Assembly (NCBI RefSeq): GCF_900090145.1
Contig: NZ_FMHI01000011.1
Span: forward strand, 62,001 to 126,000
Length of the DNA: 64,000 nucleotides
Direction of reading: 5' to 3'
Origin: Streptomyces sp. WMMB 322
GTDB taxonomy: Bacteria; Actinomycetota; Actinomycetes; Streptomycetales; Streptomycetaceae
Shown: positions 1 to 64,000 of the stretch, in pieces
Position numbering within the stretch: position 1 is the first letter of the stretch
How the letters are laid out: each line of letters starts with the position of its first letter
Program-made: the position numbers and the translations under genes
Notes under the pieces: generated by a model
Database searches by the model: none
Told to the model about the DNA's origin: nothing
Seen by the model: the letters and a program-made list of their open reading frames with translations, nothing else

Positions 1-455
1 ACCGCGGCGAGTACGGCCGCGGCGGCCACCTTGGCGGACAGCGGCCGGGCTCCGTCCCGTATGAGCTGCTCTGCCACCAGCCGTTCCGTCTCGCCGTTGT
101 TGCGCCACATCTCGCCCCGCAGGGCGGGTGTGCCCGCCACGATCCGCACCCGCCTGCGTACGACGTCGCCGTCCGGTTCCGGTACCCGCGACCATGCCTG
201 GCGCAGGCCGCGGACCGCTCTGCGCAGGGGGTCCAGATCTTCCGGCTGGGCAGCGACGGCGTCGGCGACCAGGGCGTCGTAGGGATCTTCGAAGAGGACC
301 TCGTGCTTGGCCGGGAAGTGCCGGAAGAACGTCATCTCGGTGACGCCCGCGGCGGCGGCGATCTGGGCCACGGTCGTCTGCTCGAACCCCTGGCGCTCGA
401 AGAGAGTCAGGGCCGCCCCGGCCAGGCGCTCCCGTGTCCGCTCGCTCTTGCTCAT
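1..455 (-). CDS. TetR-family transcriptional regulator (C-terminus beyond window)
   Basis: About 151 N-terminal residues of a TetR/AcrR-type repressor are visible; the ligand-binding C-terminus runs off the left edge. The start (MSKSERTRERL) is followed by the family HTH, with a first helix (AALTLFERQGFEQTTV), the turn (IAAAAGVTEMTFFRHF) and the FPAKHEVLF segment typical of this family. The protein is expected to bind DNA as a dimer and release it on binding a small ligand, which cannot be deduced here. A perfect 7-bp inverted repeat lies 37 bp upstream of the ATG (492-508) and is the natural candidate for its own operator. The regulated gene may be glycerate kinase next door or a gene beyond the edge. 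Confidence 0.85.
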   Translation of the reverse strand, partial: MSKSERTRERLAGAALTLFERQGFEQTTVAQIAAAAGVTEMTFFRHFPAKHEVLFEDPYDALVADAVAAQPEDLDPLRRAVRGLRQAWSRVPEPDGDVVRRRVRIVAGTPALRGEMWRNNGETERLVAEQLIRDGARPLSAKVAAAAVLAA

Positions 456-491
456 GACTCCCGGCCCCTCTCCCGTACTGCACCCGCGCCG

Positions 492-508
492 ATGTTAGAG
501 ACTAACAT
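492..508. promoter_or_regulatory. Putative TetR operator (7-3-7 inverted repeat)
   Basis: ATGTTAG and CTAACAT form perfect 7-bp arms around a 3-nt centre (AGA). The site is unusually AT-rich for this DNA and sits 37 bp upstream of the TetR-family start codon. Size and position fit an autoregulatory TetR operator; binding is inferred. Confidence 0.55.
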
Positions 509-617
509 TTCGGCGCAGCCGAGCATGGCCGGTCCGCGCGGGGGAGACAAGGACGATGCCCGGCCCGCCCGCGCGCGCAGCGAAGCTGACGGGTCCGAGG
601 CACGGACGGGCGCGACC

Positions 618-661
618 GCGCGGCGTGCCCGGGTGGTGCGGGCGGTCCCGGTGCGCCGCGC
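618..661 (-). terminator. Possible hairpin terminator after glycerate kinase
   Basis: GCGCGGCG (618-625) and CGCCGCGC (654-661) pair perfectly over 8 bp, with further partial pairing inside the loop. It lies 30 bp past the glycerate kinase stop. There is no T-run, as is usual for streptomycete GC-only terminators, so this is a moderate call. Confidence 0.35.
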
Positions 662-691
662 CCCGGGACAGAAGCGGTTCTGCGACCGGCG

Positions 692-1828
692 TCAGAGGCG
701 CTCCGCCGCCAGGTGTTCGGCGAGCTGCTCCAGCAGCGGGCCTGCCTGCGACATGCAGCGGGCCGCGTCTCTCTCCAAGTCGGTCAGGGCGTAGGCACGT
801 TCGATGCCGGCGCTCTTGAGGGCCTTGTCGTCGAGCGCCAGGCGTCCGCACACCGCGAGGACGGGCCTGCCGGCCTTGCGGGACGCGGCGGCGACACCCG
901 CCGGCGCCTTGCCGTGCAGGGTCTGCTCGTCCAGCGAGCCCTCCCCCGTGATGACCACGTCGGCGCGCTCGAGTGCGCCGGCGAAGCCGAGCACCTCCAG
1001 CAGCACGTCGATGCCGGGGCGGAACGTCGCGTTCAGGCCGACGAGCGCGCCGTAGCCGATGCCGCCCGCCGCGCCCGCTCCGGGCGCCTCGGCGGTCTCG
1101 GCCGCCCGCGGCCCGACGGAGTCGCCCATCACCTGCACGAAATGCGTCAGCGCCGCGTCGAGGACCTGCACGTCCTCCTCGCCCGCGCCCTTCTGCGGGC
1201 CGTAGACCGCGGCCGCTCCCTTCGGGCCGGTGAGCGGGTTGTCGACGTCGCTGGCGAGTACGACCTGGATGTCCTTGAGCCGTTCGTCGAGGCCGGAGAG
1301 GTCGGCGGAGACCATCTCCACCAGCGGGCCGCCGCCGTGCGGCACGGGATCGCCGTCCTCGTCGAGGAAGCGGGCGCCGAGCGCCTCGAGCATGCCGGCG
1401 CCGCCGTCCGTCGTCGCGGACCCGCCCACGCCGAGGACGACGGCGCGGGCGCCCGCCTCGACGGCGGCGAGGAGCAGCTCACCGGTGCCGCGTGTGGTGG
1501 CGGTCAGGGGAGCGAAGACGCCCGGCGGCATCAGTTCGAGGCCGGACGCCTCGGCCATCTCGACCACGGCGGTTCCCTCGCGCAGCGCGAAGGCCGCGGT
1601 GACGGGCGCGCCGAGCGGTCCGGTGACCTCCACCTCGTGGCGCTCGAAACCGGCGGCGACCGCTGCCGCCACGGTGCCGTCGCCGCCGTCGGCGACGGGA
1701 AGCGATTCCACACTCGCGTCGGGCCGCGCCCGCCTGATCCCTGCTGTGATCCGCTCGGCGACCTCCACGGCCGTCAGCGATCCCTTGAACTTGTCCGCGG
1801 CGATCAGTACGCGCGCCGTCGTCGTCAT
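692..1828 (-). CDS. glxK: Glycerate kinase (type I, GlxK/GarK family)
   Basis: This 378-residue protein should phosphorylate D-glycerate with ATP, feeding glyoxylate or allantoin carbon into glycolysis. Family hallmarks are the N-terminal IAADKFKGSLTA segment, PVADGGDGT, the GVGGSATTDGGAG glycine-rich block and TGEGSLDEQTLHGKAP near the C-terminus. Length matches the family (about 370-380). The ATG is preceded by AGGGGCAG at about 4 nt. It is a single gene between the TetR regulator and an oxidoreductase. Allantoin-degrading genes lie at the far right of the window, so a glyoxylate-to-glycerate link is conceivable but not shown by proximity. Confidence 0.9.
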   Translation of the reverse strand: MTTTARVLIAADKFKGSLTAVEVAERITAGIRRARPDASVESLPVADGGDGTVAAAVAAGFERHEVEVTGPLGAPVTAAFALREGTAVVEMAEASGLELMPPGVFAPLTATTRGTGELLLAAVEAGARAVVLGVGGSATTDGGAGMLEALGARFLDEDGDPVPHGGGPLVEMVSADLSGLDERLKDIQVVLASDVDNPLTGPKGAAAVYGPQKGAGEEDVQVLDAALTHFVQVMGDSVGPRAAETAEAPGAGAAGGIGYGALVGLNATFRPGIDVLLEVLGFAGALERADVVITGEGSLDEQTLHGKAPAGVAAASRKAGRPVLAVCGRLALDDKALKSAGIERAYALTDLERDAARCMSQAGPLLEQLAEHLAAERL

Positions 1829-2016
1829 GGTTCTGCCCCTGGGTCTGTTTACGTTCGAACAGGCAGTCGCGCCGATGCGACCCTATCCGCCGCGAGGCCC
1901 CGGCCACCATGGGCTATACGACGGCTGCCTGCCACGTTCCCGTGCCGGAGGTAGCGGAACCTCCTCCCGGAGATCCGGGCGGACGAAACGCCGGGACCGA
2001 CCGGCCCGTCGGCGCC

Positions 2017-3444
2017 TCAGGCGCGCCGTCGCAGCTCCCGCCAGACCGCACGGGCGGCATGGTGTCCGGACATTCCGTGCACGCCCGGCCCGGGCGGTGT
2101 CGACGAGGAGCACAGGAAGACCGCGGGGTGAGCGGTGCTGTAGGGAAGGGCCGTCAGCTTCGGACGGATCAGAAGCTGGAGCCCGTCGGCAGCTCCGGCG
2201 CAGAAGTCGCCGCCGACGTAATTGGCGTTGCGGGCGGCCAGTTGGGGCGGTCCGGCCGTGGCACGCGCCAGCACGAGGTCGCGGAACCCCGGTGCGAAAC
2301 GCTCCAGTTGGGCCTCGACGTGCTCGGTGGCGTCGCCTTCCCAGCCCTTCGGGACGTGTCCGTACGCCCAGAAGACGTGCTTGCCCGCCGGCGCGCGGGT
2401 CTCGTCGACGAGGCTCGGCTGGGCCGTGATCAGGAAGGGCCGCTCCGGAACCTGCCCGGAGACGGCCGCCTTGAGGGCCGTTCCGATGGCTCCCGCCGTC
2501 GGGCCGACGTGGACGGTGCCCGCGCGGCGTGCCGCGTCGGACGTCCACGGCACCGGCCCGTCCAGCGCATAGTCGATCTTGAAGACGCCGGCGCCGTAGC
2601 GGAAGCCCTCGTAGGCGTTGCCGAGCCCGGCGATGCGCGCGAGCGCGCGGGGTGAGGTGTCGAAGACGTAGGCGCGGGCCGGGGGCAGTTCATCGAGACG
2701 CTTGACCTCGGTGCCGGTGTGGATCTGCCCGCCGTTGGCCCGCAGATACGCGGCGAGTGCGTCCGAGATGGCCTGTGAGCCGCCGCGCGGCAGCGGCCAG
2801 CCGGCCTTGTGCGCGGCGAGGGCGAAGGTGAGGGCCGCTCCGCTCATGGCGGGGGTGGACAGCGGCGCGATGACGTGGCCGCCGAGGCCGGCCGTCAGCG
2901 CGCGGGCCTTCTCGTCGCGGAAGCGGAGGTTGAGCAGGTTCACCGGTTGCAGCGCCGTCAGACCGAACCGGGCGAGCAGCAGCGGAGCGTAGGGGAAGCG
3001 GCCGTTGAACCAGGAGCCCATGCCGAGGAAGTCGGCGGCGAGCGTCTCCCACTTCGCGAGGAACGGCTCGACCATGCGCCGGTAGGTGCCCGCGTCGCGC
3101 GGGCCGAGCGAGAGGGCCGTCTCGCTCACGGAGCGGGAGAGGACGGCTGCCGTGCCGTCAGGAAAGGGGTTGGCCATGCACAGTTCGGGGTGCAGCCACT
3201 CCAGTCCGTACTTCTCCAGCGGCATGTTGTTGAAGGCCGGGGAGACCGCCGCCGTGGGATGGACCGCGGAGCACGGATCGTGCCGGAACCCCGGCAGCGT
3301 CAGCTCCTCCGTGCGGGCTCCGCCGCCCACGGTCTCCTTCGCCTCGAACAGTTCGACGGAGAAGCCGCGGCGGGCCAGTTCGACCGCCGCGGTCAGCCCG
3401 TTGGGTCCTGCTCCGACGACGACCGCGTCACGGATCGATGGCAC
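2017..3444 (-). CDS. FAD/NAD(P)-dependent oxidoreductase, phytoene-dehydrogenase-like
   Basis: A 475-residue flavoprotein of the CrtI/amine-oxidase-like superfamily. The N-terminal ADP-binding fold shows [13 protein letters not shown] followed by an acidic residue closing the second strand (VELFEA) and the GGGARTEEL segment. The C-terminal FAD-contact region reads [16 protein letters not shown]. The GTG at 3444 is chosen because GGGGAGAG lies about 9 nt upstream; an ATG 13 codons earlier (3483) lacks a comparable site. No carotenoid genes are nearby, so a role in carotenoid desaturation is unsupported and the substrate is unknown. It follows the IMPase-like gene after about 42 bp and may be co-transcribed. 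Confidence 0.8.
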
Positions 3445-3486
3445 TGTCGGCTCTCCCCTCGCCTGTGAGGTCGCGCGCCGCACCGG

Positions 3487-4305
3487 TCAGCGTCCGGCGC
3501 GCAGCAGCCCCACCATACGCCGGGCCGTTCCGGCGTCCCGCGCCGCGGTGAACGGCAGCGCGTTGCCCCCGGCGAGGCGGAAGGGCTCGCCCGCGACGGT
3601 GCGGCTCTCGCCGCCCGCCTCGGCCACCAGGAGCAGCCCCGCGGCGTGGTCCCAGGCGGCCTCCCAGCTGAAGGCGACGGCGTCGACGCGGCCGCGCGCC
3701 ACGGACAGATACTCCAGTCCGGCGGAGCCGCAGGGGCGGGGTGCCACCCCCTCGGTGCGCAGTCCGAGCAGCGAGCGCTTCTGCTCGTCGGTGGTGAAGT
3801 CCGGGTGGGAGGTGGCCACTTCGAGGACCTTCTCCTCCCCGGGGGAACCGGCGCACAGCACCTCCCCGTTGAGGAGCGCGCCGCCGCGGTGCCGTGCGAT
3901 GGCCATCTCGCCGGGAACGGGGGCGTAGGTCCAGGAGGCGAGGATCTCGCCGTAGCGGGCGAGGGCCACCAGCGTGCAGAAGCCCTCGTGTCCGCGGACG
4001 AACTGCCGTGTGCCGTCGATGGGGTCGACGATCCACACGGGTGCGTCGCCGTGCAGCGCCTCGTAGGTGGCGGGCTTGGCGTGCACCGCCTCCTCACCGA
4101 CGACGACGGAGCCGGGCAGCAGGCGCACCAGCTCCCTGGACAGCTGCTCCTCCGCCCGCTGGTCGGCGACGGTCACGAGGTCGTGGGGGCCGCTCTTCTG
4201 CACCACTTCGTCGTCGGAGAGCTGACGCCAGCGAGGCGTCACCTCCTCCGCGACGGTCCTGCGCACGGCGCCTTCGACCGCAGCGACCAGCTCATCGTCG
4301 ATCAT
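3487..4305 (-). CDS. Inositol-monophosphatase-family phosphatase
   Basis: A 272-residue Mg2+-dependent phosphatase of the IMPase/histidinol-phosphatase superfamily. The metal-binding motifs are all present: VVGEEAVH, WIVDPIDGTRQF and the C-terminal AWDHAAGLLLVAEAGG. Likely substrates are a small phosphomonoester such as inositol phosphate or histidinol phosphate; sequence alone does not decide. The ATG at 4305 (MIDDELV) places the first helix as in homologues; an upstream in-frame ATG at 4374 would add 23 residues overlapping the neighbouring gene. It lies 65 bp downstream of the gamma-glutamyltransferase-like gene. Confidence 0.85.
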   Translation of the reverse strand: MIDDELVAAVEGAVRRTVAEEVTPRWRQLSDDEVVQKSGPHDLVTVADQRAEEQLSRELVRLLPGSVVVGEEAVHAKPATYEALHGDAPVWIVDPIDGTRQFVRGHEGFCTLVALARYGEILASWTYAPVPGEMAIARHRGGALLNGEVLCAGSPGEEKVLEVATSHPDFTTDEQKRSLLGLRTEGVAPRPCGSAGLEYLSVARGRVDAVAFSWEAAWDHAAGLLLVAEAGGESRTVAGEPFRLAGGNALPFTAARDAGTARRMVGLLRAGR

Positions 4306-4370
4306 GCGCCCATCAAAGCACGATGCACGAGCGGTGCGCCCTCCCCCTGCCTCCCGGACCTCCGCCCGCG

Positions 4371-6221
4371 TCAACGGCCCACCGCGTAGCCCTGCATGCC
4401 GCGCGGGTTGGCGCCGGCGCTGAGCACGCCTGTCTCCGGGTCACGCGCGACGGCGCACAGCCGCCCCTCCGACCAGGGCGGGCCGACCTCGACGTCATGG
4501 CCGCGCCGCCGCAGCCCGTCGATGACGGCCTGCGGCGTGCGGGCCTCGACGGTGACGCTGCCGGGGCGCATGGCACGCGGATAGAAGGAGCCGGGGAAGC
4601 TGTCGGTGTGCCAGTTGGGGGCGTCGATCGCGCCCTGGAGGTCGAGACCGCCGCGTACGCGGGGGCGCAGCGCGGCGGCGAGGAGGAAGTGGAGCTGCCA
4701 CTGGTCCTGCTGGTCGCCGCCGGGCGTGCCGAACGCGAGCACCGGCCGGCCGTCGCGCAGCGCCAGCGACGGGGTGAGGGTGGTGCGGGGACGGCGGCCG
4801 GGCGTCAGCGAGTTGGGCAGGCCGGGCTCCAGCCAGGTCATCTGGAGGCGTGTGCCGAGGGGGAAGCCGAGTTCGGGGACGACGGGGTTGGAGTGGAGCC
4901 AGCCGCCGCTGGGGGTGGCGCTGACCATGTTGCCCCAGCGGTCGACGACGTCGATGTGGCAGGTGTCGCCGCGGGTCGCGCCGTCACGGGCGACGGTGGG
5001 CTCCCCCGCGCCTGCGGCCGCGGCAAGAGGGTCGAAGCCGGTCGTCTCTCCGGCGGCCACCGCGGTGGCGTGCGCGGCGAGGCGGGGTTCGCGGCCGCCG
5101 GGGCTTCCCGGACGCAGTTCGCGCGAGGCCTCCTCGCCGATGAGGGCGCGCCGCTCGGCGTTGTACTCCTCGGAGAGCAGCGCTTCGACGGGGACGGCGG
5201 CGGCGCCGTCGGCGTCCCCGTACCACGCCTCGCGGTCGGCCATGGCGAGCTTGGTGCCCTCGACCAGGCGGTGGACGAAGGCCCCGCCCGCCGCGGCGGA
5301 GCCGTCCGGTGCGTCGCCGAAGTGCGCGTCGGCGGCGGAGATTTCCTCCGGCAGCAGGGCGAGCTGCTGGAGCAGGGCCGGGCCCTGGGACCACGGGCCG
5401 GCCTTGCAGACCGTCCAGCCGTTCCAGTCGTAGGTGACCGGGTCCTCGTACGTGGCCTCCCAGCCGGCGAGGTCGTCGCCGGTGAGGGTGCCGGCGTGGC
5501 GCTCTCCCGAGGTGTCCATGGTGGGGCGGGCGGAGGCGGCGAGGAGGGCGTCGGCGACGAAGCCCTCGCGCCATGTCCGGCGCGCGGCTTCGATGACCTG
5601 TTCGCGGCCCGGTCCGGCCGCCGCGGCCTCCGACAGCAGCCGCTGCCAGGTCGCGGCCAGCGCCGGGTTCTTCAGCAGCGCGCCGGGGGCCGGCGGGCGC
5701 CCGTCCGGGAGATAGAGGGCCGCCGAGGCGGTCCATTCCGTCTCGAACAGCTCCCGCACGGTCTCCACCGTCTCGCCGACGCGTTCGACGGCGGGATGGC
5801 CGCGTTCGGCGTAGCCGATGGCGTAGCCGAGGACCCGCTCCAGGGACTGGGTGCCGTGGTCGCGCAGCAGCGTCATCCAGGCGTCGAAGGCGCCCGGAAC
5901 GGCGGCGGCCAGGGGCCCGGTGCCGGGGACGAGTTCCAGGCCGAGCGAGGTGTAGTGCTCCACGGTCGCCCCGCGGGGTGCGACGCCCTGGCCGCACAGG
6001 ACCTGCACGGGGCCGTCGGCGGGGGCGACGAGGACGGGCACCTCGCCGGCGGGCCCGTTCAGGTGCGGTTCGACCACCTGCAGCACGAAACCCGCGGCGA
6101 CGGCGGCGTCGTAGGCGTTGCCGCCGTCCTCCAGAACGGCCATCGCCGTCTGCGAGGCGAGCCAGTGGGTGGAGGAGGCCATGCCGAAGGTGCCTTGGAG
6201 AGTGGGGCGGGTCGTGAACAC
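4371..6221 (-). CDS. Gamma-glutamyltransferase family protein (cytosolic type)
   Basis: A 616-residue Ntn-hydrolase related to gamma-glutamyltranspeptidase. The autocleavage and nucleophile region reads GDTCHIDVVDRWGN, putting the catalytic Thr near residue 420. PGRRPRTTLTPS and FGTPGGDQQDQW are characteristic blocks of the family. There is no signal peptide, unlike the second paralogue at 32.3-34.2 kb, so it probably acts in the cytoplasm. GTG at 6221 is preferred because AGGGAG lies 11 nt upstream; the frame stays open upstream, but that stretch has no family similarity. It is the last gene of the peptide-importer operon, 185 bp after the ATPase, suggesting that imported gamma-glutamyl peptides such as glutathione are hydrolysed here (inference). 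Confidence 0.85.
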   Translation of the reverse strand: MFTTRPTLQGTFGMASSTHWLASQTAMAVLEDGGNAYDAAVAAGFVLQVVEPHLNGPAGEVPVLVAPADGPVQVLCGQGVAPRGATVEHYTSLGLELVPGTGPLAAAVPGAFDAWMTLLRDHGTQSLERVLGYAIGYAERGHPAVERVGETVETVRELFETEWTASAALYLPDGRPPAPGALLKNPALAATWQRLLSEAAAAGPGREQVIEAARRTWREGFVADALLAASARPTMDTSGERHAGTLTGDDLAGWEATYEDPVTYDWNGWTVCKAGPWSQGPALLQQLALLPEEISAADAHFGDAPDGSAAAGGAFVHRLVEGTKLAMADREAWYGDADGAAAVPVEALLSEEYNAERRALIGEEASRELRPGSPGGREPRLAAHATAVAAGETTGFDPLAAAAGAGEPTVARDGATRGDTCHIDVVDRWGNMVSATPSGGWLHSNPVVPELGFPLGTRLQMTWLEPGLPNSLTPGRRPRTTLTPSLALRDGRPVLAFGTPGGDQQDQWQLHFLLAAALRPRVRGGLDLQGAIDAPNWHTDSFPGSFYPRAMRPGSVTVEARTPQAVIDGLRRRGHDVEVGPPWSEGRLCAVARDPETGVLSAGANPRGMQGYAVGR

Positions 6222-6406
6222 GGGTGGTGCGGCTCCCTGCTTCGTGGGCTGCTTCGTCGATCGGGGTGGGCTTGCTGTCCGGCCCTGGGTTTCTGCCTCG
6301 GTGGTGTCCGGTGCTGGTTTCTGTTCGGTGCCGTCCGGTGTGCCGTCCGGTGTCTGCCGGTCCTCTTGCCGGGTCTTGTGTTGTTGCGGCGCCTCCGCCG
6401 TCTCGT

Positions 6407-7483
6407 TCAGGCGCGGGCGTGTGCCGGCGAGGCCGCGTCCGGCGCGGTGCCGTCGTCCTTCACGAGGTGGCAGGCGACCGTGCGGCCGCCGTCCGGTCCG
6501 GGCAGCGTGCGGTGTTCGGGTGCCTGCGTGCGGCACTGTTCGACGGCGAGGGGACAGCGGGTGTGGAAGCGGCAGTGGTCCACAGTCTGCGCCGTGCCGG
6601 CGGCCCGGGGGAAGACCGGGCCGGTCGGATCGCCCTGCAGCACGATCCGCTGCCGTGCGCGCTGGAGGGGCGGGTCCGGTACGGGCAGGGCGGAGAGCAG
6701 CGCCTGCGTGTACGGATGCTTCGGCTCGGCGAAGAGGTCGGCGGCGGGCGCCACTTCGATGATCTCGCCGAGGTACATCACGGCGATGCGGTCGGCGAGG
6801 AACTCCACGGCGGCCAGGTCGTGCGTGATGAACAGGCAGCCGAAGCCGCGGTCGCGCTGAAGGTCCGCGAGCAGGTTGAGCACGGACGCCTGCACGGAGA
6901 CGTCGAGGGCCGAGGTCGGCTCGTCCGCGACGAGCAGCATCGGGTCCACGGCGAGCGCACGGGCGATGGAGACACGCTGCCGCTGCCCGCCGGACAGTTC
7001 GTGCGGGCGGCGATCGGCCGTCCCGGGCGGCAGCCCGACCTGGCCCAGCAGCCCCGCCACACGCTCACGCAATTCAGCACCGCTCGCCATCCGGTGCAGC
7101 ACGAGCGGTTCGCCGACGATGCGGGAGACGCGCATCCGCGGGTCCAGCGACGCCGAGGGGTCCTGGTAGACGATGTTGAAGTCCTTGCGCAGCGGGCGCA
7201 GTCTGCGGGGTGACAGGCGCGTGATGTCGGTGCCGCCGATGCGGACGGTGCCGGCGGTGGGGGTGTCGAGCCGGACGACACATCGTCCGACCGTCGACTT
7301 GCCGGAGCCGGACTCACCGACGAGGCCCACGACTTCGCCGCGTCCCACGGTCAGGGACACCCCGTCGACGGCGCGTACCGTGCCCTTTCGCCCTGGAGCG
7401 GTGAAGTGCCGTACCAGACCGTCCACTTCGAGGGCGGGGGCGTCCGCCGCCGCGCCGGTGGTCCCCTCTGCGGGCTCGTTCAC
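6407..7483 (-). CDS. Peptide ABC transporter ATPase (OppF/DppF-like)
   Basis: A 358-residue cytoplasmic ATPase of a dipeptide/oligopeptide importer. Walker A is GESGSGKST, the signature is LSGGQRQRVSIA and Walker B is LLVADEPTSALD. The C-terminal oligopeptide-transporter extension carries the Cys-containing CRFHTRCPLAVEQC segment. The GTG start overlaps the upstream ATPase stop (GTGA, 7480-7483) and has GGGAGGGAG about 7 nt upstream, indicating translational coupling. It pairs with the other ATPase of the operon to energise the two permeases. Confidence 0.92.
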   Translation of the reverse strand: MNEPAEGTTGAAADAPALEVDGLVRHFTAPGRKGTVRAVDGVSLTVGRGEVVGLVGESGSGKSTVGRCVVRLDTPTAGTVRIGGTDITRLSPRRLRPLRKDFNIVYQDPSASLDPRMRVSRIVGEPLVLHRMASGAELRERVAGLLGQVGLPPGTADRRPHELSGGQRQRVSIARALAVDPMLLVADEPTSALDVSVQASVLNLLADLQRDRGFGCLFITHDLAAVEFLADRIAVMYLGEIIEVAPAADLFAEPKHPYTQALLSALPVPDPPLQRARQRIVLQGDPTGPVFPRAAGTAQTVDHCRFHTRCPLAVEQCRTQAPEHRTLPGPDGGRTVACHLVKDDGTAPDAASPAHARA

Positions 7484-8583
7484 GGTGCTCCCTCCCCTGC
7501 GTGGCCGGCGAATTCGCCGGTGCCGGTCAGCGGGTGCCGGCAGGCCACCGCGTGCCCGCGGCCGACGCGGTCGCCGTCCGTCTCCTCGGGGACGGTCAGC
7601 ACGGGCCGCGACGCGGTGCACACCTCGTCGGCACGCGGGCAGCGCGGCGCGAAGGTGCACTCGTCCGGCTGGACGGCGAGTCCGGGGACGATGCCGGGGA
7701 TCTCGCGCAGCCGCGCCCGCTCGCCCGCCGGGGCGGACGCCGTCGCGCCGGGGCGCGGCACCGCGTCGAGCAGGCCGCGGGTGTAGGGATGGCGGGGCTG
7801 TGCGAACAGGTCGTCGACGCCTGCGTGTTCGACGGCACGCCCGGCGTACATCACCAGCACCCGGTCGGCGGTGTGGGCGACGACGCCGAGGTCGTGGGTG
7901 ATCAGCACGACGGCGGTGCCCAGCCGTTCCCGCAGCGAGGTCAGCACGTCGAGGATGCCCGCCTGGACCGTCACGTCCAGCGCCGTGGTGGGCTCGTCCG
8001 CGATGAGCACCGCCGGGTCGCAGGCGACGGCGACGGCGATCATGACGCGCTGGCGCATGCCGCCGGAGAGCTGATGCGGGTACTCGTTGATGCGCCGCTC
8101 CGGCGCGGGAATGCCCACCAGCTCCAGCAGTTCGAGGGCGCGCCGCTTCGCCGCCTGCCTGTCGAGGCCCTGGTGGCGGCGGAGCACCTCGCCGATCTGG
8201 CGTCCCACGCTCAGCACCGGGTTGAGGGACGTCATCGGCTCCTGGAAGATCATGGACAGCTGGGTCCCGCGTACACCGCGCAGCAACTTCTCCTCGGCAC
8301 CCACGAGTTCGCGTCCGCGGAGCGTCACGGAGCCGGTGACGTCCGCCGTTCCGGGCAGCAGGCCCATCACGGCGAGGGACGTGACGGACTTGCCGCAGCC
8401 CGACTCGCCCACCACGGCGAGCACTTCGCCCGGCCGGACGTCGAACCCGACGCCGTCGACGGCGTGCACGTCGCCCTCCTCGGCGTGGAAGGTGACAGCG
8501 AGGTCGCTGACGCTCAGCACCGGGCCCTTGTCTGCGGTGGTGGGCTCGGTGCCGGTGGAGGCCGCTGGGACCGGTTCGTTCAC
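7480..8583 (-). CDS. Peptide ABC transporter ATPase (OppD/DppD-like)
   Basis: A 367-residue ATPase, partner of the OppF-like subunit. Walker A is GESGCGKS, the signature [12 protein letters not shown] and Walker [14 protein letters not shown]. The C-terminal [14 protein letters not shown] segment is typical of oligopeptide-importer ATPases. The GTG overlaps the stop of the preceding permease (GTGA, 8580-8583), with a G-rich ribosome-binding site 8 nt upstream. It is the fourth gene of the importer operon. Confidence 0.92.
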
Positions 8584-9500
8584 CGGGTCACCCCCCTGGG
8601 GTCGAGAACGTCGCGCAGCCCGTCGCCGAACAGGTTGAACGCCAGCGTCGCGGCGACGATGGCCAGCCCGGGGAAGACCGCCATCCACGGCGCCGCCGCG
8701 ATGTAGGGCTGCGCGCTGGAGAGCATCACGCCGAGCGAGGGGTCGGGCGGCTGCACGCCGAGGCCGAGGAAGCTGAGCAGTGCCTCCCCGATGATGGCGG
8801 TGGGCACCCCGACGGTGGCCTGTACGAGCAGTGCCGAGGCGGCGTTGGGCAGGACGTGCCGGGCAAGGACGGTTCCGTCGCCGCCGCCGCAGGCGATCGC
8901 GGCCCCGATGTAGTCGAGGTGTTTCAGCCGCAGCGTCTCGGCGCGCATCACGCGTATCACCTGCGGGACGAGCGAGATGCCGATGGCGATCGTCGCGTTC
9001 AGCAGTGAGGGCCCCAGCACGGCGGCGAGCCCGACGGCCAGCACCAGGAACGGGAAAGCCAGCAGCGTGTCGGTGAGGCGGGAGACGAGGGAGTCGGCGA
9101 ACCGCCCGTAGTATCCGGCGATCAGGCCGAGCGGCACGCCCACGACAAACGCCAGCGCCACCGCCAGCACACCCACCTGCATCGAGGCGCGGGCACCGTG
9201 GATCACGCGGGAAAGCTGGTCGCGGCCGAGGTCGTCGGTGCCGAGCCAGTGGTCCAGTCCCGGTGCGGCCAGCGCGGAGCCGAAGTCGGCGCGCGCCGGG
9301 TCGTAGGGGGCGATGAGCGGCGCGGCGAGCGCGACGAGCACGAAGACCGCCGCGATGACGCCGCCGCTGAACGCGAGCTTGTTGCGGCCCAGTTGACGCA
9401 GCAGACTCTTCGGCCGCGCCGCTGGGGCCGGGGGTTGCGCGACCGGGGCGCGCGACCCGTCCTGCCCGGCGCCTCCGGCGGCTCCGGTGAGCGCGCTCAC
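8580..9500 (-). CDS. Peptide ABC transporter permease (DppC-like)
   Basis: A 306-residue inner-membrane permease. After a Pro/Ala-rich N-terminus it shows the first membrane segment (LAFSGGVIAAVFVLVALAAP), the periplasmic WLGTDDLGRDQLSRVIHGAR motif typical of DppC proteins, and about five more membrane spans. The cytoplasmic EAA loop (IACGGGDGTVLARHVLPN) contacts the ATPases. The GTG start overlaps the upstream stop (9497-9500) and follows GGGAGG at 6 nt. Confidence 0.92.
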   Translation of the reverse strand: MSALTGAAGGAGQDGSRAPVAQPPAPAARPKSLLRQLGRNKLAFSGGVIAAVFVLVALAAPLIAPYDPARADFGSALAAPGLDHWLGTDDLGRDQLSRVIHGARASMQVGVLAVALAFVVGVPLGLIAGYYGRFADSLVSRLTDTLLAFPFLVLAVGLAAVLGPSLLNATIAIGISLVPQVIRVMRAETLRLKHLDYIGAAIACGGGDGTVLARHVLPNAASALLVQATVGVPTAIIGEALLSFLGLGVQPPDPSLGVMLSSAQPYIAAAPWMAVFPGLAIVAATLAFNLFGDGLRDVLDPRGVTR

Positions 9501-10450
9501 TGTGCACCTCCCAGCCTGATGCGGGGGTCGATGACCGAGTAGAGGAGGTCCACGGCGAGGTTGACGAGGATGTAACCGGCGGCGGTGAAGAGCACGACGC
9601 CCTGCACCATCGCGTAGTCGCGCGTGAACACCGCGTCGATCATCAGCTTGCCGAATCCGGGCAGGACGAAGATCTGCTCCGTGACGACCGCGCCGGAGAT
9701 GAGGTGGCCAAGCTGGAGTCCCAGCACGGTCACCACGGTGACGAGGGAGTTGCGCAGCGCGTGCCCGCCGACGACCTGGTGCGGCGCCAGACCCTTGGCG
9801 CGGGCGGTGCGCACATAGTCGGCGGACAGCGACTCCAGCATCGCCGCTCTCGTCTGCCGCATCACGACGGCGGCGAGCCCGCTGCCCAGAACGACGACGG
9901 GCAGCACCATGCGACGCAGGTTCTCCAGTGGGTCCGTACCGAACGGCACGAAGCCCGAAGCGGCGAACACCGGTACGGCGATGGCGAATCCCAGGATGAG
10001 GACGATGCCCAGCCAGAAGTTCGGAACCGAAAGCCCAAGCAGGGCAACGGTGTTGGCCAGCCACTCTGCGGGCCTGCCGCGCCGCACGGCCGCGACCACT
10101 CCCCCGCCGATGCCGACGACGATCGCCAGCAGCAGGGACAGCAGGGCGAGTTCGAGAGTGACGGGCAGCGCTTCGAAGATGCCGTCGATGACGGGCAGGC
10201 CGGTGCGGGCCGAGGTGCCGAGGTCGCCGGTGACGGCGTTCTCGACGTAACGCCCGTACTGCACCGCGATGTTCTGGTCGAGGCCGTACTGGGCGCGGAT
10301 CGCGGCCAGCGCCTCCGGGGTGGTCTCCTCGCCGGCGAGTGCGCGTGCGGTGTCGCCGGGCATGGCGCGCACGCCGAGGAAGACGACGATGCTGACGAGG
10401 ACCAGGGTCAGTGCCGACTGGCCCAGCCTGCGCAGCACATACCGGGTCAT
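9497..10450 (-). CDS. Peptide ABC transporter permease (DppB-like)
   Basis: A 317-residue membrane permease beginning MTRYVLRRLGQSALTLVLVS, the canonical DppB/OppB start and first membrane span. It has about six transmembrane segments, the PGD element after the first span and the cytoplasmic EAA-type loop YVRTARAKGLAPHQVVGGHALRN near residue 215. The C-terminus ends in DPRIRLGG as in the family. The ATG overlaps the stop of the binding-protein gene (ATGA, 10447-10450). Confidence 0.93.
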   Translation of the reverse strand: MTRYVLRRLGQSALTLVLVSIVVFLGVRAMPGDTARALAGEETTPEALAAIRAQYGLDQNIAVQYGRYVENAVTGDLGTSARTGLPVIDGIFEALPVTLELALLSLLLAIVVGIGGGVVAAVRRGRPAEWLANTVALLGLSVPNFWLGIVLILGFAIAVPVFAASGFVPFGTDPLENLRRMVLPVVVLGSGLAAVVMRQTRAAMLESLSADYVRTARAKGLAPHQVVGGHALRNSLVTVVTVLGLQLGHLISGAVVTEQIFVLPGFGKLMIDAVFTRDYAMVQGVVLFTAAGYILVNLAVDLLYSVIDPRIRLGGAQ

Positions 10451-12090
10451 CGGCTCCTCGCCTCCGCGTTCGCGCCGCGTACATAGCCGGCGTTCTCGAC
10501 GCGTATCAGGCCGTCGCCGAAGACACGCAGGCCCGCCACGTCCTTCGTGGCCACGACGTAATTGCGCTGCCGGTAGAGGTAGATGAGCGCGTGCTGGTCG
10601 TTGATGGCGCGAGTGACGTCGCGGTAGATGCCCCGGCGCTCTTCCGGGTCCGCGGTGCGGCGTCCCTCCTCGATGAGGGAGTCGATGTGCTCGTCGGAGA
10701 TGCCCGAGCGGTTCTCCGAGCCGAGCGTCTGCGCGAAGGCGTCGATGTTGCCCGCCGGGTCGAGGCGGCCGGACCAGCCGACCGAGACCGCCTCGAAATC
10801 GCCCCTGTCGGCGTGTTCGAGGAGCGTGGTGAACTCCGTGGGCCGCAACTTCACCCGGAATCCGGCGTCCTTGGCCATCGCCTGGATCACCTGCCCGAGC
10901 CGCATGTCCTCCACGGTGTTGGAGATGGTCAGCTCCACGGGCACCTGCCCCTTCGCATCCGCCTCGCGCAGGAGCCGGCGTGCCTTGCCGAGGTCCCGGC
11001 CCGGGCACGTCGTCTTCGTGCCCAGTTCGCTGGAGGGGGCGACCGGTCCGCAGGCGGTGTCGTACATGCCCTGGAAGACGATCCTGTTGATGAGGCGGCG
11101 GTCCAGGGAGAGTTCGAACGCCTCCCGGATGCGCTTGTCGCGGGCGAGGGAGCTGTTCACCCTGCCCGGCTTCTCCCCCAGTCCACGGGCGTTGCCCACG
11201 TTGACGGTCAGGCCCTGGTAGCCGAGCGTCGGGGAGTTGAAGAGCTGGAGCTTGTCGTCCGTCAGCGCGCTCTGCACCTCCAGCGGCGCCGTCTGGTCGC
11301 TGACCTGCGCGTCGCCGGAACGGAGGTTGGCCAGCCGCACGTTGCCGTCGACGATCGTGCGGTAGACGATCCTCTTCAGGTGCACGTTCGAGGCCGCGTA
11401 GTAGTTGGGGTCCTTCTCCAGCACGATGCGGTCGCCCGTCACGCGCTCGTCGAAGCGGAACGGCCCCACGCAGGAGGGGTGCGCGGCGAAGTCCTCGCCG
11501 TACTTCTTCAGGGCACGCGGGGACATCACCATGCCGGAGCGGTCGGCGAGCGCACCGAGCAGCGGCTCGTAGGGCTCCTTCAGCCGCAGTTCGACCTCGT
11601 GGTCGCCGACGGCCTCGATGCTCTCGACGGGCTCGAGTTCGCTGGCGCGGGCCGAGGCCGGCAGATCGCGGTGCCGCTTGAGCGACGTCTCGACGGCTTT
11701 CGCGTCCAGTGGCGTCCCGTCACTGAAGCGGGCGCCGCGGCGGACGCCGATGACGACCTTCCGGCCGTCGTCGCTCACCTTCGGCATTCCGGCGGCCAGT
11801 TGAGGCTTGATGCGGTTCTTCGCGTCCGTGTCGTAGAGCTTCTGGCACATCGCGGCGAAGACGCTGCGGCCGACGAGCGTGCTGCCCAGGCTCGGATCGA
11901 GCTTGTCCGGATCGGACTTGAACGCGACGGTGAGCGTGCCTCCGTCCTTGACGGGCCTGGTGTCGCTCATCCGCACGCCGCCGACTTCGGTCGCGGAGGT
12001 CGTCAGGGAGGCGCAGCCCGTCACGGCGAGGGCAAGGGCGGCGGCAGTCAGGGATGCGGTGCGCGAGGAAGCTGATACGCGAAGCCGCAT
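10447..12090 (-). CDS. Peptide ABC transporter solute-binding lipoprotein
   Basis: A 547-residue extracellular lipoprotein of the SBP family 5 (DppA/OppA). The type II signal peptide ends in the lipobox LAVTGC with the lipidated Cys at residue 26. GGTLTVAFKSDPDKLDPSLG, near the mature N-terminus, is the family opening motif. The first gene of the operon, it sets substrate specificity; the gamma-glutamyltransferase-like gene at the end suggests gamma-glutamyl peptides, but that is inference. GAGGTGGG lies about 6 nt upstream of the ATG. A palindrome at 12130-12148, 40 bp upstream, probably controls the operon. Confidence 0.92.
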   Translation of the reverse strand: MRLRVSASSRTASLTAAALALAVTGCASLTTSATEVGGVRMSDTRPVKDGGTLTVAFKSDPDKLDPSLGSTLVGRSVFAAMCQKLYDTDAKNRIKPQLAAGMPKVSDDGRKVVIGVRRGARFSDGTPLDAKAVETSLKRHRDLPASARASELEPVESIEAVGDHEVELRLKEPYEPLLGALADRSGMVMSPRALKKYGEDFAAHPSCVGPFRFDERVTGDRIVLEKDPNYYAASNVHLKRIVYRTIVDGNVRLANLRSGDAQVSDQTAPLEVQSALTDDKLQLFNSPTLGYQGLTVNVGNARGLGEKPGRVNSSLARDKRIREAFELSLDRRLINRIVFQGMYDTACGPVAPSSELGTKTTCPGRDLGKARRLLREADAKGQVPVELTISNTVEDMRLGQVIQAMAKDAGFRVKLRPTEFTTLLEHADRGDFEAVSVGWSGRLDPAGNIDAFAQTLGSENRSGISDEHIDSLIEEGRRTADPEERRGIYRDVTRAINDQHALIYLYRQRNYVVATKDVAGLRVFGDGLIRVENAGYVRGANAEARSR

Positions 12091-12449
12091 GGCTGCCCAC
12101 CTCTGAAGCGGACCGACAGGATCCAGGCGACTGTATGCCGTATACAGTTAATCTGACTAGTCCCCTGCCGCGATCCCCGGCCCGGGAGCCCGGTCACCGC
12201 ATGACCGGCACGGTGCGCGCCGGCCTTCTCGCGGCCACGCTCTCGTTGCGCGCCCGGTCCCGAGCGGGCGCCGGCCCCGCGCAGATGCCGGGCGGCTGCG
12301 AACGGGGGCGGCGACTGCCGTGGCGCCGTCATCGGTGACCCGGAGCCGGGCAGTCGCAGACGCGGCCCGGCCTGCGGGTTCACCGCAGCGGAGCCCCGGG
12401 ACCCTGCGCGACCGCTCGGCCCTTGCCAGGATGACTACTCTTGGCCCCC
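12091..12449. other. Intergenic region between the importer operon and the sirtuin gene
   Basis: This 359-bp divergent spacer carries the promoter and operator of the importer operon in its AT-richer left part (12130-12165) and, further right, the promoter of the plus-strand sirtuin gene. No convincing coding sequence was seen in it; open frames here have no recognisable features. Confidence 0.5.
12130..12148. promoter_or_regulatory. Putative operator of the peptide-importer operon (7-5-7 inverted repeat)
   Basis: ACTGTAT and ATACAGT are perfect 7-bp arms separated by 5 nt (GCCGT), 40 bp upstream of the binding-lipoprotein ATG. The TGTAT...ATACA core resembles sites of GntR-superfamily regulators. 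No dedicated regulator gene is adjacent, so the protein that binds here is unknown. Confidence 0.5.
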
Positions 12450-13247
12450 ATGGCTGCCTCCCCTGACTCCCCCGGGCCCGCAACCCCCGCACACGACGGG
12501 CCGACCGCCGCGAGCTCCTTGCGCGGCCCGCTCGTCGCGATCCTCAGCGGCGCGGGGATCTCCACGGACTCCGGCATCCCCGACTACCGCGGCCCGCAAG
12601 GGCTTTGGCGCAAGGATCCGGAGGCGGAGAAGCTCGTCACGTACGACTACTACATGAACGACCCGGACATCCGCCGCAAGTCGTGGCAGATGCGCCGCAC
12701 CAGCCCCACCTGGAACGCCCGCCCCAACGCGGCGCACGAGGCGATCGCGCAGCTGGAGAAGGCAGGCAAACCGGTGCGTGTCATCACGCAGAACGTGGAC
12801 GGGCTGCACCAGCTCGCGGGGCTGCCGGACCGCAAGGTACTTGAGCTGCACGGCAGTTCGCGCACGGTGGTGTGCACGCAGTGCGAGGCCGGGAGCACGA
12901 TGGCACAGGCCCTGGAGAGGGTCGAGGCCGGCGAGGAGGACCCCGCGTGCGTGGAGTGCGGCGGCATCCTCAAGTCGGGCACGGTCATGTTCGGGCAGGC
13001 CCTCGACCCCGAGGTGCTCGGGCAGGCGGTGGGCGTGGCCAAGGCGTGCGACGCCTTGGTGGCGGTCGGAACCTCGCTCCAGGTGCAGCCCGCGGCGTCG
13101 CTGGCGGAGATCGCCGTCGACCACGGCGCCCGCCTGATCATCGTCAACGCCGAGCCCACTCCGTACGACGGGCTGGCGGACGAGCTCATTCGCGAACCGA
13201 TCGGCGAGGCCCTGCCGGCGCTGCTCGAGCGGCTGCACGCGGCCTGA
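12450..13247 (+). CDS. Sir2-family NAD-dependent protein deacylase
   Basis: A 265-residue sirtuin. It shows the NAD-binding GAGISTDSGIPDYRG segment, the TQNVDGLH motif, the catalytic His in LELHGS, and a zinc site formed by CTQC and CVEC. It should remove acyl groups from lysines using NAD+, producing nicotinamide and O-acyl-ADP-ribose. The length fits single-domain bacterial sirtuins (CobB class). The ATG at 12450 is preferred; an in-frame TTG three codons upstream is possible. It is a single-gene unit between the importer operon and a membrane-protein operon. Confidence 0.92.
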   Translation: MAASPDSPGPATPAHDGPTAASSLRGPLVAILSGAGISTDSGIPDYRGPQGLWRKDPEAEKLVTYDYYMNDPDIRRKSWQMRRTSPTWNARPNAAHEAIAQLEKAGKPVRVITQNVDGLHQLAGLPDRKVLELHGSSRTVVCTQCEAGSTMAQALERVEAGEEDPACVECGGILKSGTVMFGQALDPEVLGQAVGVAKACDALVAVGTSLQVQPAASLAEIAVDHGARLIIVNAEPTPYDGLADELIREPIGEALPALLERLHAA

Positions 13248-13294
13248 TACACGTCGGCCGCGGTCCCGGGCGGGCAGGCCCGCCGGGGCGGCTC

Positions 13295-13311
13295 CGGCAC
13301 CGCACGTGCCG
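13295..13311 (+). terminator. Candidate terminator after the sirtuin gene
   Basis: CGGCAC and GTGCCG pair over 6 bp around a 5-nt loop, 48 bp past the stop codon. An imperfect GC hairpin also lies just before it (about 13270-13288). A U-tract is absent. Confidence 0.3.
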
Positions 13312-13442
13312 AGGCGGAGCGCCAAGTCGCAGTGTTTCTCCGCCTGTTGGCCCGCTCCGGTGCGGGCCCGTCACCGGCCCCGCCTGGCGGGCCACCTCCT
13401 CTCCCTCCTACGATGCTGGTCATCACGGGGAGGGGTGGATAC

Positions 13443-14393
13443 GTGGCGCAGCGTGTTGGACGGGTGGAGCTGGGCGTCGGCTGGATCATCCGGAACCTGG
13501 ACGTCGTCATCGCCGTCGGACTGGGCCTGACGATCGGGTTCCTGGACGTCTTCGGGGACGTGGTCAGCGACGACGTCTCCTCCGGTGCGACTCTCCTCGT
13601 TCTCGGTGCACTCGCCGTGGGGTCGATGACGGAGCGCGTGCGCCGCCGGTCCGACATCCAGGAGGTGTCCGCCGATACGCGCCGTGCGCTGGAGGATCTG
13701 GCGATGGTGCGCTCACTGTCCGGCAGCGAGGTGGGTGAGGCGCTGAGCAAGGCCCGGGAGCAGACCAACCGCTGGTACTTCAAGGGCGGAACGGGCACCT
13801 ATCTGCGGGCGGTGACGCTGCCGCGCTGCGTGGAGACGGCCACCCGGCAGCGCACGCCCCTCAGCATCAAGATCGACATCATCAACCCCGGCAGTGAGAA
13901 GACCTGTTCGGACTACGCGCGCTTCCGGCAGACCTTCGCGCGGCAGCGGAACGTGGACGCTGCCAACGCCTGGACGGCGACGCGCACCCGCAAGGAGTCG
14001 TACGCGACCGTGCTGGCCGCCTGCTGGTACCGGCAGCGGCTGGACACGCTGGAGATCAGCGTGCATCTCTCGGCGGGAGTGCCGACGCTCCGCTTCGACC
14101 TGTCCGAATCCTGCCTTGTCATCACGCAGGACGACCCCAACCGCGTCAACCTCCTCGTCGCACGCGACCAGCCGCTCTACGACTACTACGTCACTGAGCT
14201 GCACCAGAGCAGGGAGCAGGCCGAGCGGCTGGACCTGCATGCGCTGCCGCCGCTGAGCGACGAGCCGACCGTCGACGAAGTACGGGCGGTTTTCGACCAT
14301 TTGAGGCTCCCGCTGCCCGCCGTCTTCACCGACGCCGACGTCGGCGAGATCATCGACAAGGCACTTCACGCGGAGGACCCGTACCGGAGGTGA
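13443..14393 (+). CDS. Two-TM membrane protein of unknown function
   Basis: I do not recognise this 316-residue protein. Its GTG start follows GGGGAGGGG at a spacing of 7, which fixes the start. Two hydrophobic segments near the N-terminus (about residues 10-30 and 45-60) are followed by RRR, suggesting a membrane hairpin with a cytoplasmic C-terminal domain of about 240 residues. That domain has a notable WYFKGGTGTYLRAVTLP block near residue 105 and ends in a helical acidic region. The layout (two TM plus a soluble domain) resembles membrane-anchored effectors seen in some bacterial conflict systems, but there is no proof. It is the first gene of a three-gene operon. Confidence 0.7.
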   Translation: MAQRVGRVELGVGWIIRNLDVVIAVGLGLTIGFLDVFGDVVSDDVSSGATLLVLGALAVGSMTERVRRRSDIQEVSADTRRALEDLAMVRSLSGSEVGEALSKAREQTNRWYFKGGTGTYLRAVTLPRCVETATRQRTPLSIKIDIINPGSEKTCSDYARFRQTFARQRNVDAANAWTATRTRKESYATVLAACWYRQRLDTLEISVHLSAGVPTLRFDLSESCLVITQDDPNRVNLLVARDQPLYDYYVTELHQSREQAERLDLHALPPLSDEPTVDEVRAVFDHLRLPLPAVFTDADVGEIIDKALHAEDPYRR

Positions 14394-14406
14394 CCTCTCG
14401 GGCGCC

Positions 14407-15108
14407 ATGGACTACGACGAGCTCGAACATGCGCTGCGGAGCGGCTCCGCGGCACGCGCGCCGCGTGCCGCGGCGGCGGACGTCCTCGGTGAAATCGCTT
14501 CGGGGAAACGTGAGTTGAGAGCGGTACGGCATCCGCTGGGCTTTCTGTGCCTGCCCGTGGTGCGCGACGGGGAGCGGGGCGTGTGCGTCCATCTCTTCGG
14601 CGGCGAGATCCCGGCCGGGGAGCCCGCGGCGGCCGGAGTGCACGCGCACAGCTGGGAGTTGGTCAGCCATGTGCTCTACGGCCATGTCTCCAACGTCCCC
14701 GTGCGGGTCACGGACCCGGCGGCACCCGCACCGGCGTCCGGGCCGGACGCCGGCCCCTCCCCCGGGCCGACCCACCGTGTCTTCGAGGTGCACAGCGCAC
14801 CCGACGGCACGGACGAACTGCGGCCCACAGGGCGCCTCGTGCGCAGCGAGCCGGGCCCGGAACAGACCAGTACCGGCGGGGAGACCTACACACTGGCGGC
14901 CGGCGAGTTCCACTCGACCGTCGTCAGGAACGGCGAGCCCGCGGCAACACTCGTGCTGGGCAGGACGCTTCCGGACCGCAGCGACCTCTTCCTCGGACCG
15001 CTGCACGGCCCCGGCCACCGCACTGTGCGCCGGCTCTGCGGGGAAGAAGACACCCGAAGGACCGTGCGGGCTGCGCTGAGGAGGGTCCATGCAGGGCATC
15101 GGGAGTGA
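14407..15108 (+). CDS. Cupin-like protein of unknown function
   Basis: A 233-residue protein, 13 bp downstream of the membrane-protein gene and overlapping the next gene by 20 bp, so probably the middle gene of an operon. A cupin-type metal motif is suggested by VHAHSWELVSHVLYGHVSN (HxH followed by Glu and Gly) and by LAAGEFHSTVVRNG as the second motif. A Pro/Gly-rich insertion lies between them. Substrate and reaction are unknown; cysteine-dioxygenase-like folds share these motifs. The GGAGGTGA ribosome-binding site overlaps the upstream stop. Confidence 0.65.
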   Translation: MDYDELEHALRSGSAARAPRAAAADVLGEIASGKRELRAVRHPLGFLCLPVVRDGERGVCVHLFGGEIPAGEPAAAGVHAHSWELVSHVLYGHVSNVPVRVTDPAAPAPASGPDAGPSPGPTHRVFEVHSAPDGTDELRPTGRLVRSEPGPEQTSTGGETYTLAAGEFHSTVVRNGEPAATLVLGRTLPDRSDLFLGPLHGPGHRTVRRLCGEEDTRRTVRAALRRVHAGHRE

Positions 15109-15982
15109 CGCGGCTGCGGCCGCGCCCGGGAACGGCCGGCCGGGCGTGCACACCGGCGCGTACACGTACGAGCAGAAGGTCGCGGTCGAAGCGGCCGAGG
15201 AGGCCGGAGCGTTACTGAAGGCACGCTTCGCGCAGGCGCACACGGTCGGCAGGAAGGGCGACGGCGGCGATGTCGTCACCGACCTGGACCTGGCGGCGGA
15301 GAAGGTCATCCTCGGCCGGCTGCGCACCCACTTCCCGCACGAGCGGATCGTCTCCGAGGAGGCCGGGCTGCTGGATGCCTCCGGCAGCCGGACATGGCTG
15401 GTGGACCCGCTCGACGGCAGCAACAACGTGGCGATCGGGCTCACCGCCTACGCGGTCGGGATCGCGCTGTGCGTGGACGGTTCGCCCGTCGTCGGCGTGG
15501 TGCACGAGCCGGTGACAGGACGGACGTGGCACGCGGCGCTCGGCCAGGGCGCCTGGTGCGGCACCGCACGGCTCGGCGGCCCGCGCGGCGAACTGCCGCG
15601 CGGCGGCCCGGTTCTCGCGTGGACGCAGGGGCACGCGGTGGGCAGGAGCGACGGGCGCGCGCTGGCTCTGCGCCGGGCCCTGGAGCTGGACTCGCGGCGC
15701 GTACTGCAGCTGTGGGCACCGCTGCTGGGATGGACCATGCTGGCGAGCGGCACCATCGACGGGTACGCCGGCTACCGGGCGGAGGGCGTCGACTTCCCGG
15801 GCGGTGCACTGCTCGCCGCCGAGGCCGGCGTGGAGTTCCGTTCCCTCTCCGGCGGCGCCTTCCGGGTGGGCTTCGAGGGACCGGACTCGGGCCGCAGCTT
15901 CGTCGCGGCCCGCGGTGAGATGCTCGGGCGTCTGGTGGACCTGGCATCCGCGGCGTCCGGAAGCGTGCCCGGGGCGGAGTGA
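15089..15982 (+). CDS. IMPase-family phosphatase (second paralogue)
   Basis: A 297-residue member of the inositol-monophosphatase/CysQ superfamily. Metal-site motifs are DVVTDLDLAAE, IVSEEAG and TWLVDPLDGSNN; the C-terminal motif is a variant, VDFPGGALLAAEAG, where most family members have WD..AG. The ATG follows GAGGAGGG and lies inside the end of the cupin-like gene, so translation is probably coupled. Only low similarity to the other IMPase-like gene at 3.5 kb is apparent. The operon partners give no clear substrate; a nucleotide or sugar phosphate is possible. Confidence 0.8.
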   Translation: MQGIGSDAAAAAPGNGRPGVHTGAYTYEQKVAVEAAEEAGALLKARFAQAHTVGRKGDGGDVVTDLDLAAEKVILGRLRTHFPHERIVSEEAGLLDASGSRTWLVDPLDGSNNVAIGLTAYAVGIALCVDGSPVVGVVHEPVTGRTWHAALGQGAWCGTARLGGPRGELPRGGPVLAWTQGHAVGRSDGRALALRRALELDSRRVLQLWAPLLGWTMLASGTIDGYAGYRAEGVDFPGGALLAAEAGVEFRSLSGGAFRVGFEGPDSGRSFVAARGEMLGRLVDLASAASGSVPGAE

Positions 15983-16090
15983 CCGGGACGGAGTGACCGG
16001 CGTCTTGTGGCGGGGGCTCGTCACCGGGGTCTTGTCACGGGGCCTCGCGCCCGTGCGGAATGACCGGGGCGGGCCGAACGGCCGCCCGAA

Positions 16091-16108
16091 CCGCCGCTGA
16101 ACCGGCGG
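16091..16108. terminator. Candidate terminator between convergent genes
   Basis: CCGCCG (16091-16096) and CGGCGG (16103-16108) pair around a 6-nt loop in the 130-bp gap between the convergent IMPase-like and permease genes. It could serve either strand; the stem is short. Confidence 0.3.
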
Positions 16109-16112
16109 GGCT

Positions 16113-17300
16113 TCAGACGAGGGCGAGCGCGGCGGTGGCCGACACGGTCCCCGTCACGGCCAGCACCAGCCCCGTGGTCATGAAGCGGCGCAGCGGGATC
16201 CGCGTGCCGTGCCAGCGGCAGCGCTCGAACCACAGCAGCGTCGCCAGTGACGCCCAAGGAGTCACCAGAGGGCCGACGTTGGTGCCGATGAGCAGGGCCA
16301 GCAGCTGGTGGTGGTTCCCGATCGGGACCGCCGCCTCCCCCGCGAGGTAGGCCGGGAGGTTGTTGAGGACGTTGGACAGGCCGGCACCCACGCCCGCCGA
16401 GCGGAGCATGCCCAGCGGGCCGCCGTCGGAGCCGATCGCCGCCGTGAGCAGATCGTGCAGCCCGTGCGCACTGACGGTCTCCACCACGAGGAACATGCCC
16501 GGCACCAGCATCAGCAGCCGCCACGGGACGAGCGAGAGCCGCAGCTCCGCTCTGCGTCTGAGCGCGAAGGCGGCGACGACCACGACAGCCGCCGTCAGCG
16601 ATGCGGACCACAGCGGCACGTCGATCACGAGAATCGACAGCAGAAAGCCGGCACAGGCGAGCGCACACACACGGAAGAGCACGGGGTCGGCGGGCCGCAG
16701 CGGCTGCGGCGGTATGTAACTCTCGGCGCCGCGCCGGCCGAGCCGCCAGTAGAAGCCCCACAGGCACGCCATGGTCACCAGGATCGAGACCAGTTGAGGC
16801 ACGCCCATGGTCGTGGCCATCTCGACGGGCGTGAGCGCGACACGGTCGGCGGCGAGCAGGTTGGTGAGGTTGGAGACGGGCAGCAGCAGGCTCGCCGTGT
16901 TCGACAGCCACACCGTCGTCATGGCCAGCGGCACGGCCGCGATACCGACCCGTGTGGAGAGCGCGAGCATCACGGGCGTGAGCAGCACCGCCGTGGTGTC
17001 CAGGTTGAGCGTGATCGTGGTGACGGAGGCGAAGAGCACGCACAGGCAGAACAGCAGCGGATAGCTGCCCTTCCCGGTGCGGGCGACCCACGAGGCGACG
17101 GCGTCGAAGACCTCCGCCCTGCCGGTCAGTTCGGCCAGGACGATCACCGTCGCGAGGAAGACCACGAGCGGGGCGATGCGGGTCATCGCCTGCCCGGCCG
17201 GGCCCGTGGGCAGGGCCCCGGTGGCCACCAGGAGGACGCCGCAGACGAGGAGTCCGCCGGCGAACCAGTCAAGCGGATGCGCTCTCTTCAGAATTCGCAC
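16113..17300 (-). CDS. SLC13/ArsB-type membrane permease
   Basis: A 395-residue, very hydrophobic protein with about 11 membrane segments and the ion-transporter features of the ArsB/NhaD/SLC13 group. These include a TLNLDTTAVLLTPV segment in the first half, WLSNTASLLLPVSNLTNLL after it, and the matching LSNVLNNLPAYL and IGTNVGPLVTPWAS elements in the second half. It likely exports or exchanges a small anion (arsenite-like, carboxylate or sulfate); no ars genes are adjacent. The GTG at 17300 lies only 33 bp from the divergent TIR-STAND start and lacks a clear ribosome-binding site. Confidence 0.8.
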   Translation of the reverse strand: MRILKRAHPLDWFAGGLLVCGVLLVATGALPTGPAGQAMTRIAPLVVFLATVIVLAELTGRAEVFDAVASWVARTGKGSYPLLFCLCVLFASVTTITLNLDTTAVLLTPVMLALSTRVGIAAVPLAMTTVWLSNTASLLLPVSNLTNLLAADRVALTPVEMATTMGVPQLVSILVTMACLWGFYWRLGRRGAESYIPPQPLRPADPVLFRVCALACAGFLLSILVIDVPLWSASLTAAVVVVAAFALRRRAELRLSLVPWRLLMLVPGMFLVVETVSAHGLHDLLTAAIGSDGGPLGMLRSAGVGAGLSNVLNNLPAYLAGEAAVPIGNHHQLLALLIGTNVGPLVTPWASLATLLWFERCRWHGTRIPLRRFMTTGLVLAVTGTVSATAALALV

Positions 17301-17333
17301 GCCAGACAGAATCCCACACGTGCGGTGAGGAGA

Positions 17334-20300
17334 ATGTCGCAGCCTGTCGAACCCGAGGTGCCCGACCTGCCGTTGAACTCCTACGATGCACACATGACGG
17401 GCAACGGGGAACTTGTGGGCCACACGCGGGACTTGGACTTCTTCATCAGCTACTCCCCGGCCGACGAGCAATGGGCCTCGTGGATCGCCTGGACGCTGGA
17501 GGAGGCCGGCTACCGCACCGTGATCCAGGCGTGGGACTTCGTCCCGGGCACGAACTTCATCGACTTCATGGACCGCGGCGTCAGCGAGTCCGTCGCCGTG
17601 ATCGCCGTCCTCTCCGGCCACTACGGGCGCTCCACGTACGGACGCATGGAGTGGCAGGCGGCGCTGCGTGCCGAGCCGGAGGCGCCCGAGCGCAAGCTGC
17701 TGACCGTGCGGGTGGAGGACATTCCCATCGAGGGCCTCCTCGCGACGATCACGTACGTCGACCTCGTGGGCGTCAGCGACACCGAGACGGCGCGCGAGAT
17801 GCTGCTCACGCGCGTCGGGCAGGCCGTCGAAGGGCACGCACGGCCGGGGCTGCGGCCCGGCTACCCGGGCGGCGCCGCCGGTGAGGTACCCGGGCCCCGC
17901 ACCCCCGAAGGCCAGAACGGCCCCGCCGAACCGGCCGGGCAGCGGCGCGAGGACGGGCAGCGCCCCCTGGGCCGTACGGGCTGGTCCGGCCGGCGGCGCC
18001 CCGCCAGGGCCCCGCAGTATCCGGCCGCACCGGGCGGAGGCACCGGGTCGCGGCAGGACGCCCTGTCCGTACTGCACGTGGCCGGCCCCAACTTCGGCCG
18101 CGGACGCGAACCCGACGCGCTGCTGCGGGAGATGTGGAGCGACCTGGTCGAACTGAAGGACGCGGGCGCGCCCGCGCCCGACCTCCTCGTCGTCTCCGGT
18201 GACCTGACGGCGTCCGGAAGTCCCCGCGAATGCGACCAGGCCCTCAACTTCCTGACGGGGCTGCGGTCCCAGCTGGACCTGCCGCCGCAGCGGATGGTGA
18301 TCGTGCCGGGCACGCAGGACGTCAGCCAGGCCGCGTGCCTGGGCTACTTCCACACCTGCGAGGCCGACGAGGTGCCGCCGCAGCCGCCGTACTGGCCCAA
18401 GTGGCGCCACTACACCCGGCTCTTCCGCGGTCTCTACCACGGCATGGACACCGTCTTCGAGAGCGACCAGCCCTGGACGCTCTTCCCCGTGCCCGAACTG
18501 CACACCGTCGTCGCGGGGTTCAACTCCTCCATCGCCTTCAGCCACCGCAAGGACGATCAGTACGGCTTCCTGGGGCGCGACCAGGCCACCTGGTTCTCCG
18601 AGGCGCTGCGCACGTACGAGGAGGAAGGCTGGCTGCGCATCGGCGTGCTGCGGCACCCGCTGACGGAGGGGCGGCAGCGGCCAGATGACGCGCCGGGCGG
18701 CCCGGGGCCGCTGCGCGACGCCGACACCTTCGCGCGGCTGACCGCGCGCCGCCTGCACTTCGTGCTGCACGGCCCCACCGGCGGCCCCCGCACCGCCTCC
18801 TCCGAACCGTTCCACGCCCGACTGTCCACCCCCGCAGGCACCTTGCCCCTGTTCGGCTCCGCCGCCCCGGCCCGCTGCGAACTGCTGCGCGTGGCCTCCG
18901 ACGGCGTCACACGCTGGACGGACGAGGCCGGCAGCGAGCCCGCGGAGTTCCCCCTCGAATGGCGCGCCGCCCACCGGATCTTCGCCGTCCCCGACGAGCC
19001 GGCCGCCCCCCTGCCCGTCCCGGCGCCCACGGCGCCCGAGGACGACAGGGACAACCGTCCCCTCGACGAGCCCGCCGACTCGCTCGCCGAGCGCGTACGC
19101 GAGGTGTGCCGGGCCCGCCACGAGAGCGTGCGACTGCGCGACGTCCCCCGCCGCGACCATCACGACATGGCCCAGATCATGGCCACCTGGCACGAGGAAG
19201 GCGTGGTGCGGCAGCAGCGCATCGCCGTCCATCCGGGCACACCGACGGACGAGGAGATCGACCGCTTCGTCGCGCAGGCACACGCGACGGACACCGGCTC
19301 CGAGGCGGAGGTCGTCCACGAGGGGCCCGCGCCGGACCGTTCGCTGCGGGAGCGGGCGAGCCGGCGGGGCATCCGCGTCCGCAGCTTCCTCGAGTTCCAG
19401 GGTCTGCTCGACCTGCGCGGATACGTCGCCGCCCAGACGGCGGGCCTCAGCGCCGACGACCGCTATCGGCCGGGGCTCTACCTGCCCGGGCGCTACCGTG
19501 ACGCGGAACGCCCGGACGGCGAGGAACGCGACGGCCTCGTCGAGAACATGCTCGACCAGCTGGCGGCCGACCACGGCCGCTTCGTCCTGCTCCTGGGGGA
19601 CTTCGGGCACGGAAAGACCTTCGCCCTGCGGGAGTTGGCGCGCCGCATCCCCGAACAGCTGCCGCATCTCACGCCGTTGCTCATCCCGCTCAACACCCTC
19701 GACCGCGCGCACAGCCTCGAAGGTCTCGTCGCCGCGCACCTGGCCGGTCACGGCGTCGACACGATCGACCTGCGGGCGCTGCGCTACATGCTCGCGCAGG
19801 GGCGCGTCGTGCTGCTCTTCGACGGCTTCGACGAACTGGTCAACCGCGTCAGCTACGACCGGGCCGCCGACCACCTCCAGGTCCTGCTGGACGCGTCCGT
19901 GGACAACGCCAAGATCGTCGTCAGCAGCCGCACTCAGCACTTCAAGTCGCAGGCGCAGGTCCTCACCGCCCTGGGCGAGCGCGTCGGGATGCTCCCGCGG
20001 CGCCGCGTGCTCTCCCTCGAAGGCTTCGTCCCGGCGCAGATCCGCAGGTATCTCGTCAACCGCTACGGCGACGAGGCACTTGCCGACGAGCGCTTCCGCC
20101 TGCTGCAGAACATTCCCGACCTGCTGGAACTGAGCCGCAACCCGCGGCTGCTCAGCTTCGTCGCCGATCTGGGCACCGAGCAGCTCCGCGCGGTGGCGGG
20201 GGCCGGACGCGCTCTGAGCCCCGCGGGGCTGTACGAGGACGTCTTCGCCGCCTGGCTCGCCTTCGAGGAGCGCCGCGGCCAGGGCGGCCCCGGCGCCGCT

Positions 20301-23300
20301 CCCGGCCTGAGCATCGAGCAGCTGTGGGCCGCGGTCACCGCGCTGGCGCAGCGGCTGTGGGAGAGCGGCCGCAGCGCCCTCCGCCTCGACGAACTGACCG
20401 AGACCGTCGCCGAGACGCTCAGCGGGCTGGTGGGAAGCGGCTCGATGTCCACCCAGGAGAGCGCGCAGGCCGTGGGCGCGGGCAGTCTCCTGGTGCGCAC
20501 GGAGGAAGGGCTCTTCCACTTCATTCACGGCTCCGTCGTCGAATGGCTCATCGCACGCGAAGCGGCGGCCCAACTGGCCCTGGGCGACGACACGCTGCTC
20601 GCCGCACGTCCCCTCACCCAGCTCGCCGTGGAGTTCTTCTGCGACCTGGCCGACCACGAGCTGTGCACCGAGTGGGTCCAGAGCGTGCTCAACTCCCCCG
20701 GGCCCCGCACGAGCGAGGCCGCCCGCGCCAACGCGGTGCGCGTCATCGACCGGCTCCGGGTGCCGGCCGACGCCGACCTGCGCGGCGCCCGCCTCGTCGG
20801 CGAGGATCTCTCGGCCCGTGACTTCTCCGGCGTCGACCTGACCGGGGCCGACCTGACCGACGCCCGGCTGCTGGGCACCAACCTCTCCGGAGCGGTGCTG
20901 CGCGGCGCCCGCCTCGTCGGCGCCCGCCTGGACGAGGCCGACCTCAGCGGTGCCGACCTCACCGGCGCGGACCTGCGCACGGCGAGGCTGACCAGGACCG
21001 ACCTGCGCGGGGCCAGGCTGACGGACAGCCGGTGGAACAGGGCCGCGCTGATCGACCCCGTCACCGACGAACAGGCCCAATCGGCACCGGAGTTGGCCAC
21101 GGCCGCAATCGCGCCGGGCATGCCGGTCGAGGCGGGGCTGCGCCCCTCGGGCGTCGGCGTCCCCTACGGCTTCGACATGCGCACGAGCCGCCTGCCCGAA
21201 CCGGTCTCCTACAGTCCCGAGGGTGAACTCCTCGCCGTGGGCAGCGAGGACGGCGGCGTCCTGGTGTGCGCCGCGGACACCGGCCGGGCCGTGCGTACGC
21301 TGCACGGCCACGAAGGACGGGTCTACGCCGTCAAGTTCCGCGCGAACGTGCTCGCCACGGGCGCGGCCGACGGAGATGTGCGGCTCTGGGACCCGGTCTC
21401 GGGCCGCTGCCTGCACCGCATCGAGGTCCACCCCGGCGGTGTCTGGCCCGTCTCTCTCGACGCCACAGGCCGGCAGCTGGCCACCGGCGACGCCGAAGGG
21501 ATGGTGACGCTGTGGGACGTGGACAGCGGCCGGCCCCTGCACCGGCTGCCCGGGCACGCCGTCCCCGTCTACACGGCCGTCTTCAGCCCCGACGGCACCA
21601 CTCTCGTCACCGGCGACGCGGGCGCGGCCCTGCGGATCTGGGACACCCGCACCGGGCGGTGCACCGCCGAGGTGCACGGCCATCAAGGGGCCCTCTACCG
21701 GGCCAGGTTCAGCCCCGACGGGACGCTGCTGGCGACGGGCGACCGCGGCGCGGACGGCCACGGAACCGTACGCGTGTGGGAGATGCCGGCCACCGGCGAA
21801 GGCCCGCAGGAGGAGGAGCCCCGCCTGCTGCACGAGTTCGCGGGCCACACGGGCCACGTCTACACGCTCGACTTCCACCCGTCGGGCGGGCTGCTCGTCA
21901 GCGGCGACACCGACGGACAGGTGCGCCTGTGGGATCCCCGCGTCGGCGCTCCGGCCGGCACCCTGGAACGCGGCTCCGGCGCCGTCTACCAGGTGCTCTT
22001 CGGGGACGAGGGCCGGCTCCTCGCCGCCTGCGACAGCGACGGCGCGGTACGCCTGTGGCGGCTCAACTCCCCCGGCAGCGGCGGGCGTTCGGTGGCACTG
22101 CTTCCGCAGCAGCCCGTCGAGCACCGCGGCTCCGCCTGGGCGTGCGCCTTCCGTCCGCACGACCGTCAGCTGCTCACCGTCGGCAACGACGGCGGCGCAC
22201 AGATCTGGGACGCCGGATCAAGTCAGGGCAAGCGGATCCTGCGCGGCCACGGGCGGCGCGTCAACACCCTCGCCTTCAGCTGCGACGGCGCCCTCCTCGC
22301 CACCGGAGGCAACGACGGGCTGGTGCGCATGTGGGACGCCCGCACGGGACGGCGCACGGCCGAACTCTCCGGCCGCGGCGACCGGTTGGTCTCCGCGGTC
22401 TTCAGCCCCGCCGGTCCCGTGCTCGGCACCGCGAGCAACGACGGCGACGTCTACCTGTGGAACGCCACGAACGGCGAGTACATGCGGGAGATCGACGTCG
22501 AGACCGACCACACCTGGGCGGAGGCCTTCAGCGGCGACGGTGAACTCCTGGCCACCGCGAACGACGACGACACCGTCCAGCTGTGGTGGCGGGCCACGGG
22601 TGCACACCTGACGACACTGTCGCTGCACCGCGGCCGGGTGCGATCCATCGCGTTCCGCGAGGACGGCGCGCTGCTGGCCACCGGATGCGACGACAGCCAC
22701 GTGCGGCTGTGGGAGCCCGCCACCGGACGCCTCGTCGCCGACCTCGAGGGGCACACCGACCGCGTGTACGCCGTGACCTTCTGCTGCGGCAACAGCGCGC
22801 TGCTGAGCGCCTCCTGGGACGGAACGGCCGTCGTGTGGGAGGACGGCGAGCAGCGGCACGTGCTGCGCGGGCACCGCGGACGGCTGTGGACGGCGGCGGC
22901 GCACCCGCGGCGTCCGCTGCTGGCGACCGCCGGGGACGACCGCGCCGTCTGCCTGTGGGACGCGGACAGCGGCGAGATGACGGCACGGCTGACGGGACAC
23001 ACCGGCCGCGTGCACTCGCTCGCCTTCAGCCCGTGCGGTACGCAGCTGGCGAGCGGCGGCGAGGACGGCACGGTCCGCCTGTGGAACCTCCCCGACGGTG
23101 CGGATCCGGCGGCCGGCCCCGCTCTGCGCGCCACCCTGATCGGCGTGCCCGGCGGCTGGGCGGCGCTGACGCCGAGCGGCGGCTACAAGTACGAGGGCGA
23201 TGTGACGGGCGAGTTCTGGCACGTCGTCGGCATGACACGGTTCACCCCGGGAGAGCTCGACGCCTACCTCCCGGGCGTCCACCGCCTCGCTCTCGACGCG

Positions 23301-23309
23301 GAGTTGTGA
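17334..23309 (+). CDS. TIR - pseudo-phosphoesterase - NACHT STAND - pentapeptide - WD40 protein
   Basis: A 1,991-residue multidomain protein. Residues about 30-166 are a TIR domain (DFFISYSPADEQW, AWDFVPGTNF), with the candidate catalytic Glu106 in RMEWQAA. A Pro/Gly/Arg-rich linker (167-243) precedes a calcineurin-type phosphoesterase fold (244-515) that lacks most metal ligands. A conserved block of unknown fold (583-735) follows. The NACHT NTPase has Walker A GDFGHGKT (755-762) and Walker B LLFDGFDEL (D830). Pentapeptide repeats (1147-1239, ADLxGA type) lead into about 15 WD40 blades (1292-1924) and a 65-residue tail. By analogy, WD40/pentapeptide parts sense, NACHT oligomerises and TIR consumes NAD+, giving anti-phage abortive infection; this is inference. 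ATG 17334 follows GAGGAG closely; ATG 17394 is an alternative. Confidence 0.9.
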   Translation: MSQPVEPEVPDLPLNSYDAHMTGNGELVGHTRDLDFFISYSPADEQWASWIAWTLEEAGYRTVIQAWDFVPGTNFIDFMDRGVSESVAVIAVLSGHYGRSTYGRMEWQAALRAEPEAPERKLLTVRVEDIPIEGLLATITYVDLVGVSDTETAREMLLTRVGQAVEGHARPGLRPGYPGGAAGEVPGPRTPEGQNGPAEPAGQRREDGQRPLGRTGWSGRRRPARAPQYPAAPGGGTGSRQDALSVLHVAGPNFGRGREPDALLREMWSDLVELKDAGAPAPDLLVVSGDLTASGSPRECDQALNFLTGLRSQLDLPPQRMVIVPGTQDVSQAACLGYFHTCEADEVPPQPPYWPKWRHYTRLFRGLYHGMDTVFESDQPWTLFPVPELHTVVAGFNSSIAFSHRKDDQYGFLGRDQATWFSEALRTYEEEGWLRIGVLRHPLTEGRQRPDDAPGGPGPLRDADTFARLTARRLHFVLHGPTGGPRTASSEPFHARLSTPAGTLPLFGSAAPARCELLRVASDGVTRWTDEAGSEPAEFPLEWRAAHRIFAVPDEPAAPLPVPAPTAPEDDRDNRPLDEPADSLAERVREVCRARHESVRLRDVPRRDHHDMAQIMATWHEEGVVRQQRIAVHPGTPTDEEIDRFVAQAHATDTGSEAEVVHEGPAPDRSLRERASRRGIRVRSFLEFQGLLDLRGYVAAQTAGLSADDRYRPGLYLPGRYRDAERPDGEERDGLVENMLDQLAADHGRFVLLLGDFGHGKTFALRELARRIPEQLPHLTPLLIPLNTLDRAHSLEGLVAAHLAGHGVDTIDLRALRYMLAQGRVVLLFDGFDELVNRVSYDRAADHLQVLLDASVDNAKIVVSSRTQHFKSQAQVLTALGERVGMLPRRRVLSLEGFVPAQIRRYLVNRYGDEALADERFRLLQNIPDLLELSRNPRLLSFVADLGTEQLRAVAGAGRALSPAGLYEDVFAAWLAFEERRGQGGPGAAPGLSIEQLWAAVTALAQRLWESGRSALRLDELTETVAETLSGLVGSGSMSTQESAQAVGAGSLLVRTEEGLFHFIHGSVVEWLIAREAAAQLALGDDTLLAARPLTQLAVEFFCDLADHELCTEWVQSVLNSPGPRTSEAARANAVRVIDRLRVPADADLRGARLVGEDLSARDFSGVDLTGADLTDARLLGTNLSGAVLRGARLVGARLDEADLSGADLTGADLRTARLTRTDLRGARLTDSRWNRAALIDPVTDEQAQSAPELATAAIAPGMPVEAGLRPSGVGVPYGFDMRTSRLPEPVSYSPEGELLAVGSEDGGVLVCAADTGRAVRTLHGHEGRVYAVKFRANVLATGAADGDVRLWDPVSGRCLHRIEVHPGGVWPVSLDATGRQLATGDAEGMVTLWDVDSGRPLHRLPGHAVPVYTAVFSPDGTTLVTGDAGAALRIWDTRTGRCTAEVHGHQGALYRARFSPDGTLLATGDRGADGHGTVRVWEMPATGEGPQEEEPRLLHEFAGHTGHVYTLDFHPSGGLLVSGDTDGQVRLWDPRVGAPAGTLERGSGAVYQVLFGDEGRLLAACDSDGAVRLWRLNSPGSGGRSVALLPQQPVEHRGSAWACAFRPHDRQLLTVGNDGGAQIWDAGSSQGKRILRGHGRRVNTLAFSCDGALLATGGNDGLVRMWDARTGRRTAELSGRGDRLVSAVFSPAGPVLGTASNDGDVYLWNATNGEYMREIDVETDHTWAEAFSGDGELLATANDDDTVQLWWRATGAHLTTLSLHRGRVRSIAFREDGALLATGCDDSHVRLWEPATGRLVADLEGHTDRVYAVTFCCGNSALLSASWDGTAVVWEDGEQRHVLRGHRGRLWTAAAHPRRPLLATAGDDRAVCLWDADSGEMTARLTGHTGRVHSLAFSPCGTQLASGGEDGTVRLWNLPDGADPAAGPALRATLIGVPGGWAALTPSGGYKYEGDVTGEFWHVVGMTRFTPGELDAYLPGVHRLALDAEL

Positions 23310-23310
23310 C

Positions 23311-23324
23311 GGGAGGCGCCTCCC
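23311..23324 (+). terminator. Candidate terminator after the TIR-STAND gene
   Basis: A perfect 14-bp palindrome, GGGAGGCGCCTCCC, begins two bases after the stop codon and can fold into a 5-bp stem with a GCGC loop. A C-rich run follows rather than T residues. Confidence 0.35.
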
Positions 23325-23484
23325 CCCCGGGGCGGCCGACGTCCGCGGCACTCCGCGTCACCGCGCGCCCCCGGGGGCGACGCCGGCTTGTGCCCGCCCA
23401 CTCGCAAAGGCCTCGGGCAGCCACGGCGAGGCGGTGATCCACGTCGTCGCTCGAATGTGAGGCGGCACTGCCCCGGGCGGTGGG

Positions 23485-23727
23485 TCAGCCCAGGTAGTTG
23501 ATCGAGATGATGCGGACTCGCAGACCCGGCTCGATCACCAGAAGAACGCTTCTGGTGTGCCTCAGCTTCAAGATGCGCGTGACATCGCCGTCTTTGCCGT
23601 GCGGCTCGGTTGTCGCATACGGGTCGCGGCAGACCTCAGCGAGAGCGAGGTCGAGTTCGCGCCTCGCCGCATCCGGCAGCGCATCCCACACGGCTTCGAC
23701 GTCGGCCCGGTAACGCAGCTTGTACAC
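23485..23727 (-). CDS. RelE/ParE-like toxin
   Basis: An 80-residue protein with the RelE/ParE layout: YKLRYRADVEAVWDALPDAAR opening strand and helices, a basic central strand (ILKLRHTRSVLLVIEP) and a C-terminal strand (LRVRIISINYLG). Toxins of this fold cleave mRNA on ribosomes or poison gyrase; which applies cannot be told. The GTG start lies 7 bp after the stop of the upstream 113-residue gene, forming a likely toxin-antitoxin operon. It converges on the TIR-STAND gene. Confidence 0.7.
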   Translation of the reverse strand: MYKLRYRADVEAVWDALPDAARRELDLALAEVCRDPYATTEPHGKDGDVTRILKLRHTRSVLLVIEPGLRVRIISINYLG

Positions 23728-23734
23728 CGCGTCA

Positions 23735-24076
23735 TCATGTCAGGTCAGCAGCGCCCTGTTCACGGATCCGTGCAGCCGCCTCGAGCACCCGCTCCGTGCC
23801 GTCGATCCACTCTCCCGGAGGTTCCTCACCCCGGGCCTCGTACGCCAGGATCTCGTCCGCCTGCTCGACGGCAGCCAACGTGTCCTCTGCGATCCCCTGC
23901 CACTTCGCAAAGACCGGGAGCAGTTCATGTGCCGGAGCCCGGTTGATCTCCGTCAGGAAGTGCTCAGCCAACGACGGCGCACCAAGCGCTTTTCGGATCC
24001 GGTCAATCGTCCACGGCTCGTCGCCCACAGCAGCCTCCCGGCACAACACGTGATCCGACACATCCAACTGAGTCAA
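23735..24076 (-). CDS. Putative antitoxin of the RelE/ParE-like pair
   Basis: A 113-residue, acidic, mainly helical protein (DEPWTIDRIRKALG, SLAEHFLTEINRAPAHELLPVFAKWQ) immediately upstream of the RelE/ParE-like gene. Antitoxin function is inferred from order and spacing; it shows no obvious MazE/RHH/HTH motif, so DNA binding is uncertain. The start is TTG at 24076 preceded by AAAAG; GTG five codons later is an alternative. Confidence 0.6.
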   Translation of the reverse strand: MTQLDVSDHVLCREAAVGDEPWTIDRIRKALGAPSLAEHFLTEINRAPAHELLPVFAKWQGIAEDTLAAVEQADEILAYEARGEEPPGEWIDGTERVLEAAARIREQGAADLT

Positions 24077-24161
24077 CTTTTACGTGTCACCACCGTAGCG
24101 TCCAGCCACCTCAGTGAGTCGCCAACACACAAACGGAAGCCTCACAGGCCCCGCACCCTCG

Positions 24162-25733
<1,572 letters not shown>

Positions 25734-25800
25734 GGCAGACACCTCTTCTGCTGGGTGCTGGGGCTTCTTCGGTTGTCGTTGCGGGTTCGCCGTTGTGGCA

Positions 25801-25857
25801 TCGCAGGTGCGGTGCCGCGTCGCAGGTGCGGTGCCGCGTCGCAGGTGCGGTGTCACG
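25801..25857. repeat. Tandem repeat, three 19-bp units
   Basis: The unit TCGCAGGTGCGGTGCCGCG occurs at 25801-25819 and 25820-25838 identically and at 25839-25857 with two changes. It lies in the 156-bp gap between the LLM oxidoreductase and the NCS1 permease. There are no spacers, so it is not CRISPR-like. A role as operator array or slippage product is open. Confidence 0.75.
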
Positions 25858-25889
25858 GCGGCCGGGACGGGCAGGCGCGACGCCCCCGC

Positions 25890-26891
25890 TCAGCCGTTGA
25901 GGGCGGGGATGATGTCCCGGCCGTAGGCGTCGATGACCGACTCCGTGGCGTCGTGCATGGCGTACACGGCGAACTGGTCGACTCCGAGATCGCGCAGGGT
26001 CCGCAGCTTCTCGATGTGCGCCTCGGCCGGGCCCAGCAGGCAGAAGCGGTCGACGACGTCGTCGGGCACGAACTCGGTGTCGGGGTTTCCGGCCCGCCCG
26101 TGGTGTGCGTAGTCGTAGCCCTGACGTGCCTTGATGTAGCTGGTCAGCGCCGTGGGCACGAGGTCGGAGTTCTCGCCGTAGCGCGTGACGAGGTCGGCGA
26201 CGTGGTTGCCGACCATGCCGCCGAACCAGCGGCACTGCTCCCGGGCGTGCTGGAGGTCGTCGCCGACGTAGGCCGGGGCGGCCACGCAGATGGTGACGTC
26301 GTCGGGGTCGCGGCCGGCCTGGGCGGCGGACACCCGCACCGCCTTGACCATCGACTCCGTCAGATACGGGTCGGCGAGCTGGAGGATGAAGCCGTCCGCC
26401 TCACGGCCCGCCATGGCCAGCGCCTTCGGCCCGTACGCGGCCATCCACACCGGCAGCTTCCCGTCCCGCACCCACGGCAGCTTCAGCGGTGTGCCGTCGA
26501 TGACCGCTTCGCGTCCCTCCGCAAGGTCGCGGATAACGGACATCGCTTCGCTGACCCGGGCGAGGGTGTTGGGCTTGCGTCCGGCCACGCGCATCGCCGA
26601 GTCTCCCCGGCCGAGGCCGCACACGGTGCGGTTGCCGTACATCTCGTTCAGGGTGGCGAAGGTGGAGGCCGTGACCTCCCACGAGCGGGTTCCGGGGTTG
26701 GTGACCATCGGGCCGACGATCAGCCGCTCGGTGTTCTCCAGCACGCGGCTGTGAATGACGAACGGCTCCTGCCACAGCACGGCGGAGTCGAAGGTCCACC
26801 CGTAGCGGAAGCCCTGCCGCTCGGCACGCCGCATGAGGCCGACGGTCCGCGAGCCGGGCGGGTCCGTCTGCAGTACGAGTCCGAAGTCCAT
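25890..26891 (-). CDS. LLM-class F420/flavin-dependent oxidoreductase (TIGR03842-like)
   Basis: A 333-residue luciferase-like TIM-barrel oxidoreductase. It starts MDFGLVLQTDPPG and contains the CGLGRGDSAMRVAGRKP segment and PVWMAAYGPKALAMAGREADG, typical of the family found in hydantoin/pyrimidine gene clusters. Cofactor F420 or FMN is expected. In this cluster it may act on a pyrimidine or hydantoin ring, possibly in place of an absent dihydropyrimidine dehydrogenase; this is inference. It lies 28 bp after the dihydropyrimidinase. Confidence 0.85.
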   Translation of the reverse strand: MDFGLVLQTDPPGSRTVGLMRRAERQGFRYGWTFDSAVLWQEPFVIHSRVLENTERLIVGPMVTNPGTRSWEVTASTFATLNEMYGNRTVCGLGRGDSAMRVAGRKPNTLARVSEAMSVIRDLAEGREAVIDGTPLKLPWVRDGKLPVWMAAYGPKALAMAGREADGFILQLADPYLTESMVKAVRVSAAQAGRDPDDVTICVAAPAYVGDDLQHAREQCRWFGGMVGNHVADLVTRYGENSDLVPTALTSYIKARQGYDYAHHGRAGNPDTEFVPDDVVDRFCLLGPAEAHIEKLRTLRDLGVDQFAVYAMHDATESVIDAYGRDIIPALNG

Positions 26892-26919
26892 GCCCTGTCC
26901 GTCCTTTCAACTGCTGTTT

Positions 26920-28326
26920 TCAGCCGAGGAGTTGGCACAGACCGCGGGGGGTGTACTGCCCGTGCCCCGCGCGTCCTGTGTAGGTGCGCCTGTCGATCAC
27001 GGTCTCGCCGCGCGAGAGCACCGTCTCGACCTGACCGGTGATCTGCTTGCCCTCGTACGCCGAGTAGTCGACGTTCATGTGGTGCGTGTCGACGGAGAGC
27101 GTCTGCTGCGCCTGCGGGTCGTAGACGACGATGTCGGCGTCCGAACCGGGCTGCAGAGTGCCCTTCTTGGGATACAGCCCGAACATCCGGGCCGGTGTGG
27201 CGCACGCGATCTCGATCCAGCGGCGGCGCGAGATGTGGCCGTCGAGCACGGCCTGATGGAGCAGGTCCATCCGGTGTTCGACGCCCGGCATCCCGTTGGG
27301 GATCTTGGAGAAGTCGCCGCGGCCGAGTTCCTTCTGCCCGACGAAGCAGAACGGGCAGTGGTCGGTGGAGACGACCTGGAGGTCGTTGGTGCGCAGCCCC
27401 CGCCACAGCGCGGCCTGGTGCTCGCGCGGCCGCAGCGGCGTGGAGCACACGTACTTGGCGCCGCCGAAGTCCGGCTCGGCCAGGTTGTCCGTGGAGAGGA
27501 ACAGGTACTGCGGGCAGGTCTCGCCGAAGACCGGGAGGTCCTTGTCCCGGGCCGCGGCCAGTTCCGCGACGGCCTCCTCGGCCGAGACGTGCACGACGTA
27601 CAGCGGTGCACCCGCCACCCGCGCCAGCTGGATCGCCCGGTGGGTGGCTTCCGCCTCCAGCAGGGCCTTGCGCACCTCGCCGTGGTGGCGCGGGTCGGTC
27701 CGGCCGGCGGCCAGCGCCTGTTCGACGAGGACGTCGATGGCGATGCCGTTCTCGGCGTGCATCATCGTCAGGCCGCCGTTGGCGGCGGTGCGCTGCATGG
27801 CGCGCAGGATCTGCCCGTCGTCGCTGTAGAAGACGCCCGGGTAGGCCATGAACATCTTGAAGGAGGTGATGCCCTCCTCCACCAGCATGTCCATCTCCTT
27901 CAGCGTCCCCTGGTTCACATCGGAGAGAATCATGTGGAACGCGTAGTCGACGGCGCACTGGGAGTCGGCCTTGGCGTGCCAGCGGTCCAGGCCCTCACGA
28001 AGCGCGTGGCCCTTCGTCTGGATGGCGAAGTCGACGATGGTGGTCGTGCCGCCCCAGGCTGCGGCCCGGGTTCCGCTCTCGAAGTCGTCGGAGGAGAAGG
28101 TGCCGCCGAAGGGCATGTCCATGTGGGTGTGCGGGTCGACGCCGCCCGGGATGACGTACTTGCCGGTGGCGTCGATGGTGTGCTCCGCGCTCCAGCCCTC
28201 GGCGACGCTGCTTCCGGTGGCGGCGGTGGCGACGATCCTTCCGTCCTCGACGAGTACGTCCGCGTGCGTCTCGTCGGACGCGGTGATGACGAGCCCCCCG
28301 CGAACGACCGTACGTGAGTGCGTCAT
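26920..28326 (-). CDS. Dihydropyrimidinase (D-hydantoinase)
   Basis: A 468-residue amidohydrolase opening the ring of dihydrouracil/dihydrothymine or 5-substituted hydantoins. The binuclear zinc ligands are visible: HTH in GGVDPHTHMDMPF, the carbamylated Lys in SFKMFMAYPG, His in TMMHAENG and VVHVSAEEA, and Asp in STDHCPF. The ATG overlaps the aminotransferase stop (ATGA, 28323-28326). The product, an N-carbamoyl amino acid, is the substrate of the nitrilase-like enzyme encoded by the first gene of the operon. Confidence 0.93.
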   Translation of the reverse strand: MTHSRTVVRGGLVITASDETHADVLVEDGRIVATAATGSSVAEGWSAEHTIDATGKYVIPGGVDPHTHMDMPFGGTFSSDDFESGTRAAAWGGTTTIVDFAIQTKGHALREGLDRWHAKADSQCAVDYAFHMILSDVNQGTLKEMDMLVEEGITSFKMFMAYPGVFYSDDGQILRAMQRTAANGGLTMMHAENGIAIDVLVEQALAAGRTDPRHHGEVRKALLEAEATHRAIQLARVAGAPLYVVHVSAEEAVAELAAARDKDLPVFGETCPQYLFLSTDNLAEPDFGGAKYVCSTPLRPREHQAALWRGLRTNDLQVVSTDHCPFCFVGQKELGRGDFSKIPNGMPGVEHRMDLLHQAVLDGHISRRRWIEIACATPARMFGLYPKKGTLQPGSDADIVVYDPQAQQTLSVDTHHMNVDYSAYEGKQITGQVETVLSRGETVIDRRTYTGRAGHGQYTPRGLCQLLG

Positions 28327-29666
28327 TGCGAACTCTTCCCTCCCAGCTCGTTGTTGGCCGTGCGCAGGGCGCGTTCCAGGATTCCGGCGCCCTCCTCCGC
28401 CTCTGCGACGGTGAGACTCAGCGGCGGTGCGATGCGCAGCACGCTGCTCGTGGAGTGGCCGCCGCCCTTGCCGATGAGCAGACCTCCCTCCCGCGCCGCC
28501 TCCAGCACCAGCGAAGCCGCCTGAGGCGACGGGTCGCCGGTGTCCGGATCGACCAGTTCCACCCCGGCCATCAGGCCCCTGCCGCGCACCTCCCGTACGA
28601 CGTCCAGGCCGGCGGACGCGGCCCGAAGCCGCTCCATGAGCAGACCGCCGACGCGGCGCGCGTTGCCCTGAAGGTCGTGCTCCAGCAGGTAGTTGAGGTT
28701 GGCGTTGCCGGCGGCCATGGTGACGGGACTGCCGCCGAAGGTGGAGATGGAGTTGGCGGGAAGGCAGTTCATGACGTCGGCCCGTGTGACGACACCGCCG
28801 ATGGACATGCCGTTGCCGATGCCCTTGGCGAAGGTGAGCATGTCGGGCGGGCCGGCCCGGTCGTGGGCCTGCCAGCCCCAGAAGTGCTCGCCGGTGCGGC
28901 CCCAGCCCGTCTGCACCTCGTCGCTGATCCACAGGATGCCGCGCTTGTCGAGGACTTCGCGGAACGCGGCGAACAGGCCGTCGGGCGGGGAGGTGAACCC
29001 GCCGACGCCCTGCACCGGTTCGGCGATCAGAGCCGCCACGTCACCGCCGGTCTGGCCGAGCATGTCCTCCAGGTCCGCGGTGCAGGCCGCGATGAACTCC
29101 GCGTCGTCCAGCGCCGCGTAGGGACCGCGGGTGCGAACGCCTCCGTGCACGTAGAGCGTCTGGAGGGGCGAGAGGCTCGTGGGCGACCATGCGCGGTTGC
29201 CCGTGATGCCGATCGCCGAGAAGGAACGGCCGTGGTAGCTGTTGCGCAGCGCGAGGATCTGGTTGGAGCGGCGGTAGGTGGTGGCCAGCAGCAGTGCCGT
29301 GTCGTTGGCCTCGGTGCCGGAGGTGGTGAAGAAGACACGGGCGTCGGGAATCCCGGACAGGGCGGCGATGCGTTCGGCCAGCTCCACCATGGGCCGGTCG
29401 AGGTAGAGGCTGGAGGTGTGCAGGATGCGCCCCGCCTGCTCGCTGACGGCCTTGGTGACCTCCGGCAGGGCGTGGGCCGTCATCGTGGTGAGGATGCCGC
29501 CGAAGAAGTCGAGGTAGCGGTTGCCCTCGCCGTCCCAGACGTACCGTCCCTCACCGTGGGTGATCTCCATCGGCTCGTCGTAGTACAGCGCAAGCCAGTC
29601 GGGCATGACGGCGCGGTGACGCCGAAGGAGCGCCTCGGCCGGTCCGGCGGTGTGGTGGGTGCTCAT
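28323..29666 (-). CDS. Class III aminotransferase (beta-alanine/omega-amino acid type)
   Basis: A 447-residue PLP-dependent class III transaminase. The cofactor region includes FTTSGTEANDTAL, SYHGRSFSAIG, ISDEVQTGWGRTGEHFWGW and the Schiff-base Lys in FAKGIGNGMSIGG. In this operon it most probably transaminates beta-alanine or 3-aminoisobutyrate released from the pyrimidine ring. Its start overlaps the upstream gene by one base (TGATG at 29664-29668). Confidence 0.9.
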   Translation of the reverse strand: MSTHHTAGPAEALLRRHRAVMPDWLALYYDEPMEITHGEGRYVWDGEGNRYLDFFGGILTTMTAHALPEVTKAVSEQAGRILHTSSLYLDRPMVELAERIAALSGIPDARVFFTTSGTEANDTALLLATTYRRSNQILALRNSYHGRSFSAIGITGNRAWSPTSLSPLQTLYVHGGVRTRGPYAALDDAEFIAACTADLEDMLGQTGGDVAALIAEPVQGVGGFTSPPDGLFAAFREVLDKRGILWISDEVQTGWGRTGEHFWGWQAHDRAGPPDMLTFAKGIGNGMSIGGVVTRADVMNCLPANSISTFGGSPVTMAAGNANLNYLLEHDLQGNARRVGGLLMERLRAASAGLDVVREVRGRGLMAGVELVDPDTGDPSPQAASLVLEAAREGGLLIGKGGGHSTSSVLRIAPPLSLTVAEAEEGAGILERALRTANNELGGKSSQ

Positions 29667-30508
29667 CAGGGCTGCACCAGTCCGTCGTAGGCGTCGGGGC
29701 GGCGGTCCCGGTAGAAGGCCCACTGCCGGCGCACCTCTTCGATCATCCCGAAGTCGAGGTCGCGGACGAGGAGTTCCTCTTCCTTGTCGCTCGCGACGTC
29801 GCCGACGAACTGGCCGCGCGGGTCGACGAAGTAGCTCGTGCCGTAGAAGTCGTTGTCGCCGTACTCCTCGGTGCCGACCCGGTTGATGGCGGCGATGAAG
29901 TATTCGTTGGCGACTGCGGCGGCGGGCTGTTCCAGCTGCCACAGGTAGGAGGACAGCCCCCGGTGCGTGGCCGAGGGGTTGTAGACGAGCTGGGCGCCCT
30001 CCAGGCCGAGGGCTCGCCAGCCCTCGGGGAAGTGACGGTCGTAGCAGATGTAGACGCCGACCTTGCCCACGGCCGTGTCGAAGACGGGCCAGCCCACGTT
30101 GCCCGGCTTGAAGTAGAACTTCTCCCAGAATCCCTTTACCTGGGGAATGTGGTGCTTGCGGTACTTGCCGAGGTAGGTGCCGTCGGCGTCGATGACCGCT
30201 GCGGTGTTGAAATAGAAGCCCGACTGCTCCTTCTCGAAGACCGGGACGACGACGACCATTCCCGTCTCCCGTGCGAGCTCCTGCATCCGCCGCACCGTCG
30301 GGCCGTCCGGCACGGGCTCGGCCCACTTGTAGTGCTCGGCGTCCTGCACCTGGCAGAAGTACGGGGCGTTGAAGACCTCTTGGAACCCGATGACCTCGGC
30401 ACCCTGCCGGGCCGCCTCGCGTGCGTGCCGCTCATGCTTCTCGATCATCGATTCCGTGTCGCCTGTCCAGGTCGCCTGCACGAGGGCGGCGCGCACAACA
30501 TCGGGCAT
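29666..30508 (-). CDS. Nitrilase-fold N-carbamoyl amidohydrolase (beta-ureidopropionase type)
   Basis: A 280-residue nitrilase-superfamily hydrolase with the catalytic Glu in GFQEVFNAPYF, Lys in LGKYRKHHIP and Cys in YICYDRHFPEGWRALG. It should hydrolyse N-carbamoyl-beta-alanine to beta-alanine, CO2 and ammonia. AAAGGAG lies 6 nt before the ATG at 30508; an in-frame ATG at 30559 is less likely. It is the first gene of the operon (amidohydrolase, aminotransferase, dihydropyrimidinase, LLM oxidoreductase, then permease). Confidence 0.92.
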   Translation of the reverse strand: MPDVVRAALVQATWTGDTESMIEKHERHAREAARQGAEVIGFQEVFNAPYFCQVQDAEHYKWAEPVPDGPTVRRMQELARETGMVVVVPVFEKEQSGFYFNTAAVIDADGTYLGKYRKHHIPQVKGFWEKFYFKPGNVGWPVFDTAVGKVGVYICYDRHFPEGWRALGLEGAQLVYNPSATHRGLSSYLWQLEQPAAAVANEYFIAAINRVGTEEYGDNDFYGTSYFVDPRGQFVGDVASDKEEELLVRDLDFGMIEEVRRQWAFYRDRRPDAYDGLVQP

Positions 30509-30571
30509 GAGCAGCTCCTTTGCCGGGAGGTCAAGGCCGTTCGACACGCGTAGATCCACGTGAGAATGTGA

Positions 30572-30600
30572 CGGTAGGTCGGGTCACGCACGGTGGCAAG
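30572..30600 (-). promoter_or_regulatory. Possible promoter of the pyrimidine-catabolic operon
   Basis: On the minus strand TTGCCA (30600-30595) is followed after 17 nt by TACCGT (30577-30572), about 64 bp before the first ATG. Matches to consensus are partial. Confidence 0.25.
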
Positions 30601-30735
30601 GGCATCTGCGCCAGGTCGCCCGAACGATCACGCTTCCCGCTGACGCGAGACATACCGGTCCGCGAAGCCCCGCACGCCCGGCCACCAGGCACAACCGTCG
30701 GCGAGGAGCCGCGCGCGGCAGCCCGGGCCGCCCGG

Positions 30736-32193
30736 TCACACCGCTCCCGGCACGCCCGGAACTCCCGCGGCCCGGAGAGCGTCGGCGACCCTGCGGCGGT
30801 GCTCCGGGGACAGCGTCCCTGCCGCGTCCAGGACGAGAGGGACGAGCACCGAGGGAGCGGCAGGCGCCGCCGCAGCGGCGGACACCGCGGGGGCGGCGGA
30901 CACCACCTCGGCGGCTCCCGACGGTGAGCGGGCACGGATCACGGCGGCCAGCAACTCCACGGCCCCGCTCTCCCGCCCCGCCCGGTGCAGGGCCAGTGCG
31001 GCCTCGGCGACCTCCTGCGGCGGCCGGTGAGCGCCCTGGCGCAGCAGCCGTGCACCGTCCTCCGTGCGGCCCAGGGAGCAGAGCGCACCGGCAGCGGCGG
31101 CGAAGGCGCCGGCGGGCAGCGCAGCGGCCTCCCACAGCAGAATCCCCGCGTCCGACGTCATGCCGCGGCGGTGCAACTCCTCGACCAGCACGGCGAATCG
31201 GAGCGGCTGCCGGCCCGCGGCCTCGCACAGCAGGGCGTGCGCCTCGCCGCCGCTTCCCGCACGCCGCAGGTGCGTCAGCCGCGCGGCGGTCTCCGCCTCG
31301 GCCGCCCGCGCCTCGGCGACCTCCTCGGGGGCGGGTACGGCCGCGGCGGGGCGCCGCACCGCCCCGGCGAACCGGGCGCCGCGCGGCGGCGGTTCACCTG
31401 CGGCGGCGGCACCGGCGTTCCCGGCGACGGGCGTGACGAGGTCGGGCGACGGTGCGCCGGGCGGCACGATCGCGGCGGGCCCGGCGGCGTCCGCCGCGGC
31501 GAGGGGCGCCCCGGCGAAGCGCGAACCGCCCGTGCGGGCGCGCCTGTTGGGGTGCGCGGGGATGTTCGGAGCGGGAGCGGAAGCAGGCCCGTGGTGCTCC
31601 GGCGCGACGGCCCGCTCGGTCTCGTCCCGCTCGGCCTCGTTTCGCTCTGCCTCGTTTCGCTCTGCCTCGTCCCGCTCGGCCGGACCCTCCCGCGTGGAAG
31701 CGCCGAGAGCGGCGTGACGGGCACGCAGCTCCGCACGGCGCGACTCGGTCCGCGCGAGATGGTCCAGCGCCCACGCCAACTCGGGGCCGCCGTCCGCCTC
31801 CAGTGCCCGTACGCGCGCCGCCGCCTCGGCCGACTCCCCCTCCAGCACGGCGAGCCGGCTCCGCAGCGCGGGCGCGCCGCCGGCCCAGACGTCGTACGCG
31901 GCGGTGGCCGCGGCGTGCAGCCTCAGCAGGCGTTCCTCCGCCCGCCGCGCCGGACCGGTCCCGTACAGGCGTGTGAAGTCCTCCAGCAGCGAGGCCACGA
32001 CGTCCCACGGGGGAACCTCGCGGCCCGCCAGGCAGTCCCGCAGACCCTGCGGGTCGTGCGCGGCGAAGACGGCGTACCAGCCGGCAGCCGCGTCCAACCG
32101 CCCGGCCAGCGCGGCCAGTTCGGCGGCGTATTCACCAACCGGCTCCAGGGGCGGCCGGGCGGTCGCCGCAGACACATCTGCCATGCCCGGCAT
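30736..32193 (-). CDS. Ala-rich protein of unknown function with charged repeats
   Basis: A 485-residue, Ala/Arg/Glu-rich, probably cytoplasmic protein. The first 90 residues include a degenerate helix-turn-helix-like stretch (LRDCLAGREVPPWDVVASLLEDF) as in Streptomyces proteins with a reduced XRE domain. A charged pentad repeat (AERDE/AERNE, four copies) lies near residue 175. A Pro-rich linker carries two RFAGA motifs, and the C-terminal half is helical (LCEAAGRQPLRFAVLVEELHRRGM), reminiscent of TPR-type repeats. Function is unknown. The start at 32193 is uncertain by three codons. Confidence 0.6.
   Translation of the reverse strand: MPGMADVSAATARPPLEPVGEYAAELAALAGRLDAAAGWYAVFAAHDPQGLRDCLAGREVPPWDVVASLLEDFTRLYGTGPARRAEERLLRLHAAATAAYDVWAGGAPALRSRLAVLEGESAEAAARVRALEADGGPELAWALDHLARTESRRAELRARHAALGASTREGPAERDEAERNEAERNEAERDETERAVAPEHHGPASAPAPNIPAHPNRRARTGGSRFAGAPLAAADAAGPAAIVPPGAPSPDLVTPVAGNAGAAAAGEPPPRGARFAGAVRRPAAAVPAPEEVAEARAAEAETAARLTHLRRAGSGGEAHALLCEAAGRQPLRFAVLVEELHRRGMTSDAGILLWEAAALPAGAFAAAAGALCSLGRTEDGARLLRQGAHRPPQEVAEAALALHRAGRESGAVELLAAVIRARSPSGAAEVVSAAPAVSAAAAAPAAPSVLVPLVLDAAGTLSPEHRRRVADALRAAGVPGVPGAV
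31621..31680 (-). repeat. Coding tandem repeat, four 15-bp units
   Basis: Four 15-bp units (plus-strand CTCGTCCCGCTCGGC or CTCGTTTCGCTCTGC) in order A-B-B-A encode the AERDE/AERNE pentads of the Ala-rich protein. The in-frame period allows slippage without frameshift. Confidence 0.8.
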
Positions 32194-32196
32194 TGC

Positions 32197-32221
32197 ACAC
32201 CCGCCGTGTTACAGCGGGTGT
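32197..32221. other. 8-bp inverted repeat upstream of the Ala-rich gene
   Basis: ACACCCGC and GCGGGTGT flank a 9-nt loop starting 4 bp from the ATG at 32193. It could be an operator or a hairpin near the ribosome-binding site of the Ala-rich gene. Confidence 0.35.
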
Positions 32222-32277
32222 ATCCGGGATGCTACGGGCAGTTTTCGTGCCGCTCCCGGCCCGCTCCCGGCGACCGT

Positions 32278-32311
32278 CAGGAGCGGGACGGACTGCCCTG
32301 TCCCGCTCCTG
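32278..32311 (-). terminator. Strong hairpin terminator of the secreted gamma-glutamyltransferase
   Basis: CAGGAGCGGGAC (32278-32289) pairs perfectly with GTCCCGCTCCTG (32300-32311) around a 10-nt loop, 26 bp past the stop. No T-run follows. Confidence 0.65.
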
Positions 32312-32336
32312 ACGTCCCCGGCGTCGAGGGGCGCCG

Positions 32337-34163
32337 CTACTTCGAGGGGCGCACCACCATCGCCGAGCCGCCGCCGCGCCGCTCCTCCTCCGCCGCGGCG
32401 AGCCACCGTCCGCCGGGCAGCTGCTGCACTGCGGTGGCCGCGCCGATCTCGTCGACCCTGGTGAAGGAGTGGCCGAGATCCTCCAGCCGGGGCCGCACGC
32501 CGCTGTTCCACAACTCGGGCTCGATCTCGGTCTTCGCCGCGTTGCGCTGGCTGGCGCGGGGCGCGTTGAGCGCCTTGTCCAGCGGCATGCCCCGGTCCAC
32601 GTGGTTGATCATGCTCTGGAGCACGGTGGTGATGATCGTGGCACCGCCGGGCGAGCCGAGAGCGAAGGCCGGCTTGCCGTCCTCCAGCACGATCGTCGGG
32701 GACATGGACGAACGCGGACGCTTGCCCGGGCCCGGCAGGTTCGGGTCGTGCACGTCCGGGTCGGCGGGCTCGAACGAGAAGTCCGTCAGCTCGTTGTTGA
32801 GCAGGAAGCCCCGCCCGGGGACGGTGATGCCGCTGCCGCCGGTCTGCTCGATCGTCAGCGTGTAGGAGACGACGTTGCCCCACTTGTCGGCCGTCGTCAG
32901 GTGCGTCGTGCTCTCGCCCTCGTACGTCGTCGGCGCGGCCTCGTCGCCGGAGCCGCACTCCTCCGGGTCGCGCGGGTCTCCGGGCGCCACCGGGCTCTCG
33001 AGCACCTTGTCGTCCTTGATGAGGCACGCACGTGAGTCGGCGAAGCGCTGCGAGAGCAGTTCCTTCGTGGGCACGTCCTCCGCCGACGGGTCCCCGACCC
33101 AGCGTCCGCGGTCGGCGAAGGCGACGCGGCTGGCCTCGATGTAGCGGTGCAGCAGCTTCTTCTCGCCGAGCTTGCTCAGATCGCCGCCTTCGAGGATGTT
33201 CAGGGCCTCGCCGACGGTGGTCCCGCCGGAGGAGGAGGGCGCCATGCCGAAGACGTCGAGACCGCGGTACCGGGTGTGCGACGGCGCCTGCTTCTTGACC
33301 TCGTACGCCTTGAGGTCCTCACGTGTCAGGTCGCCCTTGCGGACCTTCTCCCCGCTGCCGGGCTCGACCGGCGGCTTGCGCACCGTCTCGACGATGTCGT
33401 CGGCGATAGCCCCGTCGTAGAGCTGCCCCGTGCCCTTGCGGGCGATCGCCTTGTAGGTGCGGGCGAGGTCCGGGTTGCGCAGGGTGCTGCCCGTCTCCGG
33501 CAGTTCGCCGCCGGGCATGAACAGCTCGACCGTGTCGGGGAACTTGCGGAAGCGCTCCTCGTTGTCGGCGGTCTGCTGCCGGAAGGTCTCATCGACGGTG
33601 AAGCCCTCGCGCGCCAGCTTCTCGGCGGGGGCGAGCACCTTGCCGAGGGGCTTCGTGCCCCACTTGCCGAGGGCCTTCTCCCATGTGGCGGGCGTGCCGG
33701 GGGTGCCCACGCTCAGGCCGCTGGTGACGGCCTCGTCGAACGGTATGGCCTCGCCGTTCTCCTGAAAGAGCTTCTCGTCGGCGCTCTTCGGGGCGGTCTC
33801 GCGGCCGTCGAGCGTACGGATCTTCCCGTCCGCCGCGTTGTAGGAGACGAAGTACCCGCCTCCGCCGAGACCTGCCGAGTACGGCTCGGTGACGCCGAGG
33901 GCGGCAGCCGTGGCCACCGCGGCGTCGACGGCGTTGCCGCCCTGCCTGAGCACCTTGATGCCCGCCGCGGACGCGTCCGCATCCACGCTGGAGACGGCGC
34001 CGCCGTAGCCGACGGCGACCGGCTTCTTCGACGGCTCGTGCCCCGCGTCCGGACCGCTTCCGGTGAGGGCGGGTGCTGCCGCCGCACCCACCGTGGCGAC
34101 GGCCGCGGTGGCGGTGATCACGGCGATCAGTCTGACGGAACGGCGGTTGGTCATACGCCGCAT
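32337..34163 (-). CDS. ggt: Secreted gamma-glutamyltransferase
   Basis: A 608-residue gamma-glutamyltranspeptidase precursor. A Sec signal peptide with a basic start (MRRMTNRRSVR) and an Ala-rich core ends near residue 33. The nucleophile region STTHLTTADKWGN places the catalytic Thr near residue 419, where autocleavage makes large and small subunits. GSPGGATI and PRSSMSPTIVL are the small-subunit signature blocks. It should cleave glutathione and other gamma-glutamyl compounds outside the cell. AGGAGG lies 5 nt before the ATG. It stands alone, unlike the cytosolic paralogue in the importer operon. Confidence 0.93.
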   Translation of the reverse strand: MRRMTNRRSVRLIAVITATAAVATVGAAAAPALTGSGPDAGHEPSKKPVAVGYGGAVSSVDADASAAGIKVLRQGGNAVDAAVATAAALGVTEPYSAGLGGGGYFVSYNAADGKIRTLDGRETAPKSADEKLFQENGEAIPFDEAVTSGLSVGTPGTPATWEKALGKWGTKPLGKVLAPAEKLAREGFTVDETFRQQTADNEERFRKFPDTVELFMPGGELPETGSTLRNPDLARTYKAIARKGTGQLYDGAIADDIVETVRKPPVEPGSGEKVRKGDLTREDLKAYEVKKQAPSHTRYRGLDVFGMAPSSSGGTTVGEALNILEGGDLSKLGEKKLLHRYIEASRVAFADRGRWVGDPSAEDVPTKELLSQRFADSRACLIKDDKVLESPVAPGDPRDPEECGSGDEAAPTTYEGESTTHLTTADKWGNVVSYTLTIEQTGGSGITVPGRGFLLNNELTDFSFEPADPDVHDPNLPGPGKRPRSSMSPTIVLEDGKPAFALGSPGGATIITTVLQSMINHVDRGMPLDKALNAPRASQRNAAKTEIEPELWNSGVRPRLEDLGHSFTRVDEIGAATAVQQLPGGRWLAAAEEERRGGGSAMVVRPSK

Positions 34164-34312
34164 GGGAGCCTCCTGACGGGACGGGTCAGCGAAGACTAGC
34201 CCGCCGCCGAAGTCGCGTCAGCACCGGTGCGGGGCTGACCCCGCCGCTCTCGCTGCGCAGATCCCGCCGACCCCGCTGCGCCCCGTCCGTCTGCGCAGTA
34301 CGCTCCGGCTCC

Positions 34313-35095
34313 ATGACGCAGAACCTGCCTGCCCTTGTGCTGGGTGCCGTCGCGGTGGCCCTCGCCATCGCCCTGGGCTGGTTCGCGCGCACCTTTCTGT
34401 GGCGGCGCGGACTCGACCGCAAGCAGCGGTTCTTCGGCCTGCCGCAGCACTCCGAGTGCCTCATGGTGGTCAACCGGGACGCCGCCACCGCCGAGTGGTC
34501 CGTCATCCGCAACGACGTCTTCGCGCTGCTCGAGCTGTCCGCCGTCGTCAAGGAGTGCGGAGCGAACGCCGACGTCATATCCCACGACATGGCGCAGCAG
34601 GGCTTCGGCGAGCGCACCGAGTTCTGCATCGGCGGGCCCGTCTCGAACCGGCGCATGGCAGCTCATCTGCAGTCCCTGCTGCCGGGTGTACGCATCGACA
34701 CCGAGACCGGCAACAGCCCGGACAGGGGCGCCTTCACCATCGGCGGCGAGCGTCATCTCCTGGAGCCCGGCGTGCGCGAGCACGTGCTCCTCGCGCGGCT
34801 CACCGCCGGGCAGGGCGACACCGCGCGACCCGTGTTCCTCGTCTGCGGCCAGCGCTCCGTCACCCACCAGGCCGCGGCCCGTCATCTGGCCCGGCACCAC
34901 GACCAGCTGACGCGCAAGTACGGGGCGAACGGGAACTTCTGCGTGCTGCTGCGCGTCGTCAACTCCCAGGCGTACGGGGCGGACGTCGTCGAGCTCGTCG
35001 CCGACGTCACCCGCGCCGCGACGGCGCCGCCACCCACGTCGTCGGCCGACCCCGACGCAGGCGGGCGCCGCGGCGGCCACCGGGCGAAGAGCTGA
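34313..35095 (+). CDS. Membrane-anchored protein of unknown function
   Basis: A 260-residue protein with one N-terminal membrane segment (about residues 5-24) followed by the positive-charge cluster RTFLWRRGLDRKQR, so the bulk is probably cytoplasmic. The globular part has alternating strands and helices (CLMVVNRDAATAEWSVIRND, RPVFLVCGQRS, NFCVLLRVVNSQAYG) and ends in a disordered Pro/Ser/Gly/Arg tail. No known motif was recognised. It is monocistronic, convergent with the DUF6278-like gene. Confidence 0.65.
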   Translation: MTQNLPALVLGAVAVALAIALGWFARTFLWRRGLDRKQRFFGLPQHSECLMVVNRDAATAEWSVIRNDVFALLELSAVVKECGANADVISHDMAQQGFGERTEFCIGGPVSNRRMAAHLQSLLPGVRIDTETGNSPDRGAFTIGGERHLLEPGVREHVLLARLTAGQGDTARPVFLVCGQRSVTHQAAARHLARHHDQLTRKYGANGNFCVLLRVVNSQAYGADVVELVADVTRAATAPPPTSSADPDAGGRRGGHRAKS

Positions 35096-35164
35096 CCACA
35101 CGGACCGCCCTGCCTGCACACCCGCACGGCCCGCCCCTCCTCGAGCCGGCTCGGGCGACGCCCG

Positions 35165-35179
35165 GCCCGCGCTGCGGGC
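35165..35179. terminator. Candidate bidirectional terminator
   Basis: GCCCGC and GCGGGC form a 6-bp stem with a 3-nt loop between two convergent genes. A palindrome CGAGCCGGCTCG lies just upstream. Moderate only. Confidence 0.3.
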
Positions 35180-35623
35180 TCACGACTCGGAGAACTCCGC
35201 ATACAGCTGCGACAGCTCCGGCGTGCCCGTCTCCGCCCACGAAGCCCCCTCCTCCAGGACGTCCAGCTCCCGGCCCGAACCGAGCCGCACCACCGGCTGA
35301 CCGTCCGGCCGCAGCCGCCACCGGGCGCCCGGCACGGTCCGTACGAGTACCGTCCCCAGGTACAGGCCGGCGTCGCTGCCGAGCCAGGGAGTGATCTCCG
35401 GGTCGTCCCGCCAGCGCGGCAGCAACTGGTCCAGGGCGGCCAACGACTCGACGGAGTCGTCGAGTTCGACTCCCGCGTCCCCCGCCTGGTCCCGCAGCAG
35501 TTCGCATTCCGACAGCAGCTGCGCGGCACCCTCCGGGTCCTCGCCGGACACCGCGTCCGCGACCGAGGCGTTCTGCGCGTCGCCGTGCCTCTTACGCCAG
35601 TTGTCCAGGAAGGGGATGTTCAT
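35180..35623 (-). CDS. DUF6278-like protein of unknown function
   Basis: A 147-residue protein starting MNIPFLDNWRKRHG. It contains a conserved central block (LLSECELLRDQAGDAGVELD, LPRWRDDPEITPWLG, DAGLYLGTVLVRTVPGARW) known to me from a streptomycete family of unknown function, probably DUF6278. It looks cytoplasmic. No clear ribosome-binding site precedes the ATG, so the start is inferred from the family N-terminus. Confidence 0.7.
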   Translation of the reverse strand: MNIPFLDNWRKRHGDAQNASVADAVSGEDPEGAAQLLSECELLRDQAGDAGVELDDSVESLAALDQLLPRWRDDPEITPWLGSDAGLYLGTVLVRTVPGARWRLRPDGQPVVRLGSGRELDVLEEGASWAETGTPELSQLYAEFSES

Positions 35624-35720
35624 ACGGTTCAGGGTGTCATTCCCCCATGGGCGAGCACCACAGGCACGCTGTGCATCGGCAGGCGTGCCGAAAAAACGGT
35701 CGGTGTCCCGACTGGACACC

Positions 35721-35749
35721 TTGACGCCGCTTTGCCGTCTCTCTACCTT
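35721..35749 (+). promoter_or_regulatory. Putative promoter of the GDSL esterase gene
   Basis: TTGACG (35721-35726), a 17-nt spacer and TACCTT (35744-35749) form a good vegetative-type promoter, predicting transcription from about 35756 and a leader of about 65 nt. Confidence 0.45.
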
Positions 35750-35820
35750 CACCGGGCCTCGGTCGAATCGGGGCGCGCGGAAAGGGTGTTGGTGCCGGAC
35801 GAAGAGAGAGGACCGTCGGC

Positions 35821-37632
35821 GTGCGCGGACGGATGTGGAGTGTTCCCCTCGTGATCCTGCTGACCCTCGCGGGTGCCCCCGCGGCAGTGGCGGCGGAGGA
35901 CCGCACAACAACGACCACCGAAGAGCCGCTCCCTCTGGAGCGGCTCTTCGACAACCGGGCGGTGAGCGACGACGCACGGCCGGGAGCGGCCGACTTCGAC
36001 GGGGCGGGCAACTCCCTCTCCGCGCAGGACCTGAAGGCCGCCGGCTGGGAGCCGGGCCGCCTGCTCGGGCTCGACTCGGCCGCACTGCGCTGGCCGCACA
36101 AGCGGCCGGGACAGCCCGACAACGTACGCGCCGACGGGCAGCAGGTCCGGGTCAGCGGAACCGGCAACGCGGTGTCGTTGCTTGTCGCGGCCACCTCCCG
36201 GAGCGGGGGCCCGGGCGCGGGCGTCACCGGCACCGGCACCATCCGCTACTGGGACGGCTCCACCTCCCCCTACACGCTGACCGCTCCCGACTGGCGCGCC
36301 GGCCCGCTCGCGACGAAGGCCGTCGCCCTGCCGCACATCAACACCCGCTCGGGAACGCCCCTCACGGAGAAGGCCAAGCTGTACGCCGTGACGGTTCCGG
36401 TCCGCAAGGGCCGCTCCGTCCGCTCGGTGACGCTGCCGCGCGACGCCGGCCCCGAACGCGATCTGCACGTCTTCGCCGCGTCGGTGCGGCGTCAGGAGCC
36501 GGAGTGGACGGGGAGCTGGACGACGAGCACCGCCGGGTACACCACCGTCGGCCCCTGGGCGGACCAGACGCTCCGCCTCGTCGTGCACACCTCCGCAGGC
36601 GGCTCGCGCACGCGCATCCGGCTGGCGAACACCTTCGCCTCGGCGCCCGTCGAGATCGGGCGGGCCTCCGTCGTCGTCCAGCGCGAGGGCGCCACCGGCA
36701 GGGGGCGGCCGGTGAAGCTGCAGTTCGGCGGTCGCGATCGAGTGGTGATGCCCGCGGGCACGCACGCGGTGAGCGATCCCGTCGGCTTCCAAGTGCCCGC
36801 CGGCAGCAATCTGCTGGTGAGCATCCATCTGCCCGGCCCGGTGGCGGCCGCTCCGGTGCACAGCGCGACCAGTCAGCGCAGCTACGTCAGCGCCGGCGGC
36901 AGCGGCGACCGCACGGGAGACCAGGAAGGCACGGCGTTCACCGGCTCGTTGGGAGTGTGGCCCTTCCTCACAGGTGTCGACGTGCGCGGCGGACCGGGGT
37001 CCGTCGTCGCGTTCGGCGACTCCATCACGGACGGGGTGCGCTCCACGCCCGACACCAACCGGCGCTGGCCGGACGTGCTGGCACGGCGGCTGCGCGCACA
37101 GCAGGAAGTGCCGCGCTACGGCGTGCTCAACCAGGGCATCTCCGCGAACCGTGTCGTCTCCGACCGCTATCCCGGCGACGGCGTCAGCGACGACACGGGC
37201 GGCGTCAGCGCCCTGCACCGCCTGGAGCGTGACGTGCTGGCGCACTCGAACGCGCACACCGTCGTCGTCCTCGAAGGCATCAACGACGTGCGGTGGGGCG
37301 CCTCGGCGGAGGAGGTCGTCGCGGGACTGAAGGAGGTCGCGCGGCGCGCGCACGAGCGTGGACTGCGCGTCGTGGGGGCGACGCTGACGCCCTGTGAGGG
37401 CTACAAGGACTGCCTGCCGGAGGTCGAGGCCAAGCGCAGCGCCGTCAACGCCTTCATCCGCGACAGCAAGGGAACCTTCGACGCGGTGGTCGACTTCGAC
37501 GCGGTCGTACGGGACCCGGACCGCCCTCAGCGGATGCTGCCCGAGTACGACAGCGGCGACCATCTGCACCCGGGTGACGCGGGATACAAGGCGATGGCGG
37601 ACTCGGTGGATCTGAGGAAGCTCGTGCCGTAG
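35821..37632 (+). CDS. Secreted SGNH/GDSL-family esterase
   Basis: A 603-residue secreted hydrolase. A signal peptide (about residues 1-25, ending near AAVAAED) precedes a beta-rich N-terminal half (about 26-385) and a C-terminal SGNH hydrolase domain. The catalytic Ser lies in AFGDSITDG, the block III Asn in EGINDVRW, and the Asp-His pair in SGDHLHPGDAGY. The substrate may be an acylated polysaccharide or lipid; sequence does not decide. The GTG at 35821 follows GAGAGGA at 8 nt; ATG at 35833 is an alternative. Confidence 0.88.
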   Translation: MRGRMWSVPLVILLTLAGAPAAVAAEDRTTTTTEEPLPLERLFDNRAVSDDARPGAADFDGAGNSLSAQDLKAAGWEPGRLLGLDSAALRWPHKRPGQPDNVRADGQQVRVSGTGNAVSLLVAATSRSGGPGAGVTGTGTIRYWDGSTSPYTLTAPDWRAGPLATKAVALPHINTRSGTPLTEKAKLYAVTVPVRKGRSVRSVTLPRDAGPERDLHVFAASVRRQEPEWTGSWTTSTAGYTTVGPWADQTLRLVVHTSAGGSRTRIRLANTFASAPVEIGRASVVVQREGATGRGRPVKLQFGGRDRVVMPAGTHAVSDPVGFQVPAGSNLLVSIHLPGPVAAAPVHSATSQRSYVSAGGSGDRTGDQEGTAFTGSLGVWPFLTGVDVRGGPGSVVAFGDSITDGVRSTPDTNRRWPDVLARRLRAQQEVPRYGVLNQGISANRVVSDRYPGDGVSDDTGGVSALHRLERDVLAHSNAHTVVVLEGINDVRWGASAEEVVAGLKEVARRAHERGLRVVGATLTPCEGYKDCLPEVEAKRSAVNAFIRDSKGTFDAVVDFDAVVRDPDRPQRMLPEYDSGDHLHPGDAGYKAMADSVDLRKLVP

Positions 37633-37683
37633 CCGCACCGCCGCCCGGGACCGGAACGCACAGGCACAGGCCGGGACGGGAGG

Positions 37684-37708
37684 GCCGCCGCGCGGAAACG
37701 CCGGCGGC
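37684..37708. terminator. Hairpin terminator between convergent GDSL esterase and exonuclease III genes
   Basis: GCCGCCG (37684-37690) pairs with CGGCGGC (37702-37708). An inner GCG-GAAA-CGC extends the stem to a GAAA tetraloop with one bulge. It lies about 50 bp past the plus-strand stop and 20 bp past the minus-strand stop. Confidence 0.5.
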
Positions 37709-37728
37709 GCCCGCCCCTGCCGGGACGG

Positions 37729-38508
37729 TCAGAGTTCGAGGTCGACGACGACGGGGGCGTGGTCGGAGGCGCCCTTGCCCTTCCTCGCCTCCCGGTCGAC
37801 ATAGGCGTCCTTCACGGCTGCCTCGAACGGCGCGTTGCCGTAGACCAGATCGATGCGCATGCCCCGGTTCTTCGGGAAACACAGCTGCCGGTAGTCCCAG
37901 TACGTGTACGGGTGGTCGTACTTGAGGGGGCGCGGCATCACGTCCGACAGGCCCTCCTCGCGCAGGGCCTTCAGGGCGGCGCGCTCCGGCTCGGTGACAT
38001 GGGTGGAGCCCTCGAAGACGGAGCGGTCGTAGACGTCCTCGTCGGTCGGGGCGATGTTGTAGTCGCCGAGTATCGCGAAGGGGACGTCCCCGGAGACCTC
38101 GTGCCGGGCGGTGAGGCGGAGCGCCTCCAGCCACTGGAGCTTGTAGTCGTAGTGCGGGTGGCCCACTTCGCGGCCGTTGGGCACGTACACCGACCACACG
38201 CGCACACCGCCGCACGTCGCAGCCGCAGCGCGCGACTCCTGGCCGCCGTCGTAGGCCGGGCCCTCGGGCAGGCCGGTGACGGTGTCGGCCAGGCCGACCC
38301 GGGAGAGCACCGCGACCCCGTTCCACCGCCCGTCACCGTTGACCAGCGACTCGTAACCCAGCGCCTTGACCTCGGCGGCGGGGAAGGCCTCGGCGGAGCA
38401 CTTCAGCTCCTGGAGGCAGAGCACATCGGGAGCGGAGGACTCCAGCCACTCCAGCAGCCGCGGCAGACGGGCACCCACGGAATTGACGTTCCAGGTCGCG
38501 ATACGCAT
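37729..38508 (-). CDS. xth: Exodeoxyribonuclease III
   Basis: A 259-residue apurinic/apyrimidinic endonuclease and 3'-5' exonuclease for base-excision repair. Motifs are TWNVNSVGARL at the start, CLQELKC with the metal-binding Glu34, FAILGDYNIAPTDEDVYD, WDYRQLCFPKNRGMRID and the C-terminal catalytic His in GASDHAPVVV. ATG 38508 matches the family start MRIATWNVNS. It lies 10 bp after the MBL-fold gene and is probably co-transcribed. Confidence 0.95.
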   Translation of the reverse strand: MRIATWNVNSVGARLPRLLEWLESSAPDVLCLQELKCSAEAFPAAEVKALGYESLVNGDGRWNGVAVLSRVGLADTVTGLPEGPAYDGGQESRAAAATCGGVRVWSVYVPNGREVGHPHYDYKLQWLEALRLTARHEVSGDVPFAILGDYNIAPTDEDVYDRSVFEGSTHVTEPERAALKALREEGLSDVMPRPLKYDHPYTYWDYRQLCFPKNRGMRIDLVYGNAPFEAAVKDAYVDREARKGKGASDHAPVVVDLEL

Positions 38509-38518
38509 GCCGTGAAAT

Positions 38519-39166
38519 CTACCTCGCGACACCGACACTCTCGCCGGGGGCCAGACGCCCGTGCTCCACACCTCCCAGATCGCCGATGAGCCGGTCGTAG
38601 ACCGGCCTCGCCTGGTCCGCGAGGAGTCCGTCGTGCACGTCGAAGGCGCGGCGCGGCGCGACTTCGCGCAGGTAGTCGATGACCTCGGAGACCTTGCTCC
38701 AGGGCGCGTGCACCGGCAGCAGCAGCGTGTCCACGGGGCGGCCCGGAACGGTCAGGGCGTCACCGGGGTGGAAGAGGGAACCGTTCACGACGTAACCGCA
38801 GTTGGCGATCCGCGGGATGTCGGGATGGATCACGGCGTGCAGCTGCCCGTGGACCTCGACGGAGAAACCCGCGGCGTCGACGGTGTCGCCCTCTCCGACG
38901 GTGTGCACCCGGCCGGGGAAGGTCGTGGAGATCCGCTCCGAGACACTGCGCGGCGCCCAGATCTGCGCGGCCGGATCGGCTTCCATGGCGGCGCGCAGCC
39001 GGCCCTCGTCGAAGTGGTCGGGGTGCTCGTGCGTGATCAGCACCGCGTCGGCTCCGACGGCGGCGTCGCCCTCGCTGAAGCCTCCGGGGTCGATGACGAG
39101 CGTGCGTCCGTCCTGCTCGACCCGTACGCAGGCGTGGCCCTTCTTGATCAGCTCCATGGGGGCCAT
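38519..39166 (-). CDS. MBL-fold metallo-hydrolase (UlaG/L-ascorbate-lactonase-like)
   Basis: A 215-residue metallo-beta-lactamase-fold hydrolase with the zinc motif THEHPDHFD and further ligands in LFHPGDAL and near AFDVHDG. The opening MELIKKGHACVRVE is typical of small UlaG-like MBL proteins. The substrate is unknown. Start at 39166 or, three codons in, 39157. It probably forms an operon with exonuclease III. Confidence 0.85.
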   Translation of the reverse strand: MAPMELIKKGHACVRVEQDGRTLVIDPGGFSEGDAAVGADAVLITHEHPDHFDEGRLRAAMEADPAAQIWAPRSVSERISTTFPGRVHTVGEGDTVDAAGFSVEVHGQLHAVIHPDIPRIANCGYVVNGSLFHPGDALTVPGRPVDTLLLPVHAPWSKVSEVIDYLREVAPRRAFDVHDGLLADQARPVYDRLIGDLGGVEHGRLAPGESVGVAR

Positions 39167-39230
39167 TGTGCCTGCTGCTCCCGGCGGTTCGGCGCGACCT
39201 CCGCGTGCCTGCGCGCGACCCGGGACGGGA

Positions 39231-40502
39231 CTACTCGTCCGGCGTTGTCTCTTCCCGGATCACGCCCTGGGCGACCGCGAACGCGGAGTTGGCGGCCGGA
39301 ACGCCGGCGTAGACGGCCGTCTGGAGGAGGACCTCCTTGATCTCCTCCGGGGTGAGCCCGTTGCGCAGGGCCGCCCTGATGTGGAACGTCAGTTCGTCGT
39401 AGTGGCCGCGGGCGACGAGCGCGGTGAGGGTGATCACGCTGCGGGTCCGCCGGTCGAGGCCCTGACGGGTCCACACCTCGCCCCAGGCGTAGCGCGTGAC
39501 GAAGTCCTGGAAGTCCTGCGTGAAGTCGTCCGCGTTCTCCTGCGCCCGGTCCACGTGCGCGTCTCCGAGGACCTCGCGGCGGACCTTCATTCCCGCGTCG
39601 TAGGTGTCGCTGCGGGCCGTGACAAGGTCCGCGGACTCCAGTTCCGCGACGGCGCCGGTCGGCCTGGTCGGCGCGGGAGTGATCACGGGCGCCGGTGCGG
39701 GCGGGCCCGCGGGCGACTCCTGCCAGCTGGTCGTGAAGTGCCTGATGATCAACTCGGTGACGGCACCCGGCTGTTCGACGGGCGTCAGGTGCGACGCTCC
39801 GGGCACTATCGCGAGCCTCGCGTCCGGTATACCGGCGACGAGGGCGCGGGCGTCGGCCGGCGGTGTCGCCTCGTCCTCGGCTCCGGCGACGACCAGCGTC
39901 GGCACGCCGATCCCGCCCAGTTCACTGCGCACGTCGAAGGCGGCCAGCACCTCGCAGGCCGCGATGTAGCAGCCGGGGTCGGTCGTGCGCACCATCTGCA
40001 CGGCCCACTCGACGATCGCGGGCTGCGCCTCGACGAACCCCTCGGTGAACCACCGCTCGGGCGTGGAGCGGGCGATGGGGTCGAGCCCGTTGGTACGGAC
40101 GACGACGCCGCGCTGCCGCCAGGCGTCGGCGGTCCCGAAGCGGGGCGAGGTGGAGATGAGCGCGAGCGAGGAGAGCCTTTCGCGGGCCAGGATGCCCAGC
40201 TGTATGCCGACGGCGCCGCCGATGGAGCACCCGGCGAAGCCGAAGCGCTGGACGCCGAGGGAGTCGAGCGTGGCCAGGACGCGCTCGGCCAGCGACGTGG
40301 CCGAGTCGGCCGGATACGCGGGGGCTCCCCCGTGACCTGGCAGGTCGAATCGGAGAACGCGCCAGCTGCGGGTCAGTTCCGGGATCTGCCGGTCCCACAT
40401 GTGCCACGTCGTACCGAGGGCCGGACCGAGCACGAGCACGGGGGCGTCGTCGGGGCCGTCCAGGCGGTGTTGCAACATCCGGTCACTCTGCTTCTCGCTC
40501 AC
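39231..40502 (-). CDS. pcaL: Bifunctional enol-lactonase / 4-carboxymuconolactone decarboxylase
   Basis: A 423-residue fusion. Residues about 15-260 are an alpha/beta-hydrolase with the nucleophile Ser93 (GCSIGG), Asp210 (GAEDEATP) and His238 (GASHL), acting as 3-oxoadipate enol-lactonase. A Pro-rich linker (264-282) joins a decarboxylase domain (about 297-415, with FVTRYAWGEVWTRQGLDRRTR and LTALVARGHYDEL). The fusion carries out two consecutive steps of the protocatechuate branch. No other pca gene lies nearby, so it is isolated from its pathway. It starts at GTG 40502. Confidence 0.88.
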   Translation of the reverse strand: MSEKQSDRMLQHRLDGPDDAPVLVLGPALGTTWHMWDRQIPELTRSWRVLRFDLPGHGGAPAYPADSATSLAERVLATLDSLGVQRFGFAGCSIGGAVGIQLGILARERLSSLALISTSPRFGTADAWRQRGVVVRTNGLDPIARSTPERWFTEGFVEAQPAIVEWAVQMVRTTDPGCYIAACEVLAAFDVRSELGGIGVPTLVVAGAEDEATPPADARALVAGIPDARLAIVPGASHLTPVEQPGAVTELIIRHFTTSWQESPAGPPAPAPVITPAPTRPTGAVAELESADLVTARSDTYDAGMKVRREVLGDAHVDRAQENADDFTQDFQDFVTRYAWGEVWTRQGLDRRTRSVITLTALVARGHYDELTFHIRAALRNGLTPEEIKEVLLQTAVYAGVPAANSAFAVAQGVIREETTPDE

Positions 40503-40559
40503 GCGGCCACGCTACCCAGCACTCCGCGGGGCGCGACCACGGGGGCATTGCTCTGTACA

Positions 40560-41123
40560 TCAGAACTTCACTGTGGACACGACATACACACGCGGCATGC
40601 TCCGGTACGTGCGGTCGACGGTGATCGCCACGTCCGGACGGTTGCCGCTCTGCCGGTACGTGGTACCCGCGTAGTCGTGCCCCTCCTTCTCCAGGTCCCA
40701 GCCGACCTTCTCGGCATGCCTGCCGCCGATGGTGACGTGTCCGGACCTCAGTGCGGAAGAGCTGGTACCGACGTCTTCGAGAAATTCGCCGAGCTTCTTC
40801 GGCGGCAGACGGAACTGCACGTAGAGCGTGCTGGTCTGCCAGGAGTTCGCCTCGTAGAAGGCGTAGTGGCTGGACCGGGACGGCAGAGGCACATCGTAGA
40901 CGTCGCGCTGCACTTTGTTCGGCCAGCCGTAGGTGAGGTTGGTGGCCGCCGCGTTGCGCTGCTTGTCCTCGCCGCTCTCGCGGCTCTGGAATGCGGACCT
41001 GACCAGATAGCCGAGCGGCACCGCGATCAGCAGCACCACGACGAGCAGGGTGAGCAGGCGGTGGCGCGGCCGGTGCGGCGGCCGCCGCGACGGGCGCACT
41101 CCCGGGGGCGTGGTGGTGGTCAC
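40560..41123 (-). CDS. Single-TM membrane protein of unknown function
   Basis: A 187-residue protein with a cytoplasmic basic, Pro-rich N-terminus, one membrane segment (LLTLLVVVLLIAVPLGYLV, about residues 23-41) and an extracytoplasmic domain with several Tyr/Trp residues. No family recognised. Its GTG overlaps the ROK-kinase stop by four bases (41120-41123), so it is translationally coupled to that gene. A link to sugar kinase activity is not evident. Confidence 0.65.
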   Translation of the reverse strand: MTTTTPPGVRPSRRPPHRPRHRLLTLLVVVLLIAVPLGYLVRSAFQSRESGEDKQRNAAATNLTYGWPNKVQRDVYDVPLPSRSSHYAFYEANSWQTSTLYVQFRLPPKKLGEFLEDVGTSSSALRSGHVTIGGRHAEKVGWDLEKEGHDYAGTTYRQSGNRPDVAITVDRTYRSMPRVYVVSTVKF

Positions 41124-42280
41124 TGGCCCACCGCCCGGCGGAGGTTGTCGGCGGCGCGTTCGTAGCGCTCGTATCTCTCGAGCCGGCGCCGGTTGGCGCG
41201 CCGGAACCGGCGGGCCACGAGACGGGCGAGGTCGGCGGCGCCGACCATGCCCGCTTCGGGGCCGAGCTGTGCCTTGGCGATGGTGGCCTCCGGGCGGTAA
41301 CCGCGGCCCGTGAGATGGCGCTTGAAGGCCTCACGTGCCGGATCGATGAGCAGTTCGTCGGCGGCGCTGACACCCCCGCCGATCACGAAGCCGCCGGGGT
41401 CGAGGGCCGCGGCGAGGTTGGCGATGCCGACGCCCAGCCAGTGCCCGATGTCCTGGAGCAGTTCGGTGCACATCGCGTCGCCGTCGCGGGCCAGTTCGGT
41501 GATGAGCGGGCCGGTGATCTCCGAGATGTGGCCGCCGACGCGCTCGATGATCCCGTACGCGACGGGGGATTCGGCGACGGCGAGTTCACGCGCCTCGCGC
41601 ACGAGGGCGTTCCCCGAGCTGTACTGCTCCCAGCAGCCTCGGTTGCCGCAGGGGCAGCGGTGGCCGCCGGGCACGACCTGCATGTGCCCGAACTCGCCGG
41701 CCACGCCGTACTTTCCGCGCTTGACGCGGCCCTCCTCCAGGATGGCGCCGCCGATGCCCGTGCCGAGGGTGATCATCACGAGATGGTCCTCGCCGCGTCC
41801 GGCGCCGAAGCGCCACTCGCCCCAGGCCGCGGTGTTGGCGTCGTTGTCGACCATGACCGGGACGGCGAGACGTGCGGTGAGGGCGTCCTTGAGGGGTTCG
41901 TCCCGCCAGGCCAGATGCGGCGCGAACAGCACGCGGGAGCGGTCGGCGTCGACCCAGCCGGCGGCACCGATGCCGACGGCGTGCACGTCGTGGCGGTCGG
42001 AGAGGTCCAGGACCAGCTCGGCGATGGTGTCCTCGACGACCTTGGGGCTCTTGGACTTCTCCGGCGTCTCGGCGCGCACCTGTTCCAGGATCTGGCCGTC
42101 GGCGTCGACGACGCCCGCCATCACCTTCGTTCCGCCGATGTCGATGCCGACCGTGGGGACGCGGGGCGCGGACAGCGGCGAGCGGCGCTCCCGGGTGCTG
42201 ACCGTCCGCAAAACGCTGGCGCTCGGCGCGGAGCGGCGATGGCGGCGGTCCCGGTCCGCGCGCTCTCGGTACATGCTCAC
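41120..42280 (-). CDS. ROK-family sugar kinase (glucokinase-like)
   Basis: A 386-residue ROK kinase. The phosphate-binding loop is VGIDIGGTKVMAGVVDADG, DNDANTAAWGEW is the sugar-binding region and the zinc motif is CPCGNRGCWEQ. A roughly 40-residue basic extension precedes the kinase core, and no helix-turn-helix is present, so a kinase is likelier than a repressor. Start GTG 42280 has AGGAAAGG about 7 nt upstream; ATG two codons later is possible. It follows the CUT2 sugar importer in the same direction and may phosphorylate the imported sugar. Confidence 0.87.
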   Translation of the reverse strand: MSMYRERADRDRRHRRSAPSASVLRTVSTRERRSPLSAPRVPTVGIDIGGTKVMAGVVDADGQILEQVRAETPEKSKSPKVVEDTIAELVLDLSDRHDVHAVGIGAAGWVDADRSRVLFAPHLAWRDEPLKDALTARLAVPVMVDNDANTAAWGEWRFGAGRGEDHLVMITLGTGIGGAILEEGRVKRGKYGVAGEFGHMQVVPGGHRCPCGNRGCWEQYSSGNALVREARELAVAESPVAYGIIERVGGHISEITGPLITELARDGDAMCTELLQDIGHWLGVGIANLAAALDPGGFVIGGGVSAADELLIDPAREAFKRHLTGRGYRPEATIAKAQLGPEAGMVGAADLARLVARRFRRANRRRLERYERYERAADNLRRAVGQ

Positions 42281-42479
42281 TGCGCGGCCTTTCCTCGTGC
42301 GCGGCTGCCGGCCTCCGGGCCGGCGGGTCGGTCGTTCCGTGGGCCGGACGGAACGGTGAGCCCGGTCCCGGCCCACAGGCCGATTCTGCCTTACCGCGCG
42401 AGGTCGCGACGCCACACTCCTGTGACCGGCCGGGACGCGGAGGTACCGGCCGGCACCAGCGCCGGGGGGCCGCCTGCCG

Positions 42480-43444
<965 letters not shown>

Positions 43445-43448
<4 letters not shown>

Positions 43449-44584
43449 CGGCTCGCCTCCGCACGCTTGCGTATCCACGCGTTCAGCAGGACGGCGACCA
43501 GCAGCATCGCCCCGAGGAAGAACTTGAACCAGTCGGGCTCCCACTGCGCGTACACGATGCCCTTGCTCGTCATGCCGAAGATGAACGCGCCCACCGCGGC
43601 GCCCACCGCCGATCCGTAGCCGCCGGTCAGCAGGCAGCCGCCGATGACCGCCGCGGCGATGTAGATCAGCTCGTTGCCGACGCCTTCTCCGGACTGGACC
43701 ACGTCGTAGTTGAAGAGGAGGTGCTGGCCGGATATCCAGGCGCCGAGCGACACCCCGAGATACAGACCGATCTTGGTGCGGGCGACGGGGACGCCCACGG
43801 CGCGCGCGGTGTGCTCCCCGCCGCCGACCGCGAAGATCCAGTTCCCGGCCCTCGTGCGCAGCAGCAGCCACGTGGCCAGGACGACCAGGGCCAGCCACCA
43901 CACGACGGTGATCTGGATATCGGCGGGCCCGATGGCCAGCTCGGAGGCGAAGAGCGCCCTGGCCGAGGTGAAGCCCTCCATGTCGGAGATCGTCTTGGTG
44001 GAGACGGTGCCGCTGATCAGCTTCGTCAGGCCGAGGTTGAGGCCCGTCAGCATCAGGAACGTGCCGAGCGTGATGATGAAGCTCGGGAGTTTCGTACGGA
44101 CGAGCATGTAGCCGTTGAAGAAGCCGATGCCGAGCGTGACCAGCAGCGAGAAGCCGACGCCGACCCAGACGTTGGCAGTCATCTGGTAGCTGAACATCGA
44201 CGAGACCAGCGAGGAACTGGTGACCATCACGCCGGTCGACAGGTCGAACTCGCCGCCGATCATCAGCAGCGCCACCGGCACCGCCATGATCCCGAGGGTG
44301 GAGGAGGCGTAGAGCACCGTGGAGAGGCTGGAGGGGCGCAGGAAGCTGTCGGCGACCACGGAGAAGACGGCGAAGACGGCGATCGCGCCGACGACGGCGC
44401 CGAGTTCGGGACGGCCCAGCAGCCGCTGGAGCAGCGGCCGGTGCACGACGCGCTCGTCGCTCTTCCCCGCCGGGCCGGCTCCTGCGGGGCCTCCGCCTGT
44501 CCGCGCCTGCGTGGCGGTGCCGTCCTCCGCCGCCCCGGGGGCGTCCGGTGGTGTGGGTGGTGTCGGTGTGGGTGCAGCCGTCAT
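43445..44584 (-). CDS. CUT2 sugar/polyol ABC transporter permease
   Basis: A 379-residue RbsC/XylH-type permease with about ten membrane segments. A Pro/Ala/Gly-rich cytoplasmic N-terminus (about 45 residues) precedes the first span. The BPD_transp_2 hallmark [13 protein letters not shown] lies in the first half, and [23 protein letters not shown] is the cytoplasmic coupling region. The ATG overlaps the upstream binding-protein stop (ATGA, 44581-44584). Confidence 0.92.
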
Positions 44585-45630
44585 CGCGTTCCCCGCTTCG
44601 TGTACTTCTGCAAGGTGGATGCGTCCTTCTTCGTGAGGATCTGCGGGCCGGTCAGCACGGGCTTGCCGCCGCCCAGCATGTTGGCGTTGTAGCGCTCCAG
44701 CCACAGCAGGTCCACGGCCTCGTAGCCCTGCATGTACGGCTGCTGGTCCATGGCGAATCCGATCGATCCGTCCTTCAGGCCCTGCGCCGCCTGGTCGTTG
44801 AGGTCGAACGTGACGGTCTCCGCCTTGCTGCCCGCGCCCTCGGCGGCCTTGACGGCCGTGGGAGCGAAGGGCGCGCCGAGCGTCACGACGGTGTCGATCT
44901 TGCGGTCCGACTGGAGTTCGGCCTCCAGGGAGGACTCGACGGCGGGCATGTTCGTACCGTCGGCGTGCAGGTTGCGCACCTTGCCGTCGAAGGTGTTGCG
45001 CAGGCCCCGGCAGCGCTCCTCGTGGCCGACGTTGCCCTGCTCGTGCAGGAGGCACACGGCCTTCTTGCGTCCGCGCTCGTTCAGCTCCCGCCCGACGGCC
45101 TCGCCCGCGAGGACCTCGTCCTGGCCGATGTGGGCGAGTGCGCCGTACTCCTCGGACTTGTCCTGGCCGGAGTTGACGGTGACGACGGGTATGCCGGCCT
45201 TGGCTGCCTTCTTCAGCGCGCCCTTCATCGCCTCCGGCTTGGCGAGGGAGACGATCAGGCCGTCCACCTCGTTGTCGACGGCGGCCTTCACGAGCTGCGC
45301 CTGGCGGCCCGCCTCCTTGTCGTGCGAGTAGTGGAAGTCGATGTTGTCCTTGGCGGCCGCCTGCTTCGCGCCGCTCTGGACGATGTCCCAGAAGGTGTCA
45401 CCCTCACCGGAGTGGCTCACCATGGCGATCTTCCAGCGGGGAGTGTCCACGGCCGCGCCGCCCGAGACCGCCGCGTTGCGCTCCTCCTCCGCCCGTTTTC
45501 CGCCGGTGCTGCTGCACCCCGCCAGTCCGGCGGACGCGAGCCCGACGGAGACGAGGACGGCCGCTGCCGTCGCGGACCGGGCCCCGCGGGCTCCCGCGCG
45601 GTTCCGTCGGAACCTTTCCAGCGTGGACAC
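44581..45630 (-). CDS. CUT2 solute-binding lipoprotein (second copy)
   Basis: A 349-residue periplasmic-binding-type lipoprotein (family 4/RbsB class). The lipobox LASAGLAGC puts the lipidated Cys at residue 39. It shares the opening [22 protein letters not shown], the whole domain order and the ending YTKRGTR with the upstream copy, so the pair arose by duplication. GTG 45630 follows AGAGGT at about 9 nt; the gene starts 112 bp after the first copy. Confidence 0.9.
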
Positions 45631-45742
45631 GTACTGCTGACCTCTCGGTACGGGTGTTCCTGTTCGTCGCGGCGCCCGCGGCGGCACCCCGGACCGGCGC
45701 GGACGTCCGCGCCAGTATCGGGGGCCGGCCCGCGGGCGATGT

Positions 45743-46753
45743 TCACCGGGTTCCGCGCTTGGTGTATTTCTCCAGCCGCGGGACGTCCTTGTCCGTGACG
45801 ATCTGCGGGCCGGTCAGCACGGGCTTGCCGCCGCCCAGCTCGTTGGCGTTGTAGGCGTGCAGCCACAGCGCGTCGACGGCCTCGTAGCCCTGGAGGTAGG
45901 GCTGCTGGTCGACGGCGAAGCCGAAGCTCTTGTCCTTCAGCCCCTTCACGACCTGCGCATTGAGGTCGAAGGTGTCGATCTCCGCCTTGCTGCCCGCCTT
46001 CTCCTTGGCCTTGGCGGACGTCGCGGCGAAGGGGGCGCCGAGGGTGAGCACGGTGTCGATGTCGCTGTCCGACTGGAGCTTGGCCTCGACGGAGGACTGC
46101 ACGTCCGGCATGTTCGTGCCGTCCACGTTGAGCGTGCTCATCTCACCGTCGAAGGTCTTCTTCGCACCGGCGCAGCGCTCCTCCAGCGAGACGTTGCCCT
46201 GCTCGTGGATGACGCAGAGCGCCTTCTTGCGGTCGCGCTTGTTCAGCTCGTCGCCGACGGCCTCGCCCGCGATCGCCTCGTCCTGGCCGATGTGCGAGAG
46301 CGCACCGAACTCGGAGGAGTACTGGCCGCCGGAGTTGATGGTGATGACCGGGATGCCGGCCTCCGCCGCCTTCTTCAGCACGCCCTTCATCGCGTCGGGC
46401 TTCGCGAGCGTGACGATGAGGCCGTCCACCTTCTTGTCGATGGCGGACTTCACGAGCTGCGCCTGGCGGCCCGCCTCCTCGTCGTGCGAGTAGTCGAACT
46501 GGACGTTGTCCTTGCGGGCAGCGTCCTTTGCTCCGCTCTGCACGATGTCCCAGAAGGTGTCGCCGTCGCCGGAGTGGGAGACCATCGCGATCGTCATGCG
46601 CGGGGTGTCGACGCCCTTGCCGCCGCCCGCACCGTTGCTCTGCTCCTCGCCACTCTTGCCGCCGGAACTGCTGCAGCCGGCGGCGAGTAGGGCCGCGCTC
46701 GTGATGGCTGCGGCCACTGTTGTCGCTCTACGTGCTCTACGCCGAAGGACCAT
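45743..46753 (-). CDS. CUT2 solute-binding lipoprotein (first copy)
   Basis: A 336-residue sugar/polyol-binding lipoprotein with lipobox LLAAGC (Cys27). The mature part starts with an Asn/Gly/Ser-rich linker, then [21 protein letters not shown]. It is the first gene of the importer operon. The promoter (46761-46790) puts the predicted start of transcription at the ATG, which has no ribosome-binding site, so it is probably leaderless. Two GntR-type operators lie directly upstream of the -35 box. Confidence 0.92.
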   Translation of the reverse strand: MVLRRRARRATTVAAAITSAALLAAGCSSSGGKSGEEQSNGAGGGKGVDTPRMTIAMVSHSGDGDTFWDIVQSGAKDAARKDNVQFDYSHDEEAGRQAQLVKSAIDKKVDGLIVTLAKPDAMKGVLKKAAEAGIPVITINSGGQYSSEFGALSHIGQDEAIAGEAVGDELNKRDRKKALCVIHEQGNVSLEERCAGAKKTFDGEMSTLNVDGTNMPDVQSSVEAKLQSDSDIDTVLTLGAPFAATSAKAKEKAGSKAEIDTFDLNAQVVKGLKDKSFGFAVDQQPYLQGYEAVDALWLHAYNANELGGGKPVLTGPQIVTDKDVPRLEKYTKRGTR

Positions 46754-46760
46754 GAGCGGA

Positions 46761-46790
46761 GTTCTAGCCGCGCCCGGAGCGGGCCGTCAA
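46761..46790 (-). promoter_or_regulatory. Promoter of the CUT2 operon, probably leaderless
   Basis: Minus-strand TTGACG (46790-46785), an 18-nt spacer and TAGAAC (46766-46761) end 7 nt before the ATG, so transcription should start at or next to the start codon. Confidence 0.55.
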
Positions 46791-46794
46791 TACT

Positions 46795-46806
46795 TTGTCC
46801 GAACAT
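46795..46806. promoter_or_regulatory. GntR-type operator, site 1
   Basis: TTGTCCGAACAT matches the TTGTCC-NNN-ACAA pattern with one change, 4 bp upstream of the -35 box of the CUT2 operon. Confidence 0.5.
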
Positions 46807-46818
46807 TCTCCATGAGAG

Positions 46819-46832
46819 TTTGTCCGAACAAA
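46819..46832. promoter_or_regulatory. GntR-type operator, site 2
   Basis: TTTGTCCGAACAAA, a near-palindrome centred 25 bp from site 1 and matching the two sites before the divergent dehydrogenase gene. Confidence 0.6.
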
Positions 46833-46913
46833 GTGTCCGCGCTTCTCCGGCTCCGGTCCTGCCTGCGACGGCAGGCGCCGGGAGCGACGGAGACCTGGCG
46901 GCGGGTTCCCGGC

Positions 46914-47672
46914 TCAGGACCGCACGAGCAGCTGGAAGTCGAACGCGTAGCGCGAGGCCCGGTAGAGGTGCGAGGCGTACTCGACTGGACGGCCCGTGTC
47001 GTCGAAGGTCGTGCGCTCCATGGTCAGCAGCGGCGCCCCCGCATCCTCCCCCAGCAGCTTCGCCTCCTCCGCGGTGGCGGCCCGGGCGCCGACGGACTGG
47101 CGCGCACTGTGCAGCGTGACGCCGAGACCCCTCATCAGCCGGTAGAGGCCCGTCGACTCCAGCTCCTCGCCGCTCTCCCCCTGGAGCAGGTCGCCGGGCA
47201 GATGGTTGCGGAGGAAGGCCATGGGCTCGCCGTGGGTCAGGCGGAGCCGCTCCACGCGCCGCACCTGGGCACCCTGGGGGACGGAGAGCGCGGCGGCCAC
47301 CTCGGCCGTGGCCTCCTCCTTCTCGTACATCAGCAGCTGCGTGGCCGGGCGCTGGCCGGCGGCCTCCAGATCGTCGTAGAGGCTGCTCAGCTCCAGCGGA
47401 CGCCGGACCTGGGAGTGCACGACCTGGGTTCCGATGCCGCGGCGGCGCACCAACAGGCCCTTGTCGACCAGCGACTGGATGGCCTGGCGCACCGTGGGAC
47501 GGGACAGACCGAGCCGCCCCGCGAGCTCGATCTCGTTTCCGAGCAGGCTGCCGGGGGAGAGCTTGCCGCGTTCGATGGCGGTCTCGAGCTGCTGGGCGAG
47601 CTGGAAGTACAGCGGGACGGGACTGCTGCGGTCCACGCTGAACTCGAGGTCCACGGGATCATTCTTGGCCAC
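46914..47672 (-). CDS. GntR/HutC-family transcriptional regulator
   Basis: A 252-residue regulator. A winged helix-turn-helix (VPLYFQLAQQLETAIERG, LGLSRPTVRQAIQSLVDKGLL, RRGIGTQVV) precedes a UTRA ligand-binding domain with YEKEEATAEVAAAL and ERLRLTHGEPMAFLRNHLP. It probably represses both the CUT2 operon and the divergent dehydrogenase gene through the four TTGTCC-type sites and is released by the transported sugar or a derivative. GTG 47672 lacks a ribosome-binding site and TACGCT lies 6 nt upstream, so the message may be leaderless; GTG 47702 is an alternative. Confidence 0.87.
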   Translation of the reverse strand: MAKNDPVDLEFSVDRSSPVPLYFQLAQQLETAIERGKLSPGSLLGNEIELAGRLGLSRPTVRQAIQSLVDKGLLVRRRGIGTQVVHSQVRRPLELSSLYDDLEAAGQRPATQLLMYEKEEATAEVAAALSVPQGAQVRRVERLRLTHGEPMAFLRNHLPGDLLQGESGEELESTGLYRLMRGLGVTLHSARQSVGARAATAEEAKLLGEDAGAPLLTMERTTFDDTGRPVEYASHLYRASRYAFDFQLLVRS

Positions 47673-47720
47673 GGGGGGAGCGTAGTGCGCGGGGCCGTCC
47701 ACCGGAAGGCGTAAGTTCGG

Positions 47721-47732
47721 TTGTCCGGACAA
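47721..47732. promoter_or_regulatory. GntR-type operator, site 3
   Basis: TTGTCCGGACAA is a perfect 12-bp palindrome in the GntR-dehydrogenase intergenic region. Confidence 0.65.
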
Positions 47733-47772
47733 AGCGGACCGTGACCCGGCGGTCTCCCCGTGGTTCGTCCAA

Positions 47773-47784
47773 TTGTCCTGACAA
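47773..47784. promoter_or_regulatory. GntR-type operator, site 4
   Basis: TTGTCCTGACAA, arms TTGTC/GACAA, ends 4 bp upstream of the TTGACA box of the dehydrogenase promoter, the same spacing as site 1. Confidence 0.65.
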
Positions 47785-47788
47785 AGTA

Positions 47789-47817
47789 TTGACAGCTCTC
47801 GAAGCGGCAAGCGAACG
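47789..47817 (+). promoter_or_regulatory. Promoter of the dehydrogenase gene, probably leaderless
   Basis: TTGACA (47789-47794) lies 36 bp before the ATG, nearly the same distance as TTGACG before the CUT2 operon ATG (37 bp). The -10 element (around 47812-47820) is weak. No ribosome-binding site precedes the start codon. Confidence 0.5.
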
Positions 47818-47824
47818 TACCCAC

Positions 47825-48823
47825 ATGCGCATCGGACTCATCGGCACCGGCCGGATCGGCACCTTCCACGCCCGCACCCTCGTCGCCGAACCCGAGGTGA
47901 GCGAACTGCTCGTCACCGACGTCGACGCCCCTCGCGCCGCCGAGGTGGCCGGGGACCTCGGAGCGACCCACGCCCCCTCCCCCGAAGAACTCCTCTCCCG
48001 CGACCTCGACGCCGTGGTGATCGCTTCGGCGACCGCCTCGCACGCGGGCCTGATCCAGGCGGCGGCCGGACGCGGTCTGCCCGTCTTCTGCGAGAAGCCG
48101 ATCGCGCTCGACCTGCCCGGCACGACGGCCGCCCTGCGCACCGTCGACGAGGCAGGAACCCTGCTGCAGATCGGCTTCATGCGCCGCTTCGACGCCGGGT
48201 ACGTGGCGGCGCGCGCCGCCGTGCACTCCGGCTCGCTCGGCCGGCTGCACACCGTCCGGGCAGCCACCTCCGACCCGGCACCGCCGCCGGCCGCCTACAT
48301 CCCGCTCTCCGGCGGCCTCTACCGCGACTGCCTCGTGCACGACTTCGACGCCCTGCGCTGGGTCACGGGCCGTGAGGTGCTCTCGGTGTACGCGGCCGGC
48401 TCGGACGCGGGCCCGGAGATGTTCCGCGACGCCGGTGACGTCGACACTGCCGCCGTGCTGCTCACACTGGACGACGGCGTGCTGTGCACGGCGACGGCCA
48501 CCCGCGTCAACGGCGCCGGATACGACGTGCGCATGGAAGTCGCGGGCGAGAAGGACCAGATCGCCGTGGGCCTCGACGCCCGTACGCCGCTGACGTCCGT
48601 CGAGCCGGCGGCGACGCCGTCCAAGGGCACCCCCTGGCCCGGCTTCCTGGAGCGGTTCGCCCCGGCGTACGAGTCCGAACTCGCCGCGTTCGTGCGGGCG
48701 GTGCGGGGGGAGGCGCCCAACCCCTGCGACGGACATGAGGCGCTGGCAGCGCTGCGCATCGCCGAGGCGTGCGAGCTCTCACGCCTCGAGAAGCGTCCGG
48801 TGGCGGTGGCGGAGCTGGCCTGA
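47825..48823 (+). CDS. Gfo/Idh/MocA-family dehydrogenase (inositol-2-dehydrogenase-like)
   Basis: A 332-residue NAD(P)-dependent oxidoreductase. The N-terminal Rossmann motif is RIGLIGTGRIGTFHA, followed by the family EKP motif (FCEKPIALDL) and the C-terminal domain with GGLYRDCLVHDFDALRWVTGR, which carries the catalytic-region Asp/His. Its closest family resemblance is to myo-inositol 2-dehydrogenase. Control by the same operators as the CUT2 importer supports oxidation of the imported polyol or sugar. The ATG has no ribosome-binding site. Confidence 0.88.
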   Translation: MRIGLIGTGRIGTFHARTLVAEPEVSELLVTDVDAPRAAEVAGDLGATHAPSPEELLSRDLDAVVIASATASHAGLIQAAAGRGLPVFCEKPIALDLPGTTAALRTVDEAGTLLQIGFMRRFDAGYVAARAAVHSGSLGRLHTVRAATSDPAPPPAAYIPLSGGLYRDCLVHDFDALRWVTGREVLSVYAAGSDAGPEMFRDAGDVDTAAVLLTLDDGVLCTATATRVNGAGYDVRMEVAGEKDQIAVGLDARTPLTSVEPAATPSKGTPWPGFLERFAPAYESELAAFVRAVRGEAPNPCDGHEALAALRIAEACELSRLEKRPVAVAELA

Positions 48824-48825
48824 GG

Positions 48826-48858
48826 GGCGGGCCGGGCAGTGCTTCCGCCCGGCCCGCC
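48826..48858. terminator. Strong hairpin terminator between convergent genes
   Basis: GGCGGGCCGGGC (48826-48837) pairs perfectly with GCCCGGCCCGCC (48847-48858) around a 9-nt loop, starting 2 bases after the dehydrogenase stop and 20 bp from the VOC stop on the other strand. Confidence 0.7.
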
Positions 48859-48878
48859 GGCCGGTGCCGGAGAGCCCC

Positions 48879-49225
48879 TCAGCGATGGGTCAGCACATTG
48901 ACCACGCGCCCGTTCGGATCCCTGACGAAGAAGCGGCGCACGCCCCACTCCTCGTCCTGCAAGGGGTGCACGATCTGCGCGCCACTGTCGACGACGGCCG
49001 CGTAGACCGCGTCCACGTCCTCCACCTCGACGCTCATGTCGGGCTCGACGGGCGCGGTTTCGTCGCGACTCATGACGATGACCTGCGCCGTGGGGTTGTC
49101 GGGGGACGCGAGCGTCATCACCCAGCCCAGGTTCATCACCTCCTCCAGGCCGAGCAGCCCTAGAAGTCGCGGCTGTCCTCCATGGCCTCGGTGCGGATGT
49201 CGGGTACGACGCGGCGGACGGACAT
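48879..49225 (-). pseudogene. Frameshifted VOC/glyoxalase-family gene
   Basis: From ATG 49225 (GGGGAG 5 nt upstream) the frame reads MSVRRVVPDIRTEAMEDSRDF and then meets a stop near 49161. Similarity resumes at once in another frame with GLLGLEEVMNLGWVMTLASP and continues to VNVLTHR at 48879. The two parts together are one complete VOC protein of about 115 residues; a net loss of about four bases near 49160 explains the break. The gene is either inactivated or carries a sequencing error. Further residues (VEVEDVDAVYAAVVDSGAQ, WGVRRFFVRDPNGR) are typical of the family. Confidence 0.75.
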
Positions 49226-49574
49226 CGAAGCTCCCCTGGATCGGCCGGCCGGGACGGCCGGAGACGGATGTCCGGACACTGGGTCCGGCGGATCTTTTGG
49301 GCCCGGCGCGCCTGGGGTCCGCACCCGGATCGGCCGGACAGTCACGCGAGCGACGGCCACCGATCGGCGGGCAGCGCGATGACGCCCCTCCCCTGCGCCC
49401 TGCGCCCTGCGCCCTGCGCCCTGCGCCCTGCGAGACTGTCACGCGTCCACGGCCTTCGCACTCCGCCCGACCGCGCTCGGACGGCTGGTAAGCACACCGC
49501 CCGGCCGCGAAAGCCCACGCACCCGTTCCGGCGATCGGCCGGTCCGGACGCACTCGCAGCGGAAGGCAGCCGGC
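49226..49574. other. Intergenic region between VOC gene and hydroxyacid dehydrogenase
   Basis: A 349-bp divergent spacer holding the 7-bp repeat at 49391-49432 and presumably the promoters of both neighbours. No coding sequence with recognisable features was seen. Confidence 0.5.
49391..49432. repeat. Tandem repeat, six 7-bp units
   Basis: CCCTGCG occurs six times head to tail without change. It lies outside genes, about 140 bp upstream of the hydroxyacid dehydrogenase. Likely a slippage product with variable copy number. Confidence 0.85.
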
Positions 49575-50579
49575 ATGACCGACGAGATCCCCGAGCCTGT
49601 GATCGTCCTCGACCTGGCCCCGTCGCTGGAACAGAGCCTCTTCGACGCGGAGTCGCTCGCACGGCTGGAAGCCCTGGGCACCGTCACGCGCACCACTCCG
49701 GGCGTGGAAGGTGACGCGGAACGGCGGCTGCAGGCCGATGTTCTGGTCACCGGCTGGGGATCGTCGCCCCTGCCCTCCCGCCGGGGCGACGCGTGGCGGC
49801 TGCGGTTCATCGCACACAGCGCCGGCACCGTGCGGCACCTCGTGCCCAAGTCCCTGCTGTCGGACGGGATCAGGCTCACCCATGCCTCGGCGGCCATGGC
49901 GCGTTCCGTCGCCGAGACCGCTCTCTGGTTCACGATCGGCCAGTTGCGCTCGATGCACGGCGTCGAGCAGGCGATGCGGCAGCGGCACGATTGGGAGCTG
50001 GCGCGGTCGCCCGGCCTCGGACGCACCGTCGCCGGCACCCGCATCGGCGTGATCGGCGCGAGCAGGGTCGGGCGGGTCTACATCGAACTGGTCCGCGCGC
50101 TGGGTGCCGCCGTCGCCGTCCACGACCCGTACCTGTCGGACGAGGAGGCCCGTCGACTGGACGTGGTCGCCACGCCGTTGGAGACGCTGCTGCGCACGTG
50201 CTCCGTCGTCGTGCTGCACGCTCCCGTGACCGACGAGACACGCGGCATGCTCGGCGCGGAGCGGCTGGCGATGATGCCGGACGGCGGCATCCTGGTGAAC
50301 ACGGCACGCTCCGCGCTCTGCGACACGGCCGCGCTGACGGCGGAGCTGCGGCAGGGGCGGCTGAGCGCATCGCTCGACGTCTTCGACGACGAACCCCTGC
50401 CCGCGGACAGCGAGTTGTGGGACCTGCCGAACGTCGTCCTCACCCCGCACATCGCCGGTGCCACGCACCACTCGTACAGCGGCCAGGGCCGGATCGTCAT
50501 CGACGAGACCGAGGCATATCTCCGGGGGCGTCCGCTCGCGCATGAGATCCACGCGTCGGAGTACGACCGCCTCGCCTGA
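49575..50579 (+). CDS. D-isomer-specific 2-hydroxyacid dehydrogenase family protein
   Basis: A 334-residue NAD-dependent dehydrogenase. The nucleotide-binding motif is a variant, GVIGASRVGR, followed by the NAD-selecting Asp in VHDPYL. Catalytic residues are the Arg in NTARSALCD, Glu in DDEPLPA and His in LTPHIAGATHHS. Substrate unknown; phosphoglycerate-, glycerate- and phosphonate-type enzymes share these features. GAAGG lies 7 nt before the ATG. The remnant of an NTF2-like gene follows it. Confidence 0.87.
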   Translation: MTDEIPEPVIVLDLAPSLEQSLFDAESLARLEALGTVTRTTPGVEGDAERRLQADVLVTGWGSSPLPSRRGDAWRLRFIAHSAGTVRHLVPKSLLSDGIRLTHASAAMARSVAETALWFTIGQLRSMHGVEQAMRQRHDWELARSPGLGRTVAGTRIGVIGASRVGRVYIELVRALGAAVAVHDPYLSDEEARRLDVVATPLETLLRTCSVVVLHAPVTDETRGMLGAERLAMMPDGGILVNTARSALCDTAALTAELRQGRLSASLDVFDDEPLPADSELWDLPNVVLTPHIAGATHHSYSGQGRIVIDETEAYLRGRPLAHEIHASEYDRLA

Positions 50580-50600
50580 GCGGCGGCCGCGAGCCGTACC

Positions 50601-50770
50601 ACTGACGGCCTGCGCATCGTGGACGCGATGATGGTGTCCATCTACTGGGACCAGGCCTCCGTCCTCATGCAGACCGGCCTGCTGAACGCCAGGACGGCGG
50701 CGGGCCTGCCCGTCGCCGTCGACCAGCGCGGCACCCTCACCGACGGTCCGCCGAATCAACTCGCCGGACG
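50601..50770 (+). pseudogene. C-terminal remnant of an NTF2/SnoaL-like gene
   Basis: In frame from 50601 the translation TDGLRIVDAMMVSIYWDQASVLMQTGLL matches, as I recall it, the C-terminal block of NTF2-like/ester-cyclase-type proteins (IYWDQASVL is characteristic). Everything upstream of it is missing: 22 bp earlier is the stop of the dehydrogenase. The frame runs on into low-complexity sequence, so the original stop also seems lost. Residues after GLL are unlike the family. Confidence 0.55.
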
Positions 50771-50830
50771 GACCAGGGCAAGGGGCGACCGAGCGGAACC
50801 GCCACACCGCAGACGCGCGGGACCGGCGGA

Positions 50831-51613
50831 TCAAGCGACGCGGGCCAGAAGCTGGAAGATCTTCGCCGTGTGCGGGTACGGATGGCGGTCGGTCATCGCC
50901 AGCTCCAGCGCCTCCAGCGCGGCGTAGAACTCCGGTTCGTGCTTGCGGGAGTCGTCGGTGATGTGATCGTTGACGTTGCGGATTCCGCAGTGCTCGATAC
51001 CGGTGCAACCCGCCTCGGCCATCAGCGGGATGATCTCCTCGGCGGTGTGGAGGGTCAATTCGGTCCCGAAGGTCTCGCCGTGCGTCGTGCGCCGGTCCAG
51101 GGCACCGAGCGCGGCTGCCGGGTCCAGCGAGCGCACCGCGAGGCCGAGCGCCGTGGCGTGGCGGTTGATCGCCATGACCGACAGGACGCCGCCGTCGCGT
51201 ACGAGCGAGGCCGCGGTGCGGAGCGCGGGCGCCGGATCGTCCAGGTACTGGAGGAGGTTGTGGCAGAGCACCACGTCGTAGCGGCGGGCGGTCACGGACC
51301 CGGGCAGTTCGAAGACGTCGGCCTCCACGGTGATCAGCCGCTCTCCGGCGCCCTCCCCCTCCGCGCGTTCGCGCGCCGCAGCGAGCATGCCCGGGGAGAA
51401 GTCGGCGATGGTCACGTGGTGTCCGCGCCGCAGCAGCGGCAGCGCGTCACCCCCGTCGGCCCCGGCGAGGTCCAGCACCCGCAACGGCCCGGGGCCGAGC
51501 TCCTCCAGCCTCCGCCGAAGGTTGAACTCGGCGAGCGTGTACCGCAGTCGGCCCCAGGGGCTCTGTTGCCACTCGCGCCACGAGTCGAGGGCTGCGTCGA
51601 ACGGTCCTGGCAC
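50831..51613 (-). CDS. SAM-dependent class I methyltransferase
   Basis: A 260-residue class I methyltransferase. Motif I is LRVLDLAGADGGDALPL, followed by an acidic residue after strand 2 (VTIADFSPGML), EADVFELP, and the VVLCHNLLQYLDDP post-I block. The methyl acceptor is unknown. It starts at GTG 51613, with GGAG 11 nt upstream; GTG 51622 would add three residues but sits very close to the same site. Confidence 0.85.
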   Translation of the reverse strand: MPGPFDAALDSWREWQQSPWGRLRYTLAEFNLRRRLEELGPGPLRVLDLAGADGGDALPLLRRGHHVTIADFSPGMLAAARERAEGEGAGERLITVEADVFELPGSVTARRYDVVLCHNLLQYLDDPAPALRTAASLVRDGGVLSVMAINRHATALGLAVRSLDPAAALGALDRRTTHGETFGTELTLHTAEEIIPLMAEAGCTGIEHCGIRNVNDHITDDSRKHEPEFYAALEALELAMTDRHPYPHTAKIFQLLARVA

Positions 51614-51785
51614 CGACGTCACTTCTCCTCGGGCTCGAAACGGCGGGTGACGTGTGAACGGGCCGCTGTCCGCACAAGTGCCGGCCGGGCCGGAAACCCG
51701 ACGCCCGGGGCAGACCGGCTCGCCGCCGTGGGCCTTCCGCCGTTGCGCGGTCGTCCGGGGCCGACAGCCCGAACCGGCCCCGCGC

Positions 51786-52334
51786 TCAGGGCTGTCGGGC
51801 CGAGTCGGCCGCGTCCGCCGGATCTGTCGCATCCGCAGGGTCCAGCAGCTTCACCATGAATGTGCAGGCGTCGGCGACACGGTGGGTGAGGCCGGCGCTG
51901 TCCTCGTAGGAGCCGCAGTCGAGGTAGGGAGTCGAGTCGCGGTAGCCGAGCCGCTTGTACAGGTCGTGCGTGCGCGGGTTGTTCTTCTCCACGCCCACGC
52001 CGACCTTGACGCGGCCCCGCGCGAGCACGAGCCGCTCGGCGGCCTCGATGAGCGCGGTGCCGACGCACTGCGAGCGCAGCGCCTCCGGCCAGAGGCCGAG
52101 ACCGCTGATCTCGGAGCAGTCGGGGTGCACGGCCCTGACCTCCGGCGCCTGGCAGCCCTCCCAGAGGACGTCGCAGCTGCCGACGGGCAGTCCGTCGCGC
52201 CATGCGATGAGGAAGGTGGCGGCACCCTCGCGGTGCCGTCGGAAGCGGGAGGCGTGGTCGCAGGCAGCGCCGGGCGAGGGCATGTGCTCTTCGAGCAATG
52301 CCACGTCCGCTTCCCGGCATTCCCTGATGTGCAT
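51786..52334 (-). CDS. GNAT-family N-acetyltransferase
   Basis: A 182-residue acetyltransferase. The acyl-CoA site is the region SQCVGTALIEAAERLVLARG, followed by VEKNNPRTHDLYKRLGYRD, the classic motif B. Substrate unknown. The C-terminus carries a DPADATDPADAADSARQP tail of low complexity. ATG 52334 matches MHIREC openings of the family; GTG 52340 is also possible. No clear ribosome-binding site. Confidence 0.82.
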   Translation of the reverse strand: MHIRECREADVALLEEHMPSPGAACDHASRFRRHREGAATFLIAWRDGLPVGSCDVLWEGCQAPEVRAVHPDCSEISGLGLWPEALRSQCVGTALIEAAERLVLARGRVKVGVGVEKNNPRTHDLYKRLGYRDSTPYLDCGSYEDSAGLTHRVADACTFMVKLLDPADATDPADAADSARQP

Positions 52335-52466
52335 TGGCACAGACTAGATTCTTCTTGTGCCGTTCAGGTGGGGGTTCGGAAGTCATGTGAGGCGGAACAT
52401 GCGGCTCCGGCACAGCCGCGGCCCGCGGACCTGTCGCCGGCCCGCCGCCGAATACGGAGAAAGCGG

Positions 52467-53117
52467 TCAGCGGCCGCGTCTGCGGGACGGGTCGGGGACG
52501 GCCTCCTCCAGCCGCTGCAGCAGGTCCGTGACGCGCTTCACGGTCGCCTCCCGGTCCCCCTTGGTCAGCGCCGAACCCATGCCGCAGGCGACGGCGCCGG
52601 CGGCGATCCACTCGGGGGCGTTCTCGACGGTGACGCCGCCGGTGGGCAGGAGCGGTGCCTGCGGAAGCGCCGCCCGTACGTCCTTGAGCCAGGACGGGTC
52701 GTGGCCGGAGGCGGGGAAGAGCTTGAGCGCGTCGGCGCCGAGTTCCAGAGCCCGCACCATCTCGGTGGGCGTGGCGACGCCGGGGAAGACGGGAACGCCG
52801 TAGCGGTGGCCGGTGCGGATGACGTCCGCGTCAAGCGCGGGTGAGACGAGGAACAGCGCACCTGCGTCGATCGCGGCGCGTGCGGAGGGCGCGTCGAGGA
52901 CGGTGCCGGCGCCGATGACGCACTCCGGCCCGGTCTCGCGGCGCAGGGTGGACACGGCGTCGAGGGCGTAAGGGGTGGTGAGCGAGATCTCCAGGCTGTT
53001 GATGCCCGCGCCGAGGAGCGTGTCCGCCGTCGATGTGACGCCCTCGTAGCCGTCACTGCGGATGATGGCGAACATGCGCTGCTCAAGGGCGGTTCGGGTG
53101 ATCTCCCATCGGTACAC
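52467..53117 (-). CDS. KDPG/KHG aldolase family protein
   Basis: A 216-residue class I aldolase cleaving 2-keto-3-deoxy-6-phosphogluconate (or its galactonate analogue) to pyruvate and glyceraldehyde 3-phosphate. Key residues are Glu in SLEISLTTP and the Schiff-base Lys in ALKLFPASGHDPSWL, with GAGTV and PTGGV phosphate-site blocks. GTG 53117 follows AGAGAGG at 11 nt. The adjacent PfkB kinase supplies the matching upstream step. Confidence 0.9.
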   Translation of the reverse strand: MYRWEITRTALEQRMFAIIRSDGYEGVTSTADTLLGAGINSLEISLTTPYALDAVSTLRRETGPECVIGAGTVLDAPSARAAIDAGALFLVSPALDADVIRTGHRYGVPVFPGVATPTEMVRALELGADALKLFPASGHDPSWLKDVRAALPQAPLLPTGGVTVENAPEWIAAGAVACGMGSALTKGDREATVKRVTDLLQRLEEAVPDPSRRRGR

Positions 53118-53286
53118 GGCTGTGGCCGCCTCTCTTCTGGTCCGGCAGAGCGGCAGCGGTACGGCTGTTGTGGTCCGTTCCCCCGCCACGCTCCGCCCCT
53201 CGCGGTGCGCTCGGTCTGTCGATCGTTCGGTCTTTCGGTCTTCGCTTGGACCTTCTTGTTGCCGCCCTACGGCTCCGTACCCGTGG

Positions 53287-54255
53287 TCAGCGGTGAACGG
53301 AGTCGGCTCCGCCGAGGAACCCCGCCAGGGCGCGGTCCCTGGCGTGGGCCGTGGGCAGCCCGTCGGTGTCGCCCGGCGCCTGCACGACCAGGGCGGCGAC
53401 GCACGCCGCTTCGGCCAGGGCCTCTTCGGGCTTCTTCCCCCGCAGCCAGGCCGAGAGCCAGCCGGCGGCGAACGCGTCGCCCGCGCCCACCGGGTCGCAC
53501 ACGGGAACGTCGAACGGCTCCTGCGTGCACTCCCCGTCCCTTCCGAGGGCGGCCGCCGAGTGGTCACGGCGCTTGACGACGACGGTGCGGGCGCGGCCCA
53601 TCGTCAGCAGTGCCTTCGACGTCTCCTCCGCGCCCCCTCCCAGCAGCAGTTCCAGCTCGTCCTCCCCCGCGATGACGATGTCGGCCTCGCGCAGCAGCGG
53701 GCCGACGGTGCGGATCCAGTCGTGCTCGGTGCCCAGCTTGCGCCGCACGTTCGGGTCGAAGGAGACCGCGGCGCCCGCCTGCCGGGCGCGCTCGACCAGC
53801 GCCCAAGTGGCCTGTGCCGCCGACTCCGAGAGCATGGGCGTGATGCCCGAGACATGCACAACCCGGGCCCCCTCCAGCATCTCGGGGCGGATCTGGTCGG
53901 CGGAGAGCAGCGAAGCGGCGGAGCCGGCGCGGTAGTACTGCACATCGATCACGCGCTGCGCGTGGCTGTCGCGCAGCAGCAGACCGGTGGGCGCATTCGG
54001 GTCCCTCTCGGCGCCGGAGACGTCGACTCCGTCCGCGCGCAGCTCGCGCAGCACGGCCTCGCCGGCGGGGTCGTCGCCGACGCGGCCGATCCAGCGGGCC
54101 CAGTGACCGAGGCGGGCGAGGCCCTGGGCGACGTTGGACTCGGCGCCCGCGACGGAACGGCGGAAGGAGGCCGCGCGGTCGAGCGGCATACCGGGTTCGG
54201 CGAGCATCAACAGCATCGCCTCACCGCAGGTAATGGCCTCCGGTCCGTTTACCAC
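53287..54255 (-). CDS. PfkB-family sugar kinase (2-keto-3-deoxygluconate kinase-like)
   Basis: A 322-residue ribokinase-superfamily kinase. It shows GAESNVAQGLARLG (first PfkB signature) and DPVGAGDAFAAGWL with the catalytic Asp and anion hole. Pairing with KDPG aldolase makes 2-keto-3-deoxygluconate phosphorylation the best guess. GTG 54255 has GGGGAG 6 nt upstream. It lies 56 bp after the ROK repressor gene, 169 bp before the aldolase. Confidence 0.88.
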   Translation of the reverse strand: MVNGPEAITCGEAMLLMLAEPGMPLDRAASFRRSVAGAESNVAQGLARLGHWARWIGRVGDDPAGEAVLRELRADGVDVSGAERDPNAPTGLLLRDSHAQRVIDVQYYRAGSAASLLSADQIRPEMLEGARVVHVSGITPMLSESAAQATWALVERARQAGAAVSFDPNVRRKLGTEHDWIRTVGPLLREADIVIAGEDELELLLGGGAEETSKALLTMGRARTVVVKRRDHSAAALGRDGECTQEPFDVPVCDPVGAGDAFAAGWLSAWLRGKKPEEALAEAACVAALVVQAPGDTDGLPTAHARDRALAGFLGGADSVHR

Positions 54256-54311
54256 CGGTTTCTCCCCACATCTGCCACCAAGGCATCACTCTCAGTGGAG
54301 ACGTTACCCGT

Positions 54312-55586
54312 TCACACGGACAATGCCACCCCCGGAGGCGGACTTCCTCCCCCGTCGAGGAAGCGGCGCAGCGGAAGCGTCGCAGCGCCGACGGTCACGG
54401 CGTCGGGGCCGAGCCTGCACATCTCGACGGCCGTACGGGCCGCCGGGTACCGCAGAGCGTACGCGTCCGTCGCCTCCCGCACAGCAGGAAGCAACTGTGG
54501 CCCCAGCAACAGTCCGGCCCAGCCTCCGATCACTATCCGTTCCGGGTTGAACAGGTTGACGAGGTCGGCGATGCCGGCTCCGAGGTACTCGGCGGTCTCC
54601 GCGAGCACCTCCGCGGCGACACGTGCCCGCGCCCCCTCGCCCTGCGCGGCGGCCAGCAGTCCGGCGAGGGCCGACTCCTCGTCGTCGGCGCCGGGTTCGC
54701 CGCCCGCCTCCCGCCAGCGCTCGATCACGGCGCGCGCCCCGACGTACGCCTCCAGACAGCCGCGCGCCCCGCACCGGCAGCGGCGGCCGCCCACGCAGAG
54801 CACGGTGTGGCCCCACTCCCCGGCCCCCCTGGAGGCACCGCCGTAGGGCTCACCGCCGGTGACCACGCACGCTCCGACCCCGGAGCCGATCAGCGCGATC
54901 ACGGCGTCCCGCGCTCCGCGGCCCGCACCGAACCACATCTCGGCCTGGCCGAGGGTCTTCGCTCCGTTGTCGATGTGGAGCGGGACCCGATGCCCTCCTC
55001 CCTGCGCTCCGCCTTCCGGGAGCCCGGCGGATTCGCGCAGCATGGCCTCCAGCGGCACGGCGTCCCAGCCGATGGTCTGGCCGTGCACCACCGCCCCCAC
55101 GTCGGATCGCCGCTCGACGATGCCGGGCACGCCGACGCCCACTCCCAGCAACGGCCCGGTGGGCGGCCCCACTCGGGCGAGCACCGAGGCGAGGCCCTTC
55201 TCGACGAGCTGCACGACGAGAGCCGCGTCGTGCCGGCCGTCGTCCAACGGCTGTTCGCTGCGGGCCACTTCGTCGAGATTCAGATCGAACAACTCGACCC
55301 GCACCCGCGTTTCACCGACGTCGACACCGATGAGACAGGCGCTGCGCGGCGCGACGCGCAGCAGCGTCCGGGGGCGGCCGCCGTCGGAGCCGACGGACCC
55401 GGCCGCCTCCAGGACGCCCTCGGCGAGGAGTTCGGTGACGACATTGCTTATCGACCCGGAGCTGAGCCCCGTGACCGGGCCCAACTCCTGCCTGCTGAGC
55501 GGCCCTTCGAAATACAGATGGCGCAGCACGGACGCGCGGTTGCTGCGACGCAGGTCGCGCACGGTTCGACTGTCTTTTCCGCCCAT
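54312..55586 (-). CDS. ROK-family transcriptional repressor (NagC/XylR type)
   Basis: A 424-residue regulator. The N-terminal winged helix (LRRSNRASVLRHLYFEGPLSRQELGPVTGLSSGSI) precedes the ROK sugar-binding fold, with CRCGARGC as zinc motif and LIGSGVGACVV. It is expected to repress when sugar is absent. Gene order (divergent from the CUT1 importer, upstream of kinase and aldolase) suggests control of both arms through the palindromes in 55641-55685. Confidence 0.9.
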   Translation of the reverse strand: MGGKDSRTVRDLRRSNRASVLRHLYFEGPLSRQELGPVTGLSSGSISNVVTELLAEGVLEAAGSVGSDGGRPRTLLRVAPRSACLIGVDVGETRVRVELFDLNLDEVARSEQPLDDGRHDAALVVQLVEKGLASVLARVGPPTGPLLGVGVGVPGIVERRSDVGAVVHGQTIGWDAVPLEAMLRESAGLPEGGAQGGGHRVPLHIDNGAKTLGQAEMWFGAGRGARDAVIALIGSGVGACVVTGGEPYGGASRGAGEWGHTVLCVGGRRCRCGARGCLEAYVGARAVIERWREAGGEPGADDEESALAGLLAAAQGEGARARVAAEVLAETAEYLGAGIADLVNLFNPERIVIGGWAGLLLGPQLLPAVREATDAYALRYPAARTAVEMCRLGPDAVTVGAATLPLRRFLDGGGSPPPGVALSV

Positions 55587-55626
55587 CAGCTGCCCTCCTC
55601 TGCCAACCTACCTCTTGTCAGAGGTC

Positions 55627-55655
55627 TTGACGCCCCCTTCTTTCACTACTTAACT
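55627..55655 (+). promoter_or_regulatory. Possible promoter of the CUT1 operon
   Basis: TTGACG (55627-55632) is followed after 17 nt by TTAACT (55650-55655). The -35 is good, the -10 weak. The inverted repeat at 55641-55667 overlaps it. Confidence 0.35.
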
Positions 55656-55667
55656 CACGGCGTGAAA
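55641..55667. promoter_or_regulatory. Putative ROK operator (TTTCAC/GTGAAA)
   Basis: TTTCAC and GTGAAA arms separated by 15 nt, overlapping the candidate -10 element. Length and TTTC...GAAA ends resemble NagC/Mlc-type sites. Confidence 0.45.
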
Positions 55668-55669
55668 TT

Positions 55670-55685
55670 AATGGTTCGAACCATT
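55670..55685. promoter_or_regulatory. Perfect 16-bp palindrome upstream of the CUT1 operon
   Basis: AATGGTTCGAACCATT, 2 bp after the preceding repeat and 40 bp upstream of the binding-protein ATG. It is AT-rich against the local background and likely a second regulator-binding site. Confidence 0.5.
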
Positions 55686-55725
55686 CAGGGTCCGAACACA
55701 GCCGCCTCGGGGAGGGGCCGCCGCC

Positions 55726-57057
55726 ATGAGCAGAAGCCGGGCACGCACCGCAGTCACCGTCACACTCGCCGTCGCGTTGACGGCCGTCACCGCCGCGTGC
55801 GGTGGCGGCAGTTCCACCGACAGCGAGGGCACCAACGACAACCCGAAGGAGCTCACCTACTGGGCCAGCAACCAGGGCACCAACATCGCCCACGACAAGC
55901 GCGTGCTCACGCCGGAGCTGAAGCGCTTCGAGAAGCAGACCGGGATCAAGGTCAAGCTCGAAGTCATCCCATGGGACAGCCTCCTGGACCGCATCCTCGG
56001 CGCCACGTCCTCAGGCCAGGGCCCGGACGTGCTGAACATCGGCAACACCTGGTCCGCGTCCCTCCAGGCGACGGGAGCCCTGCTGCCCTGGGACAAGAAG
56101 AACATGGCCGCGGTCGGCGGAGCCAAGCGCTTCACGCCCTCCGCGCTGGCCGCCGCAGGCGCACCGGACAAGGCCCCCGCGGCGCTGCCGATCTACTCCC
56201 TCGCCTACGGGCTCTACTACAACAAGAAGATGTTCAAGGACGCGGGCATCGACGAACCGCCCGCCACCTGGGACGAGTTGATCGAGGACGGCAAGAAGCT
56301 CACCCGTGACGGCAAGTACGGCATCGCCGTCGAGGGCGGCGACCCGGTGGAGAACTCCCACCACGCGTTCATCCTCGGCAAGCAGCACGGCGCCGACTTC
56401 TTCGACCCCTCCGGCAAGCCGACCTTCGACTCGCCCGGCGCCGTCAAGGCCGTCAAGCAGTACGTCGACCTGATCGCCGCCGAGAAGATCGCCCCGCCCG
56501 GCAACGCCGAGTACGCGAAGCGCGAGTCCGTACGCGACTTCGCGACGGGCAAGGCGGCCATGCTCATGTGGCAGGCGGCCGCGACGAGCCTGAAGTCCAA
56601 CGGCATGAAGCCCTCCGAGTACGGCGTCGCACCCATTCCCGTGCAGGCGCGCGGGTCTGGGGAGAAGGGCACCAGGTCGATGGTCGCGGGCATCAACCTT
56701 GCGGTCTTCAAGAACACGGACAACATCGACGGTGCCCTGAAGTTCGCGAAGTTCATGACGTCCGACAAACAGCAGCGCCACCTCAACAAGGCGTACGGAT
56801 CGATCCCGCCGGTCAGGTCGGCACAGTCCGACAAGGCCTTCGAGACGCCCGACCTGAAGGTCCTGCGCGATGTGCTCACGACCGCCTCCGCGCCGCTGCC
56901 CCAGGTGGAGGACGAGTCGAAGTTCGAGACGCTCGTCGGCAAGGCCACCAAGGACCTCTTCGCCGACGCCGCCGCCGGGCGCAAGGTCACGACCGAGTCG
57001 GTCAAGAAGGAACTGTCCGCCGCGCAGCAGCAGATGCGGAGTCAAGCGCGCCGATGA
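55726..57057 (+). CDS. CUT1 sugar ABC transporter binding lipoprotein
   Basis: A 443-residue family 1 extracellular binding lipoprotein. The signal peptide ends with TAVTAAC, lipidated Cys25. Mature part: LTYWASNQGTN, LEVIPWDSLLDRIL and GPDVLNIGNTW are typical of oligosaccharide-binding proteins. First gene of a four-gene operon that ends in a beta-glucosidase, implying beta-linked gluco-oligosaccharides. GGAGGGG lies upstream of the ATG. Confidence 0.92.
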   Translation: MSRSRARTAVTVTLAVALTAVTAACGGGSSTDSEGTNDNPKELTYWASNQGTNIAHDKRVLTPELKRFEKQTGIKVKLEVIPWDSLLDRILGATSSGQGPDVLNIGNTWSASLQATGALLPWDKKNMAAVGGAKRFTPSALAAAGAPDKAPAALPIYSLAYGLYYNKKMFKDAGIDEPPATWDELIEDGKKLTRDGKYGIAVEGGDPVENSHHAFILGKQHGADFFDPSGKPTFDSPGAVKAVKQYVDLIAAEKIAPPGNAEYAKRESVRDFATGKAAMLMWQAAATSLKSNGMKPSEYGVAPIPVQARGSGEKGTRSMVAGINLAVFKNTDNIDGALKFAKFMTSDKQQRHLNKAYGSIPPVRSAQSDKAFETPDLKVLRDVLTTASAPLPQVEDESKFETLVGKATKDLFADAAAGRKVTTESVKKELSAAQQQMRSQARR

Positions 57058-58055
57058 CGACTCTCAGCCCCCCACCCCGCGGCACGGCACCCGCGGCACC
57101 GTCCGGCAACGGTCCCTCACTCCCCCGGCGCAGGCGTCTCCTCCCCGACCGCCTGCGCCGGGCCGGACTGCCCTACCTTCTGCTGCTGCCCGCCCTCGTC
57201 CTGGAAATCCTCATCCACCTGGCGCCGATGGCCGTCGGCGTGGCGATGAGCTTCAAGGAACTGACACAGCAATACATCCGGACCTGGGACGCGGCGCCGT
57301 GGATCGGCGCGGACAACTTCCGCGTCGCCGTGGACGTCAACGCCCCCGTCGGCGAAGCCCTGTTGCACTCGTTCCTCGTCACGTGCGCCTTCACCGTGCT
57401 GGCGGTCTCACTCGCGTGGCTGCTGGGCGTGACGGCGGCGGTGCTGATGCAGGAGTCCTTCCGCGGACGCGGACTGCTGCGGGCGCTGTTCCTGACGCCC
57501 TACGCGCTGCCCGTCTACACCGCCGTCATCACCTGGTCCTTCCTGCTCCAGCGCGACGGCGGCATGGTCAACCACGTCATACACGACCAGTTGGGGCTCA
57601 CCGACTCCGAGCCGTTCTGGCTGATCGGCGACAACAGCTTCGCCGCGCTCGTCGTCGTCGCCGTGTGGCGCACCTGGCCGTTCGCCTTCCTCATCCTGAT
57701 GGCGGCGCTCCAGAACATCCCGAAGGAGCTGTACGAGGCGGCCCAGGTCGACGGTGCCGGCATACGGCAGCAGATCCGCAGGATCACGCTTCCGTCGCTG
57801 CGCCCGGTCAACCAGGTGCTCGTGCTGGTGCTGTTCCTGTGGACGTTCAACGACTTCAACGTGCCGTACATCCTCTTCGGGAAGTCGGCACCCGAGGCGG
57901 CGGACCTGATCTCGATCCACATCTACCAATCGTCCTTCGTCACCTGGGACTTCGGCTCCGGCTCGGCCATGTCCGTTCTGCTGCTGCTCTTCCTGCTCCT
58001 GGTGACGGGCGGCTATCTGCTGGCGACCGGCACGGGGAGGAAGCGCGATGTCTGA
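57054..58055 (+). CDS. CUT1 sugar ABC transporter permease (first)
   Basis: A 333-residue permease with six membrane segments after a basic, Pro-rich N-terminus. The EAA loop is LYEAAQVDGAGIRQQIRRITLPSLRP (about residues 225-250). Its ATG overlaps the binding-protein stop (57054-57057). Confidence 0.93.
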   Translation: MTTLSPPPRGTAPAAPSGNGPSLPRRRRLLPDRLRRAGLPYLLLLPALVLEILIHLAPMAVGVAMSFKELTQQYIRTWDAAPWIGADNFRVAVDVNAPVGEALLHSFLVTCAFTVLAVSLAWLLGVTAAVLMQESFRGRGLLRALFLTPYALPVYTAVITWSFLLQRDGGMVNHVIHDQLGLTDSEPFWLIGDNSFAALVVVAVWRTWPFAFLILMAALQNIPKELYEAAQVDGAGIRQQIRRITLPSLRPVNQVLVLVLFLWTFNDFNVPYILFGKSAPEAADLISIHIYQSSFVTWDFGSGSAMSVLLLLFLLLVTGGYLLATGTGRKRDV

Positions 58056-59034
58056 GACGACGACGGCCCCGGCGGGCAGGACGGGCAACACGGCGGACGG
58101 CACCTCACGCGGGGGCGGCGGCACGGCCGCGGCGGCCGGCCCGGGCGCCGGGCCCCGCACCCGCCCGCGGGGCGGCTCACGCGCCGTCTCCCCCTTGGCT
58201 CCGCCGCCGTCCTTCGTGTGGACGCGGCGCATCGTCCTGACCCTGCTGACGCTCTTCGCGGCGACTCCGCTGCTGGTGATGGTGAGCAGTTCACTCAAGC
58301 CGCTGCAGGACGTCTCCGACCGGTTCCGGTGGATTCCGAGCTCGTTGACGATCAGTCCGTATGTCGACATCTGGAGCACGGTGCCGCTGGCGGACTACTT
58401 CCTCAACTCGCTGATCGTGGCGGGTGCGGCGACCGGCTGCTCGGTGGTCATCGCCACGTTCGCGGCCTACGCCGTCAGCCGCTACCGCTTCCGCGGCAAG
58501 CGCCTGTTCACGGTCACGATCCTCTCGACGCAGATGTTCCCCGGCATCCTCTTCCTGCTGCCGCTCTTCCTCATCTTCGTCAACCTCGGGAACGCCACGG
58601 GCATAGCGCTCTACGGCTCCCGCGGGGCGCTGATCGTCACCTACCTGACCTTCACCCTGCCCTTCTCCATCTGGATGCTGATCGGCTACTTCGACTCCAT
58701 TCCCCGCGACCTGGACGAGGCGGCCCTCACCGACGGCTGCGGGCCGCTCGGCGCGCTGATGCGCGTGGTGGTGCCGGCGGCCGTGCCCGGCATCGTCGCC
58801 GTCGGCGTCTACTCCTTCATGACGGCGTGGGGCGAGGTCCTCTTCGCGTCCGTCATGACGAACGAGACCACGCGAACCCTCGCCATCGGGCTCCAGGGCT
58901 ACGCCACGCAGACGCAGGTCTACTGGAACCAGGTCATGGCGGCCTCGCTCGTCGCGAGCGTGCCGATCGTCGCCGGGTTCCTGCTGCTGCAGCGCTATCT
59001 CGTCACCGGGCTGACGGCGGGCGCCGTGAAGTGA
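58048..59034 (+). CDS. CUT1 sugar ABC transporter permease (second)
   Basis: A 328-residue MalG-type permease overlapping the first permease by 8 bp. A 55-residue Gly/Ala/Arg-rich N-terminus precedes six membrane spans; the EAA loop is DLDEAALTDGCGPLGALMRVVVP. No ATPase gene follows; a shared MsiK-like ATPase encoded elsewhere is expected. Confidence 0.92.
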   Translation: MSETTTAPAGRTGNTADGTSRGGGGTAAAAGPGAGPRTRPRGGSRAVSPLAPPPSFVWTRRIVLTLLTLFAATPLLVMVSSSLKPLQDVSDRFRWIPSSLTISPYVDIWSTVPLADYFLNSLIVAGAATGCSVVIATFAAYAVSRYRFRGKRLFTVTILSTQMFPGILFLLPLFLIFVNLGNATGIALYGSRGALIVTYLTFTLPFSIWMLIGYFDSIPRDLDEAALTDGCGPLGALMRVVVPAAVPGIVAVGVYSFMTAWGEVLFASVMTNETTRTLAIGLQGYATQTQVYWNQVMAASLVASVPIVAGFLLLQRYLVTGLTAGAVK

Positions 59035-59163
59035 GCGTCAAGTGAGCCGGTGAGCAGGGCCGTTCGCGTGTGACCGGGCCGGGCGGTGCCGTGCCGGGGT
59101 GCGTGCGAGCAGGGCACCGCCCGGACGCCGCCCGTGCCCCACCACCGGTATCCCGTCACTCGT

Positions 59164-59184
59164 CACCTGCCACCTGCCACCTGC
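59164..59184. repeat. Short tandem repeat, three 7-bp units
   Basis: CACCTGC occurs three times head to tail, 35 bp upstream of the beta-glucosidase start, in the 184-bp gap after the permease. Confidence 0.7.
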
Positions 59185-59218
59185 CTGCCCTCAACTCACC
59201 AACAACGTAAGGAACCTT

Positions 59219-60625
<1,407 letters not shown>

Positions 60626-60670
60626 CCGGCCGCCGGAACGCCGGTCCCCGCGTCCCGTCACCCGGGCCGG

Positions 60671-61020
60671 GTGACCACGGCCGACGGGAGCGAGTGCCTG
60701 GAGCGGGGCGACGATGTCGCGTTCGACGGCTGCGACGTGGCGAGGAGCGCCGAGCAGCTACACGCTCGGTCACGTCTCCGAGTTCGTGGAGCGGGGCGCC
60801 CACCGCATCCGGTCGAGCACCCAGCAGCCGGGCGGAGTCGAGGAGGTGGTCTTCGGGAACCCGGACGGCTCCCGTGCAGCCGTCGTCCTCGACTCCGCCG
60901 GTCCTCAACTCTGCCGGTTGGCCACGGAAGTTCTCCGTCACCGAGGCCGGCCGGTCGCCGGCGTACGGACTTCCGGCGGGTGCCGTGGCAACCTTCACCT
61001 GCCCGGCGGCACCCGCCGGG
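60671..61020 (+). pseudogene. Decayed C-terminal fragment of a GH30 glucanase
   Basis: Three pieces in three frames reconstruct the C-terminal beta-domain of a GH30 (glucosylceramidase/endo-beta-1,6-glucanase) enzyme: VAFDGCDVARSAE, then YTLGHVSEFVERGAHRIRSS through NPDGSRAAVVLDSAG, then NSAGWPRKFSVTEAGRS through LPAGAVATFTC. The first shift is one extra base near 60755. The second coincides with an imperfect 16-bp tandem duplication near 60888-60920 (CTCGACTCCGCCGGTC, CTCAACTCTGCCGGTT). The catalytic domain is absent. It points to former beta-glucan breakdown linked to the neighbouring beta-glucosidase. Confidence 0.65.
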
Positions 61021-61049
61021 GACCGGCCGGCCGACGGAGGCGGTGGTCG

Positions 61050-61478
61050 TCAGCAGCTGAAGTCGACCTTGTCGAACGACTCGTAGTGGTCCTCGGTGAA
61101 GTAGTCCTCCTGCTCCTCCTCACCGGTCACGATGCGCTTGGCTCCCCGGTCGGGGGAACCGGGCGTCTCCACGGTGTACTCGTGGTAGTAGCCGGTGTCC
61201 TGGTCGGGGAGGATTCCTTCGCGGTTCTCGAAGACGGTCCCGTCCTGCGGGTACGGGTAGGGGCCGCCCTTGTCGATGAGGTCGAGGGTTTCGTGGGCCT
61301 CCTCCGGCAGCTTCGACTCGCATATCTTTCCGACGTCCGCGAGGGACACCGCCGCCGGAGCGGAGGCCTTCGGGGCGTCCGCGGTCGCCTGGGCGATCGC
61401 GGCGGGACCGCCGACGAGGAGGGAGAGGGACAGGGCACCGAGGGCGCTGACGCGCGCGATTCGTGGGGGGAATCTCAT
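61050..61478 (-). CDS. Secreted guanyl-specific ribonuclease (RNase Sa family)
   Basis: A 142-residue precursor with a signal peptide (about residues 1-30, ending AAIAQA). The mature domain reproduces the family: Glu100 (YYHEYTV), Arg115 (AKRIVTG) and His131 (TEDHYESF) have the same spacings, 15 and 16, as Glu54, Arg69 and His85 of RNase Sa. Cys53 and Cys142 are 89 apart, as in its disulfide Cys7-Cys96. It should cut single-stranded RNA after guanosine outside the cell. No barstar-like inhibitor gene was seen nearby. Confidence 0.92.
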   Translation of the reverse strand: MRFPPRIARVSALGALSLSLLVGGPAAIAQATADAPKASAPAAVSLADVGKICESKLPEEAHETLDLIDKGGPYPYPQDGTVFENREGILPDQDTGYYHEYTVETPGSPDRGAKRIVTGEEEQEDYFTEDHYESFDKVDFSC

Positions 61479-61540
61479 ACACCCATGCTGATGCGCGTAG
61501 ATGACATGTCAACGCCAAGTTCGGGATTTTCAGCGGGAGT

Positions 61541-62773
61541 TCACCCGTCCCCGGTCGTCCGTCGGTGGCGTTCTTCCAGGTCGCGCACGCCCTGTCCGGT
61601 GAGCGACCCGTGCAGCCGCAACCGGGCGATGCCGCCGTCGGGATGGATGTCGAGCCGCACATGGGTCACCGGCGGAGTGCCGTCGAGCAGGAAGCGGTGC
61701 ACCGTGTCCGGCTGGAGCCGGGTGCGCGGCAGCATCTCGCACCAGTCACCCTGTTCGCCGTCCCTGCCCCAAAGCGCCGCCCAGCCCGCCGCGTTGCCCT
61801 TGAGGCAGCCCGTGTCGATCTCGACGGCGCGGACGGTGGCCTGAGCCGTCAGGGCGTAGCGGATCCAGTCGTTGCCGGAGTCGCGGCGGCGGCGCGTCTC
61901 CCAGCCGTCGTCCATCTGCCGCGGACGGCCGGGCAGAATCGTGTTTCCGGGCGGCGAGTAGAACCGGTCGGAGGCGTCCTGGACGTGGCCGCCGTTCTCC
62001 AGGGCCACCAGGTCGAACGTGCCCAGGGCCGCCAACCACGCGGGATCGGGGGCGACTTCGCCGTACACGCGCAGCCGCGCGATCCCTCCGTCGGGGTGCT
62101 GGTTGACGCGCAGATGCGTGAAGCGGCGGTCGTCGTCGACGGTGAAGCCGTTGGCGGCGTGACCCCCGATGACGGTCTCCGGGACGAGGACCGTCCAGTC
62201 GGTCGCCTCGTCGAGCAGTTCCTCCGGCGAGGGCGCGCCGGGCACGCAGGCACCCTCCACGGAGACGGCTCGCGGGTAGTTGCCGCGGAAGTGGGCGGTG
62301 TCGACGACGATCCCGTGCACGATGCCGGGAGCTCCCAGCCGCACGAGCGCCCAGTCGTGATCGTCCGCGGCGGGGTGCGGCGCCGCGGCACCGGCGCCGC
62401 GGCGGCGGCGGGTCTCCCAGCCGTCCATGATCTTGCCCTTGTGGCCGAAGCGTTCGGGGTCGAACTCGGCGCGGTCCGGCTTCAGCAGGTTCTCGCGCTC
62501 GGCGAAGAACTCGTCGTTGGCGGCGGTGACTCCGGCGCCGAGCCGGCGGTCGGCAAGATCCGGGAGGTGGGCGAAGGGGAATTCGGCGGTGCGGTAGTCG
62601 GCGTACGGGTCGCCGCCCCGGTACGGGTTCGCGTCGCCGGTGAAGCGCGGAAGTCCCTCGCCGGGGCGGGCGTCGGGGCCCGTGGCCGGCGCGGCCCCGG
62701 TGGCGGGGGCGGGGGCGGAAGCCGGGGGGCGGCCGGAAGCGGTGGCAGGGCCGGGGTGCCGCGTGTCTGTCAT
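61541..62773 (-). CDS. alc: Allantoicase
   Basis: A 410-residue allantoicase, hydrolysing allantoate to ureidoglycolate and urea. Two tandem family domains are visible, each with [10 protein letters not shown] or [10 protein letters not shown], and a following [14 protein letters not shown] or [14 protein letters not shown] segment plus [19 protein letters not shown] or [19 protein letters not shown]. The first 40 residues are a low-complexity Ala/Pro/Gly tail unlike the family. Its ATG overlaps the allantoinase stop (62770-62773). Confidence 0.93.
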
Positions 62774-64000
62774 GCCGTGGGCCTCTCGATCCTCTCGGTC
62801 CTTCCGGGCCGCCCGGGTCCGGTGGCGGCGGGGCGCTCGGCTGAGCCGGGGTACCCGCCCGCGCCGGGGTGCCCGGTCCGCTCGATCAGCCGTCCGGTCC
62901 GTCTCAGCGGGCGGCCGTCCTCGGCGATCTTCTGCCCGCGCAGCCACGTCGCCCGTACGACGCCGTGCAGCGTGCGGCCCGCGTAGGCGGTGACGGGGTT
63001 GCGGTGGTGCAGCCGCGCAGGGTCGACGGTGAAGCTCTCCTCGGGCGCGAGGAGGGCGAAGTCCGCGTCGTGGCCGGGCGCGACGGCGCCCTTGCGCCCG
63101 TCCAGCCCGGCGAGCCGGGCGGGCCCCGAGGACATCCAGCGCACGACGTCGTCCAGCGTGTGTCCCCGTCTGCGTGCCTCCGTCCACACCGCCGGGAGGC
63201 CGAGCTGGAGCGAGGAGATGCCGCCCCACGCCGTACCGAAGTCGCCGTCCTTGAGCTCGGCGGTGCAGGGCGAGTGGTCGGAGACCACGCAGTCGACGGT
63301 CCCGTCGGCCAGCCCCTGCCACAGGGCGTCCTGGTTGGCCCGCTCGCGGATGGGCGGGCAGCACTTGAACTCCGTTGCGCCGTCCGGGACTTCCTCGGCG
63401 CTGAGGGTGAGGAAGTGGGGGCAGGTCTCGACGGTGAGCGCCACGCCCTCCCGGCGCGCCCGCGCGATGACGGGCAGCGCGTCGCCGGAGGACAGGTGCA
63501 GCACGTGCACGCGTGCGTCCAGCTTCCGCGCCAGGCCGACGAGGCGGTCGACGGCATCGTTCTCCGCGGCGCGCGGACGGGAGGCGAGGAAGCCGGCATA
63601 GGCGGGGCCGCCGCTCTGCGGCGCCGAGGCCAGCCGCCCGGGGTCCTCGGCGTGCACGATGAGCAGGCCGCCGAGGCCCGCGATCTCGGTGAGCGCCGAC
63701 TCCAGCTCGGCCGGGCCGAGTTCGGGGAACTCCTCGACGCCGGAGGGCGAGAGGAAGCACTTGAATCCGAAGACGCCCGCCTCGTGGAGGGGACGCAGGT
63801 CCGCCACGTTGCCCGGGATCGCGCCGCCCCAGAAGCCGGTGTCGACGTGGACCTGGGCGTATGCGGTCTCCTGCTTCGTGCGGAGGTGGGGGACCGTGGT
63901 GGTCGGCGGGAGGGAGTTGAGCGGCATGTCGAGGAGCGTGGTGATGCCGCCCGCCGCGGCGGCGCGGGTGGCGGTGGTGAAGCCCTCCCACTCGGTGCGC
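62770..64000 (-). CDS. allB: Allantoinase (5' end beyond window)
   Basis: About 410 C-terminal residues of an amidohydrolase opening the allantoin ring. Visible zinc-site parts are the carbamylated Lys region [10 protein letters not shown], His in [19 protein letters not shown] and Asp in VVSDHSPC. Upstream of 63927 the frame continues ([22 protein letters not shown]), so the gene is intact up to the window edge. The C-terminal 45 residues are a low-complexity extension. It is coupled to allantoicase. Confidence 0.92.

What the first reader, a model, noticed from the sequence alone, without database searches (positions are those of the whole stretch)
17334..23309. Single-gene TIR-phosphoesterase-NACHT-pentapeptide-WD40 protein, a candidate stand-alone immune system
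One 1,991-residue chain combines an NADase-type TIR domain (candidate catalytic Glu106), an oligomerising NACHT STAND ATPase with intact Walker A and B, a pentapeptide helix of about 18 repeats and about 15 WD40 blades, enough for two propellers. In established systems TIR domains deplete NAD+ on activation and STAND proteins sense phage products. The double repeat sensor fused to a phosphoesterase-like module is a less familiar order and could be a distinct Avs-like or antiphage STAND subtype.
Basis: partly seen in the sequence, partly recalled or inferred. Interest (0 to 1): 0.88.

Follow-up and report, generated by a model that had tools for sequence, protein, structure and literature searches.

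The report
TIR-NACHT receptor in conserved gene block
A Streptomyces genome carries a very large immune-type receptor, built like the NLR proteins of animals and plants, whose second enzyme-like part has lost its active site and which keeps the same four neighbour genes in many actinomycetes.

Summary
The ORF and its domains are real.

It is not a one-off: 80 named actinomycete loci carry it. TIR Glu106 is invariant (77/77), Walker A/B too (86/86). The MPE is a pseudoenzyme in every close member examined (83/83 keep at most 3 of 8 metal or catalytic positions). Four distant relatives keep all 8 (Gln for one His); the one scanned matches models of the validated antiphage proteins DS-8 and DS-9. 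The MPE looks like a retired second effector.

It is probably not stand-alone. In 67 of 71 loci the order is the same: membrane/PLD-like protein, cupin-like protein, inositol-monophosphatase-like enzyme, divergent ArsB/CitMHS-like permease, receptor. Outside neighbours are rarely shared. Of 54 genus genomes without the receptor, 51 lack the permease and 53 the membrane protein.

Best reading: a STAND receptor that fires a TIR NADase, core of an apparently undescribed gene block. Antiphage function is plausible but untested.

The parts
17394..23309 (+). Receptor gene, probable CDS (1,971 aa).
17382..17387 (+). TACGAT, -10-like hexamer 6 nt before ATG 17394; suggests a leaderless transcript
   Evidence: TACGAT also in 5 of 17 other loci (L033, L034, L035, L037, L041); inference, no transcription-start data
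17439..17804 (+). TIR domain (residues 36-157), candidate catalytic Glu106
   Evidence: TIR_2, E 1.7e-34; E106 77/77, W107 77/77
18066..18968 (+). Calcineurin-like phosphoesterase fold, pseudoenzyme (about residues 245-545)
19077..19415 (+). NA-iREase3, NACHT-associated inactive restriction-endonuclease fold (582-694)
   Evidence: PF22739, E 8e-37; MspJI and AspBHI, weak matches
19578..20060 (+). NACHT STAND ATPase (about 749-909), Walker A 755-762, Walker B 827-834
   Evidence: key residues 86/86
20094..20768 (+). Region C-terminal to NACHT (921-1145), conserved
20769..21053 (+). Pentapeptide repeat helix, 16-18 quintets (1146-1240)
21189..23108 (+). WD40 region, 15 strand-end motifs, enough for two propellers
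23124..23306 (+). Conserved C-terminal tail after the propellers (1931-1991)
16113..17303 (-). Divergent ArsB/CitMHS-like permease, block member
   Evidence: CitMHS E 1.7e-31, ArsB E 1.3e-25
15089..15982 (+). Inositol-monophosphatase-family enzyme, block member; if it starts at ATG 15089 it overlaps the preceding gene by 20 nt
   Evidence: E 6.9e-37
14407..15108 (+). Cupin-like protein, no Pfam or NCBIfam hit, block member (name inferred from conserved HxH and FH motifs, not from a search)
13464..14393 (+). Protein with an N-terminal hydrophobic segment and a predicted PLD-like fold but no HxK motif, block member
   Evidence: (no family)

Best explanation
The protein is a bacterial NLR-like (STAND) receptor. 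At rest the NACHT domain holds it in a monomeric ADP form (inferred). The WD40 propellers, perhaps with the pentapeptide helix, recognise a trigger (inferred). NACHT then oligomerises and brings TIR domains together, and the TIR cleaves NAD+ or makes an ADP-ribose-type signal through Glu106 (inferred from invariance). The phosphoesterase module is a retired effector: it is homologous to MPEs with an intact site like those of DS-8/DS-9, lost its metal site, and is kept with the inactive REase as a structural, nucleotide-binding or regulatory adaptor between TIR and NACHT (loss shown, new role inferred). The receptor belongs to a five-gene block with a membrane-anchored PLD-like protein, a cupin-like protein, an IMPase-like phosphatase and a permease (linkage shown, function inferred). 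The likeliest biological role is growth arrest or cell death on invasion.
For: Invariant TIR Glu (77/77 sequences; 106/109 in a wider set, the three exceptions lying where the alignment is uncertain) and Walker A/B key residues (86/86). MPE: both His of the GHxH motif are absent in 84/84 aligned sequences and the first Asp is Gly in 80 of 81 with a residue there; 83/83 close loci keep at most 3 of 8 positions, while 4 distant relatives keep all 8, counting Gln as allowed at the DxH position, where all four have Gln. The one of these that was scanned, L124, matches Metallophos (E 2.3e-11) and, below the curated cut-offs, DS9_1 (E 3.5e-29) and DS8 (E 2.9e-14) models. The N-terminal effector slot swaps: trypsin-like protease in L026, another TIR-like sequence in L181 (by eye). 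In TIR-bearing members the MPE may be intact, dead or absent, so its catalysis there is dispensable, whereas the TIR Glu stays. Block order and orientation constant in 67 of 71 loci; neighbours outside the block shared by at most 14% of locus pairs below 85% receptor identity. In 61 genus genomes, own included: permease 7/7 with and 3/54 without the receptor; membrane protein 6/7 and 1/54. In 79 class genomes the membrane-protein profile occurs only in the two that carry this receptor clade.
Against: No assay of NADase or phage phenotype. No defence gene recognised among 10 window ORFs scanned. No relative found in the phage collection or in a viral-contig scan that reaches close relatives only. 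Propellers are not hypervariable: mean commonest-residue frequency 0.71-0.72, below TIR (0.86) and NACHT (0.84) but not below MPE (0.69) or iREase (0.68), which gives no sign of a fast arms race at the sensor. Co-occurrence counts are not corrected for phylogeny, and cupin and IMPase were not tested in the genome samples. Three genomes have the permease alone and one has a weak membrane-protein/cupin pair alone, so the partners are not strictly dependent. Some loci have several kb between IMPase and permease (for example L077, L097).
Confidence: 0.55

Rival explanations
1. Single-gene antiphage receptor of the bNACHT kind; the linked genes are passengers or metabolic neighbours of a common integration site.
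For: DS-8 is described as a single-protein system (PMC13092281, passages read). Related receptors on the other side of the tree occur without the block: 6 of 6 examined neighbourhoods (five f20 loci and L229) showed none of the four genes. Three genomes have the permease alone.
Against: 67 of 71 loci keep order and orientation across at least three families while outside neighbours are lost. In L228 a membrane-protein/cupin pair (28-30% identity) is still next to the receptor but on the other strand, which descent of a static region would not predict.
Confidence: 0.22
2. A housekeeping or developmental signalling receptor: it guards or regulates a small-molecule pathway (IMPase-like enzyme, permease, cupin) and alters NAD+ metabolism or morphology rather than fighting phage.
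For: Constant context of non-defence genes; propellers not hypervariable; metabolic-type partners.
Against: Patchy presence (7 of 61 genus genomes), effector swap to a protease, and relation of the MPE to validated antiphage proteins are typical of conflict systems.
Confidence: 0.18
3. The phosphoesterase is still an enzyme with a rearranged metal site.
For: GD Asp (70 of 84), GxxD Asp (83 of 84), Asn397 (83 of 84) and His441 (83 of 84) are conserved.
Against: The first Asp is Gly in 80 of 81 sequences with a residue there, no sequence has His or Gln at the DxH position, and both His of the GHxH motif are absent in 84 of 84; 83/83 close loci keep at most 3 of 8 positions.
Confidence: 0.05

Closest known systems
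DS-8 (DefensePredictor, PMC13092281): metallophosphatase-NACHT antiphage protein
   Same: Phosphoesterase and NACHT on one chain; a distant relative of our protein with intact MPE (L124) matches the DS8 model (E 2.9e-14, below the cut-off).
   Different: DS-8 needs its catalytic MPE residues (passages read); here they are lost, a TIR precedes the MPE, and pentapeptide plus WD40 follow. The window protein has no DS8 hit at E 0.01.
DS-9 (DefensePredictor, PMC13092281): metallophosphatase plus HAD phosphatase, two genes
   Same: MPE module aligns over 281-489 (E 1.7e-13).
   Different: 50 bits against a cut-off of 420; DS-9 is two genes with a HAD partner; an IMPase-family gene sits in the block instead; the MPE is dead here.
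bNACHT proteins, e.g. bNACHT25 (PMC12169576)
   Same: Effector - NACHT - C-terminal sensor layout; NACHT motifs intact.
   Different: bNACHT25 uses a PD-(D/E)xK nuclease effector; that text has no occurrence of TIR, WD40 or beta-propeller. Here the effector is TIR and two dead modules lie between it and NACHT.
STAND and effector-swap conflict proteins of multicellular bacteria (PMC7159879 and PMC8195603)
   Same: TIR, calcineurin-like and trypsin-like effectors exchange at the N terminus; pentapeptide and propeller repeats are listed among their parts (passages read).
   Different: Neither describes this architecture or block in the passages read.

Membership tests
Bacterial NACHT/STAND receptor with TIR effector | NACHT with intact Walker A and B | tested here: met
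   E 3.6e-11; 86/86
Bacterial NACHT/STAND receptor with TIR effector | N-terminal TIR with candidate catalytic Glu | tested here: met
   (77/77); activity itself not testable
Bacterial NACHT/STAND receptor with TIR effector | C-terminal repeat sensor | tested here: met
   (repeats present; ligand unknown)
Bacterial NACHT/STAND receptor with TIR effector | Antiphage activity | not testable with these tools
   no assay
DS-8 | Catalytically intact metallophosphatase required for defence | tested here: not met
   requirement from PMC13092281
DS-8 | Passes NCBIfam NF053861 cut-off (790 bits) | tested here: not met
   no hit at E 0.01; distant relative L124 51.8 bits
DS-9 | Passes NF053862 cut-off (420 bits) | tested here: not met
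   50.2 bits
DS-9 | HAD phosphatase partner | tested here: not met
   none among the six neighbours scanned with Pfam
Avs (AVAST) | Match to Avs models in PADLOC | tested here: not met
   five PADLOC families at E 0.01, none Avs: HEAT-ARM_XIII, bSEFIR, two Aga TIR models, PDC-S66
EruA NACHT antiphage protein | Passes NF058535 cut-off (1000 bits) | tested here: not met
   20.2 bits
MoxR-vWA ternary systems | MoxR ATPase and vWA genes alongside | tested here: not met
   absent among the six neighbours scanned with Pfam; wider surroundings not scanned

The most novel reading that the evidence does not exclude
A five-gene actinomycete immune module: a TIR-NACHT receptor carrying two dead nuclease/phosphoesterase folds as decoy-like adaptors, working with a membrane-anchored PLD-like protein and a cupin-like protein (a pair that also occurs without this receptor, including on plasmids) and with a phosphatase and permease that handle the NAD+-derived or a related small molecule.
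Probability: 0.3. Interest if true: 0.8.

Novelty: new variant of a known kind. Interest (0 to 1): 0.6.

Why it matters
It offers a graded series from a receptor with two apparently intact enzymes (TIR and MPE) through partial loss to a one-enzyme receptor with a kept pseudoenzyme, or with the module absent, which makes the fate of a surplus effector testable. If the block is a unit, it adds a conserved multi-gene NLR-type system that does not sit among recognised defence genes, where island-based searches could miss it.

Tried and rejected
Stand-alone reading: rejected as most likely after the synteny and co-occurrence tests. Active phosphoesterase: rejected on ligand loss. Avs membership: rejected. 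Mobile-element cargo: no match in phages, none in two viral-contig scans, one with a single protein and one with the membrane-protein alignment; in plasmids 8 records matched, of which only one covers most of the query, an 11.85-Mb Nonomuraea record that is filed as a plasmid but has the size of a chromosome, and seven cyanobacterial records match the NACHT part at 23-33% identity. Hypervariable sensor: not supported. PDB sequence search with the middle region gave nothing useful. The phylum sample of 90 genomes gave only the own genome. The named-genome scan kept the best 80 of 349 relatives, so counts on L033-L112 describe close members only.

Counting rules. Dropped as duplicates: L022, L023, L031, L032; also L198, L200, L201 and frame-broken L025, and L128-L131. 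The 83 are the 80 named loci plus L021, L024 and L026; a few of them (L042, L052, L087, L095) have a cut or interrupted MPE, and positions they lack count as lost, so the column counts are the cleaner evidence. The second of the 8 positions accepts His or Gln. One search used a chosen 71 rows and a midpoint root. One search used 71 of 80 loci (the rest have too little upstream sequence) and tests order and orientation, not adjacency. One search compared up to three predicted genes on each side in 69 loci (2,346 pairs). Fisher p-values (2.8e-7 for the permease, 8.7e-7 for the membrane protein) ignore phylogeny.

Papers: passages only of PMC13092281, PMC7159879, PMC8195603, PMC12169576, PMC13236601 (a CARD-NLR-like system, not closely related) and PMC10853773 (other inactive REases); everything else was seen as search listings.
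Full report
Observation. The + strand reading frame 17334-23309 is open and codes for a 1,991-residue chain. Profile searches give TIR_2, an inactive-REase domain (NA-iREase3), NACHT, pentapeptide repeats and WD40. The phosphoesterase slice has no Pfam hit but aligns to the NCBIfam DS9_1 antiphage phosphoesterase model (E 1.7e-13, 50 bits against a cut-off of 420), to a relative with a recognised Metallophos domain (34% identity; Pfam E 2.3e-11), and by predicted fold to Rv0805 (TM by target 0.73-0.75), GpdQ and SMPDL3A; the following part weakly matches MspJI and AspBHI (model pLDDT 74, pTM 0.60). The pentapeptide count is 16 by a simple motif count and 18 by eye; 15 WD40 strand ends are seen. 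The protein therefore probably has 1,971 residues and may be read from a leaderless message (inference). A 2,015-codon frame on the other strand has its GC bias in the wrong codon position and is taken as a GC artefact.

Family. The own genome has one full-length copy. A scan of named genomes gave 349 relatives, the best 80 kept, in Streptomyces, Kitasatospora, Streptacidiphilus, Streptosporangium, Sphaerisporangium, Microbispora, Thermocatellispora, Nonomuraea, Actinomadura and an unplaced Streptosporangiaceae MAG. Of these 80, 73 show TIR, MPE, iREase, NACHT, pentapeptide and WD40 in one frame; of the other 7, four are cut by a contig end and three have no TIR hit in the same frame. In unnamed samples relatives occur in 7 of 61 genus genomes, 8 of 80 order genomes (own and one weak match included), 5 of 79 class genomes, 23 of 35 genomes of one family, f20, and 1 of 90 phylum genomes, the own one.

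Active sites. TIR Glu106 and Trp107 are invariant in 77 of 77 sequences, the Walker A residues GxxGxGKT and Walker B LLFDGFDE in 86 of 86. Over a wider set Glu106 is kept in 106 of 109; the three exceptions (L177, L193, L195) lie where the alignment is uncertain. The phosphoesterase is different. In 84 aligned sequences both His of the GHxH motif are gone in 84, no sequence has His or Gln at the DxH position, and the first Asp is Gly in 80 of the 81 with a residue there, while the GD Asp stays in 70 and His441 in 83. Scored over 8 positions (Gln allowed at DxH), 83 of 83 close loci keep at most 3, a few of them because the module is cut. Four f20 loci (L124, L127, L192, L194) keep all 8, with Gln at DxH; L125 keeps 5; twelve rows of that comparison have no MPE hit. 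L124, the one scanned, matches the DS9_1 (E 3.5e-29, 102 bits) and DS8 (E 2.9e-14, 52 bits) models, below their cut-offs. DS-8 is a single MPE-NACHT protein and DS-9A an MPE; mutating predicted catalytic residues of their metallophosphatase domains lost defence (PMC13092281, passages). In a 71-row NACHT tree with a midpoint root, the window protein lies on the 40-row side of a 100/100 branch, where every MPE is dead (39) or absent (1); the other 31 rows hold 4 intact, 1 partial, 15 dead and 11 absent; the tree needs 5 changes for 'dead' and 3 for 'absent'. Reading: the MPE is a second effector that was retired, probably more than once. The N-terminal slot also swaps: L026 has a trypsin-like protease in place of TIR.

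Neighbourhood. Upstream lie a protein with an N-terminal hydrophobic segment (13464), a cupin-like protein (14407), an inositol-monophosphatase-family enzyme (15089) and a divergent ArsB/CitMHS-like permease (16113). The permease is found in 74, the IMPase in 72 and the membrane protein in 71 of the 80 loci. Of 71 loci with enough upstream sequence, 67 keep the same order and orientation; two lack the membrane protein, one lacks membrane protein and cupin, one has the set rearranged. Several kb lie between IMPase and permease in some, such as L077 and L097. Control: in 69 loci (2,346 pairs), neighbours outside the block are shared by 38% (upstream) and 64% (downstream) of pairs above 85% receptor identity, 9% and 14% at 70-85%, 2% and 10% at 60-70%, and about 0% below. 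In 61 genus genomes, own included, the permease (E up to 1e-60) is in 7 of 7 with and 3 of 54 without the receptor; the membrane protein in 6 of 7 and 1 of 54 (Fisher, not corrected for phylogeny; cupin and IMPase not tested this way). In 79 class genomes the membrane-protein profile is found only in G000 and G091, the two with this receptor clade, and not in the three with other relatives.

Variants of the block. In f20, L223 and L225 keep membrane protein, cupin, IMPase and receptor; the divergent permease is missing there, and a distant permease homologue (about 32% identity) lies beyond the receptor instead. L227 shows cupin and such a distant permease, L226 only the cupin, L224 none. L228 has a membrane-protein/cupin pair on the other strand next to a receptor without MPE, with a separate Pfam-recognised phosphoesterase gene beside the pair. 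Six of six examined neighbourhoods from the other side of the tree (five f20 loci and L229) show none of the four genes. The membrane protein's model (pLDDT 78) resembles PLD-superfamily proteins (E 5e-5, TM by query 0.37), but it has no HxK motif. The pair also occurs without this receptor in G065 (38-39% identity) and, more distantly, on a Rhodococcus and a Methylobacterium plasmid, with a recombinase gene nearby in both.

Mechanism and limits. The likely mechanism is ligand sensing by the repeats, NACHT oligomerisation and TIR NAD+ cleavage; only conservation and linkage are shown. Against a phage role: one weak PADLOC hit among 10 window ORFs scanned, one of which is probably not a gene (predicts 49 genes); no relative in the phage collection or in a viral-contig scan that reaches close relatives only; propellers not hypervariable, at 0.71-0.72 against TIR 0.86, NACHT 0.84, MPE 0.69 and iREase 0.68. 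For it: the TIR part also matches the PADLOC bSEFIR model (E 8.6e-9). Paper searches for this architecture or block showed no description in their listings or in the passages I opened. The library holds open-licence papers only, so this is weak evidence of novelty.

Noticed in passing
window 16113-22160 (-): 2,015-codon open frame antisense to the receptor; GC bias at the wrong codon position, taken as a GC artefact.
   Followed up: yes
L124 tail; G092: One f20 genome has five places matching the receptor, some on short contigs, and one of them ends in near-identical adjacent WD40 repeats, suggesting recent blade amplification.
   Followed up: no
L023/L087 and L025: Receptor genes with a broken frame (within the MPE, or between iREase and NACHT); real decay or assembly error not resolved.
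   Followed up: partly
L219, L220, L221: Three Streptomyces genomes keep the permease with none of the other four genes in the 18 kb fetched.
   Followed up: partly
L238:599-3712: On the Methylobacterium plasmid the membrane-protein/cupin pair lies near a Pfam-recognised metallophosphoesterase and an ORC-CDC6-like ATPase.
   Followed up: no
L228:8365-9258 (-): Separate metallophosphoesterase gene beside the pair, next to a receptor that lacks its own MPE.
   Followed up: partly
L237:5064-5735 (+): On the Rhodococcus plasmid a trypsin-like protease gene stands directly before the membrane-protein/cupin pair; L026 has a trypsin-like domain fused to the receptor.
   Followed up: no
window 12519-13247 (+): Sir2-family deacetylase next to the block; shared by only 2 of 80 loci.
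   Followed up: yes
window 24162-30547 (-): Probable hydantoin or pyrimidine catabolism cluster with an NCS1 permease; apart from the permease this is a guess from the translations.
   Followed up: no
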